Positions 1-64,000 of a DNA stretch of 64,000 nucleotides are shown here, in pieces. How positions within the stretch are numbered: the first letter of the stretch is position 1; each line of letters begins with the position of its first letter. Origin of the DNA: Candidatus Desulfopertinax cowenii (GTDB lineage Bacteria > Bacillota > Desulfotomaculia > Desulfotomaculales > Desulforudaceae). The position numbers were made by a program, and so were the translations under genes. The notes below the pieces were generated by a model. It ran no database searches, was not told the origin of the DNA, and worked only from the letters and a program-made list of their open reading frames with translations. The DNA lies in NCBI GenBank assembly GCA_001899445.1, contig MPOA01000003.1, forward strand, positions 62,001 to 126,000, read 5' to 3'.

Positions 1-821
1 GCGGGCTGTACATCGCCCTGACCGCCCGGGAGGGCGAGGATCACCAGACCGGTTTTGCCATGGATTTTCGTTCGCGGTTCGCCGAACTGAATCCGGAAGC
101 CGTGGGCCGGGAGGCGGCCGGGCGTGCGGTCCGCATGCTGGGCGCCCGTACCCAGCGGGGGATGGAAGTCCCGGTCGTTTTCGATCCCTTGGTAATGGTC
201 AGCCTGCTCGGGGTGCTCGCCCCGGCGCTAACAGCGGAGGCTGTTCAGAAGGGCCGTTCGCTCTTCGCCGGCCAGGTGGGCGAGGTGGTGGCTTCTGACT
301 TGGTCACCATTGTGGACGACGGCACCCTGGAGGGCGGTATCGGGTCGGCGCCTTTTGACGGCGAAGGAGTACCTTCGTCGCGTTCGGTCCTGGTCGAAAA
401 CGGAATCCTGCGGGGGTACCTGTATAATACTTACACGGCGGCGAAGGACGGCGTGGCGTCCACCGGCAACGGAGTACGCGCCTCTTACAAGGGCGGCCCG
501 GAGGTGGGCACCACGAACTTCTTCCTGGAGCCGGGAGACAAAAGCCCCGAAGAGATTATCGGGGAGATCTCCTCCGGGCTTTACGTGGATGAAGTCATGG
601 GTATGCACACCGCCAACCCGATTTCCGGGGATTTTTCCGTCGGGGCCACCGGGCTCTGGATCGAACAGGGGAAACTGTCTTACCCGGTTCGGGGACTGGC
701 CATCGCCGGAAATATCCGGGACCTGCTGACCGCGGTGGACGCGGTCGGCCGCGACCTGCGGTTTTTCGGGGGCAAGGGCGCCCCGACCGTGCGGGTCGGC
801 AAGCTGGCCGTGAGCGGGTAA
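1..821 (+). CDS. pmbA: TldD/PmbA family metalloprotease homologue, C-terminal part
   Basis: The reading frame is already open at the left edge (first full codon at 3), so the N-terminal half is missing. The visible part matches the C-terminal domain of the PmbA/TldE branch: an SxAVQKGRS-like stretch, then IVDDGTLEGG, a conserved FDGEGVPS, and the final NPISGDFS and IAGNI blocks. TldD and PmbA/TldE form a heterodimeric peptidase that degrades unfolded peptides and matures some modified peptides; the zinc motif lies in TldD, and PmbA is the partner subunit. aroQ follows after 33 bases. PmbA rather than TldD is inferred from the NPISGDFS-type ending. Confidence 0.85.
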   Translation, partial: GLYIALTAREGEDHQTGFAMDFRSRFAELNPEAVGREAAGRAVRMLGARTQRGMEVPVVFDPLVMVSLLGVLAPALTAEAVQKGRSLFAGQVGEVVASDLVTIVDDGTLEGGIGSAPFDGEGVPSSRSVLVENGILRGYLYNTYTAAKDGVASTGNGVRASYKGGPEVGTTNFFLEPGDKSPEEIIGEISSGLYVDEVMGMHTANPISGDFSVGATGLWIEQGKLSYPVRGLAIAGNIRDLLTAVDAVGRDLRFFGGKGAPTVRVGKLAVSG

Positions 822-854
822 GTAAACGCTGAATTCAGGGAGGGTAAATACAGA

Positions 855-1307
855 TTGCGCGTCCTGGTGCTGCACGGCCCGAACCTCAACCTCCTGGGCA
901 CCCGGGAAACCGGAGTTTACGGAACCATCACCTTGGAGGACATAGACGCGAGGCTCCATGACTTGGCGGCCGAACTGGGTGTGGAACTGGAATGCTTCCA
1001 GTCGAACTCGGAGGCCGCGCTTGTTAGCCGGCTGCACACCGCCCCGGGACAATTTGACGCGGTGGTGTTCAACCCGGCCGCCTTTACGCATTACAGTATC
1101 GCCCTGCGCGATGCGGTGGCGGCGGTGGAACTGCCCGTCGTGGAGGTGCATCTGACCAACGTATATGGGCGGGAGGAGTTCCGGCGCCGATCGGTGATCG
1201 CTCCCGTGGCGGCCGGCCAGATCAGCGGGTTCGGAGTAACCAGTTACCTGCTGGGATTGCGGGCGGCCGTTGAACTGGTCGGGAGGGAGGCCGGAGTGCG
1301 TGCTTGA
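855..1307 (+). CDS. aroQ: Type II 3-dehydroquinate dehydratase
   Basis: Converts 3-dehydroquinate to 3-dehydroshikimate in the shikimate pathway; family members are cytosolic dodecamers. The 150 aa length is normal for type II enzymes. Visible active-site elements are GPNLNLLG at residues 8-15, the catalytic Tyr22 in the VYG motif, Asn73 and His79 in NPAAFTH, catalytic His99 in EVHLTN, and Arg110-112 followed by Ser113. The start is TTG behind an AGGGAGGG ribosome site. The end overlaps the next gene by 8 bases, so the two are probably translationally coupled. Confidence 0.93.
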
Positions 1308-2373
1308 GCGCGTCCGCCGGTTAAGACAGTTGATTGACGAATCCGGGGTTGAGGCCTTCCTGGTGACCGGAATCGATAACGTCCGTTACCTGAGCGGTTT
1401 TACCGGCTCGGCCGGGGTGCTGCTGATCGGACCGGACGAGGCCCTGCTGCTGACCGATGCCCGGTACACGGTACAGGCGGGCGCGGAGGCGCCCGGCTTC
1501 GAGGTTGTGACCGTGGAAAAGACCTGGTTGGAACTGCTAGCCGAGCTGTTGCAAAACCGGGTGTACCAATTGCTGGGCTTTGAGGCGGCCCACGTGACTC
1601 ACCAGCAGTTCCTGCGGATGCGGGAATTGCTGTCAATGGTTGAACTGCGACCGCTGAAGGACCTGGTCGAGAGGCTTAGGTTGGTGAAGGACGAGGAGGA
1701 AATCCGGGCGATTCGCCAGGCGGTCGGGCTGGTGGACGAGGCGTTTCCCTGGATCGTGGACCGCATCCGGGCGGGCCGGTCCGAGCGAGAGATCGCCCTG
1801 GAACTGGAGTTTGCCTTGCGCGACCGGGGCGCGGAGCGGATGGCTTTTGAGATCATCCTGGCGTCCGGGGCACGGTCGGCGTTACCCCACGGCAGGCCGT
1901 CCGGCAAGGTGGTGGAAAAAGGGGACCTGGTACTGCTGGACTGTGGAGTGGTCTGCGACGGTTATTGTTCCGATTTCACCCGGACCGTGCTGGTCGGGGC
2001 CGTTCCAGAGCCCTGGCAGGAGGAGATCTACCAGGTAGTGCTGGCGGCCCAGGAAGCGGGCATCAGAATGATTCGGACCGGCGTGCTCGCGGCCGACGTG
2101 GACGCCCGGGTCCGGGAGGTCATTGCGCATCACGGCTACGGCGAGTACTTCGGACACAGCACCGGCCACGGCCTGGGGGTGCAGGTGCATGAACTGCCGC
2201 GCCTGGGCCGGTTTAGCGAGGAAACCCTGCAGGCCGGCATGGTGGTGACGGTCGAGCCCGGCATCTACCTGCCGGACCGTGGCGGCGTGCGCATCGAGGA
2301 CGTGGTGGTGATCCGCGAGGACGGTGCCGAAATCCTGACCCTAGCGCCCAAGGACCGACTGATCCGGGTTTGA
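1300..2373 (+). CDS. pepP: M24 family Xaa-Pro aminopeptidase
   Basis: Cytosolic dinuclear-metal aminopeptidase predicted to release the N-terminal residue before proline. It has the creatinase-type N-terminal domain (about 1-125) and the pita-bread catalytic domain. All five M24 metal ligands are visible: Asp214, Asp225, His290, Glu319 and Glu333, the last three in GHGLG, VEPG and RIED contexts. GTG at 1300 is chosen because a GGGAGGGAGG site ends 9 bases upstream; an in-frame TTG at 1270 has no good site. It overlaps aroQ and precedes efp, a common Clostridia order. PepP versus PepQ cannot be settled here. Confidence 0.87.
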
Positions 2374-2386
2374 GCCCGGAAAGCAT

Positions 2387-2419
2387 CCGGTTAGAAAACG
2401 GTTCTACCGGCAGTATAAT
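2387..2419 (+). promoter_or_regulatory. Candidate efp promoter with overlapping inverted repeat
   Basis: A perfect TATAAT lies at 2414-2419, 20 bases before the efp start codon. The -35 hexamer at 17 bases spacing (TTAGAA) is weak. The region upstream of the -10 is a bulged hairpin, CCGGTTAGAA with TTCTACCGG (2387-2410), which could be an operator or a weak terminator of the upstream gene. Confidence 0.45.
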
Positions 2420-2439
2420 TTCCAAGAGGAGGCGGGAAC

Positions 2440-2997
2440 TTGATCTCCACTAATGATTTTCGCACCGGCCTGACTATCGAAGTCGACGGCGACCCGTGCC
2501 AGGTTATCGAGTTTATGCACGTGAAGCCGGGCAAAGGCTCGCCCTTCGTCCGGGCCAAGATCAAGAACCTGCGCACCGGGAGCACCGCCGAGCGCACGTT
2601 CAACGCCGGGGAGAAGATCCCCCGGGCGGTCCTGGAGCGCAAGGAGATGCAGTACCTATACAACGACGGCGAAAACTACTATTTCATGGACAACGAGACC
2701 TTCGACCAGGTCGGGTTGAGCCGTACGCAACTGGAGGACGCGATCAAGTACCTGAAGGAAAATATGAACATCCACGTGGTTTACCACAAGGACCAGGTCT
2801 TGGGGGTGGACCTGCCCAACACCGTCGAACTCACGGTGACGGAAACCACCCCGGGCATCAAGGGGGACACCGCCTCCGGCGGTTCGAAACCGGCCACCCT
2901 GGAGACCGGGCTGGTGATCCAGGTGCCATTCTTCATCGAGGAGGGCGACGTGATCCAGGTGGACACCCGTTCCGGAGCATATATCAAGCGGGCCTAG
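2440..2997 (+). CDS. efp: Translation elongation factor P
   Basis: EF-P binds the ribosome between P and E sites and relieves stalling at polyproline stretches. The 185 aa length and three-domain sequence are standard. The loop that reaches the peptidyl-transferase centre is VKPGKGSPF, with Lys32 at the position modified in many bacteria. The TTG start has a strong GAGGAGGCGG site just upstream. As in many Clostridia it is followed by a CD1247-type gene and the spoIIIA operon. No lysyl-modification gene (epmA/epmB type) is present in the window. Confidence 0.95.
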
Positions 2998-3008
2998 CCT
3001 GAATGTTT

Positions 3009-3061
3009 AAAACCCCCTTCGTAGAGGGATACTAGGATTGGCAACAAGAAGGGGGTATTTT
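3009..3061 (+). promoter_or_regulatory. Long hairpin that would pair with the downstream ribosome site
   Basis: AAAACCCCCTTC at 3009-3020 is complementary to GAAGGGGGTATTTT at 3048-3061 (one bulged base), with a 27-base loop. The right arm contains the AAGGGGG ribosome site of the gene at 3063 and ends in TTTT. The element could act as a terminator after efp, as a translation-sequestering hairpin, or both. Confidence 0.5.
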
Positions 3062-3062
3062 A

Positions 3063-3389
3063 ATGGCGAACCTTAAGGCGCGAGTGGCCTACTTACAGGG
3101 GCTGACCGCCGGTTTGGAAATGCCGGCCGATTCCAAGGAAACCAAACTCCTGGCCGGGATGGTTGACGCTCTGGCCGAGTTCGCGGACGCGGTGGATGAG
3201 CTGCGGTTATCACAGGAAAGGCTGGAGGACTACCTGGAGAGCATTGACGAGGATCTCTACGGCCTGGAGAGAGATATCTATCCGGACGAAGACGACATTG
3301 ACGGGGACGTTACCTGCTTGGACCTCGACGAACCCGCGTACCTTGAGTCCGCGGACGAGAATGGAAGCCCCGGCCGAGATGCAATCTGA
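3063..3389 (+). CDS. CD1247 N-terminal domain-like protein of unknown function
   Basis: An acidic 108 aa protein. Residues 1-75 resemble the N-terminal domain of the CD1247-type proteins found between efp and spoIIIAA in many spore-forming Clostridia: KARVAYLQGLTAGLEM, a helical heptad region, then YLESIDEDLYGLE. The tail after residue 75 is low-complexity and very acidic; I see no cysteine pairs of a C-terminal zinc ribbon, so this may be a short variant. ATG start with AGAAGGGGG upstream, inside the right arm of a hairpin. The function of the family is not known to me; the position next to spoIIIA suggests, but does not show, a sporulation link. Confidence 0.75.
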   Translation: MANLKARVAYLQGLTAGLEMPADSKETKLLAGMVDALAEFADAVDELRLSQERLEDYLESIDEDLYGLERDIYPDEDDIDGDVTCLDLDEPAYLESADENGSPGRDAI

Positions 3390-3394
3390 TCGGT

Positions 3395-3515
3395 AAAAAG
3401 GGGACAGGCTACTTTTTTAGCAGACCCCTACTTAGAGTGCCAAAAAAGGGGACAGGCTACTTTTCTGGCGGACTATCCTTTAGAGTGCTAAAAAAGTAGC
3501 CTGTCCCCTTTTTTG
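3395..3515. repeat. GGGGACAGGCTAC repeat element, copy A
   Basis: Three copies of a core sit in 121 bases: AAAAAGGGGACAGGCTAC at 3395, AAAAAAGGGGACAGGCTAC at 3442, and its reverse complement (GTAGCCTGTCCCCTTTTTT) near 3495-3513. The outer cores form a near-perfect palindrome. Linkers share the word TAGAGTGC. Related elements occur at 22094 and 63318. The arrangement resembles REP/BIME-type repeats mobilised by REP-associated tyrosine transposases; no such transposase is in this window. Confidence 0.85.
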
Positions 3516-3553
3516 TTTCGCGCGGCAGATATGTCAGCACACCACAAAAAGCG

Positions 3554-3576
3554 GTGCTCTGCCAGAGCACTTTTTT
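3554..3576 (+). terminator. Intrinsic terminator upstream of spoIIIAA
   Basis: GTGCTCT (3554-3560), loop GCC, AGAGCAC (3564-3570), followed by six T (3571-3576). It separates the repeat-bearing region from the sporulation operon. An A-rich run on the left arm could allow weak termination in the other direction too. Confidence 0.7.
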
Positions 3577-3630
3577 CATGGTCTAGAGCGGCTGCCGGGG
3601 CATACCTATGTAACCAGGAGGGGACAAACC

Positions 3631-4647
3631 GTGGTGTATATGGGTCAGTTGACTGAGGTGCGGCCGGGTCACCGGTTGCGCGAGGAAGTGATCGGGTTCT
3701 TTCCCACCACCATCCGGGCGCTGCTGGGGCAACTGCCCGCGAGCGCTTGGTCCGTGTTGGAGGAGGTTCGTCTCCGGGTGCACAAGCCCCTAATCCTGAG
3801 CCGTGCCGGGGGCGAGACCATGTTAACCGGCGAAGGCCTGCCGACCGGCGATCCGGGACGGGCCTACCGGGTTAGTGAGGAGGACGTAGTCCGGACGGTG
3901 GAACTGGTGACCGGGTCCTCCCTCTACGCCGTGGAAGACGAACTCCGCCAGGGCTTTGTCACCGTTCCCGGCGGCCACCGAGTCGGCTTATGCGGCCGGG
4001 CGGTGGTTGAAGGGGGGAGGGTACGCACTTTGAAATACCTGACCGGGGTTAATTTCCGGATCAGTCGGGAGGTGCAGGGCGTAGCCGACCAGGTGCTGCC
4101 GTGGCTGATCCGGGGGCCCCGGACGATGTACAACACTCTGATCATCTCCCCACCCCGGTGCGGTAAGACCACCCTGTTGCGGGACCTGGTGCGGCAGATC
4201 TCGAACGGAGTGCCGCGGCTCGGTTTCACGGGTTTGACGGTGGGGGTGGTGGATGAACGTTCCGAAATCGCCGGCTGCTACCGGGGTATCCCCCAGCGGG
4301 ACGTGGGCCTGCGCACCGACGTGCTCGACGGTTGTCCTAAGGCCGAGGGAATGATGCTGCTGCTGCGGGCGTTATCGCCCGACGTGATCGCTACCGACGA
4401 AATTGGCCGGCGGGAAGACGTGGAAGCGCTGGAGGAGATGCTGAACGCGGGCGTACGGATCGTAGCCACCGCCCACGCCGCCTCGGTTGAAGAACTGGGC
4501 AGCCGGCCGGTGCTCCGTGACCTGCTGCAGCGGCACATTGTGGAGCGGTTCGTGGTGCTGGAGTACCGCCACGGTCCGGGCGCCGTGCGGAGGATAATCG
4601 ACGGGCGCAACTTTGAAACGGTGGAGGCGATCCAGTGTTCAAGGTAG
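3631..4647 (+). CDS. spoIIIAA: Stage III sporulation protein AA, ATPase
   Basis: Secretion-type ATPase predicted to power the SpoIIIA-SpoIIQ channel between mother cell and forespore. 338 aa, normal for the family. The Walker A site is SPPRCGKTTLL with Lys179; a Walker B-like stretch, DVIATDEIGR, follows about 80 residues later. GTG start behind an AGGAGGGG site at 3615-3623. First gene of a complete AA-AH operon and overlaps spoIIIAB by 13 bases. A mother-cell sigma-E promoter is expected; CATACCTA at 3601-3608 resembles a sigma-E -10, but I see no convincing -35. Confidence 0.93.
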   Translation: MVYMGQLTEVRPGHRLREEVIGFFPTTIRALLGQLPASAWSVLEEVRLRVHKPLILSRAGGETMLTGEGLPTGDPGRAYRVSEEDVVRTVELVTGSSLYAVEDELRQGFVTVPGGHRVGLCGRAVVEGGRVRTLKYLTGVNFRISREVQGVADQVLPWLIRGPRTMYNTLIISPPRCGKTTLLRDLVRQISNGVPRLGFTGLTVGVVDERSEIAGCYRGIPQRDVGLRTDVLDGCPKAEGMMLLLRALSPDVIATDEIGRREDVEALEEMLNAGVRIVATAHAASVEELGSRPVLRDLLQRHIVERFVVLEYRHGPGAVRRIIDGRNFETVEAIQCSR

Positions 4648-5153
4648 CGGGCGCACTGCTGGTGATCGTGGCTGCGGGGGCGCTGGGCCTCCTGGTGGCC
4701 GGGAGCTACGCCCGGCGCCCCCAGGAACTCCGCGCCTTGCAGTCGGCCCTGAGCCTGCTGGAAACCGAGATTGTGTACGCCGCCACCCCTTTAACCGAGG
4801 CCCTGGAACAGGTTGCCAGGAGGTCTGAATCCTGCGTATCCGGACTGTTCGCCCGGGCGCACGCCGGGTTGGCCTCCCGTACCGGCAGCACGGCACAGGA
4901 GGCCTGGGAGCGCGCGCTGAACGAGTACTACCCGAACTCCTACCTTCGGCCCGACGATCTGGCCGTGCTCCAGGGGGTGGGTAAGATACTGGGCGCCTCG
5001 GACCGCCAGGACCAGGCTAAGCACCTGCGCCTGGCTTGCGAGCGCCTCCGGACGCAGAACCTGAAAGCCGAAGAAGAAGCGCGACGTAACGTCAGACTCT
5101 GGCGATACCTGGGTTTGTTCGCTGGCTTGGCTATCGTGCTGATTTTAGTCTAG
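4635..5153 (+). CDS. spoIIIAB: Stage III sporulation protein AB
   Basis: 172 aa membrane protein with a hydrophobic N-terminal helix (about 1-22), a long helical cytoplasmic or intermembrane region including the motif RRPQELRALQSALSLLETEI, and a C-terminal helix rich in Leu and Ile. SpoIIIAB resembles GspF-type platform proteins of type II secretion and probably anchors the AA ATPase. GTG start inside the end of spoIIIAA, indicating coupling. Length and order match other spore formers. Confidence 0.92.
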   Translation: MFKVAGALLVIVAAGALGLLVAGSYARRPQELRALQSALSLLETEIVYAATPLTEALEQVARRSESCVSGLFARAHAGLASRTGSTAQEAWERALNEYYPNSYLRPDDLAVLQGVGKILGASDRQDQAKHLRLACERLRTQNLKAEEEARRNVRLWRYLGLFAGLAIVLILV

Positions 5154-5165
5154 AGGAGGGAAAGC

Positions 5166-5369
5166 GTGGGCACCAATATTGATCTTATTTTCAAAATCGC
5201 CGGAGTCGGTATCCTTACCGCCGTGCTGCACGCCCTGCTAAAACACGCCGGCAAGGAGGAATACGCCCACCTGGCCACCCTGGCCGGGGTAGCGATCATC
5301 TTGATGTGGGTAATCGACTTGCTCGGAAACCTTTTCGACCAGGTGAAGACCGTTTTCAGGCTGTTTTAG
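5166..5369 (+). CDS. spoIIIAC: Stage III sporulation protein AC
   Basis: A small, very hydrophobic 67 aa protein with two predicted membrane helices (about 6-24 and 35-55), the usual size and pattern for SpoIIIAC. It is thought to form part of the membrane base of the SpoIIIA-SpoIIQ channel. GTG start behind TAGAGGAGGG. It sits 12 bases after spoIIIAB and 14 before spoIIIAD. Confidence 0.92.
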   Translation: MGTNIDLIFKIAGVGILTAVLHALLKHAGKEEYAHLATLAGVAIILMWVIDLLGNLFDQVKTVFRLF

Positions 5370-5383
5370 GGCAGGTGTGAGGC

Positions 5384-5770
5384 GTGGAAATCACGCAAAT
5401 CGTGGGGTTCGGCCTGGTCGCGGCCGTCCTGGTGATTATCCTGAGGCAGTACAAGCCCGAAATCGCCCTGCTGGTCAGCATCGCGGCCGGAGTGGCGTTG
5501 TTCCTGGCGGTCCTCGGCAAGATCGGCGCCGTGATCGAGGTCCTGCAGGACCTGTCCCGGCGGGCGAACGTGAACATGGTGTACCTGGGGGCGATCCTGA
5601 AAATCGTGGGTATCGCCTACATCGCCGACTTCGGCGCCCAGATCTGCCGGGACGCCGGAGAGGGCGCCCTGGCGGCAAAGATCGAACTGGCCGCCAAGAT
5701 CTTAATCCTGGTGCTGGCCATTCCAATCGTGATGGCCGTGCTGGACATTTTAATGAAAATCCTTGATTAG
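5384..5770 (+). CDS. spoIIIAD: Stage III sporulation protein AD
   Basis: 128 aa integral membrane protein with four predicted hydrophobic helices separated by short loops (near 3-20, 28-48, 64-82 and 103-125). Sequence and length fit SpoIIIAD; the AYIADFGAQICRDAGE segment is typical. GTG start after GGGCAGGTGTGAGGC. Member of the channel assembled across the engulfed forespore membranes. No unusual features. Confidence 0.92.
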   Translation: MEITQIVGFGLVAAVLVIILRQYKPEIALLVSIAAGVALFLAVLGKIGAVIEVLQDLSRRANVNMVYLGAILKIVGIAYIADFGAQICRDAGEGALAAKIELAAKILILVLAIPIVMAVLDILMKILD

Positions 5771-5778
5771 GTGGGAGT

Positions 5779-6942
5779 TTGGTGGTAAGGGGTTTGCTGG
5801 CCTTCCTGCTGGTGTTCCAGGTGCTGTTTCCCGGTTTGTGTTGGGCCGAAACGGCCGGTGGCGTGGAAGGCCTCCTGGACGAAATCGACCTGCGCCGTCT
5901 GGATGACTCCGTCAAGGTGCTCAACGAGGAGATCGACCGCACCCTGCCAGATCTGGATTTCCGGAGCCTGGTCACGTCCCTGGTGCGGGGTGAGCTGGGC
6001 TACCGGCCCGGGGATTTCCTGAGCGCCATCTGGCGCTATCTTTTTCAGGAGGTGATCGCCAGTGCCACCCTGCTCGGCAAACTGGTGGTGCTGGCCGTGA
6101 TCTGTGCCGTGCTGCAAAACATCTCCAGCGCCTTTGAAGAATCAACCACCAGCCGGATGGCCTATACCGCCGTGTACCTGACGCTGATCACCATCGCCGT
6201 CGGTTCGTTCATGATCGCCCTGAACACCGGCCGGCAGGCGGTGGAGAACATGGTGGTGTTCATGCACGCCATGCTGCCCGTGATGCTGACGCTGCTTTGC
6301 GCGGTCGGCGGTTTCGCCTCGGCGGCTCTGATCCACCCGGTGATCGTGATCGTAATGAACGGGGCCGCCAACCTGGTGAAGAATGTGGTGCTACCCCTGA
6401 TTCTGTTCTCCGGCATCCTGGGGATGATCAGCCACCTGGCCTCCGGGTTCTCGCTTTCCCGCCTGGCCGACTTTCTGCGGCACGTGGGCCTCGGGGTAAT
6501 GGGCGTGCTGACCACCGTTTTCCTGGGCGTGCTGACCATCCAGGGGGTGGCCGGGGCGGTGACCGAGGGTATCGCTTTTCGCACCGCCAAGTACGCGTCC
6601 CAGACTTTCCTACCCATTGTGGGTAAGATGTTCTCGGACGCCATGGAAATGATCGTGGGTTCGTCGCTGCTGGTGAAAAATGCCGTCGGACTGGCCGGGC
6701 TGTTATTAATCTTCCTGATGGTGCTGTTTCCGCTGCTGAAAATCATTGTGCTGATCTTCATCTACAAGCTGGCGGCCGCGCTGGTCCAGCCGCTGGGAGA
6801 GTCCAGACTGTCAGACTGCTTGAACACCCTGGGCAACAGCATCATCGCGGTGTTCGCCGTGGTGGCCACCACCGCGCTCCTGTTCTTTTTCGCGCTGGCC
6901 CTGATGACCGGTCTGGGCAACCTGAACGTCATGCTTCGGTAG
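5779..6942 (+). CDS. spoIIIAE: Stage III sporulation protein AE
   Basis: 387 aa polytopic membrane protein. Residues 1-20 look like a signal peptide ending near CWAETA; a short extracellular domain (about 25-90) follows, then about seven hydrophobic helices. This is the largest SpoIIIA membrane component and resembles permease-like export parts. TTG at 5779 and GTG at 5782 are both possible starts; the GTGGGAG site favours either equally. spoIIIAF follows after 12 bases. Confidence 0.92.
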   Translation: MVVRGLLAFLLVFQVLFPGLCWAETAGGVEGLLDEIDLRRLDDSVKVLNEEIDRTLPDLDFRSLVTSLVRGELGYRPGDFLSAIWRYLFQEVIASATLLGKLVVLAVICAVLQNISSAFEESTTSRMAYTAVYLTLITIAVGSFMIALNTGRQAVENMVVFMHAMLPVMLTLLCAVGGFASAALIHPVIVIVMNGAANLVKNVVLPLILFSGILGMISHLASGFSLSRLADFLRHVGLGVMGVLTTVFLGVLTIQGVAGAVTEGIAFRTAKYASQTFLPIVGKMFSDAMEMIVGSSLLVKNAVGLAGLLLIFLMVLFPLLKIIVLIFIYKLAAALVQPLGESRLSDCLNTLGNSIIAVFAVVATTALLFFFALALMTGLGNLNVMLR

Positions 6943-6954
6943 GAGGTATCCCGC

Positions 6955-7536
6955 GTGGAAGCCGTGCAAAACCTGGTCCGGGAATTGGTGATTCTAATCA
7001 TCCTGGCCGTCACCCTGGAACTCCTGCTGCCGCACGGAGACCTGCGCCGGTACGTGCGCATGGTGCTGGGGCTTTTAATCATCGTGGCCGTGCTGCAGGC
7101 GGGAGTGAGCTTCTGGAACCGGGACCTGGCCGCCGACCTTTCCTGGGTATCGCTTGGGCAGCCGGACCAGGAAGCGACGGCGGAAATCCTTCGGGAAGGG
7201 GAACGGTTGTGGCAGTTGGGCCAATCCCGGGCTCAGACGGAGTACGAGCAGGGACTGGCCCGGCAGATCAAGGCCCTGGCCGGGTTAAACCCGGACGTGG
7301 CGGTGGCCGAGGTGCGGGTCCGCGTGGAAGGCGGTACCGCCACGGGCGAACCGGGGCGCCTGGAGGAGGTGGTTCTGGTTCTGGAAGGGGAGAGTTGGGA
7401 CAAGAATAATGAGGTTCTTCCGGTCGCCGCCCCGGCAAAGCCCGCGCCCGACCCGGAAGCCGTCGAACGGTTGTGCCGGATCGTGGCTGACTTTTACGGC
7501 CTGGCCTCCGAGCAGGTGACGGTGGAGTACCGGTAG
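6955..7536 (+). CDS. spoIIIAF: Stage III sporulation protein AF
   Basis: 193 aa. Two N-terminal membrane helices (about 8-24 and 32-52) are followed by a soluble domain that ends in ASEQVTVEY, typical of SpoIIIAF ring-building-like domains. GTG start behind TAGGAGGTATC. The protein is expected in the mother-cell membrane with its C-terminal domain facing the intermembrane space, where it contributes to stacked rings of the channel. Confidence 0.9.
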   Translation: MEAVQNLVRELVILIILAVTLELLLPHGDLRRYVRMVLGLLIIVAVLQAGVSFWNRDLAADLSWVSLGQPDQEATAEILREGERLWQLGQSRAQTEYEQGLARQIKALAGLNPDVAVAEVRVRVEGGTATGEPGRLEEVVLVLEGESWDKNNEVLPVAAPAKPAPDPEAVERLCRIVADFYGLASEQVTVEYR

Positions 7537-7579
7537 GTAAATTGTGACGATCAATGATGAATTAGCAGGAGGTGACAAC

Positions 7580-8176
7580 GTGAAACTGAGCGATCTTATG
7601 GGAGGTGGCGGCAAAAACAGCCAGATGATCTTCCTGTTGGCCCTGGCCGTGCTGGGTATCTTCCTGCTGCTGCTTGGCTACCTGGATACCGGCGGAAAGC
7701 GGGAGGCTACACCGGTGGGCACCGTGACCTCCCCGGATCCAAGACTGTCCCCGCCGCAACCCCGGCTGCAGATCCAGGCCGAGGAGGAGTACCTGGCCCA
7801 AAGACTGGAAAATCTGCTGCAGCAGATTTCCGGGGTGGGGAAGGTGGACGTGAGCGTTCGCCTGGAGGGGTCGACCACTTCGGAATACGCCGTCAATCAC
7901 ACCACCGGCCGGAAGATCAGCGACGAAAGCGACCCGGCCGGCACCACCCGGGTGATCACCGACATCAGTGAATCGGGCCAACTGGTGGTGGTCCGGGGAG
8001 ACCGGGGTTACGAAATTCCGGTGGTGGAGCGGGAACTGGCGCCCCGGGTGATCGGGGTGCTAGTGGTGGCCGAGGGTGCGCGCAACCCGAAAATTAAAGC
8101 TGAACTCTTCCGGGCGACCCGGGTGGCCTTGGGGGTGGAACCGCATAAAATCCTGGTACTGCCGAAGAAGTTTTAA
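7580..8176 (+). CDS. spoIIIAG: Stage III sporulation protein AG
   Basis: About 198 aa. One membrane helix (about 17-33) precedes a ring-building motif domain that in SpoIIIAG forms a large intermembrane ring. The GKVDVSVRLEGSTTSEYAV segment is typical. I place the start at GTG 7580 because AGGAGGTGAC lies just upstream; an earlier in-frame GTG at 7544 has no such site and would add 12 residues. The gap to spoIIIAH (103 bases) is the only large one in the operon. Confidence 0.9.
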   Translation: MKLSDLMGGGGKNSQMIFLLALAVLGIFLLLLGYLDTGGKREATPVGTVTSPDPRLSPPQPRLQIQAEEEYLAQRLENLLQQISGVGKVDVSVRLEGSTTSEYAVNHTTGRKISDESDPAGTTRVITDISESGQLVVVRGDRGYEIPVVERELAPRVIGVLVVAEGARNPKIKAELFRATRVALGVEPHKILVLPKKF

Positions 8177-8279
8177 ATATGAATCCAGATTCAGAATTCA
8201 AAAACTAAAGTAAAGAATGCATTTCTGGGTTGCCAAAAAAGTTGCTCGATTTTAACTCGATTTTTAAGGGGGGAGAAAG

Positions 8280-8870
8280 ATGCGTTTTTGGATGCTGGAC
8301 CGCAAGCTGTTTCAGATGGCGGGACTGGTACTGCTGGCAGTGATCCTGGTGGGTGCCTGGCTGTTCTGGTCGGCGGGCGGCCGCATGCCGTCGGCCGGCA
8401 AACCAGATAGCTCCACCGAACCGGTGACCGTCGTACCCACGGAAGACCTGAAGCCGAAAGATCCGGACAGCCGGGTCGACCCCGGATCCGCGCCCTTCGT
8501 GCCGGCCCGGACCGATTTCTTTGTCGAGTACCGCCTGGAACGGGAGATGACCCGGGGGCGCCAGGTGGAGTTGCTTCAGGCGGTGGCGCAGGATCCCAAC
8601 GCCGACGAAGCGAAACGGGCCGCGGCCCAGGAGCGGCTACTCCAGATCACCCGGGATTTGGGACGGGAAATGGGCCTGGAAAGCATTCTGCGGGCGAAAG
8701 GCTTCCGCGACGCGGTGGTATTTTTCCAGAACGACCTGGTGATAGTGATCGTCCCGGAACCGTTTTCCGAGGCCGAGACGGCCGAGATCATCAACCTGGT
8801 GGCCCGGGGGGCGGGAGTGAAGTTCGAGAACGTCATGGTAATCGGGCATGCGGCTGAAAGTCAGACCTAA
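8280..8870 (+). CDS. spoIIIAH: Stage III sporulation protein AH
   Basis: 196 aa with one N-terminal membrane helix (about 13-30), a Pro/Thr-rich linker, and a C-terminal YscJ/FliF-like domain (about 80-190) that in the family binds the forespore protein SpoIIQ across the intermembrane space. ATG start behind GGGGGGAGAAAG. The 103 bases before it contain a direct repeat of CTCGATTTT (8235-8243, 8246-8254). No spoIIQ is present in this window. Confidence 0.9.
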   Translation: MRFWMLDRKLFQMAGLVLLAVILVGAWLFWSAGGRMPSAGKPDSSTEPVTVVPTEDLKPKDPDSRVDPGSAPFVPARTDFFVEYRLEREMTRGRQVELLQAVAQDPNADEAKRAAAQERLLQITRDLGREMGLESILRAKGFRDAVVFFQNDLVIVIVPEPFSEAETAEIINLVARGAGVKFENVMVIGHAAESQT

Positions 8871-9065
8871 TCTTGATATTTAACGGTACAAGGCCCGTAG
8901 GTTGCTATGTTTTTTGTATACTTGTCAACGAACCATTTCCAAAAGCCGTAATCCTCCGGTATAATCAAGTACGTCGGTTATGTTGCTCCATACACTGGAT
9001 GTTGCGTTTGTTGGGTTGTTTTTGGTAATTAACGACCCAACTTTCGTTAGGGGAGGAATTAGCAC
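8871..9065 (+). promoter_or_regulatory. Leader region before the carboxyltransferase gene
   Basis: AT-rich gap of 195 bases. A TATAAT is at 8960-8965, but the -35 at normal spacing (TTCCAA, 8937-8942) is weak. A hairpin GTTGGGT (9010-9016) with ACCCAAC (9035-9041) lies 25 bases before the start codon and could modulate expression. The ribosome site is GGGGAGGAATT. Confidence 0.4.
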
Positions 9066-10931
9066 TTGTCACGGGTACGGATCACGGATACCACCTTGCG
9101 GGACGGTCACCAGAGCCTCTGGGCCACCAGGATGAAAACCGCGGATATGCTGCCGATTATCGAGAAAATTGATTCCATCGGTTATTACTCCCTGGAGGTC
9201 TGGGGCGGGGCCACGTTCGACGTCTGCCTGCGCTACCTGCAGGAGGACCCCTGGGAGCGGCTCCGCCTGATCAAAAAACACGCCCGGAAGACCCCTCTGC
9301 AGATGCTGTTGCGCGGACAATCCTTGGTCGGTTACGTGCACTACCCGGACGACATCGTCGAGGCCTTTGTCCACAAGTCGGTGGAGAACGGTATTGACAT
9401 TATCCGCATCTTCGACGCGTTGAACGACGTCCGCAACATGGAGAAATCCATCCGGGCCGCCCGGGAGGCCGGGGCCCACGTGCAGGCCGCCGTGGTCTAC
9501 ACCCTTAGTCCCGTCCATACCACCGAACACTATCTTCAGACTGCTCTCAAACTAGCCGAGATAGGCATCGATTCGATCTGCATCAAGGATATGGCCGGGC
9601 TGTTGACGCCCCACAAAGCTTACGAGTTGGTCAGCTTGTTCAAGCGGGAGTTGCAGCTGCCCGTGCAGCTCCACTGCCACTTTATCGGTGGTATGGCCCT
9701 GGGCGCTTACCTGAAGGCGGCCGAGGCCGGGGTAGACGTTATCGACACTGCTTCCTTGCCCCTGGCCTTCGGGTCTTCCCAACCACCGGTGGAGACGGTA
9801 GTGCGGGCGCTGCGGGACACGCCCTACGACACCGGACTGCGCCTCCGGACGCTGTTCGAAATCGCCGAGTATTTCGAGGAGCTGCGCCGCCGTGAAGGGT
9901 ACGAGCGCGGCGTGACGCGGATCCACGACATGCGAGTCTTTGACCACCAGGTCCCCGGGGGCATGATTTCCAACCTGGTTTCCCAGCTGGAAGAACAGAA
10001 GTCGCTGCACCGCCTGAAGGAGGTGCTGGCCGAAATCCCCCGGGTGCGGGCCGAGCTCGGCTACCCGCCGCTAGTCACCCCGACCAGCCAGATGGTGGGT
10101 ACCCAGGCCGTGCTGAACGTGCTCACCGGACAGCGCTACAAGTTGGTTCCCGGTGAGATCAAGAACTACATCCAGGGCCTTTACGGCCAGCCGCCGGGCC
10201 CGCTGAACCCTGAGGTAGTGCGCGCTATTCTGGGGGATGCGGAGCCGGTTACCGTACGGCCGGCCGACTTGCTGGAGCCCGGATTGGGAAAAATAAGAAA
10301 GGAATGCGGCGATCTGGCCGCCAGCGAGGAGGACGTGTTGTCTTACGCCATTTTTCCGCAGGTGGCGAGAAGATTCTTTGAAGCCCGTCGCAGAGGCGAA
10401 CTGCGCCCGGCGGAGTCCAAAAAGCGCCCGGTGGCCAAGGACAAGCCGGCGAGCGCCGCGCAGAGCAAGGAGGCAAGAAACATGAACCTGGAGGAAATCA
10501 GGGAACTGGTCAAGTTGCTGGACCGGACCGACATCAAGGAGTTTTCGCTGGAAAGTCAGGGAATCAAGATCACCATTAAAAAGGGCCAGATGGGGGACGA
10601 AGCGGTGCCCGTCGCCGAGCGCACCGCGCTGAACGCGGAGCCGGCGGAGGTGGGTCTGGAACCGCAAGTCGGAAAGCCGCAGCAAGAAAACGCGGTTACC
10701 ATGGTGGCGCCCATGGTCGGCACCTTTTACCGCGCGCCGGCGCCCGACGCTCCGCCTTACGTCGAGATCGGCGACAAAGTTAAGGAAGGGCAGGTGGTCT
10801 GCATCATCGAGGCCATGAAGCTTATGAACGAGATCGAGGCTGAAGTCAGCGGCGTGATTACTGACATCCTGGTTGAAGACGGGCACCCGGTTGAGTACGG
10901 TCAGCCTTTGTTTGTAATCGGCACCGGGTAG
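9066..10931 (+). CDS. Carboxyltransferase (PycB/OadA type) fused to biotin carboxyl carrier protein
   Basis: 621 aa fusion. Residues 1-450 are an HMGL-like TIM barrel and PYC/OadA domain: [11 protein letters not shown] with Asp13, Lys174 in CIKDMAG (the carbamylated metal ligand position), metal-binding His203 and His205 in LHCHF, and [12 protein letters not shown] charged linker follows. From residue 473 a complete AccB-type carrier begins ([20 protein letters not shown]) and ends with a biotinyl domain, EAMKLMNE, Lys585. It should move carboxyl groups between biotin and pyruvate/oxaloacetate. With accC next door a two-subunit pyruvate carboxylase is likely; no sodium-pump oadB is seen. TTG start. 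Confidence 0.88.
10467..10484 (+). promoter_or_regulatory. accB: Internal ribosome site and ATG for free AccB
   Basis: Inside the fused gene, AAGGAGG at 10467-10473 is followed after 8 bases by an in-frame ATG (10482-10484) at exactly the residue where standalone AccB proteins begin. Initiation here would give a 149 aa carrier protein ending at 10931, the normal AccB size. This is an inference from sequence. Confidence 0.6.
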
Positions 10932-10945
10932 ACGGAGAGAGAGAA

Positions 10946-12295
10946 ATGGAAAAGGTATTGATCGCCAACCGCGGGGAAATTGCCGTCCGGATTATCCGCG
11001 CCTGCCGGGAACTGGGGCTGGCCACGGTGGCCGTTTACTCGGAGGCCGACCGCGACAGCTTGCCGGTCCGGCTGGCCGACCAGGCTTTCTGCATCGGACC
11101 ACCGGATGTCTCCCGCAGTTACCTGAACATTGCCGCCATCATCAGCGCCGCCGAACTTTCGGGGGCCGACGCCATTCATCCCGGCTACGGCTTCCTGGCC
11201 GAAAACGCTCATTTCGCCGAGGTTTGCGAGAGCTGCGGCATCACCTTTATCGGCCCTCCGGTAGAGGCCATCGCAAAAATGGGGGCGAAGGCGGAGGCCT
11301 TGGAGCTGATCCGGAACGCGGGGGTGCCCATCGTCCCGGGTTCGGGCGGGGCGGTGACCGACGAAAAGCACGCGCTCGCCGTGGCCGCGGAAATCGGGTA
11401 CCCGGTACTGATCAAGGCTTCGGCCGGTGGCGGGGGCCGCGGGATGCGGGTCGCCCACGACAAGTCCGACCTGGCCCGCGCCGTGCAAATGGCCCGGAGC
11501 GAGGCCCAAAGCGCGTTCGGCAGCGGCGACGTCTACCTGGAGAAATATGTAGAAGAACCGCGGCACATTGAAATCCAGGTTTTCGGGGATAAATACGGTA
11601 AGGTCGTATACCTGGGGGAACGGGATTGTTCTATTCAGCGCCGCAACCAGAAGCTTTTGGAGGAGGCGCCGTCGATCGCGCTCACGCCGGAGTTGCGCCG
11701 GAAAATGGGCGAGGCGGCCGTACGGGCGGCCCAAACCGTTGGTTATTACGGGGCCGGCACCGTGGAGTTTCTGCTGGACCGGGCCGGCAATTTCTACTTC
11801 ATCGAAATGAACACCCGGATCCAGGTTGAACACCCCGTAACCGAGATGGTCACCGGCCTGGACCTGGTAAAGGAACAACTCCGGGTCGCGGCCGGGGAGC
11901 CGCTGTCCTTCGGCCAGGACGAGATCACCATCAACGGCTGGTCGATCGAATGTCGCATCAACGCCGAGGACCCGTGGGCTAATTTCCGGCCGCGCACGGG
12001 GCGGATCACCGCCTACCTGCCGCCCGGAGGGCCGTGGGTACGGGTGGAGAGTGCCTTGTTCCAGGGATACGAAGTTGCGCCGTTCTATGACTCGCTGCTG
12101 GCCAAACTGGTGGTTTGGGGAACAAACCGGGCCGAAGCCATCGACCGCATGCGGCGGGCGCTGGACGAGTTTATCATCGAGGGAGTGCCCACCACCATAT
12201 CTTTCCACCAGCGGGTATTAGCCAACGCCTTTTTCCGGCGCGGCGAGGTTTATACCAATTTCGTACAGCAGCACATTTTTGCCGACAACATGTAA
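10946..12295 (+). CDS. accC: Biotin carboxylase subunit
   Basis: ATP-dependent carboxylation of carrier-bound biotin. 449 aa with the usual three parts: N-terminal [20 protein letters not shown], central ATP-grasp domain with the glycine loop SAGGGGRGM, and the active-site stretch [15 protein letters not shown], followed by the C-terminal domain. ATG start 14 bases after the upstream fusion gene, behind GGAGAGAGAGAA, so the pair is an operon. It could serve both pyruvate carboxylase and acetyl-CoA carboxylase (accD and accA lie at 46.6-48.4 kb with no accC of their own). Confidence 0.93.
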
Positions 12296-12308
12296 CGTTT
12301 GCCACCCG

Positions 12309-12338
12309 TTGAATCCACTACTGCTAATGGTATATACT
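12309..12338 (+). promoter_or_regulatory. Promoter for the asp23-amaP group
   Basis: TTGAAT (12309-12314), 18 bases, TATACT (12333-12338), 35 bases before the start of the Asp23-family gene, which has a TAGGGAGGTG ribosome site. Four and five of six matches to the vegetative consensus. Confidence 0.5.
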
Positions 12339-12373
12339 AACAACAAGGAATCAATGTAGGGAGGTGCAAATCG

Positions 12374-12781
12374 ATGGCAGAACAAATATCGGAACTACAG
12401 GGCGAAATCGGAGCCGTTAGGATTGCCAATGAGGTAGTGGCCGTCGTGGTTGGGCTAGCGGCCACCGAAGTACCAGGGGTTTCCGCGATGAGCGGCGGTC
12501 TGGCCGGCGGCATCGCCGAGCGGCTCGGCCGCAAGAACCTTGCCAAAGGTGTCAAGGTAGAAGTCGGTGAAAGAGAGGCGGCCGTGGACCTGTATCTGAT
12601 CGTAGACTACGGCGTCCGGATCCCGGACGTGGCCATTCAGGTCCAGAACAGCGTTAAGCGCGCGGTGGAGACCATGACCGGGCTGAAGGTGGTCGAGGTG
12701 AATGTCCACGTCCAGGGCGTGGCCTTCGCCAAGGATGATGAAACAGCAGCAGGAGGAGAGGAAGAACCGCGGGTGAGATAG
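12374..12781 (+). CDS. Asp23/Gls24 family envelope stress protein
   Basis: 135 aa, with the family pattern: IGAVRIANEVVAVVVGLAATEVPGV at the N-terminal side, a Gly-rich GGLAGGIAERLG, then VEVGEREAAVDLYLIVDYG and a final amphipathic QNSVKRAVETMTGL helix. Asp23 proteins are cytosolic but held at the membrane by AmaP, encoded next. The acidic tail (DDETAAGGEEEP) is typical. First of three envelope-stress genes that separate accC from nusB, a common arrangement in Clostridia. Confidence 0.88.
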   Translation: MAEQISELQGEIGAVRIANEVVAVVVGLAATEVPGVSAMSGGLAGGIAERLGRKNLAKGVKVEVGEREAAVDLYLIVDYGVRIPDVAIQVQNSVKRAVETMTGLKVVEVNVHVQGVAFAKDDETAAGGEEEPRVR

Positions 12782-12865
12782 CCCGCCCGGAGAACCAGAA
12801 CGACGCCCGAAAATACCAAAATCCAGTCACGCCCAGCACGGTAGATACCCAAGGGGGTAAAAGAT

Positions 12866-13396
12866 ATGGGGCCGTTTGACCGCGGCCTGCTGGCCATCTG
12901 CTCCCTGGCCGTTTCAGCAGCCGCTTTGATCGGAGTTTTGCTATTGACCGGGGTGTTGACCGTAGCGCAACTGCAAATAATAATCTTCCGCCCGGAACAC
13001 AGAGAGGTGGCGGTGGTTGTTCTGGGCGCTTTCTTTTTGGGCGGCTTGCGGCTGTTGTGGGTGAGCCTGCGCCGGAAGAAAGAAAGCCAAGCTATTATAG
13101 ACGAGAGTGCGCTTGGACAGGTGCGGGTATCGCTGGTCGCCCTCGAAAATCTGATTACGAAGGCAGTCAGTTCGGTGCCCGGAATCCGGGAGGTCCGTCC
13201 CAAGGTCGGGGCGGAGAACGGGGGGATCGGGATCCGCCTGAAGGTGATCGCCAGTCCGGACCTGAACGTCCCCGAATTGTCGCGGCAGATCCAACAAATG
13301 GTACAGGACAAGGTCCGGGATGTCACCGGGCTTACGGTGAACCGGATCAAGGTTGAGATCGTAAACTTTGCCATCGCGAAGGGCCGGGTTGAGTAG
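12866..13396 (+). CDS. amaP: Alkaline shock response membrane anchor protein
   Basis: 176 aa with two membrane helices (about 8-28 and 46-66) and a C-terminal Asp23-like soluble domain ending in VNRIKVEIVNFAI. AmaP-type proteins tether Asp23 to the membrane. ATG start behind AAGGGGGTAAAAG, 84 bases after the asp23-like gene and 14 before the DUF2273 gene. Confidence 0.85.
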   Translation: MGPFDRGLLAICSLAVSAAALIGVLLLTGVLTVAQLQIIIFRPEHREVAVVVLGAFFLGGLRLLWVSLRRKKESQAIIDESALGQVRVSLVALENLITKAVSSVPGIREVRPKVGAENGGIGIRLKVIASPDLNVPELSRQIQQMVQDKVRDVTGLTVNRIKVEIVNFAIAKGRVE

Positions 13397-13410
13397 CGAG
13401 GTGGTGTTAA

Positions 13411-13623
13411 TTGCTACCAAGACCTTTGGAGATCCTAAACGGCCACTGGGGCAAAGTCATCGGGGTTATCCTGGGACTGTTGTTCGGATGGTTCGCCATT
13501 ACCTACGGGTTTTGGCGGGCGGTGTTCGTGGCGCTCACCGTGGCGGTTGGTTACTATATCGGAAAGCAGGTGGATGAACGCACTGACTGGCAGGCGTTTT
13601 GGGACCGGCTCCGGCGCGGGTAA
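13411..13623 (+). CDS. DUF2273 small membrane protein
   Basis: 70 aa. Two close membrane helices (about 13-30 and 34-50) follow an NGHWGKVIG segment that is typical of DUF2273 proteins, which are usually encoded beside asp23 and amaP. The tail KQVDERTDWQAFWDRL is charged. TTG start behind GAGGTGG. Function unknown; association with the envelope stress proteins is inferred from gene order. Confidence 0.85.
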   Translation: MLPRPLEILNGHWGKVIGVILGLLFGWFAITYGFWRAVFVALTVAVGYYIGKQVDERTDWQAFWDRLRRG

Positions 13624-13636
13624 TCGGGGAAGGCGT

Positions 13637-14053
13637 TTGAACCGGAGACGGCAAAGGGAAACTGCATTACAGGCTCTTTTTCAGGCTGAACTGGCGAGGA
13701 TTTCCGGGGAGGAAGCCTTCGCCCGGACCCGGACGGTATTGGGTTTGGAAAACAAAGACCTGACCTTCGCTTGGGAACTGGTGCGCGGTGTAGGGGAGCA
13801 GCAGGCGGCGATCGACCGGGTGATCGCTCGGGTCAGCCACGACTGGCGGCTGGAGCGGATCACCAACGTGGACCGGAACATCATCCGGATCGCGCTTTTT
13901 GAACTGCTCTTCCGTCCGGATATCCCGGCCAACGTGGCGGTCAACGAAGCCGTAGAATTGGCCAAGATGTACGGCACCGATGATTCGGGTCGCTTTGTGA
14001 ACGGTATCCTGGGCAAAGTGGTGGAACAGCCGGATGCTTACTGGCCGGATTAA
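13637..14053 (+). CDS. nusB: Transcription antitermination factor NusB
   Basis: NusB binds boxA RNA with S10 (NusE) in rRNA antitermination. The 138 aa sequence has the family signature RRRQRETALQALFQAE at the start and NVDRNIIRIALFEL, NEAVELAKMYGTDDSGRFVNGIL at the end. TTG 13637 is chosen since it places Asn-Arg-Arg-Arg at the N-terminus as in homologues; upstream in-frame codons overlap the DUF2273 gene. Confidence 0.93.
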   Translation: MNRRRQRETALQALFQAELARISGEEAFARTRTVLGLENKDLTFAWELVRGVGEQQAAIDRVIARVSHDWRLERITNVDRNIIRIALFELLFRPDIPANVAVNEAVELAKMYGTDDSGRFVNGILGKVVEQPDAYWPD

Positions 14054-14106
14054 GGCCGAACGACGGGCTGCCTACGGGCGGCCGATTTCTTGGGGCGGAT
14101 GGCGGC

Positions 14107-15348
14107 GTGCGAATCCTCAGCGTACGAGAACTGACCAGTTACATTAAAGAACGGCTGGAATCTGATCCCTTCCTGGCCCGGGTGTGGGTCAGGGGCGAAG
14201 TGTCGTCCTGTGTGTATCACCCATCCGGCCACCTTTATTTCGAGATCAAGGACGAAGCCGCCCGGCTCCGGGTGGTGATGTTCCGTTCCCAGGCCGCGCG
14301 ACTCGAGATCCGGCTGGAAAACGGCACCGCGGTGGTGGTGCGCGGTTACCTGAGCGTTTACGAGCGGTCCGGGAGCTACCAGCTGTACGCCCAGGCCGTG
14401 GAGCCCGAGGGCGCGGGAGCGCTGCACGAGGCCCTGGAACGGCTGAAAGAGCGGCTGCAGCGGGAGGGCCTGTTTGATGCCGCCCGTAAACGGCCGCTGC
14501 CGTCCATTCCGGCGGTGGTGGGCCTGGTGACCTCTCCCGTGGGCGCGGCGGTGAAGGACATCCTGACCGTGCTCCGGAAACGCTGGCCGCTGGCCCGGGT
14601 GGTACTGGCGCCGGTATCCGTGCAGGGAGAAACCGCCCCTTACGAGATCGCCCAGGCCATCCGCCGGCTGAACGAAATGGACGAGGTGGACGTGATCATC
14701 GTGGGCCGGGGCGGCGGAGCACCCGAGGAACTCTGGGCGTTTAACACCGAGTTGGTGGCGCGGGCGGTATTCGAGTCCCGGGTGCCGGTCGTGTCGGCGG
14801 TGGGGCACGAAAAGGACGTGACCATCTCGGACCTGGTGGCCGACCTGCGGGCAGCTACCCCGTCCGCGGCGGCCGAACTGGTCGCGCCCGATCGGCGGGC
14901 GGTGCGGGGGCAGCTGGAAAACCTGAGGGTCGGCCTGGACCGGGCCATCCGGCGCCACCTGGACTGGCGCCGGCTGCGGCTGGAGGCCCTGGTCCGGCGC
15001 CCGGTCCTGGCGGAACCGGCCGCCTGGATTTGCGCGCGGCGGCGGGAAAAGGTGGCCCAGCTAGAGGAACGCCTGAAAAACGTGGCGGCCCGGCTGGTCG
15101 ACGAACGGAAGGCGCGCCTGGCCGTTCTTTCCGGGCGGCTTCAGGCCCTGAGCCCCCTGGAAATTCTCGCCCGGGGCTACAGCGTCTGCCGGCGGGCGGA
15201 CGGGCGGATCCTGCGGGACGCGGCCGAGGTTCTTCCCGGAGAAAAAATCACCGTCCAGCTCCGCGCGGGAGGACTTTTATGCGCCGTGGAAGAAACATAC
15301 CTCGGGAACCGAAATTCAGAATCCAGGATAATGCTTAAAAATCTATAG
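14107..15348 (+). CDS. xseA: Exodeoxyribonuclease VII large subunit
   Basis: Large subunit of the single-strand exonuclease. 413 aa: N-terminal OB-fold (about 1-100, starting RILSVRELTSYIKERLE), the catalytic region with TSPVGAAVKDIL, IIVGRGGGAPEELWAFN and SAVGHEKDVTISDLVAD, then a long helical region. The small subunit xseB lies 1.5 kb downstream. GTG start. The last 15 residues (after AVEETY) read through a short noncoding-like word, ATTCAGAATCCAGG, and look like a non-conserved tail. Confidence 0.92.
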   Translation: MRILSVRELTSYIKERLESDPFLARVWVRGEVSSCVYHPSGHLYFEIKDEAARLRVVMFRSQAARLEIRLENGTAVVVRGYLSVYERSGSYQLYAQAVEPEGAGALHEALERLKERLQREGLFDAARKRPLPSIPAVVGLVTSPVGAAVKDILTVLRKRWPLARVVLAPVSVQGETAPYEIAQAIRRLNEMDEVDVIIVGRGGGAPEELWAFNTELVARAVFESRVPVVSAVGHEKDVTISDLVADLRAATPSAAAELVAPDRRAVRGQLENLRVGLDRAIRRHLDWRRLRLEALVRRPVLAEPAAWICARRREKVAQLEERLKNVAARLVDERKARLAVLSGRLQALSPLEILARGYSVCRRADGRILRDAAEVLPGEKITVQLRAGGLLCAVEETYLGNRNSESRIMLKNL

Positions 15349-15374
15349 AGGAGATACTGCAGCTAGGAGGACGC

Positions 15375-16232
15375 ATGGCCCAAATACTGGACGGAAAAGC
15401 GTTGGCGACCGGGATCAGGAAAGAGATCACCGCAGAAGTCGAAGCCTGGGTGCGCCGGGGGATCAGCCCCCGGCTGGACACGGTGCTGGTCGGGGACGAC
15501 CCGGGATCACAGTGCTACGCGCAGGCCAAGGAGCGCGTGGCCGGTGAAGTGGGGATCAGGTTCCGACTCCACCGGCTCGGGAGGGATGCCGCCGAAGAAG
15601 AGCTTGTAGCCCTGGTGGCGGCCCTGAACGCCGACCGGGCGGTGCACGGGATCATGGTGGAACTGCCCCTGCCGCGCCACCTGGACCGGACCCGGGTGCT
15701 GGAGTCCATCTCCCCGGCCAAGGACGTGGACGGGGTGCACCCGGCGAACCGCGGCCGCCTAATGGCCGGAAGCGAGGGGCTGTACCCAGCCACGCCGCTG
15801 AGCTGCCTGGAGATTCTCAGGCGGTACGGGATCGGGGTGGCCGGGATGCACGCCGTGATCGTCGGCCGGGGCGAGACCGTGGGGAAGCCGTTGTCCTTGC
15901 TCCTGCTCCGGGAAAACGCCACGGTCACCGTCTGCCACACCCGGACGCGGGACCTGGCCGCGCACACCCGGCAGGCCGACCTCCTGGTGGCGGCCGCCGG
16001 CAGCGCCGGGTTGATCCGAGCGGAAATGGTTAAGCCGGGGGCCGTCGTCGTGGACACCGGGACCAACCCGGCCCCGGGTGGCGGCATTTGCGGCGATGTG
16101 GCCTTTGAGGCGGTCCGGGAAGTGGCGTCCGCCATTACCCCGGTTCCCGGCGGGGTTGGCAGTATGACGACCACTCTCCTGATGAAGAACGTGCTGCGGG
16201 CCGTTGAACTGCAGTTGGGGAAAAGCGGGTGA
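15375..16232 (+). CDS. folD: Bifunctional methylene-THF dehydrogenase/methenyl-THF cyclohydrolase
   Basis: Interconverts 5,10-methylene-, methenyl- and 10-formyl-THF, needed for purines and for the methyl branch of the Wood-Ljungdahl pathway. 285 aa; the catalytic YAQAKERVAGEVG region (Lys at about 56), the PLPRHLD motif, and the NAD(P)-binding GRGETVGKPL loop are visible. The usual serine of the GRSxxVGKP loop is Gly-Glu here. ATG start behind CTAGGAGGACGC. fchA follows after 6 bases. Confidence 0.93.
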   Translation: MAQILDGKALATGIRKEITAEVEAWVRRGISPRLDTVLVGDDPGSQCYAQAKERVAGEVGIRFRLHRLGRDAAEEELVALVAALNADRAVHGIMVELPLPRHLDRTRVLESISPAKDVDGVHPANRGRLMAGSEGLYPATPLSCLEILRRYGIGVAGMHAVIVGRGETVGKPLSLLLLRENATVTVCHTRTRDLAAHTRQADLLVAAAGSAGLIRAEMVKPGAVVVDTGTNPAPGGGICGDVAFEAVREVASAITPVPGGVGSMTTTLLMKNVLRAVELQLGKSG

Positions 16233-16238
16233 GACCCG

Positions 16239-16892
16239 ATGCCAAACGTATTTGACCTGCCGGTACGGGAATTCCTGGAGCGGGCCGGCGCGGGGACCCC
16301 GTCGCCCGGGGGCGGCAGCGTGGCCGCCTTGACCGGCGCGCTGGCGGTTGCCATGCTCAAAATGGTGGCCAACCTGACCTTGGGGCGGGAGAAATACCGG
16401 GACGTCGAACCCGCGGTCCGTTCAATCCTAGACGCCGCCGGCGGGCTTTCCGGGGAATTCGAAGCGCTGGCGGCCGAGGATATTGCCGCCTTTGACCGGG
16501 TGATGGCGGCCTATCGTCTACCTCGGCATCCGGCGCCCGAAAAGGAACGGCGCAAGGAGGCCATCCAGGACGCCCTGCACCAGGCCACGGAGATTCCACT
16601 GGAAATAGCCCGGGCTGGCCTAGAAACCCTGCGGCAGGCCGAGCGCCTGGCCGGGGTCGGCAACGAACTGGTCCTGAGCGACGCAGGTGTGGCCGGTTAC
16701 CTGGCTGTGGCTGCGGTCAAGAGTGCCCTGGTCAACGTGGACGTGAACGCCCGGTTAATCCAAAACCAGACCTACGTGGAACGGGTCCTGCGGGAAAAGG
16801 AAAGACTGGAAGCCGAGGCGGTTGAGCTCGGGGGACGCGTGGAGCGCATCGTGGGCACACGGCTGGGCAGCAGTGTTTCCAGAAAGGAATGA
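16239..16892 (+). CDS. fchA: Cyclodeaminase/cyclohydrolase family protein (FchA-like)
   Basis: 217 aa helical protein of the formiminotransferase-cyclodeaminase family: TPSPGGGSVAALTGALA near residue 20, and VNARLIQN near 160. FchA proteins hydrolyse methenyl-THF to 10-formyl-THF and are frequent in acetogens and purine or histidine degraders. With FolD encoded immediately upstream the cell appears to have two enzymes for the same step, or a split of dehydrogenase and cyclohydrolase duty. Substrate is inferred from context. Confidence 0.82.
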   Translation: MPNVFDLPVREFLERAGAGTPSPGGGSVAALTGALAVAMLKMVANLTLGREKYRDVEPAVRSILDAAGGLSGEFEALAAEDIAAFDRVMAAYRLPRHPAPEKERRKEAIQDALHQATEIPLEIARAGLETLRQAERLAGVGNELVLSDAGVAGYLAVAAVKSALVNVDVNARLIQNQTYVERVLREKERLEAEAVELGGRVERIVGTRLGSSVSRKE

Positions 16893-16896
16893 TTCC

Positions 16897-17124
16897 GTGA
16901 CCGGTAAGAAATTCGAAGAGGCGCTCCGGCGCCTGGAGGAAGTTGTACGCCGGCTGGAAAACGGTGACATCCCCCTGGAAGAAGCACTGGACCTGTTTTC
17001 CGAGGGCGTGGAGCTGGCGCGGTACTGTCACGGGATTTTGGACCAGGCCGAGCAGCACCTGCAGGTGTTGGCGGGGTTGGAGACGCTTCGGAATGACGGG
17101 CGGAGAGGGGACGGTGCATCGTGA
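16897..17124 (+). CDS. xseB: Exodeoxyribonuclease VII small subunit
   Basis: 75 aa, typical: KKFEEALRRLEEVVRRLENG followed by LEEALDLFSEGVELARYC. Small subunits wrap around the helical part of XseA. GTG 16897 is chosen because AGAAAGGA precedes it; earlier in-frame codons lie inside fchA. The stop overlaps the ispA start by 4 bases (GTGA). Confidence 0.93.
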   Translation: MTGKKFEEALRRLEEVVRRLENGDIPLEEALDLFSEGVELARYCHGILDQAEQHLQVLAGLETLRNDGRRGDGAS

Positions 17125-18014
17125 CGGATTTCCTGGCGCTGCTTTCCCGGAAGACAACCGTGATCGACGACGCGCTGGATAGGTACCTGCCGCCGGCGGA
17201 CGCTCACCCGCCGGTCATCAACGAAGCGGTACGGTACAGTGTATTCGCCGGCGGCAAGCGGCTCCGCCCGGCGTTGACCCTGGCCGCCGCCGAAGCGGCG
17301 GGCTGCGCCGAAAGGCGCGTACTGCCGGCGGCCTGTGCCATCGAACTGATTCACACCTATTCGCTAATCCACGACGACCTGCCGGCCATGGACAACGACG
17401 ACCTGCGCCGGGGAAAGCCTACCAGCCACCGGGTTTTCGGCGAAGCGGTCGCCATTCTGGCGGGTGATGCCCTGTTTACCCTGGCCTTCGAACTCCTGGC
17501 CCGGTGTGCCCGGGAAGAGGCTTTTGCGCCCAGACAGGTGCTGCAGGTGGTTGAGGAAGTTGCGGTGGCCTGCGGAACTTCCGGCCTGATTGGAGGACAG
17601 GTGCTGGACGTCGTGTCCACGGCCCGGGAGGTTGGGGAAGCCGAACTGGAGTTCATCCACCGGGCGAAAACCGGGACGCTGTTCCGGGCCGCGGTGCGCG
17701 CGGGGGCGCTCCTGGGGGGCGCGGCCCCGTTCACCCTGGAACGGCTGACTGAATTCGCGGAGTACTTCGGCCTTGCGTACCAGATCACCGACGACCTCCT
17801 GGACGTCACGGGGAACGTGGCGACCACCGGGAAACCAGTGGGCAGCGACGCTCGGAACCGGAAGCATACCTACGTGTCGCTGTTGGGCGCCGACGCGGCC
17901 CGCCGGCGGGCCGAACAGGCCTGCGCGAGAGCGTTAGCCGCGCTGGAAAGCCTGGGGTCGGAAGCGGATTTCTTTCGCTACGCCGTGCAATTCATCGCCA
18001 CCCGCAATTTTTAG
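17121..18014 (+). CDS. ispA: Polyprenyl synthase, farnesyl or geranyl diphosphate synthase type
   Basis: Condenses IPP with allylic diphosphates. 297 aa with GGKRLRPAL, the first Asp-rich motif DDLPAMDNDDLRRGKPT and the second DDLLDVTG, plus the KTGTLFRAAV region. GTG start overlaps xseB. It provides substrates to quinone and undecaprenol synthesis and is followed, after the OLE RNA and oapA, by dxs for isoprenoid precursor supply. Product chain length cannot be fixed from sequence alone. Confidence 0.92.
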   Translation: MTDFLALLSRKTTVIDDALDRYLPPADAHPPVINEAVRYSVFAGGKRLRPALTLAAAEAAGCAERRVLPAACAIELIHTYSLIHDDLPAMDNDDLRRGKPTSHRVFGEAVAILAGDALFTLAFELLARCAREEAFAPRQVLQVVEEVAVACGTSGLIGGQVLDVVSTAREVGEAELEFIHRAKTGTLFRAAVRAGALLGGAAPFTLERLTEFAEYFGLAYQITDDLLDVTGNVATTGKPVGSDARNRKHTYVSLLGADAARRRAEQACARALAALESLGSEADFFRYAVQFIATRNF

Positions 18015-18078
18015 AGGCGCAAAGATACTCCATGGTTCGCTTTAACCCGACCGGTGCCCAAGCGGGGTTAAGCGGGGA

Positions 18079-18107
18079 TTGCCGCCACCACAGCGGTGTG
18101 CTATGAT
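18079..18107 (+). promoter_or_regulatory. Promoter for the OLE RNA
   Basis: TTGCCG (18079-18084), 17 bases, TATGAT (18102-18107) with an extended TGC just before it. It lies about 50 bases before the terminal stem of the OLE RNA. An imperfect inverted repeat (GCTTTAACCC with GGGGTTAAGC, 18040-18075) lies directly upstream without a T run. Confidence 0.6.
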
Positions 18108-18154
18108 AGCTTATGATTGATACCTAAATTTTTCAGAACATTGGAAATGATAAA

Positions 18155-18740
18155 TGGGTAAGTGACGCAGTATCCTAGTCGGAAACCCCTTTTTCAAAGG
18201 CGGGCCTAAAAATCCGCCGCGGGCACATCGATGAAGTTCCTGGTGCTGGCTGCCGACGCCCAGTCGGGGGTTGGTGCTGGGAGTTAAGGGGATGGGGCGA
18301 CCTGCAAGGGCATGCAGGCGTTGACCCCGCCCCCGTGGAGACCCAAGTGCGTGGGGAATGCGGCGAACTACGGCTTGGGGTATAAACCTGTACGTGGGGA
18401 AAGCTTGCGTACAGTGTAGCCTGCCTTGAGTGGTAATGGTGGATTCCCGGTAAAAGCATCCCTGACGTGGGGGCCCTCGCCGAGGGGGTGTGGGGTGAAA
18501 CCATTACTGCAAAAGAGGCTAGGAAAAGGGGTCTTCCGCCGAGGAAAACTCCTAGGCTGTCCTGAAAGGGGCAGGTCGGGGATTGCAGTGTAGTCTAAGT
18601 GGTAGTCCAGTACCGGTATCGGCAACGTTCCGGGGACGGCCTTAAAGGGAAACCGCCCGTACGGCGACGGCGGGTGGCGGTTCGGGAAAACCTACTAGAC
18701 CTAAGCTACAATATTTACCCGGCCTGCTGTCACTTACCTC
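18155..18740 (+). ncRNA. ole: OLE RNA (ornate large extremophilic RNA)
   Basis: About 590 noncoding bases between ispA and the OapA-like gene, the classic OLE position. The ends pair: GGTAAGTGACGCAG (18157-18170) matches CTGCTGTCACTTACC (18724-18738) with one bulged T, forming the closing stem. The interior is rich in GC hairpins, for example GGGCCCTCGCC/GAGGGGGTG near 18471-18492, and has no plausible ORF with a ribosome site. OLE RNAs form membrane ribonucleoproteins with OapA and help cells tolerate stresses such as ethanol, cold and magnesium excess in the studied Halalkalibacterium. Exact 5' and 3' ends are estimated. Confidence 0.85.
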
Positions 18741-18767
18741 AAAACCAACTTAGAGGTGTCCAGGTGA

Positions 18768-19355
18768 TTGAGTAACGGTAACGGCCGACCATTTGGCCGG
18801 CACCTGTTGATCGTGGGCCTGGGAACCCTGAGCGCCACCATTGTGATCAGCCTGATCACCGAGACGCTCGTCCGGCAGATGGCGCAGATCTGGCTGGCCC
18901 TGTCTCTCCTGGTATTAATTGTCTTCGTCGGCGTGCTTTTTGATATCATCGGCACCGCCGCGGCCGCTGCGCGGGAGGCTCCTCTGCACGCCAAAGCGGC
19001 GAAAAAAGTTTTTGGCGCGCGGCAGAGTGTGTACCTGGTAAAAAACCGGGACAAAGTGGCAAATTTTACACAGGACGTGATCGGCGATATTACTGGCATT
19101 ATCGCCGGGGCCTTGGGAATTACTTTGATGTTCCAGGTGGCCGTGCTTCGTCCGGGGATAGATGCCCTCGTTTTCAACGTGCTGATCACGGCGATGATCG
19201 CTTCGGCCATCATTACCGGCAAAGCCTACGGTAAAAGGGTCGCGGTAGAAAAGGCCGAAGGGATAATCTTTTTGGTGGGCAAGATTCTGGCCGGTGCCGA
19301 GAAGCTCTGTTTCTGGCGTGCAAGACCTGGTAATCGCAGTAACAAATTCCGTTAA
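18768..19355 (+). CDS. oapA: OLE-associated protein OapA
   Basis: 195 aa membrane protein with four predicted helices (about 10-30, 38-62, 108-128 and 132-150) and a basic cytoplasmic loop between helices 2 and 3: [21 protein letters not shown], followed by [15 protein letters not shown]. This layout and its position just after OLE RNA and before dxs match OapA, which binds OLE RNA at the membrane. TTG start with AGGTG words upstream (18752-18766). The C-terminal tail is basic ([12 protein letters not shown]). Confidence 0.82.
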
Positions 19356-19369
19356 AGGATGGATTGTTA

Positions 19370-21274
19370 TTGAGTAAGCTGCTTGACACCGTCAACGAGC
19401 CTGCGGACCTGTGCAGGTTGACTCCGGACCAACTCGACAAACTGTCCACCGAAATTCGCCAGCTTATCATAGAAACCGTTTCCCGCAACGGGGGGCACCT
19501 GGCGCCGAACCTAGGCGTCGTGGAACTAACCCTGGCACTGCACTACGTGTTCAACGCGCCGGAGGATCGGCTGGTCTGGGATGTGGGCCACCAGTGCTAC
19601 GTGCATAAAATCGTCACCGGGAGGCGACCGCAGTTTGCCAGTCTCCGGCAGCTGGGGGGATTGAGCGGTTTTCCAAACCAGAACGAGAGCCCCTACGACT
19701 GTTTCGGCACCGGGCACAGCAGCACTTCGATTTCCGCCGGTCTGGGCATGGCCGTGGCCCGGGACTTAAGCGGCGGCACCCGGAACGTGGTAGCGGTAAT
19801 CGGGGACGGGGCGCTGACGGGCGGAATGGCTTACGAAGCGCTCAACCACGCCGGTCACCTCGGCAAACGCCTCATCGTGGTGCTTAATGACAACGAAAGG
19901 TCCATTGCCAAGAACGTGGGGGCGATAGCGCACTATCTGTCCCGGTTGCGCACCGACCCGATGTATTCCCGCAGCAAGGAAGAGTGTGAATCGCTGTTGC
20001 GGCGCATCCCGGCCGTTGGCCCCCGGGTGCTGCAGTGGGTGGAACGCGTCAAGGACAGCCTGAAGTACCTGGTGGTTCCCGGGATGCTGTTCGAGGAACT
20101 GGGATTCACCTACCTGGGCCCGATCGACGGGCACAACATCCCCGCAATGATCAACGTCTTCCGGCAGGCGCAGGCGGTCGAAGGCCCCGTGGTGGTGCAC
20201 GTGCTCACCCGCAAGGGCAAGGGCTACCCGCCCGCTGAAAACCACCCCGGCAAGTTTCACGGCATCGGCCCCTTCGACCTTAAAACTGGCAAGACACCCC
20301 CGGTAAGCCGGGTTTCGTATACCGAAGTCTTCGGGAAGACCATCGTCCGGCTGGCCCGAGAGAACGACCGGATCCTGGCAATCACCGCGGCCATGACCAC
20401 GGGCACCGGTCTCGCGGAGTTCGCCCGGGAGTTTCCGGAACGGTTCTTTGACGTGGGGATCGCCGAGCAACATGCGGTCACCCTGGCCGCGGGCCTGGCG
20501 GCCGAGGGTTACCGGCCGGTAGTGGCGATCTACTCCACCTTCCTGCAGCGGGCTTACGACCAGGTTTTGCACGACGTCTGCCTGCAAAAGCTCCCGGTGG
20601 TGTTTGCCCTGGACCGCGGTGGGCTGGTCGGCGAGGACGGCCCGACCCACCAGGGCTTGTTTGATTTCTCCTATCTGCGTTCCATTCCCAACATGGTGAT
20701 CGCGGTCCCCAGGGACGAAAACGAGCTGCAGCACTTGCTGAAGACGGCGGTGGAGCACAAGGGGCCGATCGCCGTGCGTTATCCACGGGGGAAAGGCACA
20801 GGGTGCGCCTTGGACCAGGAATATCGGGTGCTGCCCATCGGCCGGGCCGAGGTGCTGAGGGACGGCGACGATATCACCCTGTTGGCCGTCGGGAACATGG
20901 TGTCGCTGGCGTTGGAAGCCGCAGGGCAGCTGGCCGACCGGGGAATAAACGCCGGCGTGATCAACGCCCGCTGGGTGAAACCCCTGGACGAGGAGTGCAT
21001 CTGCCGCCACCTTTCGCAGACGCGCCGCCTGATCACCATCGAGGAACACGTGGTGAGCGGGGGCTTCGGCAGTGCCGTCCTGGAGATGTTGGCCCGCCGG
21101 GGGCTTTCCGACGTCCGGGTCCGCTTGATCGGCATTCCAGACTGCTTCGTCGAGCACGGAGCGCCACACCTGCTGCGCGCCAAGTACGGTCTGACCGTGG
21201 ACCACGTGGTGGAAATCGCCGAAAGCGAAAAGCGGAAGCGGGCCAAGTTAAAGCTCGCGACGCGTTCGAGGTAA
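19370..21274 (+). CDS. dxs: 1-deoxy-D-xylulose-5-phosphate synthase
   Basis: First enzyme of the MEP isoprenoid pathway: pyruvate plus glyceraldehyde 3-phosphate to DXP, using TPP. About 634 aa with [20 protein letters not shown], the TPP/Mg motif [18 protein letters not shown], and the pyrimidine-domain segment [21 protein letters not shown] 19370 is chosen over TTG 19364 for better spacing from AAAGGATGG. Downstream tlyA, nadK, argR and recN form the usual Firmicutes cluster. Confidence 0.94.
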
Positions 21275-21277
21275 ACC

Positions 21278-22090
21278 GTGGGCCGTAAGGACCGTAAGGA
21301 AAGACTTGACGTACTGCTGCAAGCGAAGGGTTGTTTCCCCAGTCGCGAACGCGCCCGGTCGGCGATCATGGCCGGGATTGTTTTTGTTAACGGGCACCGG
21401 GTTGACAAGCCCGGCACCAAGGTGGACCCCGAGGCTCCGGTGGAAGTCCGGGGCGGGGACCTGCCCTATGTCAGCCGCGGGGGATTGAAGCTCGAAAAGG
21501 CGCTTGCCGGTTTCGGCATCGACCTGACCGGGAAAGTGGTCCTGGATGTGGGCGCCTCGACGGGTGGCTTCACCGACTGCGCCCTCCAGCACGGCGCCGC
21601 CCGGGTGTACGCCGTGGACGTGGGTTACGGCCAGTTGGACTGGACCCTGCGGCAGGACCCGCGGGTGGTCTGCCTGGAACGGACCAACATCCGCCACCTG
21701 ACCCCGGAGGCCCTGGGGGTGCGGCCCGACTTTTTCACCATTGACGTGGCCTTCATCTCCCTGAAGCTGGTCTTTCCAAAGGTGGACGAGCTGACCGCTG
21801 GCGGCGCGGCGGGGGTGGCCTTGGTCAAACCCCAATTCGAGGCGGGCCGGGAACAGGTGGGCAAGAAGGGCGTGGTCCGCGACCCGGACGTGCACATCAC
21901 GGTGCTGGCCGGCGTGCTGAAAGCAGCCCGGGCCCTGGCCTGGGGAATCAAGGGACTCGATTACTCCCCCTTCCGCGGTCCTCAAGGGAACATCGAGTAC
22001 CTGGCGTACGTGCAAAAGGGGGTACCCACCGTTCTGGACGTCGAGGCGGAGATTTCCCGGGTGGTAGCCGAAGCGCACCGGAAGCTGTAG
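21278..22090 (+). CDS. tlyA: TlyA family RNA methyltransferase (hemolysin A type)
   Basis: 270 aa: an N-terminal S4 RNA-binding domain (about 5-65, ERLDVLLQAKGCF) and a FtsJ-like methyltransferase domain with motif I DVGASTGGFTDCALQHGA and the catalytic-type VKPQFEAGRE. TlyA enzymes 2'-O-methylate 16S and/or 23S rRNA. GTG start, 3 bases after dxs. A repeat element follows immediately. Confidence 0.88.
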   Translation: MGRKDRKERLDVLLQAKGCFPSRERARSAIMAGIVFVNGHRVDKPGTKVDPEAPVEVRGGDLPYVSRGGLKLEKALAGFGIDLTGKVVLDVGASTGGFTDCALQHGAARVYAVDVGYGQLDWTLRQDPRVVCLERTNIRHLTPEALGVRPDFFTIDVAFISLKLVFPKVDELTAGGAAGVALVKPQFEAGREQVGKKGVVRDPDVHITVLAGVLKAARALAWGIKGLDYSPFRGPQGNIEYLAYVQKGVPTVLDVEAEISRVVAEAHRKL

Positions 22091-22093
22091 CGC

Positions 22094-22215
22094 CAGAAAA
22101 GGGGACAGGCTACTTTTTTAGCACTCTAAAAGGCAGTCTGCCAAAAAACATGCCTGTCCCCTTTTCTGGCACTCTAAGTGAAGGTCTGCTAAAAAAGTAG
22201 CCTGTCCCCTTTTTT
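22094..22215. repeat. GGGGACAGGCTAC repeat element, copy B
   Basis: 122 bases with a forward core AAAAGGGGACAGGCTAC (from 22097), an inverted middle core CATGCCTGTCCCCTTTT (22149-22165) and an inverted outer core GTAGCCTGTCCCCTTTTTT (from 22198). Linkers share GCACTCTAAAAGGCAGTCTGCC. The outer arms form a palindrome that could act as a two-way terminator between tlyA and nadK. Nearly the same arrangement as copy C at 63318. Confidence 0.88.
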
Positions 22216-22234
22216 ACCGAAAGGTAGGTCTAGC

Positions 22235-23086
22235 GTGAAAACGGTCGTCCTGGTAATAAACCGTCTGATTCCCCGGTCCCGGACAGAGCCCGTGGTTGAA
22301 CGGATTACCACCTGGCTTGCCAGGGACGGTATCGGGGTGTTGTGTGTTGATAACGAGGCGGGCGAGTGGCGCGGCCTCGCCGAGGCTCGCCAGGCGGGAG
22401 CCGACCTGGTCATCGCCCTGGGGGGCGACGGCACCGTGCTAGCCGCGAGCCGCCTGTTTGCTTACCAGGGTGTGCCGATCGTCGGAGTGCGTCTAGGCAA
22501 GCTGGGTTTCCTGAGCGAGGTCGAACCGCCCGGGGTGTTTGGGGCGCTGCAGGATTGGGCGGAGGGGCGATTCCGGACCGAAACCAGGCTGATGCTTGAT
22601 CTTGCTGTCCTGCGGAACGGGGAAAAGGTTTACGGGGGCTGTTGCCTGAACGACGTGGTTCTGTCGCGGGGCGCCACCTTGCGCGCCATCGAGGTGGCGT
22701 TCGAAATCGACGGCGAGCCGGTCGCCCGGTATGCGGGCGACGGCTTGATTGTGTCCACCCCAACCGGTTCCACCGCCTATTCCCTCTCGGCCGGGGGGCC
22801 GATTTTGGCCCCCGAGCTGTCGGCGATCCTGGTGACACCGCTCTGCCCTCACAGTCTCTGGATCCGGCCCTGCGTGGTTGGACCGAACAGCACCATCCGC
22901 ATGTACCTGACGCGCCCGGCCGTTAATCCGGTGGTTGTCCTGGACGGCCAGGAGAGTTTCCACCTGCGGGAGGGGGACGAGTTGCACGTCCGCCGGGCCG
23001 ACTTCGCCTGCCGGCTAGTCAGGTTTGCGCCTACCGGTTACTTTCGGGTGCTGAACCGGAAACTCCGGGGGGAAACGGGCGGATGA
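22235..23086 (+). CDS. nadK: NAD kinase
   Basis: Phosphorylates NAD to NADP. 283 aa with the glycine-rich GGDGTVLAASR motif (about 68-78), the conserved LGFLSEVEP segment, and STPTGSTAYSLSAGGPI. GTG start behind AGGTCTAGC, 20 bases after the repeat. The stop overlaps the next start by 4 bases. Confidence 0.94.
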   Translation: MKTVVLVINRLIPRSRTEPVVERITTWLARDGIGVLCVDNEAGEWRGLAEARQAGADLVIALGGDGTVLAASRLFAYQGVPIVGVRLGKLGFLSEVEPPGVFGALQDWAEGRFRTETRLMLDLAVLRNGEKVYGGCCLNDVVLSRGATLRAIEVAFEIDGEPVARYAGDGLIVSTPTGSTAYSLSAGGPILAPELSAILVTPLCPHSLWIRPCVVGPNSTIRMYLTRPAVNPVVVLDGQESFHLREGDELHVRRADFACRLVRFAPTGYFRVLNRKLRGETGG

Positions 23087-23658
23087 ACCGCCTGGACAGC
23101 ATGGTGTCCCTGGTTCATCAGCACATCGCCGCCGTGGTTCCGAAAGGGGGCCGGGCAGTGGACGCCACGGCAGGCAACGGACAGGACACGCTGTTTCTGG
23201 CCCGGCTGGTCGGCCCAGCCGGTCGGGTCTGGGCCTTTGACATCCAGCCGGCGGCGCTGGCCCGGACGCAGCGGTTGCTCCTGGACGAGGGGGTGTCCGG
23301 GCGGGTGCACCTCGTGCCGGCGGGGCACGAGGAACTCGACCGGCACCTGGACGGCCCGGTGGACGCGGTGATGTTCAACCTCGGCTACCTGCCCGGGGGG
23401 AACCGGAAGGTCACCACCCGGGCGGAAACAACCGCAACCGCCCTACGGCGGGCGTTGGCCGTCTTGCGGCTGGGGGGTCGGGCAAGCCTGGTCTGTTATC
23501 CCGGGCATCCGGAGGGAGCACGGGAGACCGCCGCCGTGGAGGACTTATGCGCCGCCCTGCCGCCGCGGTTTTTCGCGGTGGTGTCTTTCCGGGTGGTCAA
23601 CCGGCAGGGCCAGCCGCCGCTGGCAATCATCATCGAGAAGGTTGGTGGGACGGAGTGA
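23083..23658 (+). CDS. mnmM: MnmM/YtqB family tRNA methyltransferase
   Basis: 191 aa Rossmann-fold SAM methyltransferase: VDATAGNGQDTLFLARLVG (motif I), FDIQ, and the NLGYLPGGNRKVTT stretch that marks the YtqB/rRNA_methylase family. Members methylate the wobble modification nm5s2U to mnm5s2U in Gram-positive bacteria. Fully coupled with nadK (ATGA overlap) and argR (GTGA overlap). Confidence 0.83.
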   Translation: MNRLDSMVSLVHQHIAAVVPKGGRAVDATAGNGQDTLFLARLVGPAGRVWAFDIQPAALARTQRLLLDEGVSGRVHLVPAGHEELDRHLDGPVDAVMFNLGYLPGGNRKVTTRAETTATALRRALAVLRLGGRASLVCYPGHPEGARETAAVEDLCAALPPRFFAVVSFRVVNRQGQPPLAIIIEKVGGTE

Positions 23659-24107
23659 AGGCCAGACGCCACCGGAAGATTCTGGAGATCATCCACCGGC
23701 AGTCCGTCGGCACCCAGGCTGAACTGGCGAAAATGCTGCGGCAGGCCGGTTTCGAGGTGACCCAGGCCACCGTTTCCCGGGATGTAAAGGAGCTAGGCCT
23801 GGTGAAGGCTTCCGACGGCCAGACCATGCGGTACCTGCCCCCGGGAGAACAGCCGGTGGGTTTGACCGAGGACCGGCTGCGCCGGCTCTTCCGGGACTAC
23901 GTCTGGGAGGTGGAGTCCAACGAGATCCTGGTGGTCGTGAAGACTCTGCCGGGGGCGGCCCAGGGTGTGGCTTCGGCCCTGGACTACGCCCGGTGGCCGG
24001 AGATCCTGGGCACGGTGGCCGGTGACGATACCATTTTCGTGGCGGTCAGGTCGCGGAAACAGGTGGCCGTACTGAGAAACCGCCTGGCGGATTTGTTGGA
24101 GGGGTGA
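23655..24107 (+). CDS. argR: Arginine repressor
   Basis: 150 aa. Winged-helix domain (1-70) with QAELAKMLRQAGFEVTQATVSRD and the recognition segment TVSRDVKELGLVK; C-terminal arginine-binding hexamer domain with GTVAGDDTIFVAVRS. GTG start overlaps mnmM by 4 bases; recN follows after 6 bases, the standard argR-recN pair of Firmicutes. No arginine biosynthesis genes are in this window. Confidence 0.93.
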   Translation: MKARRHRKILEIIHRQSVGTQAELAKMLRQAGFEVTQATVSRDVKELGLVKASDGQTMRYLPPGEQPVGLTEDRLRRLFRDYVWEVESNEILVVVKTLPGAAQGVASALDYARWPEILGTVAGDDTIFVAVRSRKQVAVLRNRLADLLEG

Positions 24108-24113
24108 GTTGGA

Positions 24114-25820
24114 ATGCTCCGGAGATTGGTGGTGCGGAATTTTGCCCTGATCGACGATCTCAGCGTCGAGTTCGGGCCCGGGTTGAACGTCCTAACCGGC
24201 GAGACCGGCACCGGTAAATCCCTGATCGTGGATGCGTTGCAGATTGTGCTCGGCCGCCGGGCGTCGGCGGAGTATGTGCGGACCGGCACCGATCGGGCCT
24301 ACCTAGAGGCGGTGTTCGACCTGCCGGAACGGGAGGCGGTGTTGGAACCGCTGGCCGCAGCGGGGATCGAACCGGAGGAGGGGTTCCTGATTCTGAGCCG
24401 GGAGCTGCAGAGCACCGGGCGAAGCCTGTACCGTATTAACGGCCGGACCGTGACGTTGGCCCTGTACCGGGAGACCGGGCAGCGGCTGATTGATTTCCAC
24501 GGGCAGGGCGAGCAGCAGTTCCTGCTCCGCGAGGAGCGCCACGGTGAACTCCTGGACCGGAGCGGGGGACCGGAACTCCGGGAGGCGGTGCGTCTCCTGG
24601 AAGGCGCATTCCGGGAGTGGGCGGCGGCCCGAAAGGCGCTGGAAGTGCACCAGGCGGAAGCCATGGAGCGGGCGCGGCGCCTGGACATGCTCACCCACCA
24701 AGTGGAAGAGATCGAACGTGCCGGGCTGGAACCCGGGGAAGAGGAGCGGTTGGGCGAGGAAAGAGTTTTTTTGGTCAACGCCGAACAGATTGCCCGCCTG
24801 GCGGACGAGGGCTACCAGGCGCTGTACGGGAGCGACGAACATGCGGAGGCGGCCGTGGCCCAGATCGGGCGGGCGCTGGATAGCCTGCGCAGCCTGGCCC
24901 ACCTCAGCCGGGAGGCGCGGGAGGGCGTGGCCACCCTAGAATCGGTTCTCAGCCAGGTGCAGGAGGTCGCCCGGGACCTGGTGGCAGTGCGGGAACGGGC
25001 CGAATTCGACCCCCGGCGGCTGAACGCGGTGGAGGAGCGCCTGGCGCTGATCGAGGGTCTGAAGCGCAAGTATGGGGTGACGGTGGAGGAAATCCTGGCC
25101 TTCCGGGAAGCGGCGGCGGCCGAGCGGGACCGACTGCTGGACGGTGAAGCGGAAATCTCCGGGCTGCGGGAGCGGGTTACCGCCCTGCGCGCGGAATGGG
25201 ACGACCTGGCAGTCCGGGTTTCCGGCCTGCGGCGCGAAGCGGCCCGGGAACTGGAAATACGGGTGGTCCGAGAACTCCGAGAACTGGAACTAGGCGCCGT
25301 CCAGTTTCGGGTAGAGTTCCGTCCCCTGGAAGGACCCAACGCCCGCGGCGGCGAGGAAGCGGTTTTCCTGTTTTCGGCCAATCCCGGAGAACCGCTGAAG
25401 CCTCTGGCGCGGGTCGCCTCGGGCGGCGAGCTCTCCCGGATAATGCTGGCCCTGAAGGCCCTGCTGGCAGCGGTGGACGAGACCCCGACGCTGATCTTCG
25501 ACGAGCTAGACGCGGGGATCGGCGGCCGGGCGCTGCAGGCGGTCGCCGAAAAGCTCTTTGAAATCGGTCGGAACCGCCAGGTGATCTGCGTAACCCATGC
25601 CGCCAGAATCGCCTCGCAGGCGGACCGGCACCTGCGGATCGTGAAGGTGGCAACGGACGGGGGGATTCGGGCCATGATCGCGGATCTGGACGAGGACGCC
25701 CGCCTGGAGGAACTGGCCCGGATGCTGGGCGGGGGCCGGCGGATTACCGAGACCGCCCGGAAGCACGCCCGCGAGCTGCGGCAGGCTGCAGTCAATCTTG
25801 CTACTGGGTCCGGGAATTGA
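24114..25820 (+). CDS. recN: DNA repair protein RecN
   Basis: SMC-like ATPase acting early in double-strand break repair. 568 aa: Walker A TGETGTGKSLIVDALQ near residue 30, long coiled-coil arms (about 150-350), signature ASGGELSRIMLALK and Walker B LIFDELDAGIGGRALQAV. ATG start with GGAGGGG ribosome site in the end of argR. The promoter for gatCAB is embedded in its last codons. Confidence 0.94.
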   Translation: MLRRLVVRNFALIDDLSVEFGPGLNVLTGETGTGKSLIVDALQIVLGRRASAEYVRTGTDRAYLEAVFDLPEREAVLEPLAAAGIEPEEGFLILSRELQSTGRSLYRINGRTVTLALYRETGQRLIDFHGQGEQQFLLREERHGELLDRSGGPELREAVRLLEGAFREWAAARKALEVHQAEAMERARRLDMLTHQVEEIERAGLEPGEEERLGEERVFLVNAEQIARLADEGYQALYGSDEHAEAAVAQIGRALDSLRSLAHLSREAREGVATLESVLSQVQEVARDLVAVRERAEFDPRRLNAVEERLALIEGLKRKYGVTVEEILAFREAAAAERDRLLDGEAEISGLRERVTALRAEWDDLAVRVSGLRREAARELEIRVVRELRELELGAVQFRVEFRPLEGPNARGGEEAVFLFSANPGEPLKPLARVASGGELSRIMLALKALLAAVDETPTLIFDELDAGIGGRALQAVAEKLFEIGRNRQVICVTHAARIASQADRHLRIVKVATDGGIRAMIADLDEDARLEELARMLGGGRRITETARKHARELRQAAVNLATGSGN

Positions 25821-25826
25821 TATAAT
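25798..25826 (+). promoter_or_regulatory. Promoter for gatCAB
   Basis: TTGCTA (25798-25803), 17 bases, perfect TATAAT (25821-25826), 28 bases before the gatC start. The -35 lies inside recN. Confidence 0.65.
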
Positions 25827-25853
25827 GATAGCGCATTTTGACGGGGTGATCAG

Positions 25854-26135
25854 ATGTTAACTAAGGCCGAAGTGGAACACGTGGCTTTGCTGGCCCGGCT
25901 CGACCTCAGCGACGAGGAAAAGGAGCGCTACACGACTCAGTTGGCCAAGATCCTGGAATATGCCAAGATTCTGGACGAGCTAGATACCGCGGACGTATCG
26001 CCCACCGCCCACGTATTGCCCCTACAAAACGTTTTCCGGCCAGACCGTGTCGGTCCGCACCTGCCGGCTGAAGACGTGGTCGGCAACTCCCCCGACGAAG
26101 AGGACGGGTTTTTCAAGGTGCCCCGGATTTTCTAA
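25854..26135 (+). CDS. gatC: Aspartyl/glutamyl-tRNA amidotransferase subunit C
   Basis: 93 aa, typical: VEHVALLARLDLSDEEKERYTTQL, then LDTADVSPTAHVLPLQNVFRPD and an aromatic end (FFKVPRIF). GatC wraps around GatA and GatB to stabilise the complex that converts Glu-tRNA(Gln) and Asp-tRNA(Asn) to the amidated forms. ATG start behind GGGGTGATC. First gene of gatCAB. Confidence 0.94.
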   Translation: MLTKAEVEHVALLARLDLSDEEKERYTTQLAKILEYAKILDELDTADVSPTAHVLPLQNVFRPDRVGPHLPAEDVVGNSPDEEDGFFKVPRIF

Positions 26136-26143
26136 AGTGGCCC

Positions 26144-26179
26144 ATGCGCGACTCCATCAACGTGCGCGACTCCATCAAT
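26144..26179. repeat. 18-bp tandem direct repeat between gatC and gatA
   Basis: TGCGCGACTCCATCAA occurs at 26145-26160 and 26163-26178, two tandem units with an 18-bp period. The arrangement could reflect slippage. It does not contain the gatA ribosome site (GGGGAGTGA, 26180-26188). Confidence 0.7.
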
Positions 26180-26191
26180 GGGGAGTGATTT

Positions 26192-27736
26192 TTGCCTTTG
26201 AAGCTTTATGATCTTACGGCCCACGAACTACGTGAGCTGCTGACCCGCCGGGAGGTCTCCGCCACGGAGGTTTGCCGGGCTGTTTTTGAACGCCTTGCCG
26301 AAGTAGAAGGCACAGTACAGGCCTACATCACCCTGGACCGGGCCGGGGCCTTGGCCCGGGCCGAAGAGGTGGATCGGGACCTGCGTGCCGGCCGCGATTT
26401 GCCACTACTGGCCGGAATCCCATTCGCCATCAAGGACAATATCTGTACCCGGGGGCTCGCGACCACGTGTGCTTCCAGGATGCTGCACAACTTTGTCCCC
26501 CCTTACGACGCCACCGTGATTGAAAAACTGAACGCTCAGCGGGCGGTGATCATCGGAAAAACCAACATGGACGAGTTCGCCATGGGGTCGTCCACCGAGC
26601 ACTCCGCCTATTTCACCACGCGCAATCCGTGGGCGCCGGACCGGGTGCCGGGCGGGTCTAGCGGGGGTTCGGCGGCGGCGGTGGCGGCCGGCACCGCCGT
26701 GTGCGCGCTGGGTTCCGATACCGGCGGTTCGATCCGCCAGCCGGCGGCCTTTTGCGGCGTGGTCGGTATGAAACCGACTTACGGCCTGGTCTCCCGTTAC
26801 GGCCTGGTGGCGTTCGCCTCGTCCCTGGACCAGATCGGCCCGTTGACCCGGGATTTCACCGACTGCGCCCTGGTGTTGAACGCCATCTGCGGACCCGACG
26901 AACGCGATTCCACGTCCGCGCCGGGAGGGACCGGGGACTACACCGCCTTCCTGCTGGACGACGTCCGGGGTTTGCGCCTCGGCCTGCCCCGGGAATACCT
27001 CGGGGACGGCCTGGACGAGGGCGTGCGCCGGATCGTTCTAGAGGCCGCCGCGGTGTTCGCGCAGCGCGGCGCCCACGTGGAGGAGGTTACGCTGCCGCAC
27101 ACCGAGTACGCCCTGCCCACCTATTACCTGATCGCCCCCGCCGAAGCCAGTTCCAACCTGGCCCGGTACGACGGCGTACGCTACGGCTACCGGGCACCGG
27201 TGACCGGCGACGCGGTGGACATGTTCAAGGCGACCAGGAGCCGGGGTTTCGGGGCCGAGGTGAAGCGACGGGTTATGCTGGGCACCTACGCCCTCTCCGC
27301 CGGGTACTACGACGCCTATTACCTGAAGGCGCTGAAGGTGCGCACCCTGATCCGGCGAGATTTCGAGCAGGCCTTTGAAAAGTTCGACCTGCTGCTGGCG
27401 CCGACCACCCCGGAGCCGGCTTTCCGGATTGGAGATAAGACCGAAGATCCCATTAAGATGTACCTTTCCGACATGTTCACCCTGGCGGTCAACCTGGCCG
27501 GACTGCCGGCTGTATCCCTGCCGGGCGGTTTCCTGGACGGGTTGCCGGTCGGGATTCAGCTGATTGGGAAGCCGTTTGCAGAGGGGACCCTGCTGCGGGC
27601 CGGGTACGCTTTTCAGCAGACCACCGATCATCACCGCCGGCAGCCGGCGCTTACCGGGGAAATCCTCCATGCTGCTGGCGGTGGCTCCCCGAAGGATGAA
27701 AACGGGAGTCTGTTTCCGGGGGAGGGTCGCAGATGA
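26192..27736 (+). CDS. gatA: Aspartyl/glutamyl-tRNA amidotransferase subunit A
   Basis: Amidase-signature enzyme that releases ammonia from glutamine for GatB. 514 aa. The Ser-cisSer-Lys triad is visible: Lys in [10 protein letters not shown], the Ser in [15 protein letters not shown], and the nucleophile Ser in [15 protein letters not shown] start. The last 25 residues ([19 protein letters not shown] region) are not family-like; their DNA contains CGAAGGATGAAAA, a word also present in the repeat at 42361. The end overlaps gatB by 4 bases. Confidence 0.94.
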
Positions 27737-29178
27737 ACGGATACGAAGCGGTAATCGGCCTGGAGGTTCACGTTGAACTGAAGACCGATTCCAAGATCTT
27801 CTGCCATTCCAGCACCGCGTTCGGCGGTGCCCAGAACAGGCAGGTCTGCCCGGTCTGCCTGGGCTTGCCGGGCACGCTACCCGTGCTCAACCGCCAGGTG
27901 GTGGAGTACGGAATCAGGGTGGCGCTGGCGCTGAACTGCGAGGTGGCCCGGTTCTGCAAGTTCGACCGGAAGCACTACTTTTACCCGGACCTGCCGAAAA
28001 ACTACCAGATATCCCAGTACGACCTGCCGCTGGCCTATGACGGGCACCTGGACTTCCGGACGGACGACGGCGAGCAGCACCGGTGCCGGATCGTGCGGGT
28101 GCACATGGAGGAGGACGCCGGGAAGCTGATCCACCGGAATGAAAACGCAAAAGCACCGTACGCGCTGGTGGATTATAACCGTACCGGAGTACCGTTGCTG
28201 GAAATCGTGTCCGGTCCCGATATCCGCTCGGCCGAGGCGGCGCGGGCCTACCTCGTGGAATTGAAAACGGTGATCCAGTACACCGGGGTGTCCGACTGTA
28301 AGATGGAGGAGGGCTCGCTGCGGTGTGACGCCAACGTGTCGGTCCGCCCCCGGGGTAGTGAAGTCCTGGGGACCAAGACCGAGATCAAGAACCTGAATTC
28401 CTTCCGGGCGGTGCACAAGGCCCTGGATTACGAAATCAAACGCCAGATCTCGGTCTACGAGGCTGGCGGCCGGGTGGTGCAGGAGACCCGGTCCTGGGAC
28501 GAGGAAAAGGGAGTCACCGTTCCCATGCGGAGCAAGGAAGAAGCGGACGACTACCGCTATTTCCCCGATCCTGACCTGGTGCCCCTGGTGATCAGCCAGT
28601 CCTGGATCGACAAGATCCAGCAGGACCTGCCAGAGCTGCCCGAAGCCCGGCGGCGGCGTTACCGGAAAGAGTACGGCCTGTCGGCCTACGATGCCCAAGT
28701 GCTCACCATGTTCCGCGAGACCGCCGAATACTTCGAAGAGTGCGTCCGCCTTTATCCACACCCCAAAACGGTGGCCAACTGGGTGATGGGCGACCTCGCC
28801 CGCCTGTTGAACGCCGAACAGGTGGAGATCGGGGACTGCCGGGTACGTCCCGGCCAGCTTGCCGCGCTGTTGCGGTTGATCGACGCCGGGACCATCAGCG
28901 GGAAAATCGCCAAGGAAATCCTGGAGGAGATGTTCGCCAGTGGCAAGGACCCGCAGGCCGTGGTCGCCGAAAAGGACCTGGTGCAGATCACCGACGCGGA
29001 CACCCTTGGTACCCTGGTGGACGAGGTGCTAGCCAACCATCCGGGTCCGGTGCAGGATTACCGGCAGGGTAAGACCAAGGCGTTGGGCTTCCTGGTGGGC
29101 CAGGTGATGAAAGCCACCAGGGGCAAGGCCAACCCGGCCCTGGTCAACGCCCTGCTGAAAGAGAAACTGGACCGGTAA
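27733..29178 (+). CDS. gatB: Aspartyl/glutamyl-tRNA amidotransferase subunit B
   Basis: 481 aa. Kinase-like catalytic part with [12 protein letters not shown] at the start, [16 protein letters not shown] and [16 protein letters not shown], and C-terminal YqeY-like tRNA-binding tail (about 400-481). Phosphorylates the misacylated Glu/Asp and transfers ammonia from GatA. ATG start overlaps gatA (ATGA), so the subunits are translationally coupled. Confidence 0.95.
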
Positions 29179-29241
29179 AATAAGGGTTTGATCGGCGGTT
29201 TGTTATGCGGTAAGGTTAAGGTTAGGAGGGAGAGCGGATTT

Positions 29242-30402
29242 ATGGAACAGAAACGCAACATCGTCATCGTGGACACCACCCTGCGCGACGGCGAACAGAC
29301 GGCGGGCGTGGTGTTCGCGAACCACGAAAAGGTGCGGATTGCCAAGCTCCTGGACGAGCTGGGCGTGCACCAGATCGAGGCCGGCATTCCGGTGATGGGC
29401 GGCGACGAGGAGAAAGTGATCCGCAAGATCTGCGGCCTGGGGTTGAAGGCCAGCATCATGGGCTGGAACCGGCCGGTGATCAAGGACATTGAAACTTCAC
29501 TGTCCTGCGGCGTGGACGCGGTGGCCATTTCCATTTCCACTTCCGATATCCACATAAAACACAAACTGCAGACCAGCCGGGAATGGGTGCTGGAACAGAT
29601 GGTCAACGCCACCCGGTTCGCCAAGCAGCACGGAGTCTACGTTTCGGTGAATGCCGAGGACGCTTCCCGCAGCGATCCCGAGTTCCTGGTCCAGTTCGCC
29701 CGGGCGGCCAAGGAAGCCGGGGCCGACCGGCTGCGGTACTGCGATACCGTAGGCATCCTGGAACCGTTTACCACCTTCGATTACATCAAGTTTGTCCGGG
29801 AACAGGTACCGGACCTGGAGATCGAAATGCATACCCACAACGACTTCGGCATGGCTACGGCCAACGCCCTGGCCGGCATCAGGGCCGGCGCTAACTACGT
29901 GGGCGTTACCGTCCTGGGCCTGGGCGAGCGGGCCGGCAACGCCGCCCTGGAAGAAGTCGTGATGGGCCTCAAGTATTTCCTTGGTATCGACCTGAAGATC
30001 AACACCGAAATGTTCCGCGAGGTAGCGGAGTACGTGTCCCGGGCCTCCGGACGGGAGCTCCCGGCCTGGAAGGCCATCGTCGGGTCCAACATGTTCGCCC
30101 ACGAATCCGGGATTCACGCCGACGGCGCCCTGAAGCACCCGGGCACCTACGAGGCCTTTGCCCCGGAGGAGGTGGGCCTGCAGCGGCAGATCATCATCGG
30201 CAAGCACTCCGGGGCCGCCGCAGTGCGCGCCAAGTTCGCCGAGTACGGCATTTACCTGTCGCGGCACCAGGCCCAGGAACTGCTGCCGGAAATCAGGGCG
30301 GCGGCGGTGTCCCTGAAACGCTCCCTGTTCGACAAGGAATTGGTGTATATGTACGCAGACCATTTCGGAAAGAGGATCAAGCATGGGCCAGACCATTATT
30401 GA
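29242..30402 (+). CDS. NifV-like homocitrate/Re-citrate/isopropylmalate synthase family enzyme
   Basis: 386 aa DRE-TIM metallolyase: VDTTLRDGEQTAGVVF (the DRE loop), Glu in GIPVMGG, MHTHNDFGMATANALAG with the metal His pair, and GLGERAGNAALEE. Acetyl-CoA is condensed with a 2-oxo acid. Length and close similarity pattern fit NifV or Re-citrate synthase better than LeuA, which has an extra C-terminal regulatory domain not present here. ATG 29242 is chosen with TAGGAGGG upstream. Overlaps the aconitase-like large subunit by 20 bases, so the product is likely dehydrated and rehydrated by the next two proteins. Confidence 0.8.
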   Translation: MEQKRNIVIVDTTLRDGEQTAGVVFANHEKVRIAKLLDELGVHQIEAGIPVMGGDEEKVIRKICGLGLKASIMGWNRPVIKDIETSLSCGVDAVAISISTSDIHIKHKLQTSREWVLEQMVNATRFAKQHGVYVSVNAEDASRSDPEFLVQFARAAKEAGADRLRYCDTVGILEPFTTFDYIKFVREQVPDLEIEMHTHNDFGMATANALAGIRAGANYVGVTVLGLGERAGNAALEEVVMGLKYFLGIDLKINTEMFREVAEYVSRASGRELPAWKAIVGSNMFAHESGIHADGALKHPGTYEAFAPEEVGLQRQIIIGKHSGAAAVRAKFAEYGIYLSRHQAQELLPEIRAAAVSLKRSLFDKELVYMYADHFGKRIKHGPDHY

Positions 30403-31639
30403 GAAAATACTCTCCCGCAAGTCCGGACGTAAGGTACAGGCGGGCGATATCGTAGTGGCCAAGGTGGACTTCGTCATGGGACAGGACGGCACCTCCCCCC
30501 TGGCCATCAATGCTTTTCGCGAGATGGGTGGCCGGGCGCTTTTTAACCCGTCCCGGGTCGCCCTGGTCATCGACCACAGCGCGCCCAGCCCGACCGAGAG
30601 CGTTTCCAACCTGCACAAGCTGATGCGCGACTTCGCGCGGGAAACCGGCTGCCGGCTGTACGACGTGGGCGACGGGGTCTGCCACCAGCTGATGCTGGAG
30701 TCGGGCGTCGTCGGGCCGGGTTTCCTGGTAATCGGGGCCGATTCCCACACCTGCACTTACGGCGCCCTGAACGCGTTCGCCACCGGAGTGGGTTCTACCG
30801 ACTTGGCGGCCGCCATGATTTCGGGCCAGATGTGGTTCAAGGTGCCGCCGACGCTGAAGTTCGTATGTCACGGGGAACTACCCCCGGGGGTGTACAGCAA
30901 GGACCTGATCCTGCATCTGATCGGCCGAGTGACCGCCGACGGGGCGACCTACATGGCGGTCGAGTTTACCGGGGAGGCCATCCGGGCGTTGTCCATGGAG
31001 GGCCGGTTCACCATCGCCAACATGGCCGTGGAGATGGGGGCCAAGGCGGGTCTAATGGAAGCCGACGAGAAAACAATGGGCTGGTTGGCGCGGTACACCC
31101 GGCGGGAGTTCGCGCCGGCGGCGCCCGACCCGGACGCGGTGTACGAGCGCGTCGTGGAGATCGACGCCGCGGCGCTGGAACCGCAGGTGGCGCGGCCGCA
31201 CCGGGTGGATAACGTGGTTCCGTTAAGCGAGGTCGGCGGGTTGCCGGTGGATGAAGCGGTACTGGGCACTTGCACGAACGGCCGGCTGGAGGACCTGGCC
31301 ACGGCGGCCGCCATTCTGCGCGGGCGGCGGGTGGCCCCGTCCGTGCGTTTCATCGTCGCCCCCGCTTCGCGCCGGGTTTACCTGGAAGCGCTGCGGGACG
31401 GCACCCTGGAGACCCTGGTTCAGGCCGGCGCCGCGGTGGTCACCCCCGGATGCGGCCCGTGCGTCGGCACCCACAACGGGGTGCCCGCGGACGGGGAGCG
31501 GGTGATCTCCACGGCCAACCGCAATTTCAAGGGCCGCATGGGCAACCGGAACGCGGAGATCTACCTGGCGTCCCCGGCCAGCGTGGCGGCGGCGGCGGTG
31601 ACCGGTGAAATCACCGACCCCAGAGAATTCTTAAAGTAG
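30383..31639 (+). CDS. Aconitase family large subunit (homoaconitase/isopropylmalate isomerase type)
   Basis: 418 aa, the short archaeal-type HacA/LeuC class. The 4Fe-4S ligands are visible as a Cys in GTCTNGRLED and the pair in TPGCGPCVGTHNG; other signatures are VIGADSHTCTYGALNAFATGVGS and NRNFKGRMGN. With the small subunit it isomerises 2-hydroxy tricarboxylates. Substrate may be citrate, homocitrate or isopropylmalate. It is co-translated with the NifV-like gene, which favours citrate or homocitrate. Confidence 0.85.
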   Translation: MGQTIIEKILSRKSGRKVQAGDIVVAKVDFVMGQDGTSPLAINAFREMGGRALFNPSRVALVIDHSAPSPTESVSNLHKLMRDFARETGCRLYDVGDGVCHQLMLESGVVGPGFLVIGADSHTCTYGALNAFATGVGSTDLAAAMISGQMWFKVPPTLKFVCHGELPPGVYSKDLILHLIGRVTADGATYMAVEFTGEAIRALSMEGRFTIANMAVEMGAKAGLMEADEKTMGWLARYTRREFAPAAPDPDAVYERVVEIDAAALEPQVARPHRVDNVVPLSEVGGLPVDEAVLGTCTNGRLEDLATAAAILRGRRVAPSVRFIVAPASRRVYLEALRDGTLETLVQAGAAVVTPGCGPCVGTHNGVPADGERVISTANRNFKGRMGNRNAEIYLASPASVAAAAVTGEITDPREFLK

Positions 31640-31648
31640 GTGACGAGA

Positions 31649-32149
31649 TTGCGCCTGAAGGGTAAAGCGCACAAGTTCGGCGACGACATCAACACCGACT
31701 ACATCATTTCCGGCAAGTACAAGTTCAAGACCCTGGACATGTCCGAGCTGGCCCGGCACGTGATGGAGGACCTGGACCCCGATTTCTACAAAAAGATCAG
31801 GCCCGGAGATTTTATCGTGGCTGGCCGCAACTTCGGCTGCGGTTCCTCCCGCGAACAGGCGCCGTTGGCGATCAAGCATGCCGGAATCTCGGCCGTAATC
31901 GCCGGTTCCTTCGCGCGGATCTTCTACCGCAACGCGATCAACACCGGCCTGCCGGTGATCGAGTGCGACACAAGCGCCATCGAACCGGGCGACGAGCTGG
32001 AGGTTGACCTGGAGGCGGGGGTTTTAGGCAACCATACCCGGAACACCGAAATCAGGATCACCCCGCTGCCGCCGGTGATGCTGAAGATTTTGAACGACGG
32101 CGGGTTGGTGGCGCATTTCCGAAAATACGGCGGCTTTCACCTCGACTAA
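31649..32149 (+). CDS. Aconitase family small subunit (HacB/LeuD type)
   Basis: 166 aa swivel-domain subunit: [35 protein letters not shown] and [11 protein letters not shown]. The substrate-selecting loop after TDYI reads SGKYKFKT; the loop differs in isopropylmalate- and homoaconitate-type small subunits, and this version does not settle the choice. TTG 31649 is preferred over GTG 31640 because it gives the family N-terminus and better spacing from TAGGTGA. A repeat palindrome starts 11 bases after the stop. Confidence 0.85.
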
Positions 32150-32160
32150 AAATCCTACAA

Positions 32161-32235
32161 GGGGAACAGGCACCTTTTCCGGATGTCCCTCGCGACAAGA
32201 GATAAGCTATCTTCCGGAAAAGGAGCCAGTCCCCC
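32161..32235. repeat. GGGGAACAGGCACC palindrome, related to the GGGGACAGGC repeats
   Basis: The arm at 32161-32183 is the near-perfect reverse complement (about 19 of 23) of 32213-32235; both arms carry a GGGGACTGGCTCCTTTTCCGGA-like core seen as GGGGACAGGCTACTTTT in the elements at 3395, 22094 and 63318. The 29-base centre is ATGTCCCTCGCG-rich. It could act as a terminator for the upstream operon. Confidence 0.75.
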
Positions 32236-32263
32236 GACTATCCCATTTTCAGGTTTTCAAGGC

Positions 32264-32605
32264 AGACCCCCCATGCCGCTTATGCCCAGCGGCACCAACA
32301 TAAGGATGAAAATCGTTTGTCGTGGTGCTCCCGGCCGCGGCTATTGCGCAGCACCGGCAAGGGTCAGCCGGCGCAAGTGAGGTCGGCGCTGCCGTCGACG
32401 AGGACGCGGCCGGATTAGCCCCAAAGCGTCGCTGAAGACTGATTTAAAGGCATTTACAATTGCAGATTGTAATAGGCAGCAAGCCGCAATCCGCAGGAGA
32501 CGGAGCAGCGCCCCGAACGAGCCGTGCTGCCGTCCGGTGCGGAGCACCAAGCCGCAAAGGGAACACTACGACAGACGTACGAAAAAAACTATTTTCCGGG
32601 CAAAG
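32264..32605. repeat. Structured repeat E, copy interrupted by a 187-bp insertion
   Basis: 32264-32355 and 32543-32600 together match the element at 42361-42487 (shared AGACCCCCATGCC, AAGGATGAAAAT, GGCTATTGCG, AGCACCAAGCCGCAAAGGG, ACTATTTTC). The 187 bases between (32356-32542) are absent from the 42-kb copy. They are bounded by AGCACC at 32350-32355 and 32543-32548, and the inverted pair GCACCGG (32351-32357) and CCGGTGC (32534-32540). Inside is a perfect TTACAAT/ATTGTAA hairpin at 32454-32472. The rest up to 32805 is AT-rich noncoding DNA in which I see no gene. Confidence 0.7.
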
Positions 32606-32805
32606 TCTAAGCTTGATGACCCCACACCCCTTCAACAATATCGGTACCCGCCCTATTCTTCTCTGGATAACTCTATTATTAATTAAATTAAAGCACTTCA
32701 CGGTCGGAAATCATAAATTCTGCCAGCCGGGGCAGAATAAAATAGCATCCCCTTTAGGCATCCTACAACAAAAAGCGCCAGCAGCAAGGGGGAAGGTTAT
32801 CGAGG

Positions 32806-34068
32806 ATGCCAATGCGCGTACTTATGCTTTCCTGGGAGTACCCTCCGAAAACGGTCGGCGGGCTCGCCCAGCATGTATACGACCTGAATACTGCCCTCAA
32901 CCGGGAGGGCGTTGAGGTGCACCTGCTCACCTGTTCCGCCCCGGGGGCGGCCGATTACGAGGTGCAGGGCAACATCCACATTTACCGGGTGCATCCGTTC
33001 CAGGTTTCGGCGCCGGATTTTACCACCTGGGTACTGCAGTTTAACTGTGCGATTCTGGAGCGGGCGCTCAGCCTGTTGGAAGCGGTGGGCAATTTCCGGG
33101 TGATTCACGCCCACGACTGGCTGGTGGCCTTTGCGGCCCGGGCGATTAAGCACGCCAGAAGGCTCCCCCTGGTGGCCACCATTCACGCCACCGAATTCGG
33201 TCGGCACAACGGACTGCACAACCCCACCCAGAACTACATCAGCAACGTGGAGTGGTGGCTGACCTACGAGGCCTGGCGGGTGATTGTCTGCAGCCGGTAC
33301 ATGGAAGGCGAACTGAAGTACATCTTCCAGCTCCCGTCCGATAAAATCACGGTAATCCCCAACGGGGTCCGTCCCGAAAACTTCGAGCCGCCCGAGAACA
33401 ACCGCGTGCGGCGTGATTTCTACGCTGCGCCCGAAGAAAAGATCGTGTTTTACGTGGGCCGACTGGTACGGGAGAAGGGGGTGCAAGTGCTGCTGGAGGC
33501 CATCCCGCAGGTTCTCGCCCGGGTGCCCAACGTGAAGTTCATCATCGGGGGCAAGGGCCCGTACGAGGGAGAACTGCGGGCGCTGGCCGCCAACCTTGGT
33601 GTTTCTTCCAGGGTGTATTTTACCGGGTACGTGGACGACGAGGTGCGTAACGCTCTGTACCACTGGGCGGACGTCGCGGTGTTCCCCAGCCTGTACGAAC
33701 CGTTCGGCATCGTGATCCTGGAGGCCATGGCGGCGCGAACACCGGTGGTTGCTACTGACACCGGCGGGATCAGCGAGATTATCGAGCACGGACTGGATGG
33801 GCTCAAGGTGCCGCCGGGAGACAGCCGGGCGCTGGCCGATAGCATTCTGTCCGTGCTGTACGACCCCGCCCGCGCCAAGATGATGCAGGAACGGGCCTTC
33901 CGCAAGATTCGAAAGCAGTACGACTGGCAAAAGGTGGCGCGGGATACGGTCCGGATTTACCGCGAGGTCTGGAACGCGCGCCAGGCGGCGCCGTGGCCGA
34001 CCCGCGAGGAGGAGCGGCTGGGCCGCATCTTCGGCCGGGTGTACCAGTTCTTTGAGAGATACTCCTGA
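32806..34068 (+). CDS. GT4 family glycosyltransferase (glycogen synthase-like)
   Basis: 420 aa GT-B fold enzyme. N-terminal LMLSWEYPPKTVGGLAQHV is typical of starch/glycogen-synthase-like and related transferases; the C-terminal nucleotide-binding half carries FYVGRLVREKGVQVLLEA, FIIGGKGPYEGELR and the EX7E motif in SLYEPFGIVILEAMAA. It transfers a sugar from a nucleotide donor to an acceptor or glucan chain; the acceptor is unknown. ATG start; neighbours are a sugar nucleotidyltransferase and glucan-modifying enzymes. Confidence 0.85.
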   Translation: MPMRVLMLSWEYPPKTVGGLAQHVYDLNTALNREGVEVHLLTCSAPGAADYEVQGNIHIYRVHPFQVSAPDFTTWVLQFNCAILERALSLLEAVGNFRVIHAHDWLVAFAARAIKHARRLPLVATIHATEFGRHNGLHNPTQNYISNVEWWLTYEAWRVIVCSRYMEGELKYIFQLPSDKITVIPNGVRPENFEPPENNRVRRDFYAAPEEKIVFYVGRLVREKGVQVLLEAIPQVLARVPNVKFIIGGKGPYEGELRALAANLGVSSRVYFTGYVDDEVRNALYHWADVAVFPSLYEPFGIVILEAMAARTPVVATDTGGISEIIEHGLDGLKVPPGDSRALADSILSVLYDPARAKMMQERAFRKIRKQYDWQKVARDTVRIYREVWNARQAAPWPTREEERLGRIFGRVYQFFERYS

Positions 34069-34100
34069 CGATACAATCCAAATAATGACGGGGGGATTCT

Positions 34101-36557
34101 GTGAAGGCAATCATCATGGCGGGCGGGGAAGGTTCCCGGCTGCGCCCGTTGACTTGCAACCGTCCCAAACCCATGGTGCCCGTGCTAAACCGGCCGGTGA
34201 TGGCCTACTGCATCGACCTGTTAAAACAGCACGGGGTCACCGAAATCGGGGTGACCCTGCAGTACCTCCCCCAGGCCATTAAGGAACACTTCGGGGACGG
34301 TTCCGATTACGGGGTGCGGCTGCATTATTTCGTCGAGGACAGGCCGCTGGGCACGGCCGGCAGCGTGAAGAACGCGGGGGAATTCCTGGACGAGACCTTC
34401 GTGGTGATCAGCGGGGATGCCCTGACCGACCTGAACCTGGTCCAGGCCATTGAGTTTCACCGCGCCCGGGGCGCGATCGGCACCCTGGTGCTGACCCGGG
34501 TGGACTGTCCCCTGGAGTACGGCGTGGTGATCACCGGCCAGGAGGGCCAGATAGTGCGGTTCCTGGAGAAGCCCGGCTGGAGCGAAGTGTTTAGCGATAC
34601 CGTGAACACCGGTATTTACGTGCTAGAACCGGAAGTGCTCGACTATTTCGCGCCCGGCCGAAAGTTTGATTTTTCCCAGGACCTGTTTCCCCTGTTGTTG
34701 CGGGAAAAGAAACCGCTTTTCGGTCTGGTGCTTTCCGGCTACTGGTGCGACATCGGCAACCTCCAGCAGTACCTCCAGGCCCAGTACGACGCCCTGTCCG
34801 GCAAGGTGCAGCTGGCAATTCCGGGCGTGGAAACCGAACCGGGGGTTTGGGTAGGGGACAACGTGGCGCTCGATCCCGCGGTGGCCATCCAGGGGCCGGT
34901 CCTGATCGGAGACCACAGTCAGGTCGACCGGGGAGCCCGGCTGGAACCGTTCAGCGTGATCGGCAGCGGCTGCCTGATTCAGGCCGGGGCCTCGGTGAAA
35001 CGGAGCGTGCTCTGGGACCGCGTGTTCGTCGGGCGGAACGCGGCCCTCCGGGGCGCGGTGCTGTGCAGCCGGGTGCAGATCCAGGCCAACGCCGGCGTGT
35101 ACGAAGGAGCGGTGGTGGGCAGCGATTCGGTGATCCGGGAACGGGGCACCCTGAAGCCCGAGGTTAAACTGTGGCCCCACAAACTGGTGGACATGGGCGT
35201 CACGGTGCACGAGAGCCTGGTCTGGGGCACCCACACGCGCAAGACCGTGTTCGGTGCCGAGGGTGTAATCGGACTCGCAAACCTGGAAATCACGCCGGAA
35301 TTCGCCGCCCGGGTGGCCAGCGCGTTCGGGTCGACGATGAAGGGCGGCCGGATCGCGGTTTCCAGCGACGCCTTTCCGGCCTCGGCTATGCTGAAGCAGG
35401 CGGTGGTCAGCGGCTTGCAGAGCGCCGGCGCGGTCGTGGCCGTGCTCGGACGGGGCACGTTGCCCGTGCACCGGTTCGCGGTACGCGCCCTGAAATGCGC
35501 CGGGGGAGTGCACGTTCAGTTTTCCACCCGGGAGCCGGACAAAGTAATCATGGTTTTCACCAACCCGGAGGGCGGCAACATCACCCGGGCCCAGGAACGG
35601 AAAATCGAAAACCTGTTGGCCCGGGGGGATTTCGCCCGGGTAGACGCCGGGCGCATCACCGAAGCCGAGTTCGTGCCGGCCATCACCGAAGCCTACCTCC
35701 AGAACCTAATGCGGGAGGTGAACCGCGATACCCTGCGGGACGCCGGTCTGACCCTGGTGCTGGCTTACGACGAGGCCAGCCTGGGCCCCTATGTTCCGGT
35801 GCTGGCCCGGGAGTTGGGGCTCGAGGTGCAAAACGTGGCGGGATTACAGGACGCTCGCCAGCCGCGCGGTTGGAACGAATACCAGGAGGAACTGCCGCTC
35901 TTGGCCCGAACCGTCACCGAGCGCCGGGCCAGCGGCGGCGCAGTACTGGACGCCAACGGGGAACACCTGATCCTGATTGACGACCGGGGCCGCATTGTCC
36001 AGGACGACCTGCTTACAGCCCTGATCGCCCTGTACACCCTCAAGACCCGGGGTGGTCCCGTGGTGGTGCCGGTGAGCACTTCGCAGGCGGTGGAGACCCT
36101 GGCCGATCGCTACCGCGGGCGGGTGGTACGCGTTAAAACCGCGCCGCGTGAATTCGTGGACGCGGTGCTGAAACAGGACATATCCCAGTTCTTCCTCCAT
36201 TTTGATGCCTTGGCCGCCCTGGTGCGCATCCTGAGCCTGGTGGCCGAACAGAAGACCACCCTTTCGCAACTGGTGGACGAGATCCCCGAAATCTACCTGG
36301 CCAAGAAGGAGATTCCGGTCTCCTGGCAGGCGAAGGGCCGCCTGATCCGTAAGCTGATTGAGAACGAGAATCCGGGTGAACTGGAACTGACCGACGGCGT
36401 CAAGGTGTTCCACCGGCAGGGCTGGGCGCTGGTGCTGCCCGATCCGGACAAGCCGGTATGCCGGGTGTTCAGCGAGGGCGCCTCCATGGAGATCGCGGAG
36501 GAACTGACCAACATGTACGTGGACAAGATAAATACCATCGTCAACAACAAGGAATGA
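34101..36557 (+). CDS. Sugar nucleotidyltransferase fused to hexapeptide and degenerate phosphohexomutase-like domains
   Basis: 818 aa. Residues 1-235 are a nucleotidyltransferase ([17 protein letters not shown], with the LGTAGSVK and GDALTDL motifs); 250-370 are left-handed beta-helix hexapeptide repeats; about 380-818 resemble phosphomannomutase/phosphoglucomutase. The mutase part lacks the TASHNP phosphoserine loop (reads [10 protein letters not shown]) and the DGDGDR metal motif (reads [14 protein letters not shown]), so this half is probably non-catalytic. Substrate could be mannose- or glucose-1-phosphate. GTG start behind ACGGGGGG; 33 bases after the GT4 gene. Confidence 0.82.
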
Positions 36558-36563
36558 ACGGGT

Positions 36564-37691
36564 TTAACGAACTTCCGCCGCCCCGGCCGGGGATCGGGGC
36601 AGTTTGAACTTCACGTAAAAGGTGGTTCCCTTGGCGCCGGTATCCACGGCGATGGTGGCCCGATGCCGGCGGACGATGCTGTAACAGATCGCCAATCCCA
36701 GTCCGGTTGTGTGCTTCCGGGTGGTAAAGAAGAGGGTGCCAATCCGGTCCAGGACCTCGGGCGTGATTCCTTTACCCTGGTCCTTCACGGCCAGGACCAC
36801 TTCTTCCCCGGCCGTAAAGGTCCTGATGGTCAGACAGCCTCGGGGAGCCATGGCTTCCAGGCCGTTACGGGCCAGGTTCAGGACCAGTTGCCGGATTTCC
36901 TCCTCGTTCAACGGCAAGTCCGGAACTTTCTGGAGATCCACCCGGACGTACTTGTCGTGGATAACGGCATCGGCCCTGATCAACGGAAGCAGGGCTTTCA
37001 CGATGGAGTTGAGGTTCTGCGTCCGCAGGCTGACCGGCTGGTTCTTGACCAGGGCCAGAAACTCGGAAATGATCGCGCTGGCCTGATCCAGCTCCTGCAT
37101 TATCAGTTCAAAGTAGTCCCGGTAGGGAGCGCAATCCTCTTTTTCCCCAAGCAGTTGCACGAAACCGCGGGCCGCGGCCAACGGGTTCCGGATCTCGTGG
37201 GCCAGACCCGCCGCCATTTCGCCAACCAGATTCAGCCGGTCCAGGCGGGCCATCTGCTGTTCGAGCCGCCTGCGGTCGGTGATGTCGGTAGCCACGAACA
37301 ATATACACGTGTCCCCGAAGCAGTTGATGGTGTCCGCCGACACCAGCGCGTACCGCATCTCGCCGGACTTGGTGCGAAAACGGATATCGTGGTTACGCAG
37401 GTTCCCCTGGGCCCTAATGGCCTGCACCATTTCAGACCAGTCATCCAAATCCAGATACGCTTGCAATTCAAAAATGGTGGACCCCACGGCCTCTTCCCGG
37501 CTGAAGCCGGTGACGTCAACCCAGTTTTCGTTTACGTCCACGATGACTCCGTTCGCAAGCCGCACAATCGCCATCGGGTTGGGACTGGCGTAGAAAACCT
37601 GCGCGAAACGCTCCTCAGACCGACGCAGGGCTTCCTCCATCTGCTTGCCGCCGGGCTTTTGGGGCCGGGCTCTTTCAACTACGGGCAACAA
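36564..37691 (-). CDS. PAS domain sensor histidine kinase
   Basis: 375 aa, soluble: PAS domain (about 25-145; ANGVIVDVNENWVDVTGFSREE), HisKA domain with the phospho-accepting His in GLAHEIRNPLAAARGF, and HATPase with NLARNGLEAM (N box), VKDQGKGI (G1) and TTGLGLAICYSIV (G2). No membrane segment and no partner response regulator nearby. The layout is like sporulation kinases that feed Spo0F/Spo0A, but this is inference. TTG start with AGAAGGAGGTATAG upstream. Runs convergent to the upstream gene with only 6 bases between the stops. Confidence 0.88.
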   Translation of the reverse strand: MLPVVERARPQKPGGKQMEEALRRSEERFAQVFYASPNPMAIVRLANGVIVDVNENWVDVTGFSREEAVGSTIFELQAYLDLDDWSEMVQAIRAQGNLRNHDIRFRTKSGEMRYALVSADTINCFGDTCILFVATDITDRRRLEQQMARLDRLNLVGEMAAGLAHEIRNPLAAARGFVQLLGEKEDCAPYRDYFELIMQELDQASAIISEFLALVKNQPVSLRTQNLNSIVKALLPLIRADAVIHDKYVRVDLQKVPDLPLNEEEIRQLVLNLARNGLEAMAPRGCLTIRTFTAGEEVVLAVKDQGKGITPEVLDRIGTLFFTTRKHTTGLGLAICYSIVRRHRATIAVDTGAKGTTFYVKFKLPRSPAGAAEVR

Positions 37692-37904
37692 CTATACCTC
37701 CTTCTAGGTGAAGCAAAATCGCATTTTTAATGGACACCGGTTCAGCCAGTGCCCAATGGAAAAGCTTGTAGTCCAAAAGATTACAAAGGCGGAACATCCT
37801 TCGCTACAGCTCTACAAAAAAACTTTCCGCTTTATGTTATAACATTGACCACAATCTGCCAAGAGTGGAAAGGTGTTTCTTTATGTCGGACGGTGTTGCC
37901 CCCG

Positions 37905-39488
37905 TCATTTCTTGGCGTAAACGGCGTAGTCCAGATCAGGGAAAATGTTGTTGTTGCTCTCCAATTCTTCCAGCCAGCGCGGTTCCAATCGATTTTCCCG
38001 GATCTGATGCCACAGACCCTTGAAGTTCAACAGGTGGTTCTTGGTGCGCCGCACGGCGTATTCCACCATAGTGTCCGTAGCCATAATGAACGCCCAATCA
38101 CTGGCCTGGGCCAGCAACAACTCCCGGGCCGCTTGGTTTAACGCCCGGCGCTGCAGCCCCTCGGCCCGCGGGTAATCGCCCGCCAGGGCGATCATCTGCT
38201 CCGCCGCCCAGTGCAGGTGCCGGTAGATCCAATCGTTGGTGCGATTGAGCCAGACCTCGTGGTACCCTTTGTTACCCCAGCTGGAGGCACAGGGGGTGGC
38301 CACCTGGTTGCAGGGAAAACGCCGGAGATAATCAGAAGGGGTGATGAGTTCCAGGACGTCCTGGTCGTACGCGATCCGGCGGATCAACGTCTCCAGCCAC
38401 TGCGGCCCCTCAAACCACCAGTGGCCGAAAAGCTCCGCGTCGTAGGGCGCCACGATCAACGGGGGCCGGTCCATTACCCGGCACAGATAGCGCACCTGGT
38501 GTTCCCGGTTGAACATGAAGTTTCCGGCGTGGGTGTCCGCCGTGGCCCGCGCCCACTCGCGCACGTAAGGTTCCTTGTGTTGCCCTTTGCCGGTAATCCG
38601 GTAGTATTTGAATCCGGTGTTCACCCGCAGGCCGTTGGGCTGAATGTAGGGCTTGATGTAGTCGTAGTCCAGGTCGAACCCGATGTCCCGGTAATACTCC
38701 CGGTAATTGTAGTCTCCTGGATAGCCCTCCTGCGCGCTCCAGACTTGTTTCGACGATTCCAGGTCCCGGCCGAACGCGGCCACGCCCGAAGGGCAGTAGA
38801 TCGGGGCGAAAATCCCGAAGCGCGGTCGGTGGGAAGCAAACAGCAGGCCGTGAGTATCAGTAAAAAAGTAACGGAGGCCAAACTCCTTCAGGATTTCATC
38901 CAGGCCGACCGTGTAACTGCACTCAGGCAGCCAGAGGCCCGCCGGGTTGCGGCCGAAGCATTTATGGAAGGCCCGGACCCCGATTTCCACCTGGGCGCGT
39001 ACCGCCTCGCGGTGGATCATCATCAGGGGCAGGTAACCGTGCGTGGCCGCCGTAGTGATAATCTCCACCTGTCCGGAGTCCAGAAAACCTTTGAAAGCCC
39101 GGATCAGATTTTTACCGTAGCGGCGGGCAAAGGTCTTCCGGGCGCCGTACAGGCGGTCGCGGTACATGCAGGCGGTGTCGTGAAAAGGAGTGCCCCGCGT
39201 CCGGCGCACTTCCCGCTCACCCAGGTCGATCATTTTATCCAGATGCGCAAGGTAACGTTCCTGAAGAAACTGGTCCTGAAGCATTGCCAGCAGGGGTGGT
39301 GAAAGGGATACCGTGAGCTTGAAAGGCACGCCGTCGTGCAGCAACCGTTCCAGCATCCAAATCAGGGGGATGTAGGTTTCGGTGATGGCCTCGTACAGCC
39401 ACCGTTCTTCCAGGGAGTAGCTGTGCTCCGGGTGGCGCACGTAGGGCAGGTGCGCGTGGAGTACCAGGGCCAGGTATCCTTTAACCAT
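37905..39488 (-). CDS. GH57 family 1,4-alpha-glucan branching enzyme-like protein
   Basis: 527 aa. N-terminal GYLALVLHAHLPYVRHPE begins the GH57 barrel; the catalytic residues fit Glu in LWLPECSYTVG (nucleophile) and Asp in VAPYDAELFGHWW. C-terminal helical DUF1957-type domain with SDWAFIMATDTMVEYA. Family members branch or transfer alpha-1,4-glucans in thermophiles. The gene is the second of a minus-strand pair with the DUF4912 gene (1-base overlap). Confidence 0.85.
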   Translation of the reverse strand: MVKGYLALVLHAHLPYVRHPEHSYSLEERWLYEAITETYIPLIWMLERLLHDGVPFKLTVSLSPPLLAMLQDQFLQERYLAHLDKMIDLGEREVRRTRGTPFHDTACMYRDRLYGARKTFARRYGKNLIRAFKGFLDSGQVEIITTAATHGYLPLMMIHREAVRAQVEIGVRAFHKCFGRNPAGLWLPECSYTVGLDEILKEFGLRYFFTDTHGLLFASHRPRFGIFAPIYCPSGVAAFGRDLESSKQVWSAQEGYPGDYNYREYYRDIGFDLDYDYIKPYIQPNGLRVNTGFKYYRITGKGQHKEPYVREWARATADTHAGNFMFNREHQVRYLCRVMDRPPLIVAPYDAELFGHWWFEGPQWLETLIRRIAYDQDVLELITPSDYLRRFPCNQVATPCASSWGNKGYHEVWLNRTNDWIYRHLHWAAEQMIALAGDYPRAEGLQRRALNQAARELLLAQASDWAFIMATDTMVEYAVRRTKNHLLNFKGLWHQIRENRLEPRWLEELESNNNIFPDLDYAVYAKK

Positions 39489-40222
39489 TAGTTATCCTTT
39501 CCCCTTCCGGTGCTAAACTCGGGAGAGCTGATTCCCAGGGGCACGGCCCCCATGCGTTCCCGCATTTCCTCGATCACTAGCGGCGAACTAACGCCGGTGG
39601 GCAGCCTGGTCAGGGAGCGGTATACGCCCTCGATCCACATCCATTCCTCGTCCAGACGGTCGGACAGGGTAGCCCGTGGCGTATGGGCGACGTTTGAGCG
39701 GAGCAAGGTTACGAATTCGCCGCTCGGCAGTATCCGCCCCAGGTCTACGCAGTATGACCGGTCGGGTTGACCGACCTCGATATGCCAGCTTTCGGCCTCT
39801 TCGTTCAGGGGGATGTCCACGTAGCTGAGGGCATTGCCGCCGTTAAACTGGGGAACGCCGGTAACGTCGTAAACCCGCAGCACGGGTCTTGAAGTGCGCC
39901 AGGCCGCCGGTCCGTACTGCTCCGCGAAGTCCTCCTGCTTGGCCGCCGAAATCTCCCAGTACGCATAAAGCCAGTGTGGATCCCGGGCCATCAACACCAA
40001 CCGGTCCTGCCCGTATCGCCGGGGAAGCTCCACAACCGGTGCCCTGGGCCGGCCGGGGTCGGGAAGGCTGATCTCGCGGGCCAGTTCATAGACAAATGAT
40101 TCCGGTTCCCGTTTTTGGAGCGGCGCTGCCTGTTTCCGGGCCGCGACGCTGCGCATCCATAAAAAAATACCCAGTACCAGGGCGACAAGCAAAGCAGCAA
40201 TGGCCCAACTTAATGCCGTCAT
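39488..40222 (-). CDS. DUF4912 membrane-anchored protein
   Basis: 244 aa with one N-terminal membrane helix (about 5-25) and a soluble DUF4912 domain (about 60-190: RYGQDRLVLMARDPHWLYAYWEI). The WLYAYWEI and VDLGRILPSGEF segments are typical. DUF4912 genes often neighbour GH57 enzymes; the domain may bind carbohydrate, but its function is unknown to me. First gene of the minus-strand pair; divergent from the GH15 gene. Confidence 0.85.
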   Translation of the reverse strand: MTALSWAIAALLVALVLGIFLWMRSVAARKQAAPLQKREPESFVYELAREISLPDPGRPRAPVVELPRRYGQDRLVLMARDPHWLYAYWEISAAKQEDFAEQYGPAAWRTSRPVLRVYDVTGVPQFNGGNALSYVDIPLNEEAESWHIEVGQPDRSYCVDLGRILPSGEFVTLLRSNVAHTPRATLSDRLDEEWMWIEGVYRSLTRLPTGVSSPLVIEEMRERMGAVPLGISSPEFSTGRGKDN

Positions 40223-40362
40223 GTATTTTCCCCCTCTGCAAACAGTCTAGAAAATATTTCTCTTTTTTTAGGTAAAGATTAATTGCGTAAAAGGCCTTTT
40301 TTAGTATTCCCGGTCCAAATGGCTTTATTTAAAAACAATTTTGTAAAACTGGAGGATTCCCC

Positions 40363-42357
40363 TTGCCGCGCCATATCGTATTGGGAAACGGTCAGATGCT
40401 CGTGAACCTCGACCAGGACCTAAACCTCCGGGACCTGTATTTTCCGTTTGTCGGAATGGAAAATCATGTTTCAGGGGGTAGGTGCCTGTTGGGGGTCTGG
40501 GTGGACGGGGAGTTTTCCTGGGTGGAGCAGCCCGGGTGGCGAAAGCGCATGGGTTACCGGCCTGGAACGCTGGTGGCCCATGTGGAGGCCACGCACGAGG
40601 GACTCGGCCTGTCCCTGGCCGTTCACGACGCGGTTCACTACCGGGAAAACGTTTTTTTGCGGCGGGTGCAGATCGGCAACCAACGGCCGGTGGCCCGGGA
40701 AGTACGCCTGTTTTTTAATAACAATTTCCATATTGGGGGCTGGGATATCGGGGACACGGCGGTGTACGATCCGGCTTACGGGGCGATGTGCCATTACAAG
40801 CGGGATTACTATCTTTTCGTAAGCGGGCGCGGCGGCGGCGAAGGCATCTTCCAGTACCACGTCCAGAAACGGTTCGGGGGCGGCCGGGAGGGCAGCGCCC
40901 GCGACGCCGAAGACGGCTTGTTGGGCATGAATCCCACCGACCAGGGGTCGGTCGACAGTACCATCAGTCTCCGGACGGTGGTGGAACCGGGGGACGAGGC
41001 CGTGGTCGAACTGTGGATCGTCGCCGGGAACAGCCTAGAGGCGGTCCGAGAACGGCACCGGTGGGTACTGGATCATACGGTGGCGGCGCTGCTGGACGAG
41101 ACGACCACTTACTGGCGGAACTGGCTGGCGGTCGCCGAGCGGGACTGGGCCGACCTGCCGGAGACCCTGGTGGATCTGTTCCGGACGAGCCTGTTGGTCA
41201 CCCGCACCCAGATCGATAACGGCGGGGCGGTGCTGGCCGCGAACGACACCGACATTCTGAGCACCAACCGGGACCACTACTCGTACGTCTGGCCGCGCGA
41301 CGGCGCCCTGGTGGCTCACGCCCTGGACAAGGCCGGTTACCACGAGACCACGGCCGCCTTTTACCGTTTCGCCGCCCGGACAATCGGCCCGGAGGGATAT
41401 TTCTACCACAAATACAACCCGGATGGCACCCTGGGTTCCAGCTGGCATCCGTGGTCCGGGAACGGCGAGGACAAGCTCCCCATTCAGGAGGACGAAACCG
41501 GCCTCGTCTTGTGGGGCCTGTGGAAGCATTTCGAATACACCGGAAATATCGAGTTTTTGGCAGCGATGTACCTTCCCCTGATCAAGCCGGCCGCCGACTT
41601 TATGGCCGGCTACCGCGATCCCGGGACCGGTCTGCCCCGGCAAAGTTTCGACCTTTGGGAGGAACGCCGGGGCGTGTTCACTTTCACGTCCGCCGCGGTC
41701 TGGGCCGGACTGACGGCGGCCGCCCGGTGCGCCGCGCTGCTGGGCGACCGGAGCTCCCGGGAGACCTGGGAACAAGCCGCCCGGGAGGTGCAGGCCGGCA
41801 TCCTCGGGGAACTCTACAGTCCCGAACTAAACCGGTTCATCCGGGGCCGATACCGCGGGCCGGACGGGCGGTGGATCGACGATTACACCCTGGACGCCAG
41901 CCTGTACTGGGTCACAGGACTGGGGGTGTTCCCGGTGGACGATCCGCGGGTAATCGGCACCATGCGGGCCGTAGCCGAGGGGTTGTGGGTCAAGACGGAG
42001 ATCGGGGGCGTGGCGCGATACGCCAACGATTACTACTTTAAGCGGAGCGACGACCTCGAACGGGTGCCGGGTAACCCCTGGTTTATCTGCACGCTGTGGC
42101 TAGCCAACTGGTACGTGGACGCGGCGCAAACGGTGGAAGACCTGGGCCGGGCGCGGGAACTGCTGGAATGGGTTTACCGGTACCGGATGGATACCGGGAT
42201 GCTGCCCGAGCAGGCGCACCCGTACACCGGCGAACCGCTTTCGGTCGCCCCGCTAACGTGGTCGCACGCCACCTACTGCCAGGTGGTCCTGGCCTACCTG
42301 GAAAAATGGCATTCCCTCCGGGGCTTGCCAGCGCCGAAACGAACCGATTATCATTAG
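40363..42357 (+). CDS. GH15 family glucoamylase-like glycoside hydrolase
   Basis: 664 aa with no signal peptide, so cytosolic. N-terminal beta-sandwich (about 1-270; RHIVLGNGQMLVNLDQDLNLRD) and C-terminal alpha/alpha barrel. Candidate catalytic acids are Glu in PIQEDETGLVLWGLW and Glu in MLPEQAHPYTG. The family covers glucoamylases, trehalases and glucodextranases; the context (GH57, GT4) suggests alpha-glucan or trehalose turnover. TTG start behind CTGGAGG; divergent from the DUF4912 gene over 140 bases, which include a GGCC palindrome. Confidence 0.87.
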   Translation: MPRHIVLGNGQMLVNLDQDLNLRDLYFPFVGMENHVSGGRCLLGVWVDGEFSWVEQPGWRKRMGYRPGTLVAHVEATHEGLGLSLAVHDAVHYRENVFLRRVQIGNQRPVAREVRLFFNNNFHIGGWDIGDTAVYDPAYGAMCHYKRDYYLFVSGRGGGEGIFQYHVQKRFGGGREGSARDAEDGLLGMNPTDQGSVDSTISLRTVVEPGDEAVVELWIVAGNSLEAVRERHRWVLDHTVAALLDETTTYWRNWLAVAERDWADLPETLVDLFRTSLLVTRTQIDNGGAVLAANDTDILSTNRDHYSYVWPRDGALVAHALDKAGYHETTAAFYRFAARTIGPEGYFYHKYNPDGTLGSSWHPWSGNGEDKLPIQEDETGLVLWGLWKHFEYTGNIEFLAAMYLPLIKPAADFMAGYRDPGTGLPRQSFDLWEERRGVFTFTSAAVWAGLTAAARCAALLGDRSSRETWEQAAREVQAGILGELYSPELNRFIRGRYRGPDGRWIDDYTLDASLYWVTGLGVFPVDDPRVIGTMRAVAEGLWVKTEIGGVARYANDYYFKRSDDLERVPGNPWFICTLWLANWYVDAAQTVEDLGRARELLEWVYRYRMDTGMLPEQAHPYTGEPLSVAPLTWSHATYCQVVLAYLEKWHSLRGLPAPKRTDYH

Positions 42358-42360
42358 GGT

Positions 42361-42487
42361 AGACCCCCATGCCCCCTGACAGGCGACACCACGAAGGATG
42401 AAAATGGTGTCGGTGGTGTCCCCGGCTGCGGCTATTGCGTAGCACCAAGCCGCAAAGGGGACACCACGACCGATGACTATTTTCTGG
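42361..42487. repeat. Structured repeat E, intact copy
   Basis: About 127 bases built of nested inverted repeats: GGTGTCCCC (42415-42423) with GGGGACACC (42457-42465), an inner GCGGCT/AGCCGC pair, and on the left GACACCA/TGGTGTC. Shares long blocks with 32264-32605, where the same element is split. No open frame with a ribosome site lies inside it. The sequence between its end and the next gene holds only a ribosome site. Confidence 0.75.
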
Positions 42488-42538
42488 GTAGCTTCGAAGG
42501 AGTTCTTAATGTTTATCTTCAAGAGGAGGCGAATACCA

Positions 42539-42955
42539 GTGTTTGATAACCCGGACGACCGGGAGATGCGCGAACTGATTGAGAAGTGCCGGACGGTGGC
42601 AGTGGTCGGCCTGTCGCCAAAGCCGGACCGAGACAGTCACCGGGTAGCCGCCTACCTGCAGTCCCGGGGCTACCGGATTATCCCGGTACACCCCAAGGCC
42701 AAAGAGATTCTGGGTGAAAAGGTCTTCTCCCGCCTGGAAGATATTCCCGGACCGGTGGACCTGGTGTATATCTTCCGGCGCAGCGACCAGGTGTTGCCCT
42801 TCGTGGAAGCGGCGCTGAGGCTCCGGCCGCAGGTGATCTGGCTGCCGCTCGGGGTGACCAGCGCCGAAGCCGCCGCGCTGGCCCGGGCGCACGGGATCAC
42901 CCCGGTGATGGACCGGTGCATGCTGATCGAACACCGGCGGCTGCTGGGTGAATAG
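42539..42955 (+). CDS. CoA-binding domain protein
   Basis: 138 aa Rossmann-like protein: TVAVVGLSPKPDRDSHRVAAYL near residue 21, RGYRIIPVHPKAKEILGEKV, and PVMDRCMLIEHRR at the end. Members (YccU/YneT-like) bind CoA non-covalently; the cellular role is unclear. GTG 42539 is chosen with AAGAGGAGG 9 bases upstream; an ATG at 42509 would add 10 basic residues. dnaE follows after 12 bases. Confidence 0.82.
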   Translation: MFDNPDDREMRELIEKCRTVAVVGLSPKPDRDSHRVAAYLQSRGYRIIPVHPKAKEILGEKVFSRLEDIPGPVDLVYIFRRSDQVLPFVEAALRLRPQVIWLPLGVTSAEAAALARAHGITPVMDRCMLIEHRRLLGE

Positions 42956-42967
42956 GAGGCGTCCACC

Positions 42968-45900
42968 TTGAAAGAATTTGTTCATCTGCATAACCACACC
43001 GAATACAGCCTGCTGGACGGGGCGGCCCGGATCAAGGACCTGCTGCACCAGGCGCAGGCGTTCGGCATGCCGGCTCTCGCCATCACCGACCACGGCACCA
43101 TGTTTGGAACCATCGACTTCTACAAGGCCTGCCACAAAGCCGGGATCAAACCGATCATCGGCTGCGAAGTGTACGTCGCCCCGCGCACCATCCACGACCG
43201 CTCGAGAGGGATCGATGACAAGCTGGCCCACCTGGTGCTGCTGGCCGAAAACAAACGCGGCTACCGAAACCTGCTCCGGCTGGTGTCACTTTCTTTCACC
43301 GAGGGCTTTTATTACAAACCCCGGGTGGACCGCGAAACGCTGGCCCGGTACGGCGACGGTCTCATCGCCCTGAGCGGCTGCCTGGCCGGGGAAATCCCCG
43401 GGGCCATCCTGGCGGGAGACCACGCGCGGGCGCGGCAGATCGCCGGGGAATACCGTGACCTCTTCGGGGACCGCTTCTACCTGGAACTACAGGATCACGG
43501 CCTGCCGGGCCAAGTGGAGGTAAACCGGGGGCTGGTGGAGATCGGCAGGGAACTAAACCTGCCGCTGGTGGCCACCAACGACGTGCACTACGTCCGGCGC
43601 GAACAGGCCGAAATCCAGGATATCCTCCTGTGCATCCAGACCGGGAAAACGGTGAATGACGCCGGGCGGCTGCGGTTCGAGGGCGACCAGTTTTATTTCA
43701 AAAGCGGGGCGGAAATGGCCCGCCTGTTCGGCGAGGTGCCTGGAGCGCTGGAAAACACCGGGGTCATCGCCGCGCGCTGTGCGCTGGAACTGGACTTCGA
43801 GTCGGTGCACCTGCCGGAGTACCGGGTGCCGCCCAACTACGACGCCGACCGCTACCTGCAGGAGCTCTGTTACCGGGGCGTAGAGCGCCGTTACCGCCGG
43901 GTGGAACCGCACGTCCGGGAGCGGCTGGATTACGAACTCAAAATCATCGCCGAGATGGGGTACAGCTCCTACTTCTTAATCGTCTGGGACTTCATCCGTT
44001 TCGCCCGGGAGCGCGGCATCCAGGTGGGGCCCGGGCGCGGGTCGGCGGCCGGCAGCTTGGTGGCTTACGCCCTGGACATCACTAACATCGACCCGCTGGC
44101 CTACGGCCTGCTCTTCGAAAGGTTCCTGAATCCGGAGCGGGTATCCCTGCCGGACATCGATATCGACCTCTGCTTTGAACGCCGGGGCGAGGTAATCAAC
44201 TACGTCTTTGAAAAATACGGCCGGGAATGCGTCGCCCAGATCGGCACCTTCGGCACCATGGCCGCCCGGGCCGCCATCCGGGACGTGGGGCGGGCGTTGG
44301 GCATGCCCTACGCCAAGGTCGATCGGGTGGCCAAGCTGATCCCGCTTGAGGCGGGGATGACCATCGAGAAGGCGTTGGCCACGCCCGAACTGGGCGAGGT
44401 TTACCGCCGGGACGAAAACGTGCGCCAGTTGGTGGACAAGGCCCGCGCCCTGGAAGGCATGCCCCGGCACGTGTCCATCCATGCCGCGGGCGTGGTGATC
44501 GCCAAGGATGAACTGACCACCTACGTGCCCCTGTACCGGACCTCGGACGGGGTAGTGGCCACCCAGTTCGCCAAGGAGGCCATCGAGGAACTGGGGCTTT
44601 TGAAGATGGACCTCCTGGGCCTGCGGACGCTGACGGTGATCGGAGACACGGTCGAACTGATCCGGCGCCACCGGGGTGTCCAGCTGGACATCGACGCCAT
44701 CCCGCTGGACGACCCGGCTACGTACGAACTCCTGGGCCGGGGGGACACCGTGGGGGTGTTCCAGTTGGAGTCCAGCGGCATGCGCAGCATTCTCCGGGAG
44801 CTCCGGCCCGAGATGTTCGAAGACGTGATCGCGCTGGTCGCCCTGTACCGCCCCGGCCCCCTGGGCAGCGGGATGGTGGAGGATTTCATCCGGCGCAAGC
44901 ACGGGGACACCGAGGTGCGGTACCTGCACCCGAAGTTGAAACCGATCCTCCGGGACACCTACGGCGTGATCCTCTACCAGGAGCAGGTGATGCGCATCGC
45001 CAGCGACCTGGCGGGGTTCAGCCTTGGCGAGGCCGACCTCTTACGCCGCGCCATGGGCAAGAAAAAGCCGGAGATCATCGCCGGCCTGCGCCAGCAGTTC
45101 CTGGACGGCGCCGTGGCCAACGGGGTGGACGAACAAACGGCCAGCCAGATCTTCGACCTCATGGCCTACTTCGCCGGCTACGGCTTCAACAAGTCCCACA
45201 GCGCCGCCTACGCGCTGATTGCCTACCAGACCGCCTACCTCAAGGCCAACTACCTGATCGAGTACATGACGGCGCTGTTGACCTCGGTGAAGGACAACGC
45301 CGAGAAGGTGGGCGCCTACGTGGAGGAGTGCCGGCAGCTGGGCCTGGAGGTGCTCCCCCCGGACGTGAACGAGAGTAGCCGGGACTTCACGGTGGTGGAC
45401 GGCCAACGCCTCCGGTTCGGGCTGGCGGGGGTGCGCAACGTGGGGATCAGTGCCGTGAACACCATCATCGAAGCCCGGGAGCGGGGCGGGCCGTTCCGGG
45501 ACCTCCTGGATCTCTGCACGCGCCTGGACGGGCGGGTGATCAACAAGCGGGTGCTGGAAAGTCTGATCCGCGCCGGGGCCTTGGCCAGCCTGGGTTCCCG
45601 GCGGCAGCTCCTGGCGGTGCTGGACGAGGCGATCCACTTAGGTATACGCCTCCAGAAAGAAAAGGAATCGGGCCAGGTGAGCTTTTTCGCGGACTGGGAC
45701 GAGGCGGCTGCCGGAATCGCCCCCGAGATCTTTCGCCTGCCCGAGGTACCGGAGTTTGCGCGCCACGAGGTCCTGGCCATGGAGAAGGAGATGCTTGGCC
45801 TGTACGTCAGCGGACACCCCCTGCAGGAATACCGGGAGCGGCTGCGGGCGGTCACCACGGCATGCGCCGCCGAGATTCCCAACCTGGCGCCCGGGCAGCA

Positions 45901-46177
45901 GGTGATCCTGGGCGGGCTGGTGGTGGGGGTGAGAACGATTACCACCCGTAAGGGGGACCCAATGTGTTTCCTGACCCTGGAAGACCTGACCGCCCGGATC
46001 GAAGTGGTGGTTTTCCCCCGGGTGTACGCCCGCTTCCGCCACCTGCTGTCCCCGGACACGGTGATCCTGGTCAACGGCACCGTTAATAATAATAACGGCG
46101 AGGGGAACAAGGTGATCGGGGACTACCTCTCCGACATTAAGCAAAACGCCGAGGCCGGCCTGTTCGGTCGGATTTGA
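42968..46177 (+). CDS. dnaE: DNA polymerase III alpha subunit DnaE
   Basis: 1069 aa C-family polymerase. N-terminal PHP domain (VHLHNHTEYSLLDG; ITDHGTMFG), polymerase core with catalytic acids in LPDIDIDLCFE and FGTMAARAAIRDVGRA, the helix-hairpin-helix region, and a C-terminal OB fold (GGLVVGVRTITTRKGD). Typical Clostridia have DnaE plus PolC; which one is the main replicase cannot be told from this window. TTG start. A GC-rich hairpin (GGCGCCGGGCGCC) follows the stop. Confidence 0.95.
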   Translation: MKEFVHLHNHTEYSLLDGAARIKDLLHQAQAFGMPALAITDHGTMFGTIDFYKACHKAGIKPIIGCEVYVAPRTIHDRSRGIDDKLAHLVLLAENKRGYRNLLRLVSLSFTEGFYYKPRVDRETLARYGDGLIALSGCLAGEIPGAILAGDHARARQIAGEYRDLFGDRFYLELQDHGLPGQVEVNRGLVEIGRELNLPLVATNDVHYVRREQAEIQDILLCIQTGKTVNDAGRLRFEGDQFYFKSGAEMARLFGEVPGALENTGVIAARCALELDFESVHLPEYRVPPNYDADRYLQELCYRGVERRYRRVEPHVRERLDYELKIIAEMGYSSYFLIVWDFIRFARERGIQVGPGRGSAAGSLVAYALDITNIDPLAYGLLFERFLNPERVSLPDIDIDLCFERRGEVINYVFEKYGRECVAQIGTFGTMAARAAIRDVGRALGMPYAKVDRVAKLIPLEAGMTIEKALATPELGEVYRRDENVRQLVDKARALEGMPRHVSIHAAGVVIAKDELTTYVPLYRTSDGVVATQFAKEAIEELGLLKMDLLGLRTLTVIGDTVELIRRHRGVQLDIDAIPLDDPATYELLGRGDTVGVFQLESSGMRSILRELRPEMFEDVIALVALYRPGPLGSGMVEDFIRRKHGDTEVRYLHPKLKPILRDTYGVILYQEQVMRIASDLAGFSLGEADLLRRAMGKKKPEIIAGLRQQFLDGAVANGVDEQTASQIFDLMAYFAGYGFNKSHSAAYALIAYQTAYLKANYLIEYMTALLTSVKDNAEKVGAYVEECRQLGLEVLPPDVNESSRDFTVVDGQRLRFGLAGVRNVGISAVNTIIEARERGGPFRDLLDLCTRLDGRVINKRVLESLIRAGALASLGSRRQLLAVLDEAIHLGIRLQKEKESGQVSFFADWDEAAAGIAPEIFRLPEVPEFARHEVLAMEKEMLGLYVSGHPLQEYRERLRAVTTACAAEIPNLAPGQQVILGGLVVGVRTITTRKGDPMCFLTLEDLTARIEVVVFPRVYARFRHLLSPDTVILVNGTVNNNNGEGNKVIGDYLSDIKQNAEAGLFGRI

Positions 46178-46215
46178 CCGCCCGGGGCGCCGGGCGCCGG
46201 TTGCCTTTCCTATCC

Positions 46216-46245
46216 TTGTCAACCAGGTTTTGCGTGTGCTATGAT
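46216..46245 (+). promoter_or_regulatory. Promoter for mtrB
   Basis: TTGTCA (46216-46221), 18 bases, TATGAT (46240-46245) with an extended TGC immediately upstream. It lies 38 bases before the mtrB start. Confidence 0.7.
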
Positions 46246-46283
46246 ACAGTTTGAAACCAGTTAAAACCAGCGGGGGGCAGGAA

Positions 46284-46523
46284 ATGAGCGAGAGCTGGAC
46301 CGCAGAATACATAATCATCAAAGCCCTGGAAAACGGAGTCACCATTATGGGCCTTACCCGGGGGCGGGAGACCAAGTTTCACCACACCGAAAAGTTGGAC
46401 CGGGGTGAAATAATGGTGGCCCAGTTTACGGAGCATACGGCAGCCATCAAGATTCGCGGCCGGGCTGAAGTTTACAGCCGGCACGGGATCATCAGACCTA
46501 CGGACGACACTATCCAGGGCTAG
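46284..46523 (+). CDS. mtrB: Tryptophan RNA-binding attenuator protein (TRAP)
   Basis: 79 aa. TRAP forms an 11-subunit ring that, with tryptophan, wraps RNA with spaced GAG/UAG triplets and attenuates trp genes. The sequence aligns without gaps to the Bacillus protein: Lys37, Lys56 and Arg58, the RNA-binding KKR residues, are all present, as are GLTRG and AQFTEHT of the tryptophan pocket. ATG start behind GGGGGGCAGG with its own promoter. There is no folE (mtrA), trp gene or anti-TRAP nearby. Confidence 0.93.
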
Positions 46524-46630
46524 GTGCTCTGGATATCTTTTTCCGTCATCCGCCAGAAACTTTGGGGCCTGAATCCGAAGCGGGGCCGGCAGGGCCGGCG
46601 GCGCCGGGTGTGGTTCAGGCACCGGGAGAG

Positions 46631-47479
46631 GTGGGAACCGTTTTCGAGCTCTTCAGAAAATCCAAGTACTTTACGGTACAACCGGAGTCCAAGCGGGAGA
46701 TCCCGGAGGGCCTCTGGATCAAATGCCGTTGCCGGGAGATATTGTTTTCCAAGGACCTGAGCCGCAACTACAAGGTCTGCCAGAAGTGCGGCCATCATTT
46801 CCGGCTGACGGCTTGGGAACGCATCGAGCTCACCCTGGATCCGGACAGTTTCGTGGAGTTTGATGCCGACCTGGAGCCGCGGGATATCCTGGAGTTTCCC
46901 GGGTACGCCCAGAAGCTGGCCAAGGCCCAGGAAGAGACCGGCCTGCGGGAAGCCGTGGTCACCGGCGAGGGGACCATCGGCGGGCACCGGGTGGTGGTCG
47001 TGGTCATGGACGCCCACTTCATCATGGGCAGCATGGGCACGGTGGTCGGCGAGAAGGTCGCCCGGGCCGCGGAACGGGCCCTGGAAAAGCGGGTGCCGCT
47101 GGTGGCTTTTTCCGCTTCCGGGGGCGCCCGGATGCAGGAGGGGATCCTTTCCCTCATGCAGATGGGCAAGACGGCGGCCGCCCTCGGCCGGCTGGACCAG
47201 GCGGGCCTGCTTTACATTTCCGTATTGACTGACCCCACCATGGGCGGGGTCAGCGCCAGCTTCGGCTTCCTGGGGGACATCATCCTGGCCGAGCCGGGGG
47301 CGCTGATCGGATTCGCTGGGCCGCGGGTGATTGAACAGACCATCCGGCAGAAGCTGCCGGATGGATTCCAACAGGCCGAGTTTCTGCAGGAACACGGGTT
47401 CGTGGACCTCGTTGTGCCCCGTAACCGGCTCCGGGACACCATCATCAAGATTCTGGGCTTACACCAGCAGGGGGAATAG
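46631..47479 (+). CDS. accD: Acetyl-CoA carboxylase carboxyltransferase subunit beta
   Basis: About 282 aa. N-terminal zinc ribbon, then the crotonase-fold carboxyltransferase ([29 protein letters not shown]). The zinc ligands read Cys32-x-Cys34 and Cys50-x2-Cys53, so the first knuckle has one residue fewer than the usual CxxC. The start is uncertain: GTG 46631 gives the normal N-terminus ([13 protein letters not shown]) but has little ribosome-site spacing; GTG 46610 is an alternative. It pairs with accA downstream. Confidence 0.92.
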
Positions 47480-47485
47480 ATCAAG

Positions 47486-48433
47486 GTGCCGACCGTATTT
47501 GATTTTGAGAAACCGATTTACGAGTTGGAAACCAAAATCGCGGAGTTAAAACAGTTCTCTGCGGATAAGGGGCTGAACCTGAACCGGGAGATCGAGGTTT
47601 TGGAACAACGGGCACTGGAGCTGAAAAGGTCCACCTACGGCAATCTCACCCCCTGGCAGAAGGTGCTGATCGCCCGGCATCCCAACCGCCTGGGCGCCAG
47701 GGACTACATCGACAACTTCTGCACCGACTTCGTGGAACTTCACGGAGACCGGGCCTTCGGCGACGACCCGGCCGTGGTCGGCGGCATCGGCCGGATGAAC
47801 GGCTACGCGGTCACCGTGGTCGGCCACCAGAAGGGCCGCGACACCAAGGAAAACCTGGTCCGGAATTTCGGCATGCTCCACCCGGATGGCTGCCGCAAGG
47901 TACTCCGGCTGATGCGGCAGGCCGAGAAGTTCGGGCGGCCGCTGGTCTGTTTCGTGGATACCCCGGGAGCGCACTGCGGGATCGGCGCCGAGGAGCGCGG
48001 GCAGGCCGAGGCCATCGCCAGGAACCTTATGGCGCTGAGCACCCTGAAGGTGCCCATCGTCGTTGTGGTGATCGGGGAAGGGGGCAGCGGGGGCGCGCTG
48101 GCGCTGGGAATGGGGGACCGCATCCTGATGCAGGAGCACAGCGTGTTTTCGGTCAGTTCCCCCGAAGCCTGTGCCAGTATCATCTGGAAGGACGCGGGCC
48201 GGGCGCGCGAGGCTGCCGAGATGTTGAAACTGACCGCCCAGGACCTGCTGCGTTGGGGCGTGATCGACGAAATCGTCCCCGAACCCCTGGGCGGCGTGCA
48301 TCGGGACCCGGAGCAGGCCTTGGAGTTGCTGCGGGAAGCACTGTTCCGCCACCTGGACGAAATTTGCCGTTTGGACCGCGGGGAATTGCTGCGTACCCGC
48401 TATCATAAATACCGCGCAATCGGAAACTTATAA
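47486..48433 (+). CDS. accA: Acetyl-CoA carboxylase carboxyltransferase subunit alpha
   Basis: 315 aa. FEKPIYELETKIAEL start, HGDRAFGDDPAVVGGIG, GHQKGRDTKENLVRNFG, and the oxyanion-region IGEGGSGGALALG are all family marks. With AccD it transfers carboxyl from biotin to acetyl-CoA. GTG start 6 bases after accD. No accB or accC is present here; the only ones in the window are at 9.0-12.3 kb. Confidence 0.95.
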   Translation: MPTVFDFEKPIYELETKIAELKQFSADKGLNLNREIEVLEQRALELKRSTYGNLTPWQKVLIARHPNRLGARDYIDNFCTDFVELHGDRAFGDDPAVVGGIGRMNGYAVTVVGHQKGRDTKENLVRNFGMLHPDGCRKVLRLMRQAEKFGRPLVCFVDTPGAHCGIGAEERGQAEAIARNLMALSTLKVPIVVVVIGEGGSGGALALGMGDRILMQEHSVFSVSSPEACASIIWKDAGRAREAAEMLKLTAQDLLRWGVIDEIVPEPLGGVHRDPEQALELLREALFRHLDEICRLDRGELLRTRYHKYRAIGNL

Positions 48434-48478
48434 AGGCAGTAAGGGGGGTCAACCGGAATCCCTCCCGCGGAGGCCAGC

Positions 48479-48515
48479 GTTGCGCAAGCGGGGAGCGGAA
48501 ATCAAGGTCCATTTT
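48479..48515. repeat. Single copy of a GTTGCGCA-type 37-base repeat
   Basis: GTTGCGCAAGCGGGGAGCGG followed by AAATC and a T-rich end. Matches the pattern of the two tandem units at 51969-52042 (GTTGCGCAGGTGAGGAT...). It sits between accA and pfkA and overlaps the pfkA leader. Confidence 0.5.
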
Positions 48516-48532
48516 TGAAGGAGCAACCGACT

Positions 48533-49495
48533 TTGCAGAGAATCGGGGTTTTGACCAGCGGCGGAGACGCGCCGGGCATGAACGCCGCCATCCGGGCCGT
48601 GGCGCGCAAGGCGATCTACCACGGGGTCGAAGTAATCGGAATCAAGCGCGGTTTCGCGGGTTTCATTGAAGCGGACATGGAACCCATGCACGTTGGTTCG
48701 GTGGCCGATATCATCCACCGGGGCGGCACGATCCTGCGCACGGCGCGTTCGGAAGAATTCTTGACCCAACCGGGCCGAGCGCGGGCCTACGAAAACGTTA
48801 AACGCTTCCGCCTGCAGGGCTTGGTGATCATCGGCGGAGACGGGTCCTTCAAGGGGGCCAGGCAGTTTTACGAAGAATTCCGCCTGCCGGTGATCGGTAT
48901 CCCGGCCACCATCGACAACGACATCCCTGGAACCGAACTCTCCATCGGTTTCGACACCGCCGTGAACAACGCAGTGGATGCGATCAACAAGATCCGGGAC
49001 ACGGCCACCTCCCACGAACGCCTGTTCATCGTCGAGGTGATGGGGAGAAACTCCGGTTTCATCGCCCTGGAGGCCGGGCTGGCCGGCGGCGCCGAATCCA
49101 TTCTCCTTCCCGAACTGCCGTTTAGGATCGAGGACGTCTGCCACAAGTTGATGCGCGGGTACCGCCGGGGCAAGCTGCACAGCGTGATCGTGGTGGCCGA
49201 AGGCGCCGGCAGCGGCATCGAGATCGGGCGGGAGATCAAGAACATCACCGGTTTCGACACCAAGGTGACTGTCCTGGGCCACCTGCAGCGAGGCGGCACG
49301 CCGACGGCGCAGGACCGGGTGCTCGGGAGCCGCCTGGGCGCGCTAGCCGTGGAACTCCTGGTCAACGGGCACCGGAAGCTGGCGGTCGGGGTCCGGAACG
49401 GCCGCGTGGGTAGCTGGGACCTGGATCAGTGTCTGCAAGGGGAAAAGGTGATCGACCTGCAGGCCTACAAGTTAGCTGGAATCCTATCAATTTAG
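48533..49495 (+). CDS. pfkA: ATP-dependent 6-phosphofructokinase
   Basis: 320 aa. GVLTSGGDAPGMNAAIR at the start, the nucleotide site IGGDGSFKGA (Gly after the Asp, typical of ATP rather than pyrophosphate enzymes), the catalytic PATIDNDIPGTE and TVLGHLQRGG. The usual PGTIDND reads PATIDND. TTG 48533 is chosen behind GAAGGAG; an in-frame TTG at 48515 is less well placed. Pyruvate kinase follows at once. Confidence 0.93.
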   Translation: MQRIGVLTSGGDAPGMNAAIRAVARKAIYHGVEVIGIKRGFAGFIEADMEPMHVGSVADIIHRGGTILRTARSEEFLTQPGRARAYENVKRFRLQGLVIIGGDGSFKGARQFYEEFRLPVIGIPATIDNDIPGTELSIGFDTAVNNAVDAINKIRDTATSHERLFIVEVMGRNSGFIALEAGLAGGAESILLPELPFRIEDVCHKLMRGYRRGKLHSVIVVAEGAGSGIEIGREIKNITGFDTKVTVLGHLQRGGTPTAQDRVLGSRLGALAVELLVNGHRKLAVGVRNGRVGSWDLDQCLQGEKVIDLQAYKLAGILSI

Positions 49496-49502
49496 GGTGG
49501 GG

Positions 49503-51269
49503 ATGGGAACTTTGCGCCACACCAAGATAGTCTGCACTATTGGCCCGGCGTCCGAAAAGGTCGAGGTACTCCGGGACATGCTGGAGGCCGGCATGAACAT
49601 TTCCCGGCACAATTTCTCTCACGGTACCCACGAGGAACACCGCCGGCGCATTGAAAACGTCCGCCGCGCCGCCGCCGCTGCCGGCCGGGCCGTCGGGATC
49701 ATGATCGACCTCAAGGGACCCAAAATCCGCATCGGCGAGCTGGAGCCCGAGCCGGTGGTGTTGCGCGCCGGCGACGAATTGATTCTGACCACCGAGAAGG
49801 TGAAGGGCAACCGGGATCGGATCCCGGTGGATTACCCGCCGCTGCCACTGGAGGTGCAGCCGGGCAACACCATCCTGCTAGCCGACGGACTGTTGGGCCT
49901 CGAAGTGCTGGAGGTCAGGCCGGCGCAGGTGCTCTGCCGGGTCCAGAACGACGCCGAAATCACCAGCCGGAAGGGACTGAACCTGCCGGGCGTTCGCACT
50001 TCCATTCCCGCCGTTACCGAAAAAGACATCGAAGACCTCCGTTTCGCCCTGGAACTGGGCTTTGATTTTGTGGCCACTTCCTTTGTGCGCCGGGCGCAAG
50101 ACATCTTCCCGGTGCGGGAAATCCTGGAGCAGGAGGGGTCCAAGGCCCACATCGTCGCCAAGATTGAGACCTGGGAGGCGGTGGAAAACCTCGACGAAAT
50201 CATCAAGGTGGCCGACGCCCTCATGGTCGCCCGGGGGGATTTAGGCCTGGAGATTTCGGCGGAGGAAGTACCCCTGGTTCAGAAGCGCATCATCAACAAG
50301 TGCAACCGGATCGGTAAACCGGTGATCACCGCCACCCAGATGCTGGAATCCATGATTCACAACCCGCGGCCGACCCGGGCCGAGGCCAGCGACGTGGCCA
50401 ACGCCATCCTGGATGGTACGGACGCCGTGATGCTCTCGGGGGAAACGGCCGCCGGGGAGTACCCGGTAGCCGCCGTGCGCACCATAGACCGGATCGCCCG
50501 GCGGGTGGAAGCCGATCTGCCGTACGCGTCGATGCTGTTGCAGAAGCGCCGGGAAATCTCCCGGCACACGGTGACCGATGCGATCAGCTACGCCACCTGC
50601 TCCATCGCCGGCGATCTGGACGCCGCCGCCATCATCACGGCCACCCAAACCGGGTATACCGCCCGGATGGTGGCCAAGTACCGCCCGGGTCGGCCGATCG
50701 TGGCGATCACCCCCCGGGAGGACGTGGTCCGGCAGCTCGCCCTGGTCTGGGGCGTGCAGCCGGTGCAGGTGGAAGAGGAGATTGAGGACACCGACCGGAT
50801 GATTGCGGCTTCGATCCAGGGTGCCCTGGGGGCCGGACTGATCCGGGGAGGCGATCTGGTGGTGATTACGGCGGGCGTGCCGGTGGGTATGCACGGGAGT
50901 ACCAACCTGCTGAAAGTGCACACCGTCGGCAACGTTTTGGCGCGGGGCACCGGGATCGGCAACCAGGCGGTGACCGGCAGCATCAAGGTGGCGCTCACCG
51001 CCGAGGAGGCGGTGGCAAAAATCGGGCCCGGAGACATCCTGGTCGCCCGGACAACGGACCGGGATTACGTGCCGGCGATCGAGAAGGCGTCCGGGGTGAT
51101 CACCGAGGCGGGCGGCTTGACTTCGCACGCCGCGGTGGTGTGCCTGCAGTTCGGCCTGCCGGTGATCGTGGGTGTGCCCGACGCCACCCGCGTTCTGAAG
51201 GACGAAACCATCGTCACCATTGACGCCCTGCGCGGGCTGATCTACGGCGGCGCGGCTCGGGTGTTGTGA
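49503..51269 (+). CDS. pyk: Pyruvate kinase with C-terminal PEP-utiliser domain
   Basis: About 588 aa. KIVCTIGPAS start, catalytic MIDLKGPKIRIG and MVARGDLGLEISAEEVP, then the regulatory domain. The extra roughly 100 residues at the end (KIGPGDILVARTTDRDYVPAIE; GGLTSHAAVVCLQFGLPVIVG) are the phosphohistidine domain seen in Bacillus-type pyruvate kinases, with His in the TSHA motif. ATG 49503 fits; TTG 49512 would give the more usual MRHTK start. It forms a glycolytic pair with pfkA. Confidence 0.95.
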   Translation: MGTLRHTKIVCTIGPASEKVEVLRDMLEAGMNISRHNFSHGTHEEHRRRIENVRRAAAAAGRAVGIMIDLKGPKIRIGELEPEPVVLRAGDELILTTEKVKGNRDRIPVDYPPLPLEVQPGNTILLADGLLGLEVLEVRPAQVLCRVQNDAEITSRKGLNLPGVRTSIPAVTEKDIEDLRFALELGFDFVATSFVRRAQDIFPVREILEQEGSKAHIVAKIETWEAVENLDEIIKVADALMVARGDLGLEISAEEVPLVQKRIINKCNRIGKPVITATQMLESMIHNPRPTRAEASDVANAILDGTDAVMLSGETAAGEYPVAAVRTIDRIARRVEADLPYASMLLQKRREISRHTVTDAISYATCSIAGDLDAAAIITATQTGYTARMVAKYRPGRPIVAITPREDVVRQLALVWGVQPVQVEEEIEDTDRMIAASIQGALGAGLIRGGDLVVITAGVPVGMHGSTNLLKVHTVGNVLARGTGIGNQAVTGSIKVALTAEEAVAKIGPGDILVARTTDRDYVPAIEKASGVITEAGGLTSHAAVVCLQFGLPVIVGVPDATRVLKDETIVTIDALRGLIYGGAARVL

Positions 51270-51332
51270 TTCCCTCCTAATTTCTGCCGCGGATTTGGAC
51301 GACTCCAGCGGGCATCATAAGTTAGGGGGGGG

Positions 51333-51938
51333 ATGCCCTTGGAGTCGATCCTCGACTGCCTAGCAGCGCTCGGACTGGGCGGCGTAGTGCTCGGGACGGT
51401 GTTGGAGGCCCTGGGGGTGCCTTTTTTCCCGGGGGCGGTGGTCATGATCCTGGCCGGCATCCTGGTGCACCAGGGCACCCTGAGTTTTCCGGTCACCCTC
51501 GGCGCCGCTTTCACCGGTTACACCACCGGTTCGGTGCTGGCTTACGTAGTGGGAAAGAATGTAGGGACCCCTTTCTTCCAGCGCTACGGCCGCTTCTTGC
51601 GCCTCCCGCCGGAAAGGCTGCTGCAAGCGCAGGCCCTGCCGGCGTACTCGGTGGGCCTGTTCGTCCTCCTGGGGCGGTTTATCCCCGGACTGGGCAACCT
51701 GACGCCTTATCTCGCCGGGCTGACCCACCTGCAGATGGGCTGGTTTCTGGTTTATAATTCCCTGTTCGCCCTGGGCTGGGGCACAGTGTACCTGGGGGTG
51801 GGGATGTTTTTCGGCTCCCGGTGGCCGGCGATCCTGGCGTTTATTGAACCGCGCCTGCTGGGATTTGCCGTGCTGGGGGGGCTGTCGGTGCTGGCCGTAA
51901 TCCTGTATCTCGACGGGAAACGGCGATTCCGGGTCTAG
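51333..51938 (+). CDS. DedA family membrane protein
   Basis: 201 aa with about five hydrophobic segments. The DedA pattern is present: VLEALGVPFFPGAVVM near residue 25, YVVGKNVGTPFFQRYGRFL, and FVLLGRFIPGLGNLTPYLAG. DedA proteins are implicated in lipid-carrier flipping and membrane homeostasis. ATG start after GGGGGGG. Monocistronic by spacing; two tandem repeats follow it. Confidence 0.87.
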   Translation: MPLESILDCLAALGLGGVVLGTVLEALGVPFFPGAVVMILAGILVHQGTLSFPVTLGAAFTGYTTGSVLAYVVGKNVGTPFFQRYGRFLRLPPERLLQAQALPAYSVGLFVLLGRFIPGLGNLTPYLAGLTHLQMGWFLVYNSLFALGWGTVYLGVGMFFGSRWPAILAFIEPRLLGFAVLGGLSVLAVILYLDGKRRFRV

Positions 51939-51968
51939 GCCGGGGAAGTCGTTCACGGCGATTGAATC

Positions 51969-52042
51969 GTTGCGCAGGTGAGGATGAAAATCGGGGTCTA
52001 TTTTCGTTGCGCAGGTGAGGATAAAAATTTGGGTTTATTTTT
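51969..52042. repeat. Two tandem copies of a 37-base repeat
   Basis: Units begin at 51969 and 52006 (GTTGCGCAGGTGAGGAT, AAAAT, a GGGT block, TTATTTT-type end), 37 bases each without a spacer. One diverged copy is at 48479. The right-hand end abuts the small minus-strand gene at 52052. Not CRISPR: no spacers between the units. Confidence 0.65.
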
Positions 52043-52051
52043 CCGGATGCG

Positions 52052-52249
52052 TCAGGATCTGGACCGGGCACAGAAGGCCTTGATACAATTGCCCTTGGAA
52101 CCGCGGAAAAGGTCCTTGAATAGTTGATCGAAAGCCTCTTTACTCAGGTACAGGAGCCCGCCCAGGTTGGCCAGGCTGCCGTTGACGAACAGGTTGAAAT
52201 AAACGGAGCCGTCGACCTCTTTGACCACGGTGAGCGTGTAACGGTTCAT
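52052..52249 (-). CDS. Small conserved-looking protein of unknown function
   Basis: 65 aa: MNRYTLTVVKEVDGSVYFNL at the N-terminus, then a GGLLYLSKEAFDQLF segment and a basic, Cys-containing tail (NCIKAFCARSRS). No recognised domain. ATG 52249 is chosen because GGGGGAGGAATG lies just upstream, and a TATAAT is at 52272-52277 on the same strand. The opening strand-turn-strand pattern suggests a small beta-rich fold, but I cannot assign a function. Confidence 0.6.
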   Translation of the reverse strand: MNRYTLTVVKEVDGSVYFNLFVNGSLANLGGLLYLSKEAFDQLFKDLFRGSKGNCIKAFCARSRS

Positions 52250-52279
52250 CCGTGCATTCCTCCCCCCGTACATTATATC

Positions 52280-52615
52280 GCCCGGGGTGCCTATTCTTCT
52301 ACTCGTTAGATAGATTCTGCTGAAAAACTCAGTCTGTCGTGCTGAGGATTATCGGAGGTCACATTGGGAGCTTATTCAAGGAACGAGCGAAGCCGAGGAA
52401 TAGCGGCGACCGACTGTCTGAGGCCGCGAAGCGGGCGAGCCTCTAACGCCGCCCGAGGCGAGCGAGTTCATTCCTTAGTGCGGACTCGAGTAGCCGGAGA
52501 TAATGCCTCAGCACGGCAGACGACGAGGTATAGATAGGCTTTTTATTCGCCGGAAGAGGAGCCCGGCCGCCGGGTGCCGAAACTTGTCCCAAACGGAAAA
52601 GGAGGGGCCTTAAGA
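52280..52615. other. Noncoding region with GCGAG/GCGAAG-rich hairpins
   Basis: About 330 bases before apgM. The part at 52375-52480 is dominated by alternating CGAGCGAAG, GCGAAGCGGGCGAG and CCGAGGCGAGCGAG words and may fold on itself (AAGGAACGAGCG near 52378 with CGAGCGAGTTCATTCCTT near 52458). No convincing ORF, tRNA or known RNA. The apgM ribosome site (GGAGGGGCC) is at the end. Confidence 0.5.
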
Positions 52616-53824
52616 TTGAAATACCTGGTACTGGTTGGGGACGGCATGGCTGACGAGGCCCGCCCCGAGTTGGACGGCCGGACCCCGCTGCAGTATGCCC
52701 GGACGCCGCACATGGATCTGGTGGCCGCCGGCGGGGAGCTTGGCCTGGTGCGGACGGTGCCGGAAGGTTACCCGCCGGGAAGCGACGTGGCCAACCTGGC
52801 GGTGCTGGGCTACGATCCGCGCCGGTACTACACGGGCCGGGCACCCCTGGAAGCGGTCAGTATGGGCATCGGCCTAGAGGAGGCGGACGTGGCCTTCCGG
52901 TGCAACCTGGTCACCCTGTCCGAGGCTGGGCGTTACGAAGACCGGGAAATGGTTGATTACTGCGCCGGGGAGATCAGTTCCGGGGAGGCCCGGCAGCTGA
53001 TCGAACACCTGGACGCGCAGCTCGGATCGGACGAGCTGCGGTTTTACCCCGGGATCAGCTACCGCCACCTGCTGGTCTGGCGCGGGGGACCGGCCGACAC
53101 GGCGCTCATCCCGCCCCACGACATCCCGGGCCGGGTGGTGAAGGATTACCTGCCGGCCGGGGCCGGCGCCGAGGTGCTGGGCGGCCTGATGACCGAGAGC
53201 AGCAAGCTTCTCCCGGCCCATCCGGTCAACCGGGAACGCCGGGCGCGGGGCCTGCGGGAGGCCAACTCGATCTGGTTCTGGGGCCAGGGCCGGCGCCCGG
53301 CGTTGCCGCCGTTTTACGACCGCTATCGGCTGGCGGGCGCGGTGATCTCGGCGGTGGACCTGGTCAAGGGGATCGGCCTTTGTGCGGGCTTGGACCGCAT
53401 CGAGGTAGAAGGAGCAACCGGCAACATCCACACCAATTTCCGGGGCAAGGCCGAGGCGGCGCTGGCGGCGCTGGCGGACGGCCTGGACTTCGTGCTGATC
53501 CACGTAGAGGCGCCGGACGAAGCCAGCCACCAGGGTGATTTAGCCACCAAGATCCGGGCGATCGAGGAGATCGACCGGCAGGTGCTGGGCGAGGTGCTGT
53601 ACGGTCTCAAGGAACTGGGACCGTTTCGGGTCATGGTCCTGCCGGACCATCCCACGCTCCTGCGCACCAGGACGCACTCCGCCGACCCGGTCCCGTTCGC
53701 CAGCATGCGGGACGGCCGGCTAAAACGGCGGTCCGGGCCGACCTTCGACGAGGTTTGCGCCGCGCGGAGCGGGCTGTTTGTCCCGTTCGGCCACGAATTG
53801 ATGGCGAGATTCGTCGGTCCGTAG
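52616..53824 (+). CDS. apgM: Cofactor-independent phosphoglycerate mutase (ApgM type)
   Basis: Interconverts 3- and 2-phosphoglycerate. 402 aa archaeal-type enzyme of the alkaline phosphatase superfamily: KYLVLVGDGMADEARPELDG start with metal Asp, nucleophile Ser in GSDVANLAVLGYDP, HVEAPDEASHQGD and VLPDHPTLLRTRTHS metal ligands. TTG 52616 fits behind GGAGGGGCC. A separate lineage from GpmI; supports glycolysis/gluconeogenesis with pfkA and pyk. Confidence 0.9.
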   Translation: MKYLVLVGDGMADEARPELDGRTPLQYARTPHMDLVAAGGELGLVRTVPEGYPPGSDVANLAVLGYDPRRYYTGRAPLEAVSMGIGLEEADVAFRCNLVTLSEAGRYEDREMVDYCAGEISSGEARQLIEHLDAQLGSDELRFYPGISYRHLLVWRGGPADTALIPPHDIPGRVVKDYLPAGAGAEVLGGLMTESSKLLPAHPVNRERRARGLREANSIWFWGQGRRPALPPFYDRYRLAGAVISAVDLVKGIGLCAGLDRIEVEGATGNIHTNFRGKAEAALAALADGLDFVLIHVEAPDEASHQGDLATKIRAIEEIDRQVLGEVLYGLKELGPFRVMVLPDHPTLLRTRTHSADPVPFASMRDGRLKRRSGPTFDEVCAARSGLFVPFGHELMARFVGP

Positions 53825-53851
53825 CCCGCACGGGGGGCGGACGTGGGCAAT

Positions 53852-53876
53852 AAAAAACCCCCCCGGATCCGGGGGA
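53852..53876 (-). terminator. Terminator of the tRNA-Leu transcript
   Basis: Read on the minus strand: CCCCCGGATCCGGGGG stem (53860-53875), then a TTTTTT run (53852-53857). Placed 16 bases after the tRNA 3' end. Confidence 0.75.
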
Positions 53877-53891
53877 GGCTGTTGGTTCCTC

Positions 53892-53976
<85 letters not shown>

Positions 53977-53989
53977 TTACTACTGAATG

Positions 53990-54018
53990 ATTATACCACG
54001 ACCCCGGGGTTCGGGCAA
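53990..54018 (-). promoter_or_regulatory. Promoter of tRNA-Leu
   Basis: On the minus strand: TTGCCC (54013-54018), 17 bases, TATAAT (53990-53995), ending 13 bases before the tRNA 5' end. Confidence 0.75.
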
Positions 54019-54147
54019 GAAACCGGTGGTGGGTGGTAGTGTACAGTTTAAGTAGGCAACCGAGGGGATAGTATGTACATATTCCGTGGGAATAAGGTAA
54101 AATAGGGGTAAACATCTTGCCTTGTATTGTAAAGGAGGTTTGTACGA

Positions 54148-54372
54148 TTGAAGGAAAAGGTTGAAGCCGTCATCAACCAGGTTCGTCCCTATCTCCAGCG
54201 GGACGGCGGGGACGTGGAGCTGGTTTCCGTGGAAGACGACGGGGTAGTCAAGGTCAGGCTGAAGGGGGCTTGCAGCGGGTGACCGATGGCTACAGTCACC
54301 CTCAGGCAGGGGATTGAGCGGTCGCTCAAGGAAGCAGTGCCCGAAGTAAAACGTGTGGTTCAGGTATTCTAA
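54148..54372 (+). CDS. NFU-type Fe-S scaffold protein with in-frame UGA (candidate selenoprotein)
   Basis: A 74-residue NifU C-terminal (NFU) domain read from TTG 54148 behind AAAGGAGG. Before the [42 protein letters not shown]; after it [32 protein letters not shown] proteins hold a 4Fe-4S cluster through CxxC; here the motif is Cys42-Ser-Gly-UGA45 (TGA at 54280-54282). Both halves are intact and in one frame, so the UGA may encode selenocysteine. Alternatives are a sequencing error (TGC or TGT to TGA) or a recent nonsense mutation. It is a single-gene unit with its own terminator. Confidence 0.8.
54280..54317 (+). promoter_or_regulatory. Candidate bacterial SECIS stem-loop
   Basis: Just after the UGA: CCCT (54299-54302), loop CAGGC with GG 22 bases past the UGA, AGGG (54308-54311), extended by TCA (54296-54298) and TGA (54315-54317). 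A rival hairpin, GGGTGAC (54277-54283) with GTCACCC (54295-54301), has GG in its 11-base loop and contains the UGA. Both resemble bacterial SECIS elements only loosely. Confidence 0.4.
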
Positions 54373-54393
54373 CCCCCGCCCAGCGGGGGTTTT
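54373..54393 (+). terminator. Terminator after the NFU gene
   Basis: CCCCCGC (54373-54379), loop CCA, GCGGGGG (54383-54389), then TTTT. It starts directly after the stop codon. Confidence 0.85.
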
Positions 54394-54456
54394 CACCTTA
54401 TGTTTTAGCAAATTGTGGTACCAGGGGCCGTTTAAGGCCCTCTAGTGGTGATTTCC

Positions 54457-54486
54457 TTGACAGGAAAGAGGTAAATCGATTACAAT
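54457..54486 (+). promoter_or_regulatory. Promoter for rny
   Basis: Consensus TTGACA (54457-54462), 18 bases, TACAAT (54481-54486). Transcription would start near 54493, leaving a leader of about 177 bases before rny. Confidence 0.7.
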
Positions 54487-54616
54487 TATTTTTGGGAGAA
54501 AATAGTATTGGCATTTGCCTGATCGGTTTGATGATAAATAACCGAATATGGGGTCACGGGAGCGTACGCTGGGACGCATGCCGGGGATTTCTTGTGGTGA
54601 ATGCCAGTCATTTTCT

Positions 54617-54638
54617 GCCGGGGAAACCTCGGCTTTTT
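54617..54638 (+). terminator. Terminator-like hairpin in the rny leader
   Basis: GCCGGGG (54617-54623), loop AAA, CCTCGGC (54627-54633; one G-U pair), then TTTTT, located 18 bases before the rny ribosome site and downstream of a strong promoter. This is the layout of an attenuator. The preceding leader (54493-54616) matches no riboswitch I know. Confidence 0.6.
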
Positions 54639-54669
54639 ATTTACATTAAACTACCAGGAGGTGAAATTG

Positions 54670-56211
54670 TTGCCTGAAACCGCAGCACTGATAATCGCCT
54701 TTGTCGCCGTACTTGTTGCTTTTAGCGGCGGGTATTTCCTGCGCAAATTCCTGGCCGAAATGAAGATTTCCTCGGCGGAGGAACGGGCCAGGAAACTCCT
54801 CGAGGAAGCGAACCGCGAAGCCGAAGCCAAGAAGCGGGAAGCCGTGATTCTGGCCAAGGAAGAAATCCTGAAGCTGCGCAACGAGGTGGAACGGGACAGC
54901 CGGGAACGGCGCGCCGAACTGCAGCGCCAGGAACGCCGCCTAGTCCAGAAAGAAGAAGGCCTGGACCACAAGCTGCAGGTGTTGGAAAAGAAAGAAGAAG
55001 CGCTGGGAAAGAAAGAAGCCGAACTGGCCCGGCTGCAGGATGAGCTCAAAGCGCTGTACCACAAAGAGGTGCAGGAGTTGGAGCGGATATCCGGCCTGTC
55101 CACCGAGGAAGCCCGGCTAATCCTGCTGCAGGAAGTGCAGCAGGAGATGCAGCAAGAAATCGCGTTGCTGATCAAGGAAAAGGAGACCAAGGCCAAGGAG
55201 GAAGCCGACCGCCGGGCGCGGGACATCATTTCGCTAGCTATTCAGCGCTGTGCCGCCGACCACGTTGCTGAATCCACGGTGTCGGTGGTTCCGCTGCCCA
55301 ACGAGGAAATGAAAGGGCGCATCATCGGACGCGAGGGCCGTAACATCCGGGCCTTTGAAACCCTGACCGGGGTTGACCTGATCATTGATGATACGCCGGA
55401 GGCGGTGATCCTGTCCGGTTTCGACCCCATCCGCCGGGAAACCGCCCGGCTGGCGCTGGAAAAGCTCATCGCCGACGGACGGATTCACCCCGCGCGGATC
55501 GAAGAAATGGTGGAGAAGTCCAGGAAGGAAATGGAGGTACAGATCCGGGAAATCGGGGAGCAGGCGGCTTTCGAGGCCAACGTGCATGGGCTGCACCCGG
55601 ATCTCGTCAAGCTGCTGGGGCGGTTGAAGTACCGCACCAGCTACGGTCAGAACGTGCTGAAGCATTCGGTTGAGGTGGCCTACCTGGCGGGCCTGATGGC
55701 CGCCGAACTCCGGGCGGACGAGAAGTTGGCCCGGCGGGCCGGTTTGTTGCACGATATCGGCAAGGCGGTGGATCACGAAATGGAAGGACCGCACGTGACC
55801 ATTGGCGTGGACCTGGCCAAGAAGTATGCGGAGCGGCCGGAAGTGATTCACGCGATTGCCGCCCACCACGGTGATGAAGAACCGGAGACCGTAGAGGCGG
55901 TGCTGGTGCAGGCGGCCGACGCCATTTCGGCGGCGCGGCCGGGAGCGCGGCGGGAAACCATCGAGGCGTACATCAAGCGGCTCACTAAACTTGAAGAAAT
56001 TGCCAACTCCTTCCCGGGAGTTGATAAAGCCTATGCCATTCAGGCCGGGCGCGAGATCCGGATCATGGTTAAACCGGACAAGGTAGATGACCTGGGAGCG
56101 GTGCGCCTGGTGCGGGACATCGTCCGGAAGGTGGAAAACGAACTTGAGTACCCGGGTCAGATCAAGGTGGTCATCATTCGGGAGACCCGGGTGGTCGAGT
56201 ATGCGAAATAG
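54670..56211 (+). CDS. rny: Ribonuclease Y
   Basis: Membrane-anchored endoribonuclease that starts mRNA decay in Firmicutes. 513 aa: one N-terminal membrane helix (about 4-24), long charged coiled coil (about 30-200), KH domain with [15 protein letters not shown], and HD domain with [15 protein letters not shown] 54670 is chosen from AGGAGGTGAA 8 bases upstream; it gives the normal family length. ymdB follows, as in Bacillus. Confidence 0.95.
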
Positions 56212-56247
56212 ACTCAAAGCCAGAAGAGCTGGAATAGGGGAATAACG

Positions 56248-57036
56248 GTGCAACTGCTGATGATCGGCGACGTAGTGGGCCGGCCGGGACGGAGGGCCTG
56301 CCGGGTCGAGCTGGGACCCCTGATCCGGGAGCACGGGATCGACCTGGTAATCGCTAACGGCGAGAACGCGGCCGGCGGTAACGGGATTACCCGGGAGGTG
56401 GCAAATGAGCTTTTTGCCTGTGGAATCGACGTGCTCACCATGGGAAATCACGTCTGGGCCAAGAAAGAAATCCTGAACTTTATTGACGAGGAACTCCGCA
56501 TCCTCCGGCCGGCGAACTATCCTCCCGGCACGCCCGGGGTAGGTTACACCTGCTACCGCGGCCGCAACAACCTGAAGGTCGGGGTGGTGAACGTATCGGG
56601 TCGCGTGTACCTGGCCAACCTGGAATGCCCGTTCCGCGCCATGGACCGGATTATTGAAGATCTGCGCCAGTACACGCCCCTGGTCGTCGTCGACTTTCAC
56701 GCCGAGGCCACGTCCGAAAAGATCGCCCTGGGCTGGTATCTCGACGGTCGGGCGAGTGCTGTGCTGGGCACGCACACCCACGTGCAAACGGCGGACGAGC
56801 GGGTCCTGCCCGGCGGCACCGCCTATATCTCGGACGTGGGGATGACCGGGCCGCGGGATTCGGTGATCGGGGTGAAGACCGAAAACGTGGTGCAGAAGTT
56901 CCTGACCCAAATGCCCCGGCAGTTTCAGGTGGCCAGCGGTCCCTACCAGTTCAACGCGGTGCTCTTGACCCTGGACCCGGTTTCGGGGAAGGCTTTGGAC
57001 ATCCGGCGCCTGCAAAGATACGAGCAAATATCCTAA
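56248..57036 (+). CDS. ymdB: YmdB-type metallophosphoesterase
   Basis: 262 aa calcineurin-like phosphoesterase (TIGR00282 family): MIGDVVGRPGRRA, NGENAAGGNGIT, TMGNHVWAKKEI and the metal His pairs in DFHAEATSEK and GTHTHVQTADE. YmdB acts on 2',3'-cyclic nucleotides and affects biofilm/motility choice in Bacillus. GTG start; 36 bases after rny, the standard rny-ymdB-spoVS order. Confidence 0.9.
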   Translation: MQLLMIGDVVGRPGRRACRVELGPLIREHGIDLVIANGENAAGGNGITREVANELFACGIDVLTMGNHVWAKKEILNFIDEELRILRPANYPPGTPGVGYTCYRGRNNLKVGVVNVSGRVYLANLECPFRAMDRIIEDLRQYTPLVVVDFHAEATSEKIALGWYLDGRASAVLGTHTHVQTADERVLPGGTAYISDVGMTGPRDSVIGVKTENVVQKFLTQMPRQFQVASGPYQFNAVLLTLDPVSGKALDIRRLQRYEQIS

Positions 57037-57057
57037 ATATATTTTTCCAAATGCGTT

Positions 57058-57086
57058 AAAGGAATTTTTTAGACATTGGCGAATAG
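57058..57086 (+). promoter_or_regulatory. Candidate sigma-H promoter of spoVS
   Basis: AAAGGAATT (57058-57066) matches the sigma-H -35 RNAGGAWWW fully, and GGCGAATAG (57078-57086) matches eight of nine -10 positions, with an 11-base spacer. spoVS is a sigma-H gene in Bacillus. About 60 bases separate it from the spoVS start. Confidence 0.65.
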
Positions 57087-57146
57087 CATCTTAAATGGTG
57101 AAGTTGTAGTTGTCGCGATGACCGAAGCCTTTAAGGAGGTAGCGAG

Positions 57147-57407
57147 ATGGAGGTTTTAAAGGTTTCAGCAAAGTCCAATCCAAACTCCGTAGCCGGGGCC
57201 CTGGCGGGGGTTTTGCGCGAGCGTGGCAGCGCGGAACTCCAGGCGATCGGCGCCGGGGCGATCAACCAGGCAGTTAAGGCGATCGCGATCGCGAGAGGGT
57301 TTGTAGCGCCCAGCGGTATGGACCTGATTTGTATTCCGGCGTTCACCGATATCATGATTGACGGGGAAGAGCGGACGGCGATCAAACTCATCGTCGAACC
57401 CCGTTAA
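57147..57407 (+). CDS. spoVS: Stage V sporulation protein S
   Basis: 86 aa Alba-like fold protein, near-identical in pattern to other SpoVS: KVSAKSNPNSVAGALAGVLR, GAGAINQAVKAIAIARG, and PAFTDIMIDGEERTAIKLIVEPR-type ending. It affects septation and coat assembly; homologues in thermophiles bind nucleic acid. ATG start behind AAGGAGGTAGCG. A sigma-H-type promoter lies upstream. The dipeptidase gene follows after 16 bases. Confidence 0.95.
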   Translation: MEVLKVSAKSNPNSVAGALAGVLRERGSAELQAIGAGAINQAVKAIAIARGFVAPSGMDLICIPAFTDIMIDGEERTAIKLIVEPR

Positions 57408-57423
57408 AGCGAGGTCCCTGTTG

Positions 57424-58407
57424 ATGTCCAGCCCCGAAATAGCAGGGTTGGCCCGGGAAAACAGGATGATTGTGGACGCCCACTGCGACACCCTGTCGGT
57501 GATCGTGGATAAAGGGCGTCTGTTTCACTGTGAGACTAGGGAAGGGCACCTTGACCTGCCCCGTCTGCTGCGGGGAGGGGTCAAGGTGCAGTTTTTTGCG
57601 GCCTTCGTGCACCCCCAGTTCCGGGGCGGCTACCTGCGGCGCACCCTGACCCTGGTAGACGCTTTTTACCGGAGGGTTGCCTCGCCCCCGGGGGTTGCGG
57701 TCATCTTGGGGAATAATGATCTTGAGCACGTCTTGGACGGTGGTCCCGACCGGTTGGGCGCGCTGCTGGCGGTGGAGGGCGGGGAGGCCCTGGAAGGCAG
57801 TATCGCCGTGCTGCGCACGCTGTACCGGTTGGGGCTGCGCTGTCTCGGCCTGACCTGGAACGGCCGGAACGAACTGGCGGACGGCGTGGGCGAAGCCGGC
57901 ACGGGCGGCGGCCTGACCGCTTTCGGACGCACGGTAGTGGCGGAACTGAACCGCCTGGGCATCCTGGTCGATCTGGCCCACATTTCCGAACGGGGTTTCT
58001 GGGACGTGCTGGAAATATCGGCGGCACCGGTGATCGTTTCCCACGCCAACGCCCGGTCCCGCTGCGACCACCCGCGCAACCTCACCGACGCCCAGATCAG
58101 GGTGCTGGCCGCCCGGGGCGGGGTGATCGGGATCACCTTCGTGCCCGGTTTCGTGCACGCTGAGACGCCTTGCCTGGAGCGGGTCCTGGACCATATCGAG
58201 CACGTGGTGCAGCTGGTTGGCCCGGACTGCGTGGGTCTCGGTTCGGACTTCGACGGGTTCCCCGGGCGCCTCCCCGGACTGGAACACGCCGGGCGGCTGG
58301 GAAATCTGGCCGCAGGCCTGGAAAAACGGGGTTTTGCCGAGCCGGAAATAGACAAAATCCTGGGGGGCAACCTCCTCCGGGTACTGAAACAGGTTTTAAC
58401 CCAGTAG
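57424..58407 (+). CDS. Membrane dipeptidase (peptidase family M19)
   Basis: 328 aa TIM-barrel zinc dipeptidase: VDAHCDTL with the first metal HxD, AVEGGEAL bridging Glu, IVSHANARSRCDHPRN with His, and VGLGSDFDGFPG. Bacterial members hydrolyse dipeptides, often with D-residues in the second position; no signal peptide is seen. ATG 57424 (or TTG 57421). Directly followed by a PHP phosphatase. Confidence 0.88.
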   Translation: MSSPEIAGLARENRMIVDAHCDTLSVIVDKGRLFHCETREGHLDLPRLLRGGVKVQFFAAFVHPQFRGGYLRRTLTLVDAFYRRVASPPGVAVILGNNDLEHVLDGGPDRLGALLAVEGGEALEGSIAVLRTLYRLGLRCLGLTWNGRNELADGVGEAGTGGGLTAFGRTVVAELNRLGILVDLAHISERGFWDVLEISAAPVIVSHANARSRCDHPRNLTDAQIRVLAARGGVIGITFVPGFVHAETPCLERVLDHIEHVVQLVGPDCVGLGSDFDGFPGRLPGLEHAGRLGNLAAGLEKRGFAEPEIDKILGGNLLRVLKQVLTQ

Positions 58408-58415
58408 GTGAAGAA

Positions 58416-59228
58416 GTGCCGGCGGATCTGCACGTACACACCACGGCTTCGGACGGCACCGAGTCCCCGGAACGGGTGGTGCGGTTGGCCCACGCCCTGG
58501 GCTTGGACGCGGTGGGGATCACCGACCACGATACGGTATGCGGCGTGGCCCCCGCCCAGGAGGCCGCGCGTTCCCTGGATTTGGAGGTGGTGCCCGGCAT
58601 CGAGATCAACACCGACTACCAGGGCCGGGAAATCCATATCCTGGGTTATTACATCGACCCCGGGGACGCGGCCTTCCGCGCCCGGATCAGGGAGTTGGCC
58701 GGGGCGCGGGCCCGGCGGGTGGAGCGGATCGTCGACCGGCTGCGGTCCCTGGGGCTGGCCGTCACCATGGACGACGTACTCCGGGTGATCGGGGGGGCCA
58801 GCCCGGGCCGTCCGCACGTCGCGGCGACCCTGGTCCGCCTGGGCATCGTAGGTGACCGGCAGGAGGCCTTCGATCGGCTGATCGGCCGCGGTTGTCCCGG
58901 TTATGTGCCGCGGGAAAAGTTCTCACCGGTCGAGGCCATCAGCCTGATCCGGCGGGCCGGCGGGGTGCCGGTGCTGGCGCATCCGGCAACGGCCGAAGCG
59001 GACCACCTGATTCCCGAGCTGGTGCAGGCGGGGCTGGCCGGGCTGGAGGTTTACCACCCGGAACACGGTGCGGCGCAGGTCGTCCACTACCGCGAGGTGG
59101 CCGCAAAATTCCGACTGCTGGCGACCGGGGGATCGGATTTCCACGGCTACGCCATCCATGCCCACCTGGGAGAGGTGGTAGTCCCTACGGAGGTGGTGGC
59201 GGCACTCAAACTCCAGGCGCGGACATAG
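58416..59228 (+). CDS. PHP domain phosphatase (YciV/RnaAM type)
   Basis: 270 aa. PHP metal motifs: DLHVHTTASDGTESPE at the N-terminus, GITDHDTVCG, PGIEIN, and at the end GGSDFHG. Members hydrolyse 3',5'-nucleoside bisphosphates or trim short RNA 5' ends. GTG 58416 is chosen; its ribosome site TAGGTGAAG lies in the end of the dipeptidase gene. Confidence 0.87.
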   Translation: MPADLHVHTTASDGTESPERVVRLAHALGLDAVGITDHDTVCGVAPAQEAARSLDLEVVPGIEINTDYQGREIHILGYYIDPGDAAFRARIRELAGARARRVERIVDRLRSLGLAVTMDDVLRVIGGASPGRPHVAATLVRLGIVGDRQEAFDRLIGRGCPGYVPREKFSPVEAISLIRRAGGVPVLAHPATAEADHLIPELVQAGLAGLEVYHPEHGAAQVVHYREVAAKFRLLATGGSDFHGYAIHAHLGEVVVPTEVVAALKLQART

Positions 59229-59290
59229 TCTATCACGACCGGTTATTACATAAACTAGGGGTGAAAATACTTCGTTCTGGAGGCCAACAG

Positions 59291-59560
59291 GTGCCGCACG
59301 ATCTTGATTACCTGGAAAAGCGGGTCCGGGAACTGGAGGATAAGCTCCTGCAGCTGCGGTTAAGCCGGCGGGTGCTGATGCTGCTGCTGGAAAGGCAGGA
59401 GCAGGAAAAAGCCAGCTTTCTCGAACGGCTCGAACGGGAAAACCGGCGGCTGATGCGCACCAACTACCAGTATGCCCAGAGCCTGCGCCAAAAGAACCGG
59501 CAGATTCACGAACTGGAGTCCCGGCTGCAGATAATCAGCGGCGAGAAATCGGGGCATTAA
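59291..59560 (+). CDS. Small coiled-coil protein of unknown function
   Basis: 89 aa, almost wholly charged alpha-helix with leucine heptads: LDYLEKRVRELEDKLLQLRL, RRVLMLLLERQEQEKAS, FLERLERENRRLMRTN and a final IHELESRLQIISG. No membrane segment, no catalytic motif. GTG 59291 fits CTGGAGG upstream; GTG 59261 would add 10 residues. It sits alone between the PHP gene and DUF3842. Function unknown. Confidence 0.7.
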   Translation: MPHDLDYLEKRVRELEDKLLQLRLSRRVLMLLLERQEQEKASFLERLERENRRLMRTNYQYAQSLRQKNRQIHELESRLQIISGEKSGH

Positions 59561-59671
59561 ACTACTTATCCACAAAACTATGCACATATTGGGAATTACT
59601 TGCAACTCACTCATAACATGGTAGTTCAGGGTGGGGCCGGTTTGGCTCTCTTTTTTTTCTTGCGCTTTGTA

Positions 59672-59680
59672 TGCTATAAT
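59672..59680 (+). promoter_or_regulatory. Extended -10 promoter before the DUF3842 gene
   Basis: TGCTATAAT (59672-59680), no good -35 at normal spacing (T run). It lies 26 bases before the TTG start and just ahead of GAGGGGAGAGAG. Confidence 0.5.
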
Positions 59681-59705
59681 TCGGGTCAAGAGGGGAGAGA
59701 GCGGT

Positions 59706-60116
59706 TTGCGCATCGCGGTAATTGACGGCCAGGGGGGCGGCATCGGGAAACACCTCACCGAGAAACTGCGGAAGGAACTCCCGGAAGATACGGAAATCCT
59801 CGCGCTGGGCACAAACGCGTTGGCCACCGCGGTGATGCTGCGGGCGGGCGCCAACGAAGGGGCGAGCGGGGAGAACGCGGTGGTGATCAATGCCAGAAAA
59901 GTGGACCTGATCGTGGGCCCCCTCGGGATCGTCGTCCCCAATTCAATGCTGGGCGAACTGACCCCCAGGATGGCCGAGGCCATCGCCGAAAGCCCCGCGC
60001 CCAAGCTGCTTTTGCCCCTGATCCCGGGCCAGATTGCCATCGTGGGGTTGAAGTCCGAACCGCTGCCGCACCTGATCGAAGAACTGGTCCGGAGGGTGCG
60101 GGACATGTGGACCTGA
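59706..60116 (+). CDS. DUF3842 family protein
   Basis: 136 aa: RIAVIDGQGGGIGKHLTEKL N-terminus (Rossmann-like glycine loop), then GTNALATAVMLRAGANEGA, VDLIVGPLGIVVPNSMLGEL, and GLKSEPLPHLIEEL. This is the conserved DUF3842 pattern found in Clostridia; it likely binds a nucleotide or cofactor, but the role is unknown. TTG start with GGGGAGAGAGCGG upstream. Confidence 0.85.
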   Translation: MRIAVIDGQGGGIGKHLTEKLRKELPEDTEILALGTNALATAVMLRAGANEGASGENAVVINARKVDLIVGPLGIVVPNSMLGELTPRMAEAIAESPAPKLLLPLIPGQIAIVGLKSEPLPHLIEELVRRVRDMWT

Positions 60117-60141
60117 CCGGTATGCTTTTCGGTAGCAAAGG

Positions 60142-60759
60142 ATGAATTGCGTGGGGTGCAAGCTATTCCTTGTCCGGCACGGTGAAACCCTGTGGAATCA
60201 CGCGCTCCGTTACCAGGGTCACGCCGACGTTCCGCTCAGCCGGTCCGGCATGGACCAGGCCCGGGCCCTGGCCAAACGGTTGGCGGCCCAGCGTTTCGCC
60301 GCTTTTTACGCCAGCGACCTGCAGCGGGCTTACGCCACCGCCCGCATCCTGGCGGAGCCGCACGGCGCGACCGTGCACAAGGTGCCGGAACTACGCGAAA
60401 TCAACTTTGGCGACTGGGAGGGGCTGACCCGCGAGGAGATCATCAAGCTCTATCCCGACCTCTCCCGGCAGTGGTGGTCCAGGCCGTTCGACACCCGCCT
60501 GCCGAACGGGGAGACGCTGAATGAAGTGGCGGCCAGGGCGGCGGGCGCGCTGCAGAAAATCGCCGTCCGGCACCCGGACGACCAGGTGGTGGTGGTTGCA
60601 CACGGCGGCACCATCCGGGCCGGTATCGCCCGGCTGATCAACATGGACTTGAACCAGTACTGGCGCCTCCGCCAGGACAATGCCGCCCTGAACATCGTCG
60701 AAATGTTCGCCCCCGGCCGGGCCCAGTTGCTGTTGTTCAACGACACCTGCCACCTTTAG
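60142..60759 (+). CDS. Histidine phosphatase family protein (alpha-ribazole phosphatase/GpmB-like)
   Basis: 205 aa. The phosphate site LFLVRHGETLWN with catalytic His, Arg in YASDLQRAYATARIL, Glu in REINFGDWEGLTREE and the second His in VVVVAHGGTIRAG. The GDWEG region resembles CobC/alpha-ribazole phosphatases as well as GpmB-like phosphatases; the substrate is unresolved and no cobalamin gene is nearby. ATG start; a CxxxC at the very start (MNCVGCK) is unusual and may be non-essential. Confidence 0.85.
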   Translation: MNCVGCKLFLVRHGETLWNHALRYQGHADVPLSRSGMDQARALAKRLAAQRFAAFYASDLQRAYATARILAEPHGATVHKVPELREINFGDWEGLTREEIIKLYPDLSRQWWSRPFDTRLPNGETLNEVAARAAGALQKIAVRHPDDQVVVVAHGGTIRAGIARLINMDLNQYWRLRQDNAALNIVEMFAPGRAQLLLFNDTCHL

Positions 60760-60809
60760 CCCCGGCGTTTTGCTCCTATCCCAGTAATGGTGCAAAATGG
60801 ATTCGAGAA

Positions 60810-60839
60810 TTGACACCCGGGCCTCCCGGGTGCTATAAT
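60810..60839 (+). promoter_or_regulatory. Promoter of the riboswitch-eam unit, with palindromic spacer
   Basis: Consensus TTGACA (60810-60815), 18 bases, consensus TATAAT (60834-60839). The spacer holds a perfect inverted repeat, ACCCGGG (60815-60821) CCT CCCGGGT (60825-60831), which could be an operator. Confidence 0.85.
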
Positions 60840-60850
60840 GGTTGAAGTAC

Positions 60851-61005
60851 AGCTAGCGCTGAGTTCTCAGGATGCGAGAAGCGGGGGACCCACAAATTGG
60901 GGTGAATCCCGGTGCCGGACCGGTGCCGGGTAGGGTTACCTTCCGGCCCGAACCCGTCAGCTAACCTCGTAAGCGTGGGAAGACGGAGCGTAGGCAGCCT
61001 TGAAA
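60851..61005 (+). promoter_or_regulatory. c-di-AMP riboswitch (ydaO-yuaA type)
   Basis: The conserved blocks appear in order: GCGGGGGACCCA (60881), TTGGGGTGAATCC, TAGGGTTACCTTCC, GCCCGAACCCGTCAGCTAAC, CTCGTAAGCG. These are the hallmarks of the ydaO/yuaA aptamer, which binds two c-di-AMP molecules and normally turns genes off at high ligand. A terminator follows at 61032. Exact ends are estimated. Confidence 0.92.
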
Positions 61006-61031
61006 CAAAGGCTTATCTGTTTGTGCGCTTC

Positions 61032-61062
61032 CCCCGGAAACTGTAGAACTCCCGGGGTTTTG
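61032..61062 (+). terminator. Riboswitch expression-platform terminator
   Basis: CCCCGG (61032-61037), loop of 14 bases, CCGGGG (61052-61057), then TTTT (61058-61061), G and TTTT. It stands between the aptamer and the aminomutase ribosome site (AAAGGGGGTG), so control is by premature termination. Confidence 0.75.
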
Positions 61063-61094
61063 TTTTGCCGAAGTGGCGCAAAGGGGGTGTTCTT

Positions 61095-62354
61095 GTGGCC
61101 ACGGACAGAATCAACGGCAGTTTCCTGACGGCCGAGGAAGAAAGAAAGCAGTCCCTGAAGCGGGCCGGCGAGCTGAAGCAGCGGATCGCTGATTATCTGG
61201 CCGCCAGAGATTCGATTCCCTGCGGCCGGGAGTGGGCCGACCGGATTGACGCGCACAAAAGCAAGCTTTTGCAACTGCTGGGCGGCACCGAGGATGACTG
61301 GCGGAACTGGCGCTGGCAGATGAAAAACCGCATCACCGAGGTCGAATTGCTGGCCCGTTTCGTGGGGTTGGCTCGGCAGACCATCCGCGACATCGAGCGG
61401 GTTTCCCGGCAGTACCGGTGGGCGATTTCTCCCTATTATGCCGCGGTGATGGCCGCGGGGGGCGTTGGGGGGCCGATCTGGCGCCAGGCGGTGCCTTCGG
61501 CCGCCGAAATCACCGACTCCCACGGCAGCTTCGATCCCATGGCCGAGCGGCTCACCGCCCCGGCCCCGGGCATAACCAGGCGTTATCCGGACCGCCTGAT
61601 CATTAACGTAACCAACCAGTGCGCCATGTACTGCCGGCACTGCCAGCGGCGGCGGAACATCGGGGAGATTGACCGCCACCAGCCCCGGCGGGTCCTGGAG
61701 GCGGCGCTCGACTATATCCGGGCCAACCCGGAAATCCGCGACGTGCTGATTACCGGGGGCGACGCCCTGCTGCTCAGCGACGCTACGCTGGATTGGCTAC
61801 TGGGCGAACTGCACCGCATCGAACACGTAGAAATCAAACGGCTGGGCACCAGAACACCGGTCACCCTGCCGCAGCGGATCACCCCCGAGTTGTGCGCGAT
61901 TCTGGACAAGTATCCGCCAATCTACATCAACAGCCAGTTCAACCACCCCCTGGAGGTAACGCCCGAGGCCGCTGCAGCCTGTAGCCAGCTGGTCAAGGCC
62001 GGCGCGGTGCTGGGCAACCAGGCCGTCCTGCTGAAAGGGGTCAACAACGACCCCCACGTGATGAAAAAGCTCAACCACGAGCTGCTGCGGGTGCGGGTGC
62101 GGCCCTACTACCTCTTCCACGCCAAGGCCGTGCGCGGTACCAGCCATTTCATCACCTCGGTGGACGAGGGACTGGCGATTATGGAAAAACTGCGCGGTTA
62201 CACTTCCGGTTTGGCGGTGCCGACCTACATCATCAACGCGCCCGGGGGTTACGGCAAGACGCCGGTACTGCCCCCCTACGTCCTGGAGCACAGCCCGGAC
62301 AAACTGATCCTGCGCACCTGGGAAAACCGGATCATTCCTTATCCTAACGGTTGA
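61095..62354 (+). CDS. eam: Glutamate 2,3-aminomutase (radical SAM, PLP)
   Basis: Predicted to form beta-glutamate, a compatible solute, from L-glutamate. 419 aa of the lysine 2,3-aminomutase family. The radical SAM cysteines are Cys176, Cys180 and Cys183 in CAMYCRHCQRRRNIG; Lys388 in PGGYGK is the PLP lysine. The two Asp that hold the lysine side chain in KamA (293 and 330) are replaced by Lys344 and Asn381 at identical spacing (37 apart), which is the glutamate-enzyme signature. GTG 61095 chosen with AAAGGGGGTG. Controlled by the upstream c-di-AMP riboswitch. Confidence 0.88.
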   Translation: MATDRINGSFLTAEEERKQSLKRAGELKQRIADYLAARDSIPCGREWADRIDAHKSKLLQLLGGTEDDWRNWRWQMKNRITEVELLARFVGLARQTIRDIERVSRQYRWAISPYYAAVMAAGGVGGPIWRQAVPSAAEITDSHGSFDPMAERLTAPAPGITRRYPDRLIINVTNQCAMYCRHCQRRRNIGEIDRHQPRRVLEAALDYIRANPEIRDVLITGGDALLLSDATLDWLLGELHRIEHVEIKRLGTRTPVTLPQRITPELCAILDKYPPIYINSQFNHPLEVTPEAAAACSQLVKAGAVLGNQAVLLKGVNNDPHVMKKLNHELLRVRVRPYYLFHAKAVRGTSHFITSVDEGLAIMEKLRGYTSGLAVPTYIINAPGGYGKTPVLPPYVLEHSPDKLILRTWENRIIPYPNG

Positions 62355-62477
62355 TAACCGCTGAACCCCGCCCGGCGCAGGTTTCATGGCGCGCTCCCGC
62401 CAATTCATGCCGCTTTCCCGTACTAGGTCCCGGTTGGGACCGCATAGGATTACCAAAAGCGGATGGAGGGCGGGGCG

Positions 62478-62807
62478 GTGGACGGACTCTGGCCCAAACT
62501 GGTCCTGATTTTTTTTACCGCCTGCGGCATGATCCTGGGCGCTTCGATTCTCGGCGCGCTGGGGGCCTCCCTGGTTCGGGAGCCCCCGGTGACCGTCATG
62601 CTGCGCATTGCCCAGGAAGTGAAGATCTGGGCGATCGCGGCTGCCATCGGCTCCAGTTTTTACATTTTTGAGGCCTTCGAATCGGGCATCTTCCGGGGCG
62701 AGGTGTCCGCGGTAATCAGGCAGCTGTGCTACGTGTTAAGCAGCCTGGCGGGGGCGCAGCTGGCCTACGTACTGATCCTGGCGCTTACCGGCGGTGGCCG
62801 CGAGTGA
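62478..62807 (+). CDS. ytrH: Sporulation protein YtrH
   Basis: About 109 aa with three membrane helices (about 5-27, 42-62 and 80-102) and the typical ALGASLVREPPVTVMLRIAQE loop. YtrH is a mother-cell (sigma-E) membrane protein needed for efficient sporulation in Bacillus. GTG 62478 follows GGAGGG; ATG 62463 is a weaker alternative. Overlaps ytrI by 4 bases. A hairpin GGTCCC/GGGACC lies at 62426-62441. Confidence 0.82.
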   Translation: MDGLWPKLVLIFFTACGMILGASILGALGASLVREPPVTVMLRIAQEVKIWAIAAAIGSSFYIFEAFESGIFRGEVSAVIRQLCYVLSSLAGAQLAYVLILALTGGGRE

Positions 62808-63295
62808 AACGGGCCCTGCGGGTGCTGGGCCTCCTGCTGCTGGGTGCCCTGCTCGGGGCCAGCGCCATGTCGGTGCACACCGGCCGGCAGATCGAGCAGT
62901 TGATGTACTCGGTACGCGTGCTGAACGAAGAACTGGCGGCAGCGCGGCAGGAAGCGGACGAACTCCGAGCCAGCCTCTCCTCCGAGCGGCAGCAGGTGAT
63001 AACCGGGATCAAGGTGGATATCGGCTTCGCCGACGACCTAACCGCCCACGAGGAACGGGAAACGCGACTGGCCATCGAAAAGAAGGTCAAGGAGTGGCTG
63101 GAGCCGCTTTACGGAGAGGAACTGAACAAGCTGAACCCCCGGCTGGTGCCCCGGATCATCGACGGCCGGGACGTCAAGGTGGAACACAAGCGGTTCCGGC
63201 TCACCACCCGGATCGTGTTCATCGGGGAGGAGGTCCTCGTCTTCGTGGAGGCCGCCATCCCGCCGCCCGGGGAACGCGAACAAACCCGCCCATAA
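62804..63295 (+). CDS. ytrI: Sporulation membrane protein YtrI
   Basis: 163 aa: N-terminal helix (about 5-24), a coiled coil (about 30-70), then a soluble domain with VDIGFADDLTAHEERETRLA and IDGRDVKVEHKRFRL. Position next to ytrH and its membrane-plus-coil pattern fit YtrI. GTG start in the stop of ytrH. A repeat follows. Confidence 0.8.
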   Translation: MKRALRVLGLLLLGALLGASAMSVHTGRQIEQLMYSVRVLNEELAAARQEADELRASLSSERQQVITGIKVDIGFADDLTAHEERETRLAIEKKVKEWLEPLYGEELNKLNPRLVPRIIDGRDVKVEHKRFRLTTRIVFIGEEVLVFVEAAIPPPGEREQTRP

Positions 63296-63317
63296 AACCC
63301 TCCCATTCCGGTTAACC

Positions 63318-63430
63318 TAAAAAAGGGGACAGGCTACTTTTTTAGCACTCTAAAAGGTAGTCTGCCAAAAAACATGCCTGTCCCCTTTTCTGGCAGTCTA
63401 AGGGGGAGTCTGCTAAAAAGTAGTCTCTTT
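63318..63430. repeat. GGGGACAGGCTAC repeat element, copy C
   Basis: Same three-core order as the element at 22094: forward AAAAGGGGACAGGCTAC from 63320, inverted CATGCCTGTCCCCTTTT from 63373, and a decayed inverted third core (AAAAGTAGTCTCTTT from 63416). Linkers (GCACTCTAAAAGGTAGTCTGCC) are almost identical to copy B. The third core has lost CCTGTCCCC. Confidence 0.85.
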
Positions 63431-63451
63431 ATTTGGGGGGAGCTGAGAAGG

Positions 63452-64000
<549 letters not shown>

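Follow-up and report, generated by a model that had tools for sequence, protein, structure and literature searches.

The window, the whole 64,000-nucleotide stretch of DNA analysed here, carries a genuine, complete and full-length OLE RNA with an adjoining oapA gene. We consider it very likely that this is a standard locus of the OLE ribonucleoprotein (RNP), composed of the RNA with a 10-bp terminal helix, a conserved promoter and oapA, with oapB and oapC at other sites of the genome, and that it is expressed and functions as proposed below. OLE belongs to the largest bacterial RNAs lacking a known biochemical job, so that each solid comparative constraint on it is helpful. Possible novelty lies in the comparative results: a promoter found phylum-wide, a TTG start in oapA, a stand-alone form of the RNA and the copies in Atribacteria. 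All coordinates without an accession or locus label are positions of the window, and the features of the locus lie on the + strand.

RESULTS

Identity and Integrity of the OLE RNA

An earlier note, made from the letters of this DNA alone, had named an OLE RNA here and had proposed the Rfam covariance model as a check. As determined by cmscan against Rfam 15, the sequence at 18146-18749 matched RF01071 with 501.4 bits (E=4e-144) over model positions 1-616 of 616, a score about ten times the gathering score of 50 bits, and the identification thus held from end to end. The covariance-model match along the entire RNA represents its conserved secondary structure, the terminal helix being counted separately. 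The whole genome was searched and contained one OLE copy. The palindrome GGGCCC (18471-18476), read from the sequence and the alignment, falls within the loop of a long arm, P9 of the published structures, at which two OLE RNAs kiss according to PMC12265935. No phage match was found that would indicate a phage origin of the locus. Elsewhere in the window, a c-di-AMP riboswitch (RF00379, 96.6 bits) lies at 60847-60990; c-di-AMP has been tied to OLE in print, speculatively (PMC11332333).

The earlier note had also described a 14-bp closing stem, GGTAAGTGACGCAG with CTGCTGTCACTTACC. To examine this stem, we aligned 66 OLE RNAs of the class with MAFFT and counted the outer and the inner pairs as two hypotheses. 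The ten outer pairs, formed by a 5' arm, GGTAAGTGAC (18157-18166), and a 3' arm, GTCACTTACC (18729-18738), showed strong covariation: standard pairs occupied 95.2% of the cells, 9 of the 10 pairs had changes in both arms, and not one of the five measures was attained in 500 shuffles. When the partner was slid by 1-3 columns, pairing fell to 23-54%. The four inner GCAG/CTGC pairs (18167-18170 with 18724-18727) showed covariation no better than that of shuffles, required a bulged base and competed with the helix that Rfam gives to the 3' strand. These results indicated that the true length of the stem is 10 bp and that the four inner pairs are unsupported. The 10-bp helix is absent from the Rfam annotation of RF01071. 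The published numbering places P1 in the same terminal domain of OLE (PMC12265935), and the helix identified here is probably P1 of that model.

A Conserved Promoter Precedes ole

Upstream of the RNA, we found a -35 element, TTGCCG (18079-18084), separated by a 17-nt spacer from the -10 hexamer TATGAT, which is preceded by TG and so forms part of the extended -10 element TGCTATGAT (18099-18107; the whole promoter spans 18079-18107). The region contains two promoter-like sites, compared with an expectation of 0.8 from shuffles, a result that is weak alone. We therefore rely on its conservation. A scan for TGnTA[TGC]nAT within 118 nt 5' of the RNA revealed an extended -10 in 58 of 60 class loci, compared with 5% of dinucleotide shuffles; it mostly ends 30-60 nt 5' of an invariant GCAGTAT box and is usually accompanied, 17-18 nt away, by a -35 of the TTG type. 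In the other classes of the phylum, the element was present in 22 of 26 scored loci (8% in shuffles). Because it is conserved class-wide, the site in front of ole here stands above chance, and since the promoter distances vary and the flanks differ, this conservation is not simply residual sequence identity. The earlier proposal that the module has an extended -10 promoter of its own was thereby strengthened. The element would be a sigma-A-type extended -10 promoter, predicted to be used in cells, with a transcription start near 18114. No terminator was predicted on the + strand between OLE and oapA/dxs, so that transcription would be expected to read through into both genes. Conservation of this promoter across the class means that ole expression is not merely slaved to the isoprenoid operon.

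Gene Neighbourhood

The placement of the module between ispA and dxs, as first noted from the sequence, was confirmed by the gene order ispA, OLE, oapA, dxs, followed by a TlyA-type rRNA methyltransferase gene. The upstream neighbour, ispA (farnesyl diphosphate synthase; 17121-18014), matched NCBIfam FPPsyn with 350 bits, and the downstream neighbour, dxs (1-deoxy-D-xylulose-5-phosphate synthase; 19364-21274), matched TIGR00204 with 858 bits. The wider cluster is the one usual for ole, with Asp23/YqhY-like, nusB-, xseA-, folD-, argR- and recN-like frames; Asp23 and the cyclodeaminase were confirmed by Pfam, and the other genes of the wider cluster (nusB, xseA, argR and recN) are named by inference from sequence.

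oapA Begins with TTG throughout the Class

The oapA gene (18768-19355), supported by its open reading frame, a profile and an AlphaFold model, encodes 195 amino acids including a DxxxD motif and begins with TTG (18768-18770), 19 nt past the end of the Rfam OLE match. A ribosome-binding site, AGAGGTG (18752-18758), was read from the sequence, and GAGGTG occurs at the same site before oapA in most relatives. When the start was chosen by its closeness to the conserved protein and the quality of its ribosome-binding site, it was TTG in all 62 class loci scored. The same was true of all 24 class loci with a single ATG, GTG or TTG after an in-frame stop. Among unambiguous starts of neighbouring genes in the class, TTG accounted for 27 of 48 in dxs and 2 of 12 in ispA; outside the class, ATG is about as frequent as TTG in oapA itself. 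The 62 starts are not 62 independent events, because the genomes are related; the neighbouring genes, which share the same history, do vary in start codon. The simplest reading would be that a low rate of OapA translation is under selection. A literature search on the oapA start codon found no publication mentioning oapA. If confirmed, the invariant UUG would suggest selection on the ratio of RNA to protein, which is relevant to the dispute over the stoichiometry of the OLE complex.

OapA Is a Predicted CNNM-like Membrane Protein

The earlier note had described a four-helix OapA-like protein after the RNA, and the motif, helices and fold reported here agree with that description. The DxxxD motif (residues 103-107; 19074-19088) was present in every OapA scanned, and both D103 and D107 were invariant among 40 aligned OapA proteins. 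The AlphaFold model, built with 40 sequences, was all-helical (pLDDT 76, pTM 0.62), with helices at residues 9-37, 41-67, 94-127 and 133-161 as well as shorter ones. The best Foldseek match in the PDB was MtCorB (7m1t; probability 1.00, TM 0.55), followed by the CorC membrane domain (7cfg and 7cff), and the probabilities across the three matches ranged from 0.84 to 1.00. The Foldseek E-values were poor (best 0.22), and the CNNM/CorB/CorC chains were the only credible PDB family. Homology to a solved structure at the level of direct sequence comparison was rejected: phmmer gave no match and a profile search gave only one match, at chance level.

Against the Pfam CNNM profile, OapA scored 19.6 bits, under the curated cut-off of 28.4, and 10 of the 40 aligned OapA proteins matched CNNM at E up to 0.01. 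Plain membership in CNNM was ruled out by this score, and we therefore file the protein as OapA, CNNM-related and a non-member; NCBIfam holds no model for OapA or OapB. Since the Foldseek E-values are poor and the CNNM score lies below its cut-off, the link to transporters rests on consistent weak matches together with the literature, in which the OapA-CNNM relation has already been published (PMC11332333). From the model, OapA is predicted to be a four-helix CNNM-like membrane protein.

The Genome Also Encodes OapB and OapC

A search for oapB and oapC, which the earlier note had suggested, found both in the same genome. OapB is a KOW-type protein with a 95-amino acid core, encoded between infA and map, and matches PDB 7k9b, "OLE-associated protein B" (E=9e-9). 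OapC is encoded by an L7Ae-like gene that lies between rpoC and rpsL, whose best PDB matches are YbxF (E=6e-12), the protein since renamed OapC (PMC9723947); in addition, the genome has a distinct YlxQ-like gene. With OapB and OapC both encoded outside the locus, no member of the known OLE RNP set is missing. We found no Mg2+ exporter of the MpfA/CorC type in the genome, which contains no CNNM protein besides OapA and no CorC_HlyC domain. This makes the locus a useful example, because here all the known protein partners occur in a genome that lacks a CNNM exporter. Across the class, CorC_HlyC proteins were found in 35 of 113 genomes, mostly alongside OLE. As the two coexist in many genomes, the data do not support a model in which OLE strictly replaces MpfA within the class, and the published anticorrelation of OLE and MpfA is loose there.

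Distribution of OLE and OapA

OLE was found in 101 of 113 class genomes and OapA in 100 of 113; in an even draw from the phylum, 217 of 299 genomes carried OLE. The instance here is ordinary, given that 101 of the 113 class genomes carry OLE. Among named relatives, Desulforudis MAGs are the nearest. Some class genomes without OLE or OapA are fragmented assemblies. Neither OLE nor OapA was present in four nearly complete genomes of one genus (G074-G077) or in G047, a 97% complete genome of the same family as the one studied here. G047 also lacks CorC_HlyC, so its loss of OLE is not explained by an MpfA-type replacement. That a relative this close has lost ole and oapA, and that the genome carrying the window measures only 1.78 Mb, would fit a decaying remnant, that is, a real match whose RNP no longer works in a small genome. 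We give this reading very little credence. The full 616-position match shows no truncation, the oapA frame, promoter and terminal helix are intact, and OapB and OapC have been retained, all of which argues against decay.

Outside the Bacillota, full OLE RNAs (466-491 bits) were observed in six MAGs named Atribacteria or Atribacterota (L129-L134), the taxonomy of these contigs being that of the record names. Their gene order is mscL, OLE, oapA; in L133, for example, OLE lies at 1559-2147 and oapA at 2348-2887. A published OLE survey set aside non-Bacillota matches as possible transfer or assembly errors. For the Atribacteria copies, synteny common to six MAGs argues against assembly error. If they are genuine, models in which OLE extends out of the cytoplasm toward the Gram-positive cell wall would have to accommodate other envelopes. 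Separately, the sole plasmid match to the locus was an OLE-like sequence in two pieces (51% of the query, 71.6% identity) at 200853-201467 of NZ_AP023421.1, a 504-kb replicon of Pusillibacter faecalis that is conjugative according to PLSDB.

Stand-alone OLE Copies

In members of one family (f5) and in G069, we found OLE RNAs that have their own promoter and closing stem and no adjoining oapA. A GC-rich hairpin followed by a T run, the form of an intrinsic terminator, lies directly 3' of the closing stem. The four of these RNAs included in the alignment are shortened and have no P9 arm. The loci are L042/L085, L044/L081, L052/L082, L069/L080, L083 and L084, of which L080-L085 correspond to G032, G030, G069, G031, G029 and G026, respectively. 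In G069, and by the OapA search in G026, G027, G028, G032 and G033, oapA lies on a different contig; G030 contains both a stand-alone OLE and a normal ole-oapA pair. The neighbours of L081 and L084 resemble obg and spo0B. The promoter and terminator of the stand-alone copies mean that OLE is able to exist as a free transcript. OLE variant 1 also has shortened P7-P9 stems (PMC11332333), so the literature may already include the short form.

These copies bear on whether OLE, rather than being a trans-acting RNA, might act in cis as a very large leader through which oapA and dxs on one transcript are regulated. In favour of a leader, OLE here follows a promoter and no terminator separates it from oapA and dxs, and dxs is downstream of ole in 66 class loci. 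Terminated copies without oapA beside them occur in two lineages, however, and OLE has been published as a stable membrane RNP (PMC12265935). The leader interpretation is therefore improbable.

DISCUSSION

Taken together with published work, the anatomy of the locus suggests how a standard OLE RNP would be expressed and would act. Transcription would begin near 18114, yield the OLE RNA and continue into oapA and dxs; the mature RNA would be trimmed, with protection by the terminal helix, and the UUG start would lead to OapA synthesis at a low rate. According to the literature, two OLE RNAs would then dimerise, OapA would anchor the dimer in the membrane, and OapC would sit on the kink turn and OapB on P13. 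The particle would tune the Mg2+/Mn2+ balance and stress responses, a job done elsewhere by MpfA-type exporters (PMC12286853, PMC12265935, PMC9723947 and PMC10898510; OLE function is also discussed in PMC11332333).

The same anatomy is compatible with OLE being a ribozyme of undiscovered chemistry, for which metal balance would be merely a downstream effect. Fernando and Breaker point to the size, conservation and structure that OLE shares with known ribozymes (PMC11332333), but the OLE papers cited here report no chemical activity, and we regard this as rather unlikely, though deserving serious consideration. More tentatively than for the standard RNP locus itself, we suggest as a possibility that ole and oapA form a separate expression unit with an inbuilt dosage rule, in which a strong extended -10 would give much OLE and an obligatory UUG little OapA; that this unit is splittable, as ole alone with a terminator; and that it is native to Atribacterota, regarded as a two-membrane lineage, as well as to Bacillota.

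Comparison with Known Systems

The locus shares with the OLE RNAs of Halalkalibacterium halodurans and Clostridium all 616 model positions, the P9 arm with its GGGCCC loop, oapA directly downstream, and isoprenoid and other typical genes nearby. PMC12265935, citing Puerta-Fernandez 2006, describes the H. halodurans cluster as one polycistronic RNA; the locus studied here has a conserved, dedicated promoter immediately 5' of ole. Such a promoter is compatible with polycistronic transcription and would mean that ole can also be expressed alone.

OapA shares four long helices, with weak sequence and fold similarity, with the CNNM (DUF21) domain of the MpfA/CorB/CorC Mg2+ transporters. Unlike those proteins, OapA is without CBS or CorC_HlyC domains and has a TTG start in every class gene scored, and its DxxxD motif is absent from CNNM domains (PMC11332333).

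Compared with OLE variants 1 and 2, known from the TANB77 and RF39 clades (PMC11332333), the OLE of the window is the full-length form. The stand-alone copies of its relatives, lacking P9, recall variant 1; they differ from both variants in having a terminator and no adjoining oapA, and in G030 the two forms of OLE occur together.
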